A DNA stretch of 33,434 nt from SAR116 cluster bacterium AG-426-A06 (GTDB taxonomy: Bacteria; Pseudomonadota; Alphaproteobacteria; Puniceispirillales; Marisalimonadaceae), in the NCBI GenBank assembly GCA_003210115.1, contig QCNM01000012.1, positions 1-33,434 of the forward strand, in the 5' to 3' direction. How positions within the stretch are numbered: the first letter of the stretch is position 1; every line of letters starts with the position of its first letter. Of this stretch, positions 1-33,434 are shown piece after piece. Below the pieces are notes generated by a model, which was not told the origin of the DNA, searched no databases, and saw only the letters and a program-made list of their open reading frames with translations. A program made the position numbers and the translations under genes.

Positions 1-1
1 A

Positions 2-772
2 AACGATAGAATTGGAAACGATGTTACTTCAATAAAATCTCTTTTAAAAAAGAATGAGCAAAAAAAGGCTCAAGATATTTATGAAGAAATGACCCCAGAT
101 ATCTCTTTAAGTGAAATAACTTATTTGCCTGTTATTCCTGATCCAGAAAAAATCTTTTGTGTTGGCCTAAATTATCAAGAGCATAAAAAGGAAACAGGAA
201 GACCAGATGTAGATAACCCAACTATTTTCACTCGTTTTGCTAATACTCAAACCGGTCACTTGCAACCATTGTTGAAACCAAAATATTCAGAAAGATTTGA
301 TTATGAAGGTGAATTAGCGATCATTATTGGAAAGGGTGGAAGAGATATATCTGAAGAAAAGGCTTTAGATCATGTTGCAGGGTACTCATGCTATAACGAT
401 GGAAGTATTCGCGACTGGCAAAGACATACCTCTCAGTTTACACCAGGAAAGAATTTTCCATTAACTGGACCATTTGGTCCATATTTAGTTACATCTGATG
501 AAGTAGGTGACTATACAAAGCTTCCAATTGAAACCAGATTAAATGGAGAAGTAATGCAAAAAGCAAAATTGTCAGACCTGATTTTCCCAATCCCAAGGTT
601 AATAAATTATATCTCTACTTTCACACCATTAACTGTTGGAGATGTAATTGTGACTGGCACTCCTGGAGGCGTAGGTGATAGGAGAGATCCTCCAGTTTAT
701 ATGAAACCTGGAGATGTTGTTGAGGTTGACATTGGGAAAGTCGGAATTCTTATGAATTTTATAACAGAGTAA
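2..772 (+). CDS. Fumarylacetoacetate hydrolase (FAH) family protein, 5' end cut by window edge
   Basis: FAH-family enzymes cleave or decarboxylate beta-keto acid intermediates of aromatic catabolism using one divalent metal. The reading frame is open from base 2, so the first in-frame ATG (89) is probably internal: the family usually has an N-terminal stretch before the VGLNYxxH motif, and the upstream codons form a plausible continuation (about 29 residues). Counting from that ATG, VGLNYQEH is at 25-32, the likely metal ligands are E73 and E75 (YEGELA) and D104 (YNDGS), and TGTPGGVG lies near the C-terminus. Visible length is 256 residues against about 280 for the family. It starts an operon with DUF445 (9 bases later) and an intradiol dioxygenase, which fits a ring-cleavage pathway. 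The exact substrate cannot be read from the sequence. Confidence 0.9.
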   Translation, partial: NDRIGNDVTSIKSLLKKNEQKKAQDIYEEMTPDISLSEITYLPVIPDPEKIFCVGLNYQEHKKETGRPDVDNPTIFTRFANTQTGHLQPLLKPKYSERFDYEGELAIIIGKGGRDISEEKALDHVAGYSCYNDGSIRDWQRHTSQFTPGKNFPLTGPFGPYLVTSDEVGDYTKLPIETRLNGEVMQKAKLSDLIFPIPRLINYISTFTPLTVGDVIVTGTPGGVGDRRDPPVYMKPGDVVEVDIGKVGILMNFITE

Positions 773-781
773 AAAAGGTTC

Positions 782-1468
782 ATGTCGTTGAACAAATCTT
801 TGGTTACAAATTTAATCTCTATTTTATTCATTCTATTAGGTTATCTTTTTCAAAATCAATATTCTAATATTTTTTATTCGATTGGGTTTTTTGCTTTGTC
901 AGGTAGCGTTACAAACTGGCTTGCAGTCCAAATGCTCTTTGAAAAAGTACCTTTTTTATATGGTTCAGGGGTTATTCTTGATAGATTTTTAGATATAAAA
1001 GAAGGGATTAAAAATTTAGTTTTAGAAGAATTATTTTCGGATGATAAAATCAATGAATTTTTTGAAAGCAAACAAATTGATACAGAGAAAATTTACGAAA
1101 AGATTGATTTTAATAGAGTTTTTGAGGGATTGTTAGAGGCTATTGAAACATCTAAATTAGGCTCAATGTTATCGATAATTGGCGGTAGAGAAGCATTAAT
1201 GCCCATTAAGGACCCTGTTATAAATAAATTGAAAGAAATAATTAAAGATAAGTTAGATGGAACCTTTAATAATGATGACAATTCAATCGCTAAAGATGTA
1301 AAAATTGGAATTGAAAAAGCCTTAAACAGCAAGCTAGACGAATTAGATCCTCAAGGTATAAAAATTATTATTGAAAATATGATTAGAAAACATCTTGGTT
1401 GGCTTATTGTATGGGGAGGAGTTTTTGGTGGATTGTTTGGATTATTGTTTTCTGTAATTCAAATGTAA
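782..1468 (+). CDS. DUF445 family membrane protein (short form)
   Basis: A 228-residue membrane protein of unknown biochemical role. Hydrophobic segments lie at about residues 9-45 and 207-226, with a charged helical middle. The stretch with TNWLAVQMLFEK, then LYGSGVI, then DRFLDIKEGIKNLV is the DUF445 signature. It is about half the length of the classic 400-residue DUF445 proteins and matches a short form known in marine Gammaproteobacteria and Alphaproteobacteria. It begins 9 bases after the FAH gene, with only a weak AAAGGT ahead of the ATG, and is followed 17 bases later by the dioxygenase, so it is co-transcribed with both. Nothing shows a link to aromatic catabolism beyond position. 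Confidence 0.75.
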   Translation: MSLNKSLVTNLISILFILLGYLFQNQYSNIFYSIGFFALSGSVTNWLAVQMLFEKVPFLYGSGVILDRFLDIKEGIKNLVLEELFSDDKINEFFESKQIDTEKIYEKIDFNRVFEGLLEAIETSKLGSMLSIIGGREALMPIKDPVINKLKEIIKDKLDGTFNNDDNSIAKDVKIGIEKALNSKLDELDPQGIKIIIENMIRKHLGWLIVWGGVFGGLFGLLFSVIQM

Positions 1469-1485
1469 TTTAAGGAGAAAATTAG

Positions 1486-2322
1486 ATGTTAGATTTTAAT
1501 GAAAAAACAGCAACGGAAGGTGTTTTAAAAAGTTTTTCGTCAATTAAAAATGAAAGATTAAAAGAATTAATGTCTTCTATAGTTACACATTTACATGAAG
1601 TGGTAAAAGAGACAGAACCAACATTTGATGAATGGTTAAATGCTATAGAGTTTTTAACTAGGACTGGTCACAAATGTGATGATAGAAGACAAGAGTTTAT
1701 TCTTTTATCTGATGTTCTTGGGATATCAATGCTTATTGATACTATAAATAACAGAAAGTCCAAAAATGAAACAGAGTCAACGGTCTTGGGCCCTTTTCAT
1801 GCTGAAGCTCCAGATATATCTTTAGGTGATAATATTGCAAATCATGTTGAAGGTGAAAGATGTATAGTCAAAGGAAAAGTAACAGATTCAAATGGTAATC
1901 CAATTTCAAATGCGTCTGTCGATGTTTGGCAGTCAGGACCAGATGGTTTATATGATGTTCAAAAAGAAAATCGTGTTGTTGATTTAAGAGGCAAGATGAC
2001 AACCGACAATGATGGTACTTATTTGTTTAGAACAGTTAAGCCACAATATTATCCAGTTCCAACAGATGGTCCCGTTGGTGAAATTTTAAATTCATTAGGT
2101 AGGCATCCCTTTAGACCTGCTCATATTCACTTTATGGTGAAGGCAGAAGGATTTGTTGACTTAACAACACATGCATTTATAGATGGGGATCCTTATCTGG
2201 AAACTGATACAGTTTTTGCAGTAAAAGAAAGTTTGATTAGAAAGCTTGAAAACTTCACTGACCCAAAAGATGGGACAAATTGCAAGACTTTAGAATTTAA
2301 TATTGTTATGCAAAATAATTAA
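1486..2322 (+). CDS. Intradiol ring-cleavage dioxygenase (hydroxyquinol/catechol 1,2-dioxygenase-like)
   Basis: A cytoplasmic non-haem Fe(III) enzyme that would open a catechol or hydroxyquinol ring between its two hydroxyls to give a muconate or maleylacetate. The N-terminal helical dimerisation domain covers about residues 1-98, and STVLGPF starts the catalytic beta-sandwich. The four iron ligands are all present at family spacing: Y156 (GLYDVQ), Y189 (YYPVPTDGPVG), H213 and H215 (PAHIH). Length (278) and the ESTVLGPFHAEAPD motif resemble hydroxyquinol 1,2-dioxygenases more than protocatechuate 3,4-dioxygenase. A strong AAGGAG lies just before the ATG. It is the third gene of the FAH-DUF445 operon. 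No maleylacetate reductase is adjacent, so the substrate stays open. Confidence 0.9.
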   Translation: MLDFNEKTATEGVLKSFSSIKNERLKELMSSIVTHLHEVVKETEPTFDEWLNAIEFLTRTGHKCDDRRQEFILLSDVLGISMLIDTINNRKSKNETESTVLGPFHAEAPDISLGDNIANHVEGERCIVKGKVTDSNGNPISNASVDVWQSGPDGLYDVQKENRVVDLRGKMTTDNDGTYLFRTVKPQYYPVPTDGPVGEILNSLGRHPFRPAHIHFMVKAEGFVDLTTHAFIDGDPYLETDTVFAVKESLIRKLENFTDPKDGTNCKTLEFNIVMQNN

Positions 2323-2404
2323 AATAAATATGTGAAATTAGTTAGGAGTAATTTGGGTTGAAGTATTTTCTGTTTCATAAGCGAATATATTAATACCTGA
2401 AAAG

Positions 2405-2608
2405 TTAGTTTTGAAACAAATGAAAAGATCCCTGAACATCAGAAAAGATTGATTTTGACATTGCTTTAAAATTTTTTAAATCTGAATTGCCATCTAATCT
2501 TGCTGTTATAGACATATTACCATAAGGTTCTATCGAAATATTTATTGATTGCATATTACATATTCTAATAAATTTAGATAAATTCTCTACAAAATAAGAA
2601 GTCTCCAC
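2405..2608 (-). CDS. Possible small hypothetical protein or gene remnant
   Basis: A 67-codon frame starting at GTG. It is open a further 11 codons upstream, with no ATG, GTG or TTG start and no Shine-Dalgarno sequence placed for the GTG. The product is soluble and mixed alpha/beta in composition (for example SINISIEPYGNMSITARLDG), which reads more like real protein than random AT-rich translation. It may be a small gene, or the 3' end of a gene whose start has been lost. I do not recognise a family. Confidence 0.25.
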   Translation of the reverse strand: METSYFVENLSKFIRICNMQSINISIEPYGNMSITARLDGNSDLKNFKAMSKSIFSDVQGSFHLFQN

Positions 2609-2674
2609 CTTTGCGTCAGTGGGTATAACAAACTTTAATTAAGAATAAAAACAATAATAAAGACTTGAAATTTA

Positions 2675-2688
2675 TTTCATATATGAAA
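2675..2688. promoter_or_regulatory. 14-base perfect palindrome upstream of the GST gene
   Basis: TTTCATATATGAAA is a perfect dyad about 41 bases before the start codon of the glutathione transferase. Its place and symmetry would suit a dimeric repressor or activator site, but short AT-only palindromes arise easily by chance in this base composition. No matching -35/-10 pair is obvious. Confidence 0.25.
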
Positions 2689-2728
2689 AAATTATGCATA
2701 TAAACAAAGATTAAAAGGAATTTAAAAA

Positions 2729-3442
2729 ATGAGTAATGTCGATATTGTATATCTACCTATAGTAGGAAGAGGACTTCAAATTAATATTATTTGTGCCTTG
2801 CATGACATTAAAGCAAATTATTTAATGAGCAAACCAATGGGAGAAGATTTTGATAAAGATACAGAAGCTCCTTTCGGCACTATACCATGGTTAAAAGATC
2901 ACTCTAACGGCATAGAATTAAACGACTCATCAGCAATTGTTCAATATTTAGTGTCAAAATACCCTGGACCACTTACACCAACATCAACTGAAAATGCAGC
3001 TTTATCAAATATGTATTGGTCATGGGCACAAGATTATTATTCTTTTGTACTCTCTCCATTTCACGACATAATAACAGGTCATAATGAGGCATTTTGGAGA
3101 AATTTGCGTCTTACAGACACACTTGCAGAAGGGGGGAAAGAAGTTGGGGTATCAAATCTAACAACCCTTCATCATAAAAGAATTCAATACCTTGAAAATC
3201 ATATTAAAAAAATGAATTTAGGTTCATATATAACTGGAGATAACTGCTCTTATGCCGATATATTCATATTTACTTGTGTGAGAACAGTTCAAGAAACTGG
3301 GGGTTTTGATATATTAAGAGAAGCATGTGGTGGAGACCCTTTCAAAGATTGTCCAAATATTTTGAAAATATGTGATACTGTTGGAAAGATACCTAAAGTT
3401 ATTGAAACAGTTGGTTCTAAATTTAAGGACTGTCCAATATAA
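2729..3442 (+). CDS. Glutathione S-transferase family protein
   Basis: A two-domain cytosolic GST: a thioredoxin fold at about residues 1-78 and an all-helical domain at about 85-225. The start DIVYLPIVGRG places Y8 where alpha/mu/pi/sigma-type enzymes carry their catalytic tyrosine. The cis-proline is P53 (GTIPWL), and DSSAI (66-70) is the glutathione-binding turn. D177 in SYADIFIF is the helix N-capping residue of the C-terminal domain. A good AAGGA lies 9 bases before the ATG. The preceding dioxygenase and the hydroquinone reductase at 24440-25366 suggest, but do not prove, a role in handling aromatic or quinone electrophiles. The substrate is unknown. Confidence 0.85.
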   Translation: MSNVDIVYLPIVGRGLQINIICALHDIKANYLMSKPMGEDFDKDTEAPFGTIPWLKDHSNGIELNDSSAIVQYLVSKYPGPLTPTSTENAALSNMYWSWAQDYYSFVLSPFHDIITGHNEAFWRNLRLTDTLAEGGKEVGVSNLTTLHHKRIQYLENHIKKMNLGSYITGDNCSYADIFIFTCVRTVQETGGFDILREACGGDPFKDCPNILKICDTVGKIPKVIETVGSKFKDCPI

Positions 3443-3448
3443 AATCCA

Positions 3449-3467
3449 ATTTGTTACAATAACAAAT
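3449..3467 (+). other. Stem-loop just after the GST stop codon
   Basis: ATTTGTTA and TAACAAAT form a perfect 8-base stem with a 3-base loop, 7 bases after the GST stop. There is no GC-rich stem or U-tract, so it is not a classical terminator. It may protect a 3' end. The chance level for such AT stems is high. Confidence 0.3.
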
Positions 3468-3610
3468 AATAAACGCACTTAGATTAATTGTAATGATGAT
3501 GAAATCATTTGTCGTTATAAATTAGTTAAAAAATATATATCTAGATGAATTTATTTAGATGGCTAAAATGTTAAAAAAAATGAAGTTTAATTAATCAATT
3601 TCTAACATTA

Positions 3611-3642
3611 AAGCCTCTAGCTAATCGCTGAGAGGTTTTTTT
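3611..3642 (+). terminator. Rho-independent terminator
   Basis: AAGCCTCT (3611-3618) pairs with AGAGGTTT (3631-3638, one G-U) around a 12-base loop and runs into a tract of seven T. It lies 169 bases after the GST stop codon, so it ends either a long GST 3' UTR or a separate short RNA made from 3443-3610. It insulates the downstream cyclase gene. Confidence 0.8.
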
Positions 3643-3653
3643 ATTTTATAAAA

Positions 3654-3671
3654 TATGTAAAATATTACATA
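3654..3671. promoter_or_regulatory. Candidate operator: TATGTAA-N4-TTACATA dyad before the cyclase
   Basis: A perfect 7-base inverted repeat with a 4-base spacer sits between the upstream terminator and the cyclase ATG, ending 8 bases before it. TGTAA-N4-TTACA has the half-site spacing of FNR/CRP-superfamily or TetR-type sites. No Shine-Dalgarno sequence is visible here, so bound protein would block both transcription and start-site access. The identity of any regulator is unknown. Confidence 0.4.
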
Positions 3672-3679
3672 ATAAGCTT

Positions 3680-5434
3680 ATGTCAAATATCAAAAGAAAA
3701 TTAACTACAATTCTAGCTACCGACTGTGTTTCTTTCAGCAAACATATGGAAGAAAATGAAGAAAATACTCTGAAAAGTCTAAATAGTTGTAGATCAATAA
3801 TTGATAAGAAGATTGAAGATTATAATGGAAAGATATTTCATACGGCTGGAGATTCTGTTATTGCTGAATTTCAAAGTCCTGTTGAGAGTGTTAAAGCATC
3901 AATAGAATTTCAAAAAGAAATTTTGAATATGAATGATCAAACAGATATTACCCCAAAACTTTCTTGGAGAGTTGGAATTCATGTTGATGATGTTATTATT
4001 GAAAAAAATAATATATATGGGACAGGTGTTAATGTTGCAGCAAGATTAGAGGCAAAATGTAATCCGGACCAAATATTAATTTCTAATATTGTTCAACAAC
4101 AAATTAAAAATAAAATTAAAGAAAAATTGTTTCAGGCAGGTGAAATTGAACTTAAAAATATATCTAATAAATTTGATGTTTTTTCAATTTTAGGACAATA
4201 CACAGATAATGAAATAGAATTAAAACTAAAGAAAAATAAAAATATCGTTAAAAACAAAAAGTTAAAATTTGCTATTTTGCCTTTCACTAATTCAGGTAAT
4301 GACGAAGATAGTGGTTTTCTTGTTGATGGTATTATAGAAGATTTGATAACAGAATTTTCGATGATGAGAGAATTTGATATTCTTTCTAGACAAACATCAG
4401 TCAATTATAAAAATAATTATGGAGATTTAGGAGAATTTACTAAAGCTTTTGATTTAGACTTTGTAGTTACAGGAAGTATTAGAGCTTCAGGAAAAAGGGT
4501 AAGGATTAATATTGAATTAAGTGATGCCAAAGATGATAGTGTTGTTTGGAGCAATAAGTATGATAGAGTTTTAGAGGACATATTTGATGTTCAAGATGAA
4601 ATTGTCAGAAAAATTTCGATTGCACTTCTTGGAGAAATTGAGATTAGCTCTTTACAAAGGTCTAAAAGAAAACCTACTGAAAATATGACGTCTTATGAAT
4701 ATCTACTCAGAGGTAAGGAAAAACATCATCATTTTAAAAAAGAATCTAACTTAGAAGCTCTTAAGTATTTTGACCAAGCAATAGAAGCTGATGCAAATAA
4801 TGCTCAAGCATATGCCTGGAAAGTTTGTACTCTTGGTCAAGCGATGTTCAGAGGATTTTTAGATGATACTGAAAAAATTATGGAAGAAGCCAAACAAAAT
4901 ATTCAAAAGGCATTGGAATGTAATGAAAATGATTTTGAATGTCATAGAATGCTTTCAGCTGTATATTTAAGTAACCATGAATATGGTTTGGCAGAAGATC
5001 ACGGTCAAAAAGCTTTTCAAATGGTTCCTAACGACCCAAGAGTATTAGCGGGTTTTGGTGAAGTTTTAGTTAGAGTTGGAAAAATACAAAAAGGGTTGGA
5101 TTTGTTAGAAAAAGCATTTGATTTAGATCCTATTCCGCAAGGACAATCTTCATCAGATAATAGGCTTAAAGATTTAATTTTAGGATATTTTTTGGATGAG
5201 AGTTTTGAAAAGGTTATTGAAATAGCATCTAAATTAAGAAGTATAGACCAAAGGTCATGTTTATTAACGTTGTATTCTTATAAAAATTTAAATGAAAATT
5301 TTACTGATACTAGGGAATTTAAAATTTTTAAAAGTGATTATAAAAATGATGATTGGAATAATATAATTGACAGATTTCATATACCGGATGAAAAAATTAA
5401 CTCTAATTTAAAAGATTTTTCTAAGAGGATTTAG
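3680..5434 (+). CDS. Class III nucleotide cyclase domain protein with TolB-like and TPR regions
   Basis: A 584-residue cytoplasmic signalling protein with no membrane segment. Residues 8-170 form a class III cyclase homology domain: metal-binding D15 (ILATD) and D58 (TAGDSV), with N118 and R122 (GVNVAARLE) for transition-state contact. The usual purine-selecting Lys four residues before the second Asp is H54, and the usual Asp three residues before N118 is T115, so activity on ATP is not assured. Residues 195-320 match the TolB N-terminal-like domain (FAILPF, then VVTGSIRASG) found after such cyclases, and 337-487 carry TPR-type repeats. The ATG has no Shine-Dalgarno sequence. Alphaproteobacteria carry many paralogues of this layout; the stimulus is unknown. 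Confidence 0.85.
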   Translation: MSNIKRKLTTILATDCVSFSKHMEENEENTLKSLNSCRSIIDKKIEDYNGKIFHTAGDSVIAEFQSPVESVKASIEFQKEILNMNDQTDITPKLSWRVGIHVDDVIIEKNNIYGTGVNVAARLEAKCNPDQILISNIVQQQIKNKIKEKLFQAGEIELKNISNKFDVFSILGQYTDNEIELKLKKNKNIVKNKKLKFAILPFTNSGNDEDSGFLVDGIIEDLITEFSMMREFDILSRQTSVNYKNNYGDLGEFTKAFDLDFVVTGSIRASGKRVRINIELSDAKDDSVVWSNKYDRVLEDIFDVQDEIVRKISIALLGEIEISSLQRSKRKPTENMTSYEYLLRGKEKHHHFKKESNLEALKYFDQAIEADANNAQAYAWKVCTLGQAMFRGFLDDTEKIMEEAKQNIQKALECNENDFECHRMLSAVYLSNHEYGLAEDHGQKAFQMVPNDPRVLAGFGEVLVRVGKIQKGLDLLEKAFDLDPIPQGQSSSDNRLKDLILGYFLDESFEKVIEIASKLRSIDQRSCLLTLYSYKNLNENFTDTREFKIFKSDYKNDDWNNIIDRFHIPDEKINSNLKDFSKRI

Positions 5435-5436
5435 AA

Positions 5437-5520
5437 ATGGCGAAAGGATACAAAATTCTTGAAAATGTGATTATATTTTGCCACATGAGGCGAACAAATT
5501 GCTATAACAAATGTAGATAG
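5437..5520 (+). other. 27-codon reading frame with a good ribosome site, possibly a truncated gene
   Basis: An ATG starts 2 bases after the cyclase stop codon, with AGAGGA seven bases ahead of it, so ribosomes are expected to initiate. The product begins MAKGYKILEN and stops after 27 residues. The first five residues resemble the start of DUF1330 proteins, but nothing after them does. It may be the surviving head of a lost downstream gene of the cyclase operon, or a short peptide. Confidence 0.3.
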
Positions 5521-5529
5521 TAAAATTAA

Positions 5530-6055
5530 AAAAATTCTATTTTTAAATTTTTTTATTAATTTTATTTGATTATCTGGAAGTTTCTTCTCTTTGTATTAAA
5601 TAAACATAAAGCCTCTAATACATAATTGTCCTTATTAATTGCAAGAAATCCAGTTTATGAACGAGGAGCATCACCAGATTTTTTGTAAAGATGTTAATAT
5701 CAGTCTTTATCTAAATAAAATCTTCAACAATTATAGGTTCTGTGTTTAAAAGAACGTAAGAACAAACATTCCACTTTGATCGTTCAGTTTTTGCTCCAAC
5801 TTCATAGTTATCATCTACACCAGCGGCTTCCATTGAACATTGAGCTTCTCAATCAAAAAGATTAAATTTCGCTTGTTCATATTCTGTTATATCTTTTGTA
5901 AGATCAAAATAAATCAGGAACAAATTAGAACTGGAGCGTCGATTAAACCTGTTTAACAATAGCTTGTCCTCTTCTAATTTCATTGCTAGATCTTGTAGAA
6001 AAATCAGTATTTTATGGACTTGGTATAAAATTTTATCTCCAGTCTTTGAATTATA
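5530..6055 (-). pseudogene. Decayed GAF-domain protein gene
   Basis: Read on the minus strand, the region gives a broken but coherent protein: an N-terminal helix (KILYQVHKILIFLQDLAMKL), an ATG at 5983, a run ending at an in-frame TGA (5851-5849), then EAQCSMEAAGVDDNYEVGAK and WNVCSYVLLNTEPIIVEDF up to a TAG (5713-5711). After a frameshift it continues with KSGDAPRS, a TAA (5657-5655) and TGFLAINKDNYVLEALCLFN, and after another shift with a helix NQIKLIKKF. The order (CSYVLL, then a VEDF strand, then a GFLAI and LCLFN core) matches GAF domains that begin many sensor and cyclase proteins. At least three stops and two frameshifts make it non-functional. It is unlikely to be sequencing error, because neighbouring genes are clean. 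Confidence 0.7.
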
Positions 6056-6380
6056 CTAACTAAGTAAAATTTTAAAGTGACTGTAATTTAAATTTTATTT
6101 TAAGATATGGCTATAAATTAAATTGAAGTATTAATAAGAATCAGAAGATACAATTATATTTTGCTTTAATTATTTAAAATTTTGGTTCTGACTTAATCCT
6201 AAGATGATTAAATAATATACATTTTCAAATTTTAAAAATTATTGCAAAAATATAAGCCATTGATTTTATTTGAAAATTTAGAAAACTAAATTGTAATTGT
6301 TTGAATTCTAAATTTTGCAATTCATAAACCCATCACAAATTATTCTGATTGACTATTATAAAAATTTAGAAAGGTAAAAT
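6056..6380. other. Intergenic region upstream of urtA
   Basis: About 325 very AT-rich bases with no gene. A perfect AATTTAG-AAAA-CTAAATT hairpin lies at 6275-6292, and TTGACT (6349-6354) could be a -35 element, but no -10 box sits at proper distance before the ATG. No sigma-54 GG-N10-GC element is visible. AAAGG at 6370-6374 is the ribosome site of urtA. Nitrogen-responsive control would be expected here but is not shown by the sequence. Confidence 0.4.
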
Positions 6381-7655
6381 ATGAAAAAATATATCTTATT
6401 ATTTGTATTCTTATGCATAAGCAATTTTAGTTTTGCAGACGGGCATACAAAACCCATCAAAATAGGAATTTTACATTCACTATCCGGGACTATGGCTATC
6501 TCTGAGACTACGCTTAAAGATACAATGTTAATGCTAATAGAACAACAAAATAAAAAAGGTGGTATCCTAGGCAGGAAAATAGAGCCAGTTGTTGTAGACC
6601 CTGCTTCAAATTGGCCTTTATTTGCTGAAAAAGCCAGAGAATTAATCACAGTTCAAAAAGTTGATGTTATGTTTGGATGCTGGACATCAGTATCTAGAAA
6701 ATCAGCGTTACCTGTATTAGAAGAGTTAAATGCCCTTCTATTCTACCCAGTTCAATATGAAGGTGAAGAGAGTTCTAAAAATGTTTTCTACACAGGAGCT
6801 GCTCCAAATCAACAAGCAATTCCAGCTACAGATTATTATTTAGATGAGTTAGGGGTTAAAAAGTTTGCATTACTTGGAACAGATTACGTATATCCTAGAA
6901 CTACTAATAAAATACTAAAACAATATCTAATTGATAAAGGCATTCCAGAAAGTGATATATTCGTCAATTACACTCCTTTTGGACATTCTGATTGGTCCAA
7001 AATAGTATCTGACGTAGTTTCTCTTGGGGCTGATGGAAAAAAAGTTGGAGTTATATCTACTATAAATGGTGATGCAAACATTGGCTTCTACAAAGAATTA
7101 GCTGCTGCTGGCGTAAAAGCAGATGATATACCAGTTGTAGCATTTTCAGTTGGTGAAGAAGAATTATCGGGGTTAGACACAACGAATTTGGTTGGGCATT
7201 TAGCAGCATGGAATTATTTTCAGTCTGCTGAATCTGATTTAAATACAAGTTTCATAAAAGCTTGGAAATCTAAAATGGGTGATAAACGCGTAACAAACGA
7301 TCCTATGGAGGCTCACGTTATTGGATTTGAAATGTATGTAAAAGCTGTGGAGAAAGCCGGCACTACTGATGTTAATGCTGTAAGAAAAGCTATGTATGGG
7401 ATGAAAGTTCCAAATCTAACAGGTGGAACAGCAGAAATGTTACCTAATCACCATTTATCCAAACCAGTTTTAATTGGAGAAATTCTGGAGAATGGCCAAT
7501 TTGATATTATTAGTCAAACGAAAGAAGTTCCTGGCGATGCTTGGACTAATCACTTAGCAGAATCAGCACCATTAAAGTCTGACTGGAAAACACTTGGTTG
7601 TGGTATGTATAATACTAAGACAAAAAAATGTGTTCAGATTAAATCAAATTACTAA
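6381..7655 (+). CDS. urtA: UrtA, periplasmic urea-binding protein of the ABC transporter
   Basis: The periplasmic solute receptor that delivers urea to UrtBC. A signal peptide spans residues 1-19 (basic MKK, hydrophobic core, cleavage after SFA). The mature protein has the type I periplasmic binding fold of the HAAT family: IKIGILHSLSGTMAISE at the N-terminus, GGILGRKIEPVVVDPASNW, FGCWTSVSRKSALPV and the FYPVQYEGEE stretch, all close to UrtA rather than to branched-chain amino acid receptors. Length (424) is normal. The C-terminus has a Cys pair (LGCGMYNTKTKKC), probably a disulfide. It heads the urtABCDE operon and is separated from urtB by a hairpin terminator, which would make it the most abundant product. 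Confidence 0.95.
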   Translation: MKKYILLFVFLCISNFSFADGHTKPIKIGILHSLSGTMAISETTLKDTMLMLIEQQNKKGGILGRKIEPVVVDPASNWPLFAEKARELITVQKVDVMFGCWTSVSRKSALPVLEELNALLFYPVQYEGEESSKNVFYTGAAPNQQAIPATDYYLDELGVKKFALLGTDYVYPRTTNKILKQYLIDKGIPESDIFVNYTPFGHSDWSKIVSDVVSLGADGKKVGVISTINGDANIGFYKELAAAGVKADDIPVVAFSVGEEELSGLDTTNLVGHLAAWNYFQSAESDLNTSFIKAWKSKMGDKRVTNDPMEAHVIGFEMYVKAVEKAGTTDVNAVRKAMYGMKVPNLTGGTAEMLPNHHLSKPVLIGEILENGQFDIISQTKEVPGDAWTNHLAESAPLKSDWKTLGCGMYNTKTKKCVQIKSNY

Positions 7656-7669
7656 TTAAACTATAACGG

Positions 7670-7703
7670 AATAATGCTATGAATAATTCATAGCATTATT
7701 TTT
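7670..7703 (+). terminator. Hairpin terminator/attenuator between urtA and urtB
   Basis: A perfect inverted repeat with 15-base arms (7670-7684 and 7686-7700) separated by one base, followed by a run of five T. In practice it folds as a stem of about 13 pairs with a small loop. It starts 15 bases after the urtA stop and ends 9 bases before the urtB ATG. Its place after the binding-protein gene suggests partial termination or 3' end protection that keeps UrtA in excess over the membrane parts. Confidence 0.75.
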
Positions 7704-7711
7704 GCTTTAAA

Positions 7712-9727
7712 ATGAAATATTTTTTTTTAATATTATTTACTATTTCAGGAATAAATCCCACTTTCTCTGACGAGAGATTAAGAAGTTTTATTAATGAAAA
7801 TTCTAACTACATTATTAAGAGTTCTTCAAAGACAGTTGATAATATTTTAAAAAAAGTAGATGATTTTAATGAAGAATCAGTTACTCAATTCTTAACTCTT
7901 TGGAAAAATAAAAAATTATATTATATAAAAAAATCCAAAAATATAGTCTTAGCAAAAAAGGCTGATGATAATAGTTATAAAGTATTTGACATTTTCTCCA
8001 AACCTTTAATAAAAAAACTTTCTAAAAAGAATTTAAAAAAAATCAAACCAAACAGTGGCGTTAGAGCAAAAATTTCCTCTGCACTAGTTCGTTTTCAAAT
8101 ATTCAGTAAAGATGAAGAAAAAAGGTTAAACAGCATTAAAGCTCTTGAAAAAAAAATACTTCCTGAGCATTTGGATCTATTGAGAAAGGCTTTGTCCCTC
8201 GAACAAAATATAATGTTAAGAGATAGATTACAGAATTTATTGTATCTTGCCATATTAGAATTTAGCCAAAACAAAATTGAAAAGATAAAAGTTTTAGATA
8301 AATTATCTGGTAATACGTCCATTGAGATACGAGCAGCATTTTCAAAAGTTTTAAGAACCTCCAAAATTATGGCCACAGATGATCTTAAAAAACTGAAAAA
8401 TAAAAACGTGGCACGTATTATCATTCCTGAAAAAACTATTAAAAACAAATACGGCGAAGCAGAGCCAATTAATATACTTTTTAAAAATAAACCGGAATTA
8501 AATATTTTAAAAGCTTATGAGATTGCTGAAAGAAGTGGTTATGTAAATAAAAGAGTCAGTCTTGAAAATATAAAAAATATTCTAGAAAGCAATATTGAAA
8601 ATGGAAAAGTTTTCGGTGTTAATGTTATTGAATTGAATAATTTTTCAAAAAGAATTGATATTTATAATAAATTTGCTGTCGAAAATAATAAAGAATTATA
8701 TAAAACTGTCTCTGATTTAGAAAATGATTTAAGCAAATTTCACTTTTATACCACCTATACGGAAAAGAGCAAAAAAGTCACTGATAAAGCTATACAAATT
8801 TTAAGTTCCATAAATTTGAAAGTAAAATTTTATAAGTACTTAGACTTATTAATTGATGGTTTAAGTTTGGCTTCGATTTACTTTTTAGGTGCTATTGGTT
8901 TAGCAATAACTTTTGGAGTTATGCGTGTTATTAACATGGCACATGGAGAATTCATTATGATGGGAGCTTACACTGGATACATAGTACAATTATATATATC
9001 TAATCACACATTATCTCTTATAATTGCATTTCCACTCGCATTTCTAATTACTTTTTTAGCTGGGGTCATTATGGAAAGGCTAGTAATAAGACATCTTTAC
9101 AAAAATCCACTGGATACATTACTTGCTACTTTTGGAATAAGTATAGCTTTACAACAGCTTGCAAAAAATATTTTTGGGACACAAGCTAGACCATTAACAT
9201 CACCACAATGGCTTGATGGAGCTTTGACAATTAATGACGATCTTTCTATTAGTTATATAAGAATTGCTATATTTATTCTTGGATTAATCTTTTTTTCACT
9301 TCTTTTATTTGTAATGAAAAAAACAAGATTTGGCTTAGAAACAAGATCAGTTACACAGAACCCTGCAATGGCCGCAAATATGGGTATAAATCCTGAAAAA
9401 ATTAACATGCTAACTTTTGGTTTTGGATCAGGTATTGCAGGAATTGCTGGGGTTGCAATTGGTCTTTTTTCTAAAGTAACATCGGAATTAGGTTCTGAAT
9501 ATATTGTCCAAAGTTTTATGACTGTTGTAGTCGGCGGTGTTGGAAGCATTTGGGGGACACTTGCAGGCGCCTCACTTATTGGTTTTTTACAAAAAATAAT
9601 AGAATGGTTTAATCCCTCTAATACTTTAGCAGCTCAAACTTATATGATTATTTTTATAATTTTATTTATACAGTTCAGACCTAGAGGATTGATAGCTTTA
9701 AAAGGAAGAGCAGCAAATGATCAATAA
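7712..9727 (+). CDS. urtB: UrtB, urea ABC transporter permease with long N-terminal extension
   Basis: One of the two permease subunits for urea. Residues 375-671 form the LivH-like permease: the start GLSLASIYFLGAIGLAITFG, VINMAHGEFIMMGAY, LDTLLATFGISI and the conserved GGVGSIWGTLAGASL stretch. Before it lies a region of about 370 residues, with a signal-like hydrophobic segment at 2-18 and then a lysine-rich, mainly helical part that includes HEAT-like helices (about 140-225). UrtB proteins normally carry such an extension, giving about 530 residues; this one is 671, so the extension is some 140 residues longer. The first 11 bases of urtC overlap its end. No Shine-Dalgarno sequence is clear because the terminator sits directly upstream. 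Confidence 0.93.
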   Translation: MKYFFLILFTISGINPTFSDERLRSFINENSNYIIKSSSKTVDNILKKVDDFNEESVTQFLTLWKNKKLYYIKKSKNIVLAKKADDNSYKVFDIFSKPLIKKLSKKNLKKIKPNSGVRAKISSALVRFQIFSKDEEKRLNSIKALEKKILPEHLDLLRKALSLEQNIMLRDRLQNLLYLAILEFSQNKIEKIKVLDKLSGNTSIEIRAAFSKVLRTSKIMATDDLKKLKNKNVARIIIPEKTIKNKYGEAEPINILFKNKPELNILKAYEIAERSGYVNKRVSLENIKNILESNIENGKVFGVNVIELNNFSKRIDIYNKFAVENNKELYKTVSDLENDLSKFHFYTTYTEKSKKVTDKAIQILSSINLKVKFYKYLDLLIDGLSLASIYFLGAIGLAITFGVMRVINMAHGEFIMMGAYTGYIVQLYISNHTLSLIIAFPLAFLITFLAGVIMERLVIRHLYKNPLDTLLATFGISIALQQLAKNIFGTQARPLTSPQWLDGALTINDDLSISYIRIAIFILGLIFFSLLLFVMKKTRFGLETRSVTQNPAMAANMGINPEKINMLTFGFGSGIAGIAGVAIGLFSKVTSELGSEYIVQSFMTVVVGGVGSIWGTLAGASLIGFLQKIIEWFNPSNTLAAQTYMIIFIILFIQFRPRGLIALKGRAANDQ

Positions 9728-10886
9728 AATTAAAGATCCCCTGAGTCAGCATTTATTAATTTTTGTAATTACAATGTTTTTGTTTACAATATTAGTTACT
9801 TTTCTAAGTGAACCTTACGGAATTAATTTAATTTCAACAAGTTTTGTTAAGGTTCTTGGAAAAACTTTATGTCTTTGCATAGCGGCAGTTGCTATGGATG
9901 TAGTATGGGGCTACTGTGGTATACTTTCTCTAGGACATTTTGCTTTTTTTGGATTGGGTGGCTACATGATTGGAATGTGGTTAATGTATGAAAGGACGGA
10001 ATTAATTGTTTTAAACTCTATCAATGAACAGCAATTACCTTTAACTCCTTCGGAGTTAAAAGAAGCTATAGGAAATCAAATTTTTGGAGTAGTTGGGGGG
10101 AAAGAAATACCCAATATCTGGATTTTTGCTGATAATATTTATATGCAGTTACTTTTAGTTGTGTTGGTTCCAGGTCTTTTAGCGTTTATATTTGGTTGGC
10201 TAGCATTTCGTTCCAGAGTAACTGGTGTTTATCTTTCTATATTGACACAAGCGATGACTTTAGCTTTATCATTATATTTGTTTCAAAATGATAGTGGTTT
10301 AAGAGGTAACAATGGATTATCAGGGCTTCAAAATATTCCACATATTGAGGGATTAGGTCAACCAAGTATATCTATTTGGTTCTTTTGGTTTAGCTCTATT
10401 GCTTTACTATTAACTTTATTTATTTTTAAATTTATTCTTAATAGTAAATTTGGATCTGTAATTACTGCTGTTCGAGATAATGAAACTCGGTTACGTTTTT
10501 TTGGATACAATGTTGAATCTTATAAGCTTTTTATATTTGTTTTGACAGCAATTATTACAGGACTGGCTGGAGCAATATATTATCCCCAAGCAGGCATAAT
10601 TAATCCAGCTGAAATTGCTCCTATAGCTTCAATTTACCTTGCAGTATGGGTGGCAATTGGCGGAAGAGGAAATCTATATGGAGCAATTTTGGGGGCGTCT
10701 AGTGTCTCTTTGTTATCATCCTGGTTTACTGGAGGAAATGCGCCTAATATTCCTCTAGGTTTTTATACAATAGAGTGGGTTAATTGGTGGACTGTATTTT
10801 TAGGAATAGGTTTTGTTTTGATTACTATTTTTAGTAAAAATGGTCTTATTGGGTTTTTAAACAATATTTTTATTAAGATAAAATGA
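9717..10886 (+). CDS. urtC: UrtC, urea ABC transporter permease
   Basis: The second urea permease subunit, related to LivM. It has about 9-10 hydrophobic segments across 389 residues, an N-terminal AVAMDVVWGYCGILSLGHF stretch typical of UrtC, and the cytoplasmic coupling loop AVRDNETRLRFFGYNV (about residues 252-267) that contacts the ATPases. A C-terminal GGRGNLYGAILGA motif matches the family. Length is normal. The start codon overlaps the last 11 bases of urtB, and its own end overlaps urtD by 4 bases (ATGA), so translation is coupled throughout. Confidence 0.95.
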   Translation: MINKIKDPLSQHLLIFVITMFLFTILVTFLSEPYGINLISTSFVKVLGKTLCLCIAAVAMDVVWGYCGILSLGHFAFFGLGGYMIGMWLMYERTELIVLNSINEQQLPLTPSELKEAIGNQIFGVVGGKEIPNIWIFADNIYMQLLLVVLVPGLLAFIFGWLAFRSRVTGVYLSILTQAMTLALSLYLFQNDSGLRGNNGLSGLQNIPHIEGLGQPSISIWFFWFSSIALLLTLFIFKFILNSKFGSVITAVRDNETRLRFFGYNVESYKLFIFVLTAIITGLAGAIYYPQAGIINPAEIAPIASIYLAVWVAIGGRGNLYGAILGASSVSLLSSWFTGGNAPNIPLGFYTIEWVNWWTVFLGIGFVLITIFSKNGLIGFLNNIFIKIK

Positions 10887-11623
10887 GAACTTTACTTGAA
10901 GTAGATAATGTCTCAGTCTCTTTTGATGGTTTTAAGGCAGTCGATAACTTAAGTTTTACTATTGGATATAATGAACTTCAAGCTATCATTGGCCCAAACG
11001 GAGCTGGCAAAACCACTTTTATGGATATCATAACAGGTCAAACTAAACCTGACAGCGGAAACATTTTATGGGGTGAAAAAAGTACTAACTTAAATAAAAA
11101 AAATGAGACAGAAATAGCTCTCCTCGGTATTGGAAGGAAATTTCAAAAGCCTACTGTATTTGAAAATAAAACTTTAATTGAAAATCTTATTTTATCTCAA
11201 AAGAAAAATAGAAATCCATTCAATGTTTTGTTTCAAAGAAATTCGGAACATGAAATAAATAGTATTATTAAAATACTTAAAGATATTAATCTTTTCAATA
11301 TTAAAGAGAAAAGAGCTGGTGAAATAAGTCATGGTCAAAAACAATGGCTAGAAATAGGTATGCTTTTAACTCAAAATCCCAAATTGTTATTAGTTGATGA
11401 ACCAGCCGCTGGAATGACGCCAAATGAAAGAAATCAAACAGTTCAAATTTTAAAAAAACTTTCAAAATCTAGTTCTATTATTGTAGTAGAACATGATATG
11501 GAATTCGTTCGTAATTTAAATTGCCGAGTTACCGTATTAAATGAAGGAAGTATTCTTTCTTCAGGTTCAATTGATTTTGTCTCTCAAAATGATGAAGTTA
11601 TAGAGGTATATTTAGGAAGATAA
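10883..11623 (+). CDS. urtD: UrtD, urea ABC transporter ATP-binding protein
   Basis: A LivG-like ATPase on the inner face of the membrane that powers urea import. Walker A is GPNGAGKTT (37-45), the signature is ISHGQKQWLEI (148-158, with SHGQ replacing SGGQ as is usual in UrtD), Walker B with catalytic Glu is LLLVDEP (168-174), and the switch His is H204 (VVEHD). The 246-residue length is standard. It starts within the urtC stop codon region (4-base overlap) and its last base is the first of urtE. Confidence 0.95.
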   Translation: MRTLLEVDNVSVSFDGFKAVDNLSFTIGYNELQAIIGPNGAGKTTFMDIITGQTKPDSGNILWGEKSTNLNKKNETEIALLGIGRKFQKPTVFENKTLIENLILSQKKNRNPFNVLFQRNSEHEINSIIKILKDINLFNIKEKRAGEISHGQKQWLEIGMLLTQNPKLLLVDEPAAGMTPNERNQTVQILKKLSKSSSIIVVEHDMEFVRNLNCRVTVLNEGSILSSGSIDFVSQNDEVIEVYLGR

Positions 11624-12321
11624 TGATATTAGATGTAAAAAACTTGGAATTTAATTATGGATCTTCTCAGATTTTATTTAATGTTTCTGTTAGAGCAAAA
11701 AAAGGAAGTATTACATGCTTGATGGGTTCGAATGGTGTTGGGAAAACTTCTCTTCTTAAATTTTTATCAGGTTCCAACAACGCTGTTAATGGCAAATACT
11801 TATATAAAAATCAAAATGTATTTAATCTACCATCTCACAAATTAGCTCAATTAGGTATTAGTTATGTTCCACAGGGTAGATTTATTTTCCCACTTTTAAC
11901 AGTAAAAGAAAATTTAGAAATTGGTTTTGTATGTTTAAATAAAGACAATTGGTTCATTCCTGACGAAATTTTTGACTTATTTCCAATTTTAAAAAAAATG
12001 CTTGATAGAAAAGGTGGTGATTTATCAGGAGGGCAACAGCAACAGTTAGCAATAGCTAGATCTTTAATTACGAGACCAAATCTTTTGTTAATGGATGAAC
12101 CTACGGAGGGTATACAGCCAAGTATAATAAAACAAATTGGAGAAGTAATATTGTATTTAAAAAAAGAGAAAAAAATGACTATTTTCTTGGTCGAACAATA
12201 TTTTGATTTTGCTTTTGGTTTGTCTGATTATTTATATTTAATGCAGAGGGGAAAAATTATTCAAGAGGGAGCTAGGAATAATTTAGATAAAAAGGCATTT
12301 AAAAAACAATTAAGTATTTAA
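11623..12321 (+). CDS. urtE: UrtE, urea ABC transporter ATP-binding protein
   Basis: A LivF-like ATPase that pairs with UrtD. Walker A is GSNGVGKTS (35-43), the Q-loop region is YVPQGRFIFP, the signature is LSGGQ (134-138), Walker B is LLLMDEP (154-160), and the switch position is Q192 in LVEQ, which is normal for LivF/UrtE proteins. Length (232) is typical. The start overlaps the urtD stop by one base (TAATG). The stop codon shares a TTAA with the convergent LysR gene, so there is no room for an intrinsic terminator after this operon. No urease gene follows. Confidence 0.95.
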   Translation: MILDVKNLEFNYGSSQILFNVSVRAKKGSITCLMGSNGVGKTSLLKFLSGSNNAVNGKYLYKNQNVFNLPSHKLAQLGISYVPQGRFIFPLLTVKENLEIGFVCLNKDNWFIPDEIFDLFPILKKMLDRKGGDLSGGQQQQLAIARSLITRPNLLLMDEPTEGIQPSIIKQIGEVILYLKKEKKMTIFLVEQYFDFAFGLSDYLYLMQRGKIIQEGARNNLDKKAFKKQLSI

Positions 12322-13196
12322 TTTTTAATTTCATCAATCATAAATTTTTTAAAGACTTTTAATCGTGGGTCATTTTTTAAATCAAATTTATAGCATAATG
12401 AAATATTCACCTTTGGTCCTTTTAATTCTGACAATATTTCTTCTAGTTTTATAAAACTCTCCATCCAACTTGGTAATGAAGATATTCCAATTGAATTTTG
12501 AGTAGCTTCGACAATACCATGAATATTAGAGATTTCTAATATGGGTTCCCTAGTATTATTCTTTTCTCTTCCAATATTCAGTAACCAATTTAATCTATTT
12601 CTATTTAGAGGAGGTTGTGCTGTTTCTCCATAAGCAATGATTTTATGATCATCAAGTTCACTTATTGTTTTTGGGAAACCAAATTCTTTAATGTATTCCT
12701 TAGAAGCATAAATCTTATATTGAAACTCAGAGATCTTAGTTTGAATATCGTCTTGAGATGTGCTTTCTGTCATTCTAACTTCTATATCAGAAGAATAATG
12801 CAATACTTTTGGTTCTGAGTCTCTTAGGTTAAGCGCAATTTGTATATGTGGATAACTTGAAATAAACTTTTTAATTCTGGGTGTTATCCATAAAGCACCA
12901 AAAGCATTAGTTGAAGCAACTCTTAATTTTCCTACTGGTTCTAATGAGGATTTAATATCTTTAATATTTTCAATTCGTGAATATATGTCATTAACTTTTT
13001 TAAATAAATTTTTACCTTCTGGAGATAAGGATAACCCCTTAGAATTGCGAAAAAAAAGTTTCATTTTCATTTCATTTTCCAACACACTTATTTGCCTACT
13101 TAGAGAGGAGTGACTAATATTCATAATATCAGACGCTTTTTTTAAATTAAGTGTTTGAGAAACGATATGAAAATATTTTAACCTATCCCATTTCAT
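12318..13196 (-). CDS. LysR-family transcriptional regulator
   Basis: A DNA-binding regulator with an N-terminal winged helix-turn-helix (about residues 1-60, WDRLKYFHIVSQTLNLKKAS then SHSSLSRQISVLENEM) and a co-inducer domain after about residue 88. I use the ATG at 13196 (292 residues), because MKWDRLKYFHIV is where LysR proteins begin; an upstream in-frame ATG at 13271 would add 25 residues that match nothing. It faces the urt operon tail to tail, the two stops sharing TTAA. LysR proteins more often control divergent genes, so a role in urt regulation is possible but not shown. The effector is unknown. Confidence 0.85.
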   Translation of the reverse strand: MKWDRLKYFHIVSQTLNLKKASDIMNISHSSLSRQISVLENEMKMKLFFRNSKGLSLSPEGKNLFKKVNDIYSRIENIKDIKSSLEPVGKLRVASTNAFGALWITPRIKKFISSYPHIQIALNLRDSEPKVLHYSSDIEVRMTESTSQDDIQTKISEFQYKIYASKEYIKEFGFPKTISELDDHKIIAYGETAQPPLNRNRLNWLLNIGREKNNTREPILEISNIHGIVEATQNSIGISSLPSWMESFIKLEEILSELKGPKVNISLCYKFDLKNDPRLKVFKKFMIDEIKN

Positions 13197-13508
13197 AATT
13201 AAGCATCTCTCATATTTAAAATACTTGAATTCGAAAAATTGAAATCCTGAGTATGTCAATTTTAAATTCAAAATGTTTCTTCAATATTTTATAAGTATGA
13301 AGAATAATAATCTCCTCCTATTATTTGAAAAATTGCATACCCTTAATTGGGTATGCTTTTTCAAAATTAAGCAATAATTAGTGATTTCTTTTTATTAATT
13401 AATTAATGAATGTATAACTTTTAGACAATATTTACGAAAATCTAAAATTGTGAAAAAAATATTTAAAAATTAAGTTGATAGTCTAACAAAGAAAATAAAA
13501 TTATTAAT
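13197..13508. other. Intergenic region between LysR and SDR genes
   Basis: About 312 bases without a gene. It holds the LysR leader (minus strand), an AGGAGGAG on the minus strand near 13310 that is flanked by AATAATA/TTATTATT and has no start codon at the right distance, the hairpin terminator at 13335-13361, and about 147 AT-rich bases of probable SDR 3' UTR. No RNA gene is recognised. Confidence 0.5.
13335..13361. terminator. Intrinsic terminator, possibly bidirectional
   Basis: GCATACCC and GGGTATGC form a perfect 8-pair GC-containing stem with a 6-base loop, followed directly by five T on the plus strand. On the minus strand the stem is followed by AA and then five T. The only known transcript that needs it is the SDR mRNA on the minus strand, yet the better U-tract is on the plus strand, where no gene ends. 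A plus-strand RNA starting near the LysR promoter is therefore possible. Confidence 0.75.
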
Positions 13509-14216
13509 TTAAGATGTTAGCCATCCACCATCAACATCTATGGTTGTTCCAGTAATGAATTCATTTTCTATGGCAAATATTATACCTTTTGCAACTTCTT
13601 TAGACGTGCCGGCTCTTGGAATTAAATTATTTTGTGTTGCATTTTTATAAAATTCTTCTCTTTCATTACCTTTAAGAGGACTCATTGGTGTGTCAATTAC
13701 TCCAGGTGATACAATATTAATTCTTTTAGGGGCAATTTCAGGAGCTATACCTCTTGCAAAAGCCTCAACGGCACCACCGACTGATGAAATTGCTATTTGA
13801 CCTGGTCTACACTTTCTTGCAGGCGATCCGCTGACTAAAACAATATTTCCATTATTTGCAAGATACTCTGTGCCATATCTAACTACATTTGTATATCCCC
13901 AAAGTTTTGCAAATGAGCTTCTATATCCTTCTAAATCCATTTTAAGAAAAGGTCCAACAGCTCTTGTGCCTCCAGTAGCACAATTTATTAAAACATCAAA
14001 TTCTCCTTGATTTTTAAAAAAGGATTTCAAAGCCTCTTCATCAAGAACATCAATTTTTTCAAGAGTTACATTTTCAGGAACATTAGTCATTTTATCAGGA
14101 TTTCTACTAATTGCGATTATCTCTGCAGCACCTTTTTCAGACATAATCTTAGTAGCTGCTTCTCCAATACCTGAAGTTCCACCAAAAATAATAATTTTCT
14201 TTCCTGATATATTCAT
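13509..14216 (-). CDS. SDR-family protein lacking the YxxxK catalytic motif
   Basis: A 235-residue Rossmann protein of the short-chain dehydrogenase/reductase family. The cofactor loop GGTSGIG (12-18) is intact, as are the IVSPGVIDTPM motif after the active site and the C-terminal GTTIDVDGG. The serine strand is VLVSGSPA (127-133). Where the family has YxxxK, this protein has ISSVG: I143 replaces the catalytic Tyr and G147 the Lys, followed by the usual AVEAF helix. It therefore probably binds NAD(P) but may not do standard hydride transfer; related divergent SDRs exist. AAAGGA precedes the ATG. It appears monocistronic. Confidence 0.85.
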   Translation of the reverse strand: MNISGKKIIIFGGTSGIGEAATKIMSEKGAAEIIAISRNPDKMTNVPENVTLEKIDVLDEEALKSFFKNQGEFDVLINCATGGTRAVGPFLKMDLEGYRSSFAKLWGYTNVVRYGTEYLANNGNIVLVSGSPARKCRPGQIAISSVGGAVEAFARGIAPEIAPKRINIVSPGVIDTPMSPLKGNEREEFYKNATQNNLIPRAGTSKEVAKGIIFAIENEFITGTTIDVDGGWLTS

Positions 14217-14305
14217 AAAAATCCTTTTAAATTAAATAACATTTGAAAATTCTTTTTATTAATAACATTATTATTTCAAAAATTAAATACAATTTAAGGT
14301 GAATA

Positions 14306-15001
14306 ATGACTACAGAAATGTTTAGAAATAACTCATATTTAAAATCTTGTAATTCTAAAATAATAAAAATTGAAGATGATGGCATTATATTGAATCAAAC
14401 TATTTTTTATCCAGAAGCTGGTGGACAGCCTGGAGATAAAGGAAAAATTATAATAAGAAATGAACAAATTGATGTGCTGGATACTAGGTACGTAAATAAT
14501 GAGATAATACACGTATTAGAAAATATTTCTAATTTAAGTGTAGATGATGAAATAGAATGCAAAATTGATTGGGAAAGAAGATTTAATATTATGCAGGTTC
14601 ATACTACTTTACACCTCCTATGTTCATTAATTTCTGCACCAGTAACGGGAGGTCAGATTAATGAAAACAAAGGTCGACTTGATTTTGATTTAGAATCAAA
14701 ACCCAATAAAGAAGAGATATTGGAAGGATTAAACAATTTAATTAAACAAAATTATGAGGTAAGCATTTCTAGTATATCTGAAACTGAACTTGATGAAAAA
14801 CCTGATTTAGTAAGAACAATGGCTGTTCAACCTCCTAGAGGTAAAGGAGAAATTAGAATGATTGATATTGGAAAAGGTGTTGATTATCAACCTTGTGGTG
14901 GCACGCATGTTAATAATACAAGTGAAATAAGAGAAGTAAAAAAAATCAAAGTTGAAAACAAAGGTAGAATGAATAAAAGGGTTATTGTTGATTTCCTATA
15001 A
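14306..15001 (+). CDS. AlaX-type alanyl-tRNA editing protein
   Basis: A freestanding trans-editing enzyme related to the editing domain of AlaRS, expected to hydrolyse Ser-tRNA(Ala) or Gly-tRNA(Ala). FYPEAGGQPGD (34-44) is the conserved editing loop. The zinc site is H99 and H103 (HTTLH) with C197 and H201 (CGGTH). Length 231 and the C-terminal TSEI region fit the AlaX-M class, which keeps the N-terminal GG-containing domain. AAGGTGA lies just upstream of the ATG. It stands alone, divergent from the SDR gene and convergent with the small lipoprotein gene. Confidence 0.9.
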   Translation: MTTEMFRNNSYLKSCNSKIIKIEDDGIILNQTIFYPEAGGQPGDKGKIIIRNEQIDVLDTRYVNNEIIHVLENISNLSVDDEIECKIDWERRFNIMQVHTTLHLLCSLISAPVTGGQINENKGRLDFDLESKPNKEEILEGLNNLIKQNYEVSISSISETELDEKPDLVRTMAVQPPRGKGEIRMIDIGKGVDYQPCGGTHVNNTSEIREVKKIKVENKGRMNKRVIVDFL

Positions 15002-15009
15002 AAACCAAT

Positions 15010-15210
15010 TTAGGAGTTAATTGATTTTATTTTTTCTAAAAAATTTTCTTCTTGAATAATCATACAATTTTTATAATCAAGACTTCCTTCAGTATGTTTA
15101 TATTCATTTATACAACTTTTTTTCCAAACTCTTTCAATTTCTCTTATATTTTTAGAGCAATTGAAAATAAAAAAAAAACTTATCAATAATATTAAATTTT
15201 TTATATACAT
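15010..15210 (-). CDS. Small putative lipoprotein, 66 residues
   Basis: An N-terminal signal (YIKNLILLISFFFIFNC) ends in a lipobox-like FIFNC with acylated cysteine C18. The remaining 48 residues are charged and contain C33 and C49, possibly a disulfide. It starts 5 bases after the methyltransferase stop and shares its orientation, so it is probably the last gene of the GMC-methyltransferase operon. No family is recognised. It may be a small envelope protein retained only in related marine bacteria. Confidence 0.6.
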   Translation of the reverse strand: MYIKNLILLISFFFIFNCSKNIREIERVWKKSCINEYKHTEGSLDYKNCMIIQEENFLEKIKSINS

Positions 15211-15215
15211 ACTTG

Positions 15216-16028
15216 TTATCTTTTACATATAATTTCAAATGGGTACGTTCTATTTTCAATTATTGATTGCATTGAATTCTTAGAACGTTCTAACATAGAA
15301 TCACCACCAATCACATGTATTCCCAAAGTAGTCTTTTCATTAGATTGGCCTTTTTTTAAAAGTGAATTATATCCAGATATATATTTTTCTCCTGTACTAA
15401 TAATTTCTATGTTTTTAAAGCCTATTTTTTTCAAAACGCTTTTTGTATATTCAGGGGTTTTTAGGAAACTCATATCTTCATTATCTGCCCAAGGCAAAGG
15501 AAAAATTGGACTACCTTTAGTTCCCAGACCATGCTCACTAAAACCAAAAATAGCTCCTTTTTTTAAAACACGGAAAGTTTCATTAAAAAATTGTTCTCTA
15601 TCTTTAATATTCATAGTTACATGTTGAGACACAGCACCATCAAAAAACTCAGTTTGATAGGGTAAATTTTCTCCATCGCCTTTTAAAAGTTTAACTTGAT
15701 GATCAATTTGTGTAAGTTTATTGAAATAATTACCTATTTCTATAAAAGCTTCAGTTATATCAATTCCATAAACATTGCAATTGAACCTCTTTGAGAAATA
15801 TCTTGCGGGACCACCTAATCCGCATCCTATGTCAATAATAGTCGATTTTTTGGTAAAATTCAGTTTGTCAGCTAGCTCAATTGTTGCTGCTATTCCTCTT
15901 GCGTGATACTGATCTAAAGGGAACAAATCTTCAATCTCTAATCTTTTATCTAAAAGATTAGCTTTTTTAAGAGCAATATTTACTCTTTCATGTATATCTC
16001 CTCGTGTCCAAAATTCTTCAAAATTCAT
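15216..16028 (-). CDS. Class I SAM-dependent methyltransferase
   Basis: A 270-residue cytoplasmic methyltransferase. Motif I is IIDIGCGLGGPARY (64-77), followed by YGIDIT (acidic residue for the SAM ribose) and by KGDGENLPY and FDGAVSQHVTMNI for motifs II-III. The N-terminal FEEFWTRGDIHERVNIAL and PLDQYHARG precede the Rossmann core and resemble a UbiE/sarcosine-type small-molecule methyltransferase group. The acceptor is not evident. It lies 8 bases downstream of the GMC oxidoreductase with an AGAGAA ribosome site, so the two are co-transcribed and may act on the same alcohol or amine-containing compound. Confidence 0.8.
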   Translation of the reverse strand: MNFEEFWTRGDIHERVNIALKKANLLDKRLEIEDLFPLDQYHARGIAATIELADKLNFTKKSTIIDIGCGLGGPARYFSKRFNCNVYGIDITEAFIEIGNYFNKLTQIDHQVKLLKGDGENLPYQTEFFDGAVSQHVTMNIKDREQFFNETFRVLKKGAIFGFSEHGLGTKGSPIFPLPWADNEDMSFLKTPEYTKSVLKKIGFKNIEIISTGEKYISGYNSLLKKGQSNEKTTLGIHVIGGDSMLERSKNSMQSIIENRTYPFEIICKR

Positions 16029-16036
16029 AAAATTCT

Positions 16037-17635
16037 CTAATTATCATTAATGATAAATTCTGCACATCTCTCTCCAATCATCATGCAGGGACCATTGGTG
16101 TTGCCAGAAATTAAAGTAGGCATGATCGAAGCATCTGCAATTCTTAAATTTTCTAAACCTTTAACTTTTAATTTTTCATCTACAACAGAAAGTTTATCTT
16201 GTCCCATTTTACAGGTGCCAGATGGATGATAAAGAGTTTCAGCTTTATCACGAATAAATTGAAGAATGTCTTTATCAGAAGAAAAATTATCACCGGGTTG
16301 TAACTCTTCTCCACAATAATTCTGAACTTCTTCAGATCCCATTATTTTACGAACAAGTTTTACTCCTTCAACCAAAGTGTCTCTGTCAAGAGGATTATCG
16401 AGAAAATTACAATTTATTTCTGGATACTCTTGAGGATTATTAGATCTAATATGAATGCTACCTCTACTCTCAGGTCTATTTTGATTTACTGTACAAGTTA
16501 TGCCAGGATCTTTCCCTAATGTTCTTTTCCCATTATCTAGTACCACTCTATAAGGAATAAAGTGTACTTGAATATCAGGTGATACTAATTCTGGTCTTGT
16601 CTTAAAAAACCCTAAAACAGGTGCAGATGGTAAGTTTAAAAACCCATCTTGATTAAAAGCGTAATATAGAGCTTGTTTTATTAAACCAAATCCTCTTGCT
16701 TTTTCATTGTATGAGAGACCTGGTTTTTTTATTTTATAAACTATTCTAGGTCCAATATGATCTATTAAATTCTCACCTACACCCTGTAATTCATGAATAA
16801 CTTCAATATTATTTTGTTTTAAAATTTCTGGCCTGCCAACTCCAGAAAGTTCTAAAATTTGAGGTGAATTTATTGCGCCACCAGATAAAACAATTTCATT
16901 ATTACAAAAATACTTTTCAATTTTACCTTTTTTTAATATCTCAATTCCAACAGCTTTCTTATTTTCAAAAATTATTCTTGTTACAAGGCTTTCAGTTAAA
17001 ACATTTAAATTATTTCTATTTTTAATGGGATCAATGTAAGCAACTTTGGCACTCATTCTTTTCCCATTAGAAATAGTAGTTTGAGTGAAAGCAAATCCTT
17101 CTTGATCGCCAGAATTATAATCTTCGTTAAAGGGAATGTTTAATTTTTCGCCTGCTTCAAACATAGCATCATAAATTAGGTTTCTGTCAGTAACTTGAGA
17201 TATGTTTACTAAGCCTTTTTTTCCTCTTAAATCTTCACAAGGATTTACATAGTTCTCTAATTTTTTAAAAAAGGGGAATACTTCTTCAGATGACCATCCT
17301 TTATTTCCCATTTGAGCCCAAATATCATAATCTAAACTTTGACCGCGTACATAAACTAAACCGTTAATAGCACTAGATCCACCAACTAATTTACCTCTTG
17401 GGATTGGTATATTTCTATTGGACGTTTTTTCATCTGGATTAGATCTATATCTCCAATTTACAGTGGGATGATCAATCAATAATGCAAAACTAACAGGAAT
17501 TCTTGTTAGAGGATGATTAGATTTTCCAGCTTCTAATAAAAGCACAGTTTTATTTTTATCAGTTGATAGTCTATTAGCGACTGCACATCCAGCAGATCCA
17601 GCACCTATAACGATGTAATCAAATCGATTAGACAT
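16037..17635 (-). CDS. GMC-family FAD-dependent oxidoreductase (choline dehydrogenase-like)
   Basis: A flavoprotein that would oxidise a primary alcohol to an aldehyde, passing electrons to the respiratory chain. The FAD-binding VIGAGSAG is at 9-16, GMC signature 1 (PRGKLVGGSSAINGLVYVRG) at 79-98 and signature 2 (GGAINSPQILELSGVG) at 252-267. The catalytic base is H470 (YHPSGTCKMG), with N514 (GNTNGP) as the second active-site residue. At 532 residues it is close to choline dehydrogenase and to alcohol dehydrogenase AlkJ-type enzymes, and sequence alone does not separate these. TTGGAGAA precedes the ATG. It is the first gene of a three-gene minus-strand operon. Confidence 0.9.
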   Translation of the reverse strand: MSNRFDYIVIGAGSAGCAVANRLSTDKNKTVLLLEAGKSNHPLTRIPVSFALLIDHPTVNWRYRSNPDEKTSNRNIPIPRGKLVGGSSAINGLVYVRGQSLDYDIWAQMGNKGWSSEEVFPFFKKLENYVNPCEDLRGKKGLVNISQVTDRNLIYDAMFEAGEKLNIPFNEDYNSGDQEGFAFTQTTISNGKRMSAKVAYIDPIKNRNNLNVLTESLVTRIIFENKKAVGIEILKKGKIEKYFCNNEIVLSGGAINSPQILELSGVGRPEILKQNNIEVIHELQGVGENLIDHIGPRIVYKIKKPGLSYNEKARGFGLIKQALYYAFNQDGFLNLPSAPVLGFFKTRPELVSPDIQVHFIPYRVVLDNGKRTLGKDPGITCTVNQNRPESRGSIHIRSNNPQEYPEINCNFLDNPLDRDTLVEGVKLVRKIMGSEEVQNYCGEELQPGDNFSSDKDILQFIRDKAETLYHPSGTCKMGQDKLSVVDEKLKVKGLENLRIADASIMPTLISGNTNGPCMMIGERCAEFIINDN

Positions 17636-17755
17636 AAATTCTCCAAGAAATATTTTAAAATTTGATTAACAAAATATCCAAGTTAATTAAACTCTAAGTG
17701 TACATTAAAAACTACTAAGAAATTAATAAAAATATAATTTAAACACAAATATTAA

Positions 17756-17777
17756 TATTAAAATTATTAAAATTATT
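17756..17777. repeat. Short 9-base tandem repeat upstream of the TerC gene
   Basis: TATTAAAAT is repeated twice and followed by a partial TATT copy, within the 150-base divergent spacer between the GMC and TerC genes. Such AT repeats may bend DNA or reflect slippage. I see no yybP-ykoY manganese riboswitch in this spacer, although that element often precedes TerC-family genes. Confidence 0.45.
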
Positions 17778-17785
17778 GTAGTTTC

Positions 17786-18397
17786 ATGCTCATAATGGAT
17801 TTAATTTTAGATGTTTCTCAAATTGTTTTAGCAGATATTGTTCTGTCGGGTGACAATGCTTTAATAATTGGTATGGCTGCTGCTTCATTTGCAGAAAAAG
17901 ATAGAAGAAAGATTATTTTCTTTGGACTTCTTGCTGCAGCTATACTTCGTATTTTGTTTGCATTAGTAGCATCTTATTTAATAACAATTCCAGGTCTGCT
18001 TCTTGTAGGAGCTCTATTACTGTATTGGGTTTGCTTTAAATTTTATCAAGACATAAAGGAATTTTCAAAAAGTGATGAAAAAAATAAAGAGGATGTTACA
18101 GAAAAGGTTAAAGGTAAAAGCATGAAAAATGCTTTAATTACAATTACAATAGCTGATATTTCAATGTCCTTAGATAATGTTATTGCTGTCACAGCAATTG
18201 CTAGAGATCAAACTTATTTGCTAATGTTTGGAATTGGGTTTTCAATTTTATTAATTGCAATTTTTGCATCTGCAATTGTTAGGTTATTAACAAAATTTAA
18301 ATGGTTATCATATGTTGGATTAGTATTCTTGATATATCTATCTACTGAAATGGCAATTGATGGTTATTTTCAAATAAAACCTTATATCAGTTTTTAA
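17786..18397 (+). CDS. TerC-family membrane protein (YjbE type)
   Basis: A 203-residue inner-membrane protein with about six to seven transmembrane segments in two inverted halves. Each half has the family's acidic motif: LSGDNALIIGMA (D23, N24) and MSLDNVIAV (D130, N131), separated by a charged cytoplasmic loop (residues 90-113). TerC/YjbE relatives export manganese or load it onto exported enzymes. The ATG at 17786 and the in-frame ATG at 17795 are both possible starts, and neither has a Shine-Dalgarno sequence; the second would give MDLILDV. It is monocistronic. Confidence 0.88.
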   Translation: MLIMDLILDVSQIVLADIVLSGDNALIIGMAAASFAEKDRRKIIFFGLLAAAILRILFALVASYLITIPGLLLVGALLLYWVCFKFYQDIKEFSKSDEKNKEDVTEKVKGKSMKNALITITIADISMSLDNVIAVTAIARDQTYLLMFGIGFSILLIAIFASAIVRLLTKFKWLSYVGLVFLIYLSTEMAIDGYFQIKPYISF

Positions 18398-18402
18398 TCA
18401 AA

Positions 18403-19710
18403 TTATTTATAATCTTTTAAAATTTCATCTGAAATTTTAAGAAGTAAATTATCATTTTGCCATGAAGTTATAACCTGGACACCTATTGGAAGAGAGTTTT
18501 CCCCTATTAATAATGGTAAACTAATTGTAGGAACACCCATCATAGTCCAATATCCATTAAACATAGCATTCCCAGTTGTTGATAGGTCTCTAGGTGCTTC
18601 ACCTGGAGCAGCTGGAGTGATTAGTGCATCAAACTTTTTGAAAATTGCACTTAAATCAAATTTCATTTTTTTTGCATTTTCAATAGCGTCAACATAATCT
18701 GAAGCATTTAGATTAAGTCCATTTTCAATTCTATTAATTGTGTAAGGATGAAGGTTTTCGTTATCTTCCTTGTAAACTTTTTTTAGTGATGAATATATTC
18801 CACCATTCATTATTATCTCATGATTCTGAAGAGCATTATCAAAAGATTCAGGTAAATTTATTTCAGTAATATTTAATTTGCTGTTGTTTATAAATTCTTC
18901 AAAGTTTTCCTTCATACCTTCATCACCTTTAGGCCATGCAGGTCCTTTTACAAAAGCAAATTTATAATCAGATTTTTCAATAATATTTTCTTTTAAAGAA
19001 AAATTATTTATCATGTCATAATCATTTTCATCATATGAAATGATTAAATTAGAAATAATTCTAATATCCTCAATACATCTTGCATAAACACCTGGTTGAT
19101 CTAATCGATAAGAAATTGGAGAAATACCAGATCTAGAAATAGATCCAAAAGTTGGCTTAAAACCTATTATTCCATTATATGAAGCAGGCCTTAAAACTGA
19201 CCCACCAGTTTGAGTTCCAATTGATGTGGGTATCATTTTGTCGGCTACAGCAGCAGCTGATCCAGACGAAGAACCGCCAGGTGTACACTCAAGGTCATTT
19301 GGATTTTTTGTTTTTCCAGGAGCTGATAGAGCAAATTCAGTTGTTACACATTTACCAAATATAATGATATCATTTTCTCGTAATAATTTTACAAGATGCG
19401 CGTCTTCTTTGGGTTTTCTGCCTAAACAAGTTTTTGAGCCATTTTCTGTTGGAAAGTCTTTAGTATCAATAATGTCTTTTATTCCTATGGGAATCCCAGC
19501 AAAAGATTTTTGCAAATTGTTTGATCTTTTTTCATCAATTTTTTTTGCGTAAGACTTAACTAAATCATCATTTAAAAAAGCCCATGCCTCAACATTTGGT
19601 TCTCTTAATTTAATGTGGCTCATTAACTCAGAAACATATTCAACTGCACTTAGTTTATTGGAGTTAAATAACTTTAAAATTTCAAATGCATTTAAATCTA
19701 TCAAGTTCAT
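18403..19710 (-). CDS. Amidase signature family hydrolase
   Basis: A 435-residue serine amidase. The catalytic triad is complete at exact family spacing: K78 (GIKD), cis-Ser S147 (GGSSSGSAAAVA) and nucleophile S171 (TQTGGSVLRPA), with 69 and 24 residues between them as in malonamidase. The C-terminal third carries ITPAAPGEAP and the LPIGVQVI end typical of the group. It starts inside the stop of the RidA-like gene (4-base overlap), so the two are translationally coupled. The substrate is unknown. It is not GatA-like in context (no gatB/gatC nearby). It might release ammonia from amides scavenged from seawater. Confidence 0.88.
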   Translation of the reverse strand: MNLIDLNAFEILKLFNSNKLSAVEYVSELMSHIKLREPNVEAWAFLNDDLVKSYAKKIDEKRSNNLQKSFAGIPIGIKDIIDTKDFPTENGSKTCLGRKPKEDAHLVKLLRENDIIIFGKCVTTEFALSAPGKTKNPNDLECTPGGSSSGSAAAVADKMIPTSIGTQTGGSVLRPASYNGIIGFKPTFGSISRSGISPISYRLDQPGVYARCIEDIRIISNLIISYDENDYDMINNFSLKENIIEKSDYKFAFVKGPAWPKGDEGMKENFEEFINNSKLNITEINLPESFDNALQNHEIIMNGGIYSSLKKVYKEDNENLHPYTINRIENGLNLNASDYVDAIENAKKMKFDLSAIFKKFDALITPAAPGEAPRDLSTTGNAMFNGYWTMMGVPTISLPLLIGENSLPIGVQVITSWQNDNLLLKISDEILKDYK

Positions 19711-20087
19711 TGAATTTTTATTGCCTCGGCCTCAATTTCAACTTTCATTCTAGGATCTACTAAAGCGCTTACTTCTAGTAAAGTGGATGCGGGTTTGTGT
19801 TCCCCAAAATATTCAATTCTTTTTGGATTAATAATTTTTCTATCACTTATATTAGTTAAAAAAATTCTAACCTTCGTAACAGATGAAAAATCTCCACCAC
19901 CAGCTTTTAAACAAGTATCAAAATCTCTCATTGCAATATCAAATTGATCCTTTGTATTTTCTGGTATTGAATTATCATAATTCATTCCAACTAAACCTGA
20001 TATCCAAATTATGTTATTTGCTTCTACGACATGACAATAGTGACTAACTGGTTGTAAAATATCAGGTATCTGAATTCTTTTTATCAT
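19707..20087 (-). CDS. RidA/YjgF family protein, catalytic Arg absent
   Basis: A 126-residue trimeric Rid-family protein. The fold pattern is complete: VEANNIIWISGLVG, a central GGGDFSSVTKVRIFLTNI and a C-terminal MKVEIEAEAI. RidA proper hydrolyses reactive enamines/imines with a conserved Arg in the PAR(S/T) motif. Here that site reads KPASTLLEV, so S101 replaces the Arg. The protein thus fits the Rid subgroups without imine deaminase activity. It precedes the amidase with a 4-base overlap, which suggests a joint function such as hydrolysis or handling of an amide or carbamoyl compound. Confidence 0.85.
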   Translation of the reverse strand: MIKRIQIPDILQPVSHYCHVVEANNIIWISGLVGMNYDNSIPENTKDQFDIAMRDFDTCLKAGGGDFSSVTKVRIFLTNISDRKIINPKRIEYFGEHKPASTLLEVSALVDPRMKVEIEAEAIKIQ

Positions 20088-20185
20088 AATAATAAAACCT
20101 AAAAAAAATATTGATTATTAACTCTATATTATAAAGACTAACCTGAACAATAAATTTCTTAAGAAAATAAATACAGATAAATAAA

Positions 20186-21205
20186 ATGCCAAAAATTGTA
20201 TATTTAGATAATTTACCTGCTCAAGAAGGTGTATCAATTTTAGAAAATCAAAATAAGATAGAAGTTATAAAAATTGAAAGTAATAATCTTGAACAATCTT
20301 TCAAAGAATTGGAAACAGCTCATGCTTTTCAAGTTTCAGCTGCTCGTGATGAAGTACCAAAAATTTTTCACGTTAATGAAGAATTTTTATCAAAAACACC
20401 AAATTTAATTTTAGTCTCATCGGGGGGTGCTGGATATGACACTATAGATGTAGAAGCATGTACTAAAAGAGGTATTCTTGTAGTTAATCAAACTGGTGGG
20501 AATGCCGAGGCGGTTGCTGAACACGCTGTAGCACTAATGCTTGATTTGTTAAAAAGGGTCACTGAAACTGATCTCTTGTTAAGAAAAGGGTGGAGTGGAG
20601 CAAGAGAAGATTTTATCGGTAGGAATTTATTTGAAAAAACAGTTGGATTAATAGGTCTTGGGAATACGGGAGGTAGGGTAGCAGAAATTTGTCAAAATGG
20701 ATTTAATTGCGACATCCTTGCTTATGATCCTTATATCTCTAATGAACGATTTTCTAAATTCAATGCAAAAAAAACAAACTTAGATGAATTGCTTTTTGAA
20801 AGTGACATAGTATCAGTTCATATTCCTTTAACAAAAGAAACTCATAATTTTATTGATAAAAATTTTTATTTAAAAATGAAAAAGGGCAGCGTTTTTATTA
20901 CAACCTCAAGAGGTTCTATTCATAATGAGAACGATTTAGAAACTTTTTTAAAAAATGGCCATCTATCTGGAGCAGGTTTAGACGTTTGGGAAAAGGAGCC
21001 ACCTAATTCTAATCATAACCTATTAAAAATGCAAAATGTTGTTGCTACACCTCATATGGCTGGGGTGACTATAGACAGTAGAAAAAAAATGTCAGAATTT
21101 GTAGCTAATCAGTTATTAAATATTTTGAGCGGGGGTGTTCCCGAAAGACCTGTCAACAAAGAAATATTATCATCATTTAAGTCCAAATTATCAAAAATAA
21201 TTTAA
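20186..21205 (+). CDS. D-isomer-specific 2-hydroxyacid dehydrogenase
   Basis: An NAD-dependent enzyme interconverting a D-2-hydroxyacid and its 2-oxoacid. The NAD-binding loop GLIGLGNTGGR is at 154-164, with D181 (AYDPY) selecting NAD. The catalytic residues are R242 (TSRGS), E271 (EKEP) and H290 (ATPHMAG), and R and E are 29 apart as in D-lactate and phosphoglycerate dehydrogenases. The 339-residue length lacks the ACT domain of long SerA proteins. Without that domain and without other serine genes nearby, the substrate could be glyoxylate, hydroxypyruvate or another hydroxyacid. It is followed 17 bases later by a FabG-like gene in the same operon. Confidence 0.9.
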   Translation: MPKIVYLDNLPAQEGVSILENQNKIEVIKIESNNLEQSFKELETAHAFQVSAARDEVPKIFHVNEEFLSKTPNLILVSSGGAGYDTIDVEACTKRGILVVNQTGGNAEAVAEHAVALMLDLLKRVTETDLLLRKGWSGAREDFIGRNLFEKTVGLIGLGNTGGRVAEICQNGFNCDILAYDPYISNERFSKFNAKKTNLDELLFESDIVSVHIPLTKETHNFIDKNFYLKMKKGSVFITTSRGSIHNENDLETFLKNGHLSGAGLDVWEKEPPNSNHNLLKMQNVVATPHMAGVTIDSRKKMSEFVANQLLNILSGGVPERPVNKEILSSFKSKLSKII

Positions 21206-21222
21206 AAAATAAAGGAGACTAT

Positions 21223-21957
21223 ATGAAAACATTATTAATTACTGGAGGTAGTCAAGGTATAGGGAAAGCTACAGCTCTTGAAGCTGCAAAAAAAGGGATG
21301 TTTATTGGCATTAATTATAATTCTAACGATAAAGCTGCAGAAGAAACATTATCAGAAGTAAAACATTTAGGTGGTGAAGGAATATTATTAAAATATAATG
21401 TATCCAAACATAGTGGAGTAAAAGATATGTTTGAAAAATTTGTTAATACTGCAGGATCCTTAGACGGTATTTTTAACAATGCAGGTACGACTGGTCCAGT
21501 CTCTAAAATTCATGAATTAGATCCAAATGATTTTAAATCGTTAATAGATACAAATGTTATAGGTGCATTTAATGTTGCTCAAGAAAGTTCTAAAATAATG
21601 ATTAAGCAAAAAAAGGGTAATATTGTAAATATGACATCTATCGCTGCTGACATTGGTGGAGCTGGAGAGCTAGTCCATTATGCAATGTCAAAAGGAGCTA
21701 TTGATTCGTTAACTTATGGTATGGCAAAAGAGTTGGGTGTTTATGGAATAAGAGTTAATGCGGTTGCACCCGGTTTAATTGCAACTGATATTCATGAGAA
21801 AGCCGGTGATGCTTCGAGAGTAGAAAGGCTTATGCCAAGTGTTCCCCTTGGTCGTGTTGGGCTTGCAAAAGAAGTTGCAGACACTGTGATGTGGTTGTTA
21901 AGTGAAAAATCAAGTTATGTATGCGGTACAATTATAAGAATTTCCGGAGGTAGATGA
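21223..21957 (+). CDS. SDR-family oxidoreductase (FabG-like)
   Basis: A classical short-chain dehydrogenase, 244 residues, using NAD(P). The cofactor loop is TGGSQGIG (7-14), NNAG (85-88) is the structural motif, and the catalytic tetrad includes S139 (NMTSIAA), Y153 and K157 (YAMSK). VAPGLIATD follows. AAAGGAGA precedes the ATG. It lies 17 bases after the D-2-hydroxyacid dehydrogenase gene, so the pair may carry out successive oxidations of one sugar acid or hydroxyacid. It is not placed in a fatty acid synthesis cluster, so the FabG role itself is unlikely. Confidence 0.88.
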   Translation: MKTLLITGGSQGIGKATALEAAKKGMFIGINYNSNDKAAEETLSEVKHLGGEGILLKYNVSKHSGVKDMFEKFVNTAGSLDGIFNNAGTTGPVSKIHELDPNDFKSLIDTNVIGAFNVAQESSKIMIKQKKGNIVNMTSIAADIGGAGELVHYAMSKGAIDSLTYGMAKELGVYGIRVNAVAPGLIATDIHEKAGDASRVERLMPSVPLGRVGLAKEVADTVMWLLSEKSSYVCGTIIRISGGR

Positions 21958-21961
21958 CTTT

Positions 21962-22879
21962 TTACAAATTTGGGTTTAATTGGTTTGTAAGAGGTTGTTT
22001 TGATTTTTTTAACTGTCTGTAAGCTATATATGAAGTTGATAAAATTATTATTGCTGACCCAATCCAAATTGTAATTAAAGGTACTTCATTAAAAAATATA
22101 AACCCTAAAGATACTGACCAAATTAATCTTAAATAATCTAGGGGTAATAAGAAAGAAATATCGGCTTTTGCTAGAGCGGCATTTAGACAATAATGTGTCA
22201 TCGTGCCTGTTATTGCTACTAATAGATATAAAAATAATTGTTCTAAATTAGGTGTAGACCAAAATGGTATAGCTACAATAAAAGTAGCTGGGATCAAACC
22301 AGCTGCTTGCCAAAAAGTCATGCTTGCATTGCTTTCAGTGGTAGTTAATTTCTTGGCTATTAATAATGACATTGACCATATAAAAGAACCGCATAAGATT
22401 AACAAAGGACCAAGGCCTAACTGAATGTCGGGTCGAATGACAATTATAGCGCCCATGAAACCAACTATCATAGCCGTCCATCTTCTAATACCAACTTGCT
22501 CTTTAAGAAATAAAATAGCTAAAATAGTTGAAAAAATTGGTACTGTAAACATTAGCGCAGTAGCCTTTGAAAGTTCTGTAACGGATATACCGTAAAACAT
22601 ACAACACATTGCACCGCTTCCAATAATAGCTCTTGCAAATTGAAGCTTTTTATTTACTACATAAAGTGATTTAAGTCCTTCTTTCATAACAACAGGTAGA
22701 AATATAATCAATACAAATAAAGTCCTAAAAAAAGCTATTTGAAATGGATGACTTTCAAGTGCTGCTACTCTAATTAAACAATGCATTGATGCTGCAAACA
22801 TTCCAGATACAACCATAAACAAAAGAGCAATAACAGAAAGTGGCAAATTATTAATTGATTTATAAATAATATTTATCAT
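21962..22879 (-). CDS. EamA/DMT-family transporter
   Basis: A 305-residue inner-membrane protein with ten hydrophobic helices in two EamA repeats (about 16-148 and 153-290). Landmarks are HPFQIAFFRTLFV after helix 1, the ATALMFTVPIFSTILAILFLKE stretch ending the first repeat, and LPLDYLRLIWSVSLGFIFFNE in the second. Such proteins export or import small metabolites such as amino acids, but the substrate cannot be inferred. The stop is 4 bases from that of the convergent FabG-like gene. There is no clear Shine-Dalgarno sequence at the ATG. Confidence 0.88.
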   Translation of the reverse strand: MINIIYKSINNLPLSVIALLFMVVSGMFAASMHCLIRVAALESHPFQIAFFRTLFVLIIFLPVVMKEGLKSLYVVNKKLQFARAIIGSGAMCCMFYGISVTELSKATALMFTVPIFSTILAILFLKEQVGIRRWTAMIVGFMGAIIVIRPDIQLGLGPLLILCGSFIWSMSLLIAKKLTTTESNASMTFWQAAGLIPATFIVAIPFWSTPNLEQLFLYLLVAITGTMTHYCLNAALAKADISFLLPLDYLRLIWSVSLGFIFFNEVPLITIWIGSAIIILSTSYIAYRQLKKSKQPLTNQLNPNL

Positions 22880-22960
22880 TATGAATTAAGAGTGTAGAAT
22901 TATTTCTAATTTATTTAACATGATAAGGAAGTTAAGTAAAATTTTCTTTAGTAGGCAATT

Positions 22961-23689
22961 ATGATACAGGCACTTTTATTTGATGTTTTTGGTACAGTTG
23001 TTGATTGGAGATCTGGCATATCAAAAGATTTTGAGTTAATTTCAAAAAAATACGGCCTTAAAAAAAATTCTAAACAATTTGCAGATGATTGGCGAGCTGA
23101 GTATCAACCTTCTATGGAAAAGGTGAGATCTGGAAACAGAGAATTTGTAAAACTAGATATTTTACACGATGAAAATTTAAAAAATATATCAAAAAATTAT
23201 GGTTTAGATATTCTTTCAAATGAGGATTGGGATTGGTTGGTTAAGTCATGGCATAGATTGCCAGGATGGAAAGATAGTTCAAAAGGTCTTTTAAGATTAA
23301 AAAGTAAATTTATAATTGCATCACAGTCAAATGGTAATATTGAACTTATATTAAATATGTCTAAAAATTCAAAATTATATTGGGATATGATACTGGGTTC
23401 TGAAGTTGTGGGATATTACAAACCGCAACCTGAAGCCTATTTGATTGCATGTGAAAAAGTAGGGTTAAATCCAAATGAATGCATGATGGTAGCTGCGCAT
23501 AATAGTGATCTTTCATCAGCTCGTAAGGTCGGATTGAAAACCGCCTTTGTATTACGTTCTAACGAACACGGTATTAATCAAAAATCAGATTTAAAGCCAT
23601 TAGAGAGTTGGGATTACGTTGCAAATGATTTTTTTGATCTTGCTGATAAACTCGGTTGTGAAAAAGAGGTTACTTTAAATGGTATCTAA
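22961..23689 (+). CDS. Haloacid dehalogenase type II-like hydrolase
   Basis: A HAD-superfamily protein of the L-2-haloacid dehalogenase branch, 242 residues. The nucleophile is D8 (LFDVFGTVVDW), with T12 following. S123-N124 (QSNGN), K154 and Y160 (YYKPQPEAY) are in place. The loop that in L-DEX carries S175, N177 and D180 here reads AAHNSDL, so Ser and Asn are changed to Ala and His and only D183 is kept. Dehalogenase activity is therefore uncertain, as in the large AAH subgroup. The last 11 bases overlap the start of the amidotransferase gene, so the two are co-expressed. Confidence 0.8.
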   Translation: MIQALLFDVFGTVVDWRSGISKDFELISKKYGLKKNSKQFADDWRAEYQPSMEKVRSGNREFVKLDILHDENLKNISKNYGLDILSNEDWDWLVKSWHRLPGWKDSSKGLLRLKSKFIIASQSNGNIELILNMSKNSKLYWDMILGSEVVGYYKPQPEAYLIACEKVGLNPNECMMVAAHNSDLSSARKVGLKTAFVLRSNEHGINQKSDLKPLESWDYVANDFFDLADKLGCEKEVTLNGI

Positions 23690-24443
23690 ACCAATTGTTG
23701 GAATCATAACAAATGAAATTATTAATTTTAATGGAAGACAAATATCACATTCTACGGGAAAAAGGTATGTTAAATCTGTAATGGAATTTTCAAATGTAGT
23801 TCCTATTCTTATACCTTCCAGTATTTCTATAGATGATTTAGATGAATTATTGGAAAATATTCATGGGGTTTTACTAACTGGAGGAAGGGCTAATGTTGAA
23901 CCACATCATTATGGTGCAGCAGAATTCCCTCCTGATGAACCAATTGATCCAGATAGAGACCGAACTGTTTTGCATATTATACCTAAATGTGTGTCCAAAA
24001 AAATGCCTATTTTTGGCATTTGTAGGGGGATACAAGAGATAAATGTTTCATTTGGGGGCACATTATTTTATAGGGTGCACCAAGAAGATGGTAAATTTGA
24101 CCATCGCATGCCTAGAAATGAAGATGCAACTTTAGAGGAAATCTTTAAATTAAAACATCGAATTGATTTTACAGATGATAGTTACTTTAAAAAATTAATT
24201 AATCAAAACGATTTTATAGTTAATTCATTACATGGACAGGGTATAAATAAATTAGGAAATAACCTTAGGGTTGAAGCAAATTCTGAAGACGGTCTAATCG
24301 AAGCTATTAGTATTAAAAACTATCCAAGCTTTAGTGTATCAGTTCAATGGCATGCTGAATACCATCCTGAGAAAAAAGAAAATTCTTTAAATAAAAAACT
24401 ATTTGAAAGCTTCGGGAAAGCTTGTTTAAAATATAAATCTTAA
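23679..24443 (+). CDS. Class I glutamine amidotransferase-like hydrolase (gamma-glutamyl-GABA hydrolase, PuuD type)
   Basis: A 254-residue peptidase C26-type enzyme that cleaves a gamma-glutamyl amide bond. The triad is C115 (FGICRGIQ), H225 and E227 (QWHAEYHP). LLTGGRANVEPHHYG (65-79) is the oxyanion-side loop typical of PuuD, and FGGTLFYRVH follows the nucleophile. The start lies inside the HAD gene (11-base overlap). Other Puu genes (PuuA, PuuB, PuuC) are not in the window, so putrescine breakdown is only one option. The stop codon shares TTAA with the convergent hydroquinone reductase gene. Confidence 0.88.
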   Translation: MVSKPIVGIITNEIINFNGRQISHSTGKRYVKSVMEFSNVVPILIPSSISIDDLDELLENIHGVLLTGGRANVEPHHYGAAEFPPDEPIDPDRDRTVLHIIPKCVSKKMPIFGICRGIQEINVSFGGTLFYRVHQEDGKFDHRMPRNEDATLEEIFKLKHRIDFTDDSYFKKLINQNDFIVNSLHGQGINKLGNNLRVEANSEDGLIEAISIKNYPSFSVSVQWHAEYHPEKKENSLNKKLFESFGKACLKYKS

Positions 24444-25366
24444 TAAACAATTGGACCAATTGGAATTATCCTAGTAGGATTAATACTTTCGTGAGAAAAA
24501 AAGTAATGTCTTTTGATATGATCGTAAAAAGTTGTTCTTTTTATACAATCTAACTTTTTAAACTGTTCTAAGTACTTAGATAAATTTTTATAATCAGAAA
24601 TTTTTTTCAAATTACATTTAAAATGGTAATGATAAACATTATCAAATCTTAATAACGTTGTAACAAGTCTAATATCTGCTTCTGTTAATTGATTATCAAT
24701 TAAATAATTATTGCTATTAAGTTTTTCTTCTACTTTATCTAAGGCATTAAAAACGTTTTTAACGGCCTCATCATAAGCGGACTGAGTTTTAGCAAAGCCA
24801 GTTTTGTAAACTCCGTTATTAATATTAATGTAAACTTCATGATTAATTTTATTAATATCATTTTGTAAATTAGCTGGATAAAAGTCGTCATAATTATTAG
24901 TGATATCATTGAATGATGAATTAAAAATTCTTAATATTTCAGATGATTCATTATTAACAATTTGTTTGGTTTTTTTATCCCATAGAATTGGTACTGTGAC
25001 TTTTGTACTTATCTTGTCAGAACATAATTGATAAATTTCATATAAATATTTTTTATTGTAGAGGGAATCACCATTTGCATTTTCAAAATCTGAATTAAAT
25101 GACCAACCATTTTCCATCATGTCAGGATGTACAACATCTACAGAAATATGCTCTTTAAGATCTTTAAGTTCTCGCATTATCAACACTCTATGTGCCCATG
25201 GGCACGCATAACTTACATATAAGTGATATCGATTACTTTCAGGTCTAAAATTTTGTTCTTTTGAAATCCAATTTCTAAATTGACTTTCTTTTCTTACAAA
25301 AGCGCCACTTTTATCACTAGTAATTACTGAAGATTTTGTCCATTGACCGTTTAAGAGTTGTCCCAT
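24440..25366 (-). CDS. Glutathionyl-hydroquinone reductase (xi-class GST)
   Basis: A 308-residue enzyme that reduces glutathionyl-hydroquinones to hydroquinones with a second glutathione. The catalytic cysteine is C55 in the YVSYACPWAHR motif, preceded by the family N-terminus (GAFVRKESQFRNW). TVPILWD carries the cis-Pro, and NNESSEILRIFN binds the glutathione gamma-glutamate. The C-terminus ends with the diagnostic NPTRIIPIGP. Length matches the YqjG/PcpF family. It helps recover quinones conjugated with glutathione, which links it in theme to the GST and dioxygenase at the left of the window. Confidence 0.92.
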   Translation of the reverse strand: MGQLLNGQWTKSSVITSDKSGAFVRKESQFRNWISKEQNFRPESNRYHLYVSYACPWAHRVLIMRELKDLKEHISVDVVHPDMMENGWSFNSDFENANGDSLYNKKYLYEIYQLCSDKISTKVTVPILWDKKTKQIVNNESSEILRIFNSSFNDITNNYDDFYPANLQNDINKINHEVYININNGVYKTGFAKTQSAYDEAVKNVFNALDKVEEKLNSNNYLIDNQLTEADIRLVTTLLRFDNVYHYHFKCNLKKISDYKNLSKYLEQFKKLDCIKRTTFYDHIKRHYFFSHESINPTRIIPIGPIVY

Positions 25367-25460
25367 GATAATCCAAAAAAATTTCTATAATATAATAGAA
25401 TAGTTCTATATATATTTAGAAAAAGAAATTTGCAAAATAAAATATTTAAAGAGGATTAAA

Positions 25461-26402
25461 ATGGAAAAGATTGGAATAGTTGGTGCAGGATTAATTGGTT
25501 CAAGTTGGTCTGCTATTTTTTCATCTAGGGGTTTTGATGTAGTTATTTATGATAGTAACAAAAATGTTGAGAATGAATTTAAAAAAAGGGTTGCAACATT
25601 TTTAGAAGAATTAAAATTCATAGATAATAAAATCAATATTGAAGACTCCTTTCAAAATATTAAGTTTGTACATGATATCAATTATCTAAGTAATAATTGT
25701 ACATTCATTCAAGACTGTTCTCCTGAAATAGTTGAAATAAAGCAGGAACTGTTTTCAAAGTTAGATAATTCATGTCCAGAAAATGTTATTTTATCATCAT
25801 CATCTTCAGGCATGCCAATTTCTTTAATCACTCAAAATTTAAAAGGTAAAAATAGATGTATAATTTCTCATCCAGTTAATCCTCCTCATTTAATACCATG
25901 TGTAGAAATTTCTCCTAGTTCAAATACATCTGAAGAGGTTATTAGTAAAACAAAAGATATTTTTGGAAAAATAGGATTTTCTATTGTTTATGTAAAAAAA
26001 GAAATTGATGGTTTTATCTTAAATAGATTGCAAGGAGCTCTATTAAATGAAGCTGTAAAATTGTATAGTGAAGGCTATGCAAGCGCAGATCATATTGATT
26101 CAACTGTTAGAAATGGTCTAGGTTTAAGGTGGGCTTTCATGGGACCTTTTGAAACAATAGATCTTAATGCTCCTGGCGGAATTAAAGATTACATGCAAAG
26201 ATATGGAAATATGTATTTGAACATGGAAAAAAATAATAAAATTTTGCCAGATTGGTCTGAAACAAATGCTATAAAACTTGAAAAAGAAAGACGTGAAATT
26301 TTGTCTACTGACCAATTACTAAAGCGTGCACAAAAAAGAAATGATATGCTTAAATCTCTTAGAAGACTAAAAAAAGATTTAAATGAGGAGGTATTTGATT
26401 AA
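25461..26402 (+). CDS. 3-hydroxyacyl-CoA dehydrogenase family protein (lambda-crystallin-like)
   Basis: An NAD-dependent dehydrogenase of 313 residues. The dinucleotide motif is GIVGAGLIGSSW (5-16), and D31 (IYDSN) selects NAD. The catalytic His is H137 (IISHPVNPPHLIPCVEI), paired with E149. The C-terminal helical domain includes NGLGLRWAFMGPFETIDLNAPGG, which is typical of the L-gulonate dehydrogenase/lambda-crystallin and carnitine dehydrogenase branch rather than FadB. AGAGG lies ahead of the ATG. The stop overlaps the CoA-transferase start (TAATG), so the operon probably oxidises a free or CoA-bound 3-hydroxyacid. The substrate is unresolved. Confidence 0.88.
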   Translation: MEKIGIVGAGLIGSSWSAIFSSRGFDVVIYDSNKNVENEFKKRVATFLEELKFIDNKINIEDSFQNIKFVHDINYLSNNCTFIQDCSPEIVEIKQELFSKLDNSCPENVILSSSSSGMPISLITQNLKGKNRCIISHPVNPPHLIPCVEISPSSNTSEEVISKTKDIFGKIGFSIVYVKKEIDGFILNRLQGALLNEAVKLYSEGYASADHIDSTVRNGLGLRWAFMGPFETIDLNAPGGIKDYMQRYGNMYLNMEKNNKILPDWSETNAIKLEKERREILSTDQLLKRAQKRNDMLKSLRRLKKDLNEEVFD

Positions 26403-27586
26403 TGTCATCTTCTCTTGAAGGAGTGAGAGTTCTGGATCTTTCTAGATTAGCAGCAGGGAATATGATTTCACATATGCTGGCTGATCATGGTGCAGATGTC
26501 ATTAAAGTTGAAAGACCTGAAAAGGGTGATGACTTAAGGACATGGAAAGTTAATAATATTTCGCACTGGTGGCATGTTTATTCAAGAAATAAAAGAAGCT
26601 TATCATTAAATATAAAAACTAAACAAGGGACTGAAATTTTAAAAAAACTTATTTCAACTGCAGATGTATTCATTGAAAATTTTGTTCCTGGCACTTTAGA
26701 AAAATGGGGTTACACAAAAGAAATTTTTGATTCATTAAATCATAATTTAATTATTGTGAGAATTTCTGGATGGGGTCAAACTGGATTATATAAAAATTTT
26801 CCTGGGTATGGATCCTTAGTAGAAGGAATGAGCGGATTAGCATCAATGACAGGGGAAGAAAATCAAGGTCCACTTTTACCTCCAACTGCGTTAGCAGACA
26901 TGATATCAGGGCTATCTGGTGTTTCTGCGATAATGTTTGCATTATTTGCACAAAAAAATGAAAAAGCTAGGGGTCAGACTATTGATCTTTCGCTTTTCGA
27001 GCCATTATTTTCAATTATTGGTCCATGGGCGGCACATTATAAAATAACTGGAGAGCTACCTAAAAAAATGGGTAATAAAAGCCCCGTGGCTTCACCTAGA
27101 AATATTTATAAAACAAAAGACGATAAATATGTATCTCTTTCAGCTTCAATGCAAACAATGTGGGAAAAGCTTGCTAAAGTAATCAAAAGAGAAGATCTTA
27201 TAGACAATGACCTTTTTTTGGATAATGAGAAAAGGGTAAAAAATCAAAATATTTTAGATCCAATTATTGAAGAGTTTATGTCAAAATATAATCAAAAAGA
27301 ATTGCTAGAAATTTTTAAACAAAATGGAGTCACCGTCGGGCCTGTTTTAGATATTAGTGACTTAGTAGAACATCAATATATCAAAGATAGAGAAATTCTA
27401 ATTAATTTAAACACAAAAGATGACGGTGAAATACCCATGCATAATGTGTTTCCAAGATTAAGTGAAACTAGTGGAAAAATAAAAAGAGAAGCACCTCAAC
27501 TTGGACAAGATAATAATGACATTTTGTCTGAAATTGGATATTCAAAAGATGAAATATCTACATTAGAAAAAAGTAAAATTATTTAA
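26402..27586 (+). CDS. CaiB/BaiF family III CoA-transferase
   Basis: A 394-residue CoA-transferase moving CoA between carboxylic acids. The start LEGVRVLDLSRLAAGN and HGADVIKVERPEKGD are the family N-terminus. ENFVPGTLEKWG and ISGWGQTG line the CoA site, and the catalytic aspartate is D166 (TALADMISGLSG). Its ATG overlaps the preceding stop codon by one base (TAATG). With the upstream dehydrogenase and the downstream amidohydrolase it suggests activation of an acid released from an N-acyl compound. The actual acid is not evident; carnitine-like, formyl and dicarboxylic substrates are all known in this family. Confidence 0.92.
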   Translation: MSSSLEGVRVLDLSRLAAGNMISHMLADHGADVIKVERPEKGDDLRTWKVNNISHWWHVYSRNKRSLSLNIKTKQGTEILKKLISTADVFIENFVPGTLEKWGYTKEIFDSLNHNLIIVRISGWGQTGLYKNFPGYGSLVEGMSGLASMTGEENQGPLLPPTALADMISGLSGVSAIMFALFAQKNEKARGQTIDLSLFEPLFSIIGPWAAHYKITGELPKKMGNKSPVASPRNIYKTKDDKYVSLSASMQTMWEKLAKVIKREDLIDNDLFLDNEKRVKNQNILDPIIEEFMSKYNQKELLEIFKQNGVTVGPVLDISDLVEHQYIKDREILINLNTKDDGEIPMHNVFPRLSETSGKIKREAPQLGQDNNDILSEIGYSKDEISTLEKSKII

Positions 27587-27628
27587 TTTTTTGTTGATTG
27601 ATTTTTAGTTTATGTATTTAATTTAGAT

Positions 27629-29389
27629 ATGGACGGTTCAAATAGAGAAATAATTGAATTTGATTTGTTAATTAAAAATGGACAAATTATAGATGGGACT
27701 GGAAAACCATCTTTTTTATCTGATATTGGCATTAAAGATGGCATCATTAAAAAAATTGGAAAAATTAATGAAACCGCAAAAAAAATTATTGACGCAAAAA
27801 ACCTTATAGTTTCACCTGGCTTCGTTGATATTCATACACATTACGATGGACAGGCTATTTGGGATAGCCAGTTAGCCCCTTCTTCTCTTCATGGAGTATC
27901 AACAGTTGTGATGGGAAATTGTGGTGTCGGTTTTGCCCCATGTAAACCTCAAGACCGCGAAAAACTTGTGGAACTTATGGAGGGAGTTGAAGATATACCT
28001 GCTCCAGTTATGCATGAAGGATTAAAATGGGAATGGGAAAATTTTAAAGAATATTTAAACGCTTTAGAAAAAAGAGAAAGAGATATTGATATTTGTACCT
28101 TATTACCCCATGCAGCATTAAGAGTTTACGTTATGGGTGAAAGAGCAATTAATCATGAAAAAGCAAATAAAGAAGACTTAAAAAAAATGCGTCATATAAC
28201 AAAAGAGGCAATACTAGCTGGTGCATTTGGTTTTTCTACATCAAGAACTATAAGTCACAAAAGTTTAAAAGGTGAATACACCCCTACGCTTAGGGCACAT
28301 GAAGATGAGCTAACAGAAATAGCTTTAGGTATGAAGGATGCTGGAGCAGGTTTTATGGAGATTGTATCTGATTGGAATGAACCAGATCCTGAAACAGAAT
28401 TTAATATTCTTAAAAGAATAGCAAAAGCATCTGGGCGTCCAATAGTATTTAGTTTAACACAAAGACATGATAGGCCACATTTCTGGAAAGATTTGATGCA
28501 GATGTCTTTAGATGCCAAAGAAGAAGGTTTGTCAATTAGGCCTGTAGTTGCACCAAGACCAATAGGATTATTATTTGGTCTCAGAGGAAGTCAAAATCCT
28601 TTTTCTGGTACTGACACATTTAAGAAATTAAAAAATTTATCTCACGAAGAGAGAGTTTTTGAACTATCAAAAGATAATATTAAAAAACAAATCCTTTCAG
28701 AAGATAGATTAAAAAATAGTACTTTTCCACTTATACATAGAATAAGTTTTAGACATATGTACCGATTTGGATCCCCACCTAATTATGATCCTAACATTGA
28801 AGATAGTATTGAGTATATTGCTAAAAATAATGGAAGAACACCTGAGGATCTTGCCTACGATATTATGCTAGAGAACAAAGGAAACAATTTCATTTATGCA
28901 CCACTTGTTAATTTTGTGGATAATAATTTTGATGTTTGTCATGAAATGTTAAGTGATCCTAATACAATTATGGGATTAGGGGATGGAGGTGCTCATGTTG
29001 GATTTATATTAGACGCAGGTTATCCTACTTGGCTTTTATCATATTGGACACGTGATAAAAAGTTATTTTCATTGGAAGATAGTATAAGAAGATTAACGTC
29101 AGATACTGCATCAGCAATAGGGTTATATGATAGAGGTGCAATCAAGGAAGGCCTAAAAGCAGACATAAATATATTAGATATTGAAAACCTTGGTTCTTCT
29201 GATCCCTACATGTTAAAAGATTTACCTGCAGGCGGAAGTAGACTAATGCAAAAGACGAGTGGTTACGTAGCAAATATTGTTTCAGGAAAAATCACTTATG
29301 TAAAAGGTAAAAAAGAAAATATTTTACCTGGGAAACTTGTAAAATTAATTAATATTCAACAAAAATTTAAAGAAAAAGATTTAGTTTAA
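27629..29389 (+). CDS. N-acyl-D-amino-acid deacylase-like amidohydrolase
   Basis: A 586-residue amidohydrolase (D-aminoacylase / amidohydrolase 3 group) that would hydrolyse an N-acyl bond. The metal motif HTH is H69 and H71 (FVDIHTHYDGQ), C98 (GNCGVG) is the bridging Cys seen in D-aminoacylase, H224 (RAHEDE) and H280 (QRHD) are candidate further ligands, and D452 (GDGGAHVG) is the catalytic base. The first 60 residues and the C-terminal part form the usual composite beta domain (KNGQIIDGTG, then IKEGLKADINILD). It starts 42 bases after the CoA-transferase, probably in the same transcript, and its stop is 4 bases from that of the convergent alcohol dehydrogenase. Confidence 0.87.
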   Translation: MDGSNREIIEFDLLIKNGQIIDGTGKPSFLSDIGIKDGIIKKIGKINETAKKIIDAKNLIVSPGFVDIHTHYDGQAIWDSQLAPSSLHGVSTVVMGNCGVGFAPCKPQDREKLVELMEGVEDIPAPVMHEGLKWEWENFKEYLNALEKRERDIDICTLLPHAALRVYVMGERAINHEKANKEDLKKMRHITKEAILAGAFGFSTSRTISHKSLKGEYTPTLRAHEDELTEIALGMKDAGAGFMEIVSDWNEPDPETEFNILKRIAKASGRPIVFSLTQRHDRPHFWKDLMQMSLDAKEEGLSIRPVVAPRPIGLLFGLRGSQNPFSGTDTFKKLKNLSHEERVFELSKDNIKKQILSEDRLKNSTFPLIHRISFRHMYRFGSPPNYDPNIEDSIEYIAKNNGRTPEDLAYDIMLENKGNNFIYAPLVNFVDNNFDVCHEMLSDPNTIMGLGDGGAHVGFILDAGYPTWLLSYWTRDKKLFSLEDSIRRLTSDTASAIGLYDRGAIKEGLKADINILDIENLGSSDPYMLKDLPAGGSRLMQKTSGYVANIVSGKITYVKGKKENILPGKLVKLINIQQKFKEKDLV

Positions 29390-29393
29390 TATT

Positions 29394-30446
29394 CTAAGAC
29401 GGATAAATTACACCTTTTCCATCTGATTGTTTGTCAAATAGTTCATAAGCCTCTTTAGCTTGATTAAGTTTCCATTCGTGAGTAAATAATTCATCAACTT
29501 TTAACTTTTTATCGGCAATGTACTCCGCACAGGCATATTGACCATGCTTTGAAAATGTCCAACTTCCTATTAAAGTGATTTGTCTTCTTAATAGATCATT
29601 ACTAACATCAATATTAACGTCTCCACCTTCACCAACAAAACATGCTTTTCCCCAAGTTCGAAGACACTTAATACTTTGAGACCTCGCTTCAGGTGAAGAA
29701 GATGCATCAATTGATGCATGAGCACCTAATCCTTTAGTTAAATCTTTAATTGTATCTAGTACATTGTCTGTCTTTAGAGGATTTAATATATTTCCCGCTC
29801 CAAATGATTTTGCTCTATTTAATCTTTTTTGATTAGTATCTAATGCTATTACGTTTACTCCCATGCTAGATGCAATCATGACCGCAGATAAACCTACTGG
29901 CCCTAAACCAAAAACTACTAATGTTTCATGGGATCTTAAACTTAGTCTGTCTATAGCTCCCCAAGCTGTTCCAGTCCCACATGAAATTGCCGCACCACTT
30001 TTAAATGAAATATCTTCGCGTAGCTTTACAAGGGTATTAGCCGGACACTTCATATATTTGGCATGAGCTCCATGACCTGTTACTCCGAAAACTTCTCTTA
30101 CACCGTCAACACATAATTGTTGCCATCCTGTTGAACAATGCACACATGTGCCGCATCCTTTATAGTGATGCTGCATTACATTCATATCTATTTTGAAATT
30201 ATCTTTATTAACGTTTTTTCCTAATTCAACTATTGTTCCGCAGGGTTCATGGCCAGCAATTACTTGTTTATCTTCACCTCCTAATCCTAACGAAGAGGGA
30301 CCTTCGACTGCTCTGTAAACTTTTAAGTCACTTCCACACATACCAGATGCCTTAATTTCAAGAATAACCTCATCTGGGCCAGGTGTTGGATCTTCAAATT
30401 CTTGTATTTCGAGTTTATGTTGTCCTAAAAATACTATGCCTTTCAT
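29394..30446 (-). CDS. Zinc-dependent alcohol dehydrogenase (MDR family)
   Basis: A 350-residue medium-chain dehydrogenase. Catalytic zinc ligands are C37, H66 and E67 (GHEP), probably with C156. The structural zinc site is C98, C101, C104 and C112. The NAD(P) loop GLGPVGLSA lies at 180-188 and D198 (ALDTN) favours NAD. SIDASSSPEARSQSIKCL and the GSWTFSKHGQYAC segment resemble threonine/sorbitol-type dehydrogenases, but the alcohol is not identifiable. TGAGG precedes the ATG. It lies 14 bases downstream of the cytochrome c' gene in the same orientation, so it may be co-transcribed with it. Confidence 0.9.
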   Translation of the reverse strand: MKGIVFLGQHKLEIQEFEDPTPGPDEVILEIKASGMCGSDLKVYRAVEGPSSLGLGGEDKQVIAGHEPCGTIVELGKNVNKDNFKIDMNVMQHHYKGCGTCVHCSTGWQQLCVDGVREVFGVTGHGAHAKYMKCPANTLVKLREDISFKSGAAISCGTGTAWGAIDRLSLRSHETLVVFGLGPVGLSAVMIASSMGVNVIALDTNQKRLNRAKSFGAGNILNPLKTDNVLDTIKDLTKGLGAHASIDASSSPEARSQSIKCLRTWGKACFVGEGGDVNIDVSNDLLRRQITLIGSWTFSKHGQYACAEYIADKKLKVDELFTHEWKLNQAKEAYELFDKQSDGKGVIYPS

Positions 30447-30460
30447 AAAGCCTCAAATAA

Positions 30461-30904
30461 TTAATTTCTAAATTTTTGATGACATCCCTTACAAGAAGCT
30501 GCCACTTCTCTAAATGAGGAAACTATATCATCTATGTTTTTATTTTTTGATATTTTGATTAATTTTGCGCTAGCATTTTCAAATGTTTTAATTGCTTTCT
30601 TAAATCCTTCAGGATCAGACCATATATTGTCACTAGCTTGACTTTTATTAGAGCTGCTAGCTTCACTACCCCTTGGGAAAAAATTATGCATTTCATTTGC
30701 CCATTCATTTAACTTTTCTGCTGACACTGTAATGACATTAAAGTTATTATCACTTAAGTTTTTATTTATAGTTCTCATAAGATTTTTGCTTGCTTGAAAT
30801 TTTTCCATTCTTTCTTTAATTATGCCAGTAGCAACTTCGTTTGAGTATGAAAAAAATGGAAAAGTAATGAAAAATAAAATTAAAACAAATTTACATTTAT
30901 ACAT
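30461..30904 (-). CDS. Class II cytochrome c (cytochrome c'/c556-like)
   Basis: A periplasmic haem protein of 147 residues. A signal peptide covers about 1-21 (hydrophobic core, cleavage near SYS). The haem-binding CKGCH (C138, C141, H142) stands near the C-terminus, as in four-helix-bundle class II cytochromes c. M33 (KERMEKF) is placed where c556 types have the sixth ligand, so a low-spin c556 is as likely as a c'. AAGGAGAT is a strong ribosome site and lies within the 15-base space to the divergent ChrA-type gene. It might accept electrons from the downstream dehydrogenase, but that is inference. Confidence 0.88.
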   Translation of the reverse strand: MYKCKFVLILFFITFPFFSYSNEVATGIIKERMEKFQASKNLMRTINKNLSDNNFNVITVSAEKLNEWANEMHNFFPRGSEASSSNKSQASDNIWSDPEGFKKAIKTFENASAKLIKISKNKNIDDIVSSFREVAASCKGCHQKFRN

Positions 30905-30919
30905 TTTTATCTCCTTGAT

Positions 30920-32170
30920 ATGATTACTATAATGGCTAAATACAAAAAATTAAATGAACAATTGGATAAAGTAACTTATTTCATTATCTTTTTTGAATTT
31001 TTAAAGTTGGGCTGTACATCATTTGGGGGTCCAATTGCTCACATTGGCTTTTTCAGAGAGCATTTTGTAAATAAAAAAAAATGGATGGATGATAAGAATT
31101 TTTTAGATATTGTTTCTTTTTCAAACTTCTTACCAGGACCATCCTCTAGTCAAGTTGGTATGTGCATAGGCTATCTTCAAAAAGGATCTTTAGGAGCTTT
31201 TTTAGCATGGCTAGGTTTTACCTTGCCATCTGCAATGATTATGATTGGATCCGCATACGGTTTATTATTTTATAGTGATTTTTTTACAAATGGTCTTTTG
31301 AGTGGAATAAAGGCATGCGTAATTGTAATAGTCTTTCAAGCAATTTTGGGTATGTCTAAACAATTTTTAAATGATTATAAAAAAATTTTAATAACTATAG
31401 TTACCACATTAATTTTAATTTTTTTTTCAAATAATATTTATCAAATAATTTTAATAATAATTTCGGGAGTTTTAGGAAATTTCTTATTTTATAAAAAAAT
31501 AAATGCAAAAAAAATATCCTTAACTATAGATTATAAACCATTATTTTATTTATTGTTATTTGCAATTATATTAATCATTTTTCCAATAATTAATCAAATT
31601 TACAATTCTGATATTATTTTAATTTCTGACAAATTTTTTAGAGTAGGTTCTTTAGTTTTCGGAGGGGGGCACGTTGTCTTACCACTCTTACAAAATGAAA
31701 TAGTTAATTTTAATTTAATTGATAAAGATACTTTTTTGATCGGTTATGGGTTGGCTCAAATTATTCCAGGCCCCCTATTTACTTTTTCTAGTTTTCTAGG
31801 AACATCAATGGACTTATCACATCACAAAATTCTTTTAGGTATAACTTCATTAATTATGATTTTCCTTCCTTCATTTTTTCTAGTTTTTGGAGCTATGCCA
31901 TATTGGTTAGTTTTAAGAAATATTCCAAAAGTAAAAGCTTTTTTGATTGGAGTTAACGCTTGTGTAGTGGGTTTACTAATATCTGCATTCTATAATCCCG
32001 TAATCACCTCTTCTTTAAATGACTATCAAAGTTTATTTCTTCTTGGCATTTCAATTATTATAATTTTCTTAATCAGAATTCCACAATGGGCATGTGTAAT
32101 AATTGTTGCAGGCATTGGAAAAATAATTGATTTAAATATGTTTAATTTTTCTTTTGACTTTTTAATTTAA
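30920..32170 (+). CDS. ChrA-type (CHR family) transporter, long form
   Basis: A 416-residue inner-membrane protein with two homologous halves. Half one has GCTSFGGPIAHIGFFR (31-46) and FLPGPSSSQVG (70-80), and half two has VGSLVFGGGHVVLPLL (242-257) and QIIPGPLFTFSSFLG (280-294), both standard for chromate exporters of the two-domain class. Whether chromate or sulfate is the true substrate is not known, since many marine relatives have no metal context. Two in-frame starts exist (30920 and 30932); neither has a Shine-Dalgarno sequence, and only 15 bases separate the first from the divergent cytochrome start. Its mRNA is probably leaderless or begins inside the cytochrome gene. Confidence 0.88.
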   Translation: MITIMAKYKKLNEQLDKVTYFIIFFEFLKLGCTSFGGPIAHIGFFREHFVNKKKWMDDKNFLDIVSFSNFLPGPSSSQVGMCIGYLQKGSLGAFLAWLGFTLPSAMIMIGSAYGLLFYSDFFTNGLLSGIKACVIVIVFQAILGMSKQFLNDYKKILITIVTTLILIFFSNNIYQIILIIISGVLGNFLFYKKINAKKISLTIDYKPLFYLLLFAIILIIFPIINQIYNSDIILISDKFFRVGSLVFGGGHVVLPLLQNEIVNFNLIDKDTFLIGYGLAQIIPGPLFTFSSFLGTSMDLSHHKILLGITSLIMIFLPSFFLVFGAMPYWLVLRNIPKVKAFLIGVNACVVGLLISAFYNPVITSSLNDYQSLFLLGISIIIIFLIRIPQWACVIIVAGIGKIIDLNMFNFSFDFLI

Positions 32171-32209
32171 AGCATTAAACAAAAATTCAATATTATATCG
32201 GAGAATTTT

Positions 32210-32626
32210 ATGGTAACTAAAAATGCTGAAGTTAACACAAATGAAAAAATAGAAGAAATTTCTAGTGGAGCAATGACCAAGGCTGGAAGATTAGCTATGG
32301 AACTTGCTAATGAGAAAAAAAGGTTAAACCAAGAGCTTAAAGAGCTTCAAGCAGAATATGATGAAGTTAAACCAACAACTCCAACAGGAACTAGAGATTG
32401 GTATGTTAAATGGTTATCAATGATCCTTGCAGTTTTAGGAGTTTTTTTAATAAGTGCTTCCTATTCTTTTTATGGTCAAATAACTTATTTTTTAAGTGCT
32501 ATAGGCTGGATTTATGTAGGAATGCAATGGGGTGACAGAGCTATTATGATTGGAAGTGCTGTTACTGGAACAGCAGTTGCAATGAATTTAATTGAAAATT
32601 TGCCTAAATTTTTAAATAATATTTAA
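32210..32626 (+). CDS. Uncharacterised membrane protein with N-terminal coiled coil
   Basis: A 138-residue protein I do not recognise. Residues 26-54 (LAMELANEKKRLNQELKEL onward) look like a coiled coil rich in K, E and L. Hydrophobic segments at about 67-84, 88-106 and 110-128 would make two or three membrane passes, with the coiled coil probably in the cytoplasm. A clear GGAGA ribosome site lies 7 bases before the ATG, and the gene sits 39 bases after the ChrA-type gene, possibly in one transcript. Its stop codon shares TTAA with the convergent lipoprotein gene. Confidence 0.65.
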   Translation: MVTKNAEVNTNEKIEEISSGAMTKAGRLAMELANEKKRLNQELKELQAEYDEVKPTTPTGTRDWYVKWLSMILAVLGVFLISASYSFYGQITYFLSAIGWIYVGMQWGDRAIMIGSAVTGTAVAMNLIENLPKFLNNI

Positions 32627-33117
32627 GTTGATTTTCTACATTTAAAAACATCAGCTATTATTTTAGTCACTTTTTGGTTTTTCTTAACTAAAACATATTC
32701 AGTTTTTGGTATAAAATTATTTTTAGTTTCAACTTTATAGCCTTGTTGATTGACAAAGACTCTTCTCTTTTCTCTGTAATCGTATACGCCAATGGCATTT
32801 CCGCCAATATCGTATGCTCGTTTTTTTAATGTGTTAATTAATTGGTAATAATCAATACTTCCAGAAACAGATAGTCTTATAATGCCAATACAATCTTTAT
32901 TACTTCTTAAATAACTAGTTGAGGTAAATTGAATCTTATTTAATTCTTTTTCTAACTTATCAGACATATAAAAGTTTTCAAAAGCACTCTCTTTTATAAT
33001 TTTAGGTTTAACAGTGACAATGGAGCTAGTTTCAATTTCATTACTAGCATATTTAGTGTTTGTATAACTGCAATTACTAAAAAATAAAAAAGATAATATT
33101 ACTAGAAAATGTTTCAT
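32623..33117 (-). CDS. Putative lipoprotein of unknown function
   Basis: A 164-residue exported lipoprotein. The signal MKHFLVILSFLFFSNC has a lipobox ending at C16. The mature part has a low-complexity linker (about 17-50) and then a domain with IGIIRLSVSG and LKKRAYDIGGNAIGV. That pattern, a beta strand followed by a helix and GGNAIGV, recalls the RcsF/YbjQ-like fold, but the match is weak. Two further cysteines (about residues 76 and 160) could pair. The protein probably sits at the outer membrane. No function is assigned. Confidence 0.65.
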   Translation of the reverse strand: MKHFLVILSFLFFSNCSYTNTKYASNEIETSSIVTVKPKIIKESAFENFYMSDKLEKELNKIQFTSTSYLRSNKDCIGIIRLSVSGSIDYYQLINTLKKRAYDIGGNAIGVYDYREKRRVFVNQQGYKVETKNNFIPKTEYVLVKKNQKVTKIIADVFKCRKST

Positions 33118-33147
33118 ACAATATATACGACAATTTATAAAGCTGTT

Positions 33148-33318
33148 TTAATTACTATTTATTTTAGTAGTTAAATGATTTGGATTTGTCCATACTTCGT
33201 TCTCTATACTGCAACAATCATCAACCACTCTTTTACAGTTTAAACGCTGATAATGTGATTGAACATAAATATATCCTTTAAAACTTGAACAATATGGACA
33301 TAGAATTTTTGTATTCAT
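33148..33318 (-). CDS. Small Cys-rich zinc-ribbon-like protein, 56 residues
   Basis: A short complete gene with ATG at 33318 and TAA at 33148-33150, in the same orientation as the neighbouring lipoprotein gene and ending 30 bases before its start codon. The product starts MNTKILCPYCSSFKGYIYV and contains C7, C10, C28, C35 and C36 (LNCKRVVDDCC). CPYC followed by NCK and CC is a zinc-ribbon layout, with one pair at the N-terminus and a second set after about 18 residues. The frame has regular codon use and ends in a natural stop, so it is probably real. I know of no function. No clear ribosome site lies ahead of the ATG. Confidence 0.6.
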   Translation of the reverse strand: MNTKILCPYCSSFKGYIYVQSHYQRLNCKRVVDDCCSIENEVWTNPNHLTTKINSN

Positions 33319-33434
33319 AAAAATTAATTAACTATTGAATTGACAAGTTCTGTAAGCCTGCAGATGTTAGATTTAATTAATAATATTTCTTTCAATTAAT
33401 ACAATTGGCCTTTGTAATAATATTGAATATTTAA

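Follow-up and report, generated by a model that had tools for sequence, protein, structure and literature searches.

A predicted small zinc-ribbon family of SAR116 bacteria and marine phages, with an altered copy at the edge of a SAR116 contig

Among the tiny zinc proteins of phages are those of the P2 Ogr/Delta group. Com of phage Mu is another (PMC6483171). Both provide a model for how the small zinc-ribbon protein described here could work, and they are set beside it by description only. Haloferax volcanii encodes zinc-finger micro-proteins of under 70 aa with two C(P)XCG motifs, whose function is given as open in the excerpted text, and in 12 of 16 cases deletion led to a phenotype in one or more of the conditions used (Nagel et al. 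2019, PMC6562870). The redox-regulated chaperone Ruc (Rv0991c), as outlined in excerpts of PMC7448276, combines a four-Cys zinc ribbon with a variable tail, about 7-61 residues long. A short hairpin joins two CxxC knuckles in Zn_ribbon_IS1595 (PF12760) and in the other zinc-beta-ribbon families.

The small zinc-ribbon family analysed here has the same two knuckles as PF12760, but it lacks a transposase domain, and the match to PF12760 ends before its CC pair. With the Haloferax proteins, as far as the excerpts describe them, it has in common a size under 70 aa and two Cys motifs; compared by motif only, the SAR116 core differs in having CPYCS and CLxCK without glycine, plus the CC pair. For Ruc, compared by layout only, the excerpts of PMC7448276 describe no invariant CC pair, unlike the family analysed here. 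In the literature, searched by abstracts and passages, nothing apparently describes this family. We treat it as unnamed and without demonstrated membership of any named family, although its mode of action may resemble that of known small zinc proteins.

The window, by which we mean the whole stretch of DNA analysed (33,434 nucleotides, the full length of contig C12), comes from a genome assembly of 1.33 Mb in 111 contigs that is 56.7% complete. An earlier note had reported a short Cys-rich frame near its right edge. We recovered exactly this frame, assigned it to the minus strand, which had been left unstated, and found it complete, with an ATG start and a TAA stop, 116 bases from the contig end (Table 1). 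The encoded protein is MNTKILCPYCSSFKGYIYVQSHYQRLNCKRVVDDCCSIENEVWTNPNHLTTKINSN. All three motifs that had been pointed out, CPYC, NCK, and CC, are present; the letters NCK, however, belong to a mutated CxxC knuckle, whose first Cys is changed to Arg in the window only. The neighbouring lipoprotein gene is also as described, with its conservation beside the small gene limited to the genus; a relative of it has no Pfam match. The window also contains, at 30920-32170 on the plus strand, a gene for a 416-aa membrane protein, presumably of the chromate-transporter type by its look.

Table 1. Positions of the small gene, its motifs, and its neighbours in the window.
Feature	Position	Strand	Remarks
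Small zinc-ribbon family gene	33148..33318	minus	56 codons; residues 1-39, conserved core (33318 down to 33202); remainder, variable tail
First knuckle, C7-P-Y-C10	33289..33300	minus	within the 33148-33318 gene
Second knuckle, R25-L-N-C28 in the window copy	33235..33246	minus	C25 in 27/27 other A1 rows and 51/51 other A4 rows
Invariant CC pair, C35-C36	33211..33216	minus	within the 33148-33318 gene
ArsC-like gene, 3' end	33324..33434	minus	precedes the small gene directly in genus g1; runs off the contig
Lipoprotein-like gene, 164 aa	32623..33117	minus	downstream of the small gene

The small frame almost certainly belongs to a real gene family. The nearest relatives are 84% and 82% identical across all 56 residues, and the single protein matched 34 of 61 genomes at E<=1, with its own genome and weak matches counted, as well as 25 loci in a collection of species genomes. 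A profile search extended this to 75 of 136 genomes of the SAR116 order at E<=0.01. At class level, scattered alphaproteobacteria carry it as well: 12 of 385 genomes matched with profile A2 and 11 of 385 with profile A4, and 2 of 299 matched in a phylum sample, the window's own genome being counted in all three figures. A search of plasmids returned no relatives. The absence of homologues that the earlier note had named as grounds against a gene thus does not hold. Most members are about 45-80 aa long, with 52-57 aa in the window's family; other relatives are open frames of varied length, mostly under 100 aa. A second SAR116 family has longer, more diverged members of about 60-80 aa, with the pattern CPxCG...VHGHGQCAHC..NV.PCCDGE. 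One genome, G069, carries the usual type together with a second, more diverged type (L082, G069:C69:10632-10787; VHGHAQCPVCKTNIDPCCSGE).

The core is under strong purifying selection and the tail hardly at all. Within the genus, pN/pS for residues 1-39 is 0.135 (0.100 without the window row), and over all 28 sequences it is 0.186, whereas the tail gives 0.61, or 0.54 without the window row. With the core ratio at 0.10-0.19, far below a value near 1, the substitution check supports the reading as a real short gene. That the frame arose by chance, or marks an RNA rather than a protein, would fit a short, AT-rich frame at a contig edge, but conservation specific to this frame across families and phages and the low ratio speak against chance, and the stretch 32600-33434 has no Rfam match. 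Because homologues exist, the chance reading is already contradicted, and we give this alternative practically no weight.

The core follows the pattern C-x2-C-x14-C-x2-C-x6-CC-x-G, and the consensus for the SAR116 family of the window is MNTKLPCPYCSSxKGYIYVQSHYQCLxCKRVVDDCCSGE. Conservation was read from two alignments, A1 with 28 rows (the window and 27 others) and A4 with 52 rows including the window; A4 drew on 42 of 84 fetched viral loci, near-duplicates being omitted. In the larger alignment C7, C10, C28, C35, and C36 are invariant (52/52 rows), while C25 and His22 are each present in 51 of 52. Deeper alphaproteobacterial relatives replace His22, with HGD in L096 and HGE in L099. A further Cys follows the GE in many phage copies and in one SAR116 family. 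The proteins are near neutral, with a mean charge of +0.4 in bacterial rows and -1.3 in viral rows, which gives no sign, at the level of composition, of a general nucleic-acid binder.

Structure prediction points to a hairpin. An AlphaFold2 model built with phage rows, which replaced a poor earlier model from 22 close relatives (pLDDT 53), places strands at residues 16-19 and 22-25, between the knuckles, with block pLDDT values of 72/87/87 over residues 1-30 and a whole-model mean of 69.5. From this predicted hairpin, together with the conserved Cys and His22 rows, we infer one zinc on C7/C10/C25/C28, with the CC pair and His22 as an additional thiol feature, and the family fold is very probably a zinc ribbon. 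Fold searches returned zinc ribbons and ribosome entries, none significant: the best Foldseek match was the TFIIB N-terminal domain (E 1.5, non-significant), and the best fold comparison was with YfgJ (Z 2.2, non-significant). A sequence search of solved structures gave nothing below E 0.4.

In the curated family libraries, the proteins stay under the cut-off of every Pfam and NCBIfam model, and matches to PHROGs are weak. Zn_ribbon_IS1595, one of the best hits there, matches 8 of 28 bacterial rows at E<=1, the best at 0.0012, and the best phage row reaches 2.1e-4 with 21.6 bits, under the gathering score of 25.4. The window protein scores 15.7 bits against DUF7385 (PF24110), under the gathering score of 28. 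Weak matches to FYVE, C1, and RING domains were rejected as homology and taken as common Cys spacing. Of the 15 Pfam families that the listing for 28 members gives at E<=1, none is of the Mu Com type.

The zinc-ribbon pattern proposed in the earlier note is supported for the family, but not for the window copy as a working ribbon: one of its four presumed ligands is gone, Ile replaces Gly at position 38, and the ArsC-like gene upstream of it is frameshifted. Codon 25 reads CGT (Arg) in the window and TGT or TGC (Cys) in the relatives compared. Codon 38 reads ATA (Ile) for GGA, a near-invariant Gly, which amounts to two base changes, and codon 6 reads CTA (Leu) for CCA (Pro). After ...IERN, the ArsC-like gene is two bases shorter than in seven relatives, resulting in a premature stop at 33375-33373. 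With a presumed zinc ligand lost, the copy is probably non-functional or nearly so.

These changes could have occurred in the cell, or they could have been introduced by assembly or amplification close to the end of the contig, in which case C25R, G38I, P6L, and the ArsC frameshift would all be artefacts and the gene intact. In favour of such faults, all of the changes fall in the last 290 bases of contig C12, and a normal ratio (0.07-0.10) is seen for the lipoprotein gene, which is farther from the end. Against this, G38I needs two base changes, 7 of 36 other copies are altered too, and the gene has been lost from G010. Because of these altered copies and this loss, decay appears common in the family. 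We lean towards a copy that is impaired in the cell, and regard faults at the contig end as a lesser but substantial probability.

Decay and turnover are seen elsewhere in the window's family. Defining an intact core by a start, the absence of a stop, and six Cys, 29 of 37 matching genomes have one, and 8 of 37, the window among them, have an altered or broken copy; some of these 8 could be sequencing faults. G010 retains both the ArsC-like gene and the lipoprotein gene, and the space between the two holds no recognisable copy. In G031 the copy beside RraA/MatE-type neighbours is decayed (L081, G031:C5) and another, elsewhere in the genome, is intact (L065, G031:C21), a possible case of loss and regain. 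In L027 (1346-3171), a tRNA-Arg gene (1346-1422) is followed by a phage-type integrase (1526-2389) and, about 600 bases after the integrase, by the small gene (3001). By its gene order this row looks like an integrated element or a remnant of one. The integrase of L039 is the same as that of L027, at 78% identity. In SAR116, the gene appears to be accessory: gained, lost, and left to decay.

The neighbourhoods differ between groups. In genus g1 an ArsC-family gene ends a few bases upstream of the small gene (a relative's gene matches Pfam ArsC at 4.1e-13), and the lipoprotein gene lies on its other side; the neighbours are RraA-like and MatE genes in part of g2, and others elsewhere. A conserved operon was rejected on these grounds, and the searches brought up no fixed partner. 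Nor was any neighbour recognised as a metal transporter or metalloregulator. In many genomes of the second SAR116 family (L078, L086, and others), a NifU-like scaffold gene is convergent to the zinc gene, an arrangement not seen in the window's family.

The family extends into viruses. In IMG/VR, scanning with A2 led to 129 confirmed relatives (80 of them listed), and scanning with A1 to 4. These proteins have in common VHGHxQCxxC and the CC-x-G end, and some phage copies carry CPxCG. The contigs bearing the gene are viral by content. Neighbouring proteins were collected as set A5, 88 of 105 listed frames from 18 loci, with frames over 700 aa left out beforehand; among the first 25 of the 93 PHROGs families matched by these proteins are DNA polymerase, integrase, endolysin, helicase, holin, single-strand annealing protein, and major head protein. 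A relative of the DNA polymerase or endolysin lies within 1 kb of at least 17 of 44 distinct viral cores, a lower bound because only 13 query proteins were used. Cultured phages gave no convincing relative, with a best E of 0.8 in one protein search, E 6-7 in another, and no matches in two. An assignment of the carriers to HMO-2011-type phages was dropped: for the polymerase adjoining the gene in L109, the nearest phages are 023Pt_psg01, DSL-LC04, and the Pelagibacter phages HTVC023P and HTVC027P.

The gene family is in all likelihood shared between phages and SAR116 hosts. In a tree of 66 rows, where three SAR116 groups are placed among different phage copies, the SAR116 group of the window forms a single branch (100/99). 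Phage rows L102 and L104 are joined by three members of the second family (98/96), and phage row L105 by others (94/86 with all six, 96/82 within the inner three). Given the starred branches, the phage label must have changed three times or more. The tree is poorly resolved, being built on about 50 columns with 35 of 63 inner branches open, so that any direction of transfer would be one we infer.

Together, the best overall explanation, to which we assign a probability of about 0.5, is a zinc ribbon found in phages and SAR116 that most likely acts as a small regulatory adaptor, with a probably damaged copy in the window. In such a protein, Cys7, Cys10, Cys25, and Cys28 would coordinate a single zinc at the base of a beta-hairpin, the CC pair (35-36) with His22 would pack beside this zinc or make a second thiol or metal site, and the variable tail would stay free. 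The family lives in marine phages and SAR116, and would have moved between them several times.

As to function, we tentatively propose a phage-borne or phage-derived adaptor regulating gene expression; by analogy with other tiny phage zinc proteins, it could dock on RNA polymerase, an RNA, or another protein. A regulatory adaptor fits best because the protein is small, the phage site lies beside replication and lysis genes, and there is no fixed partner. A redox switch or chaperone, in which the Cys-rich site would release zinc and form disulphides on oxidation so that a flexible tail could act, as in mycobacterial Ruc, seems unlikely to us. The four-Cys ribbon with a variable tail is laid out as in the excerpts on Ruc (PMC7448276), the invariant CC pair comes in addition, and in genus g1 the gene follows one of the ArsC family; that neighbour, however, is unconserved outside the genus, the tail is short and poorly conserved, and the phage neighbours are replication and lysis genes rather than stress genes. 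Less likely still is metal handling, with the CC pair, His22, and, in many relatives, the further Cys forming a second zinc or copper site for buffering or delivery. The CC pair, invariant over the 52 rows, the His22 of 51 of them, and the further Cys would suit this role, but no metal transporter or metalloregulator was recognised among the neighbours, and the replacements of His22 in L096 and L099 count against it.

Taking the regulatory adaptor one step further, the family might be kept by uncultured marine phages as a standing tool, probably to switch the expression of host or phage genes between the replication and lysis modules, captured at least three times by SAR116, kept under selection for a time, and then lost, as in the window; we consider this full account doubtful.

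The window copy carries a caution, in that a short frame from a genuine gene family may nonetheless be broken. The family has a clear, searchable signature: two CxxC knuckles with about 14 residues between them, H-x-Q-C at the second, and then, after six or seven residues, a CC pair. Phage proteins that are small and act on host machinery are difficult to detect, and annotation often misses them. The present family is a marker of gene exchange between viruses and SAR116, one of the major ocean lineages, and provides a defined target for biochemistry.
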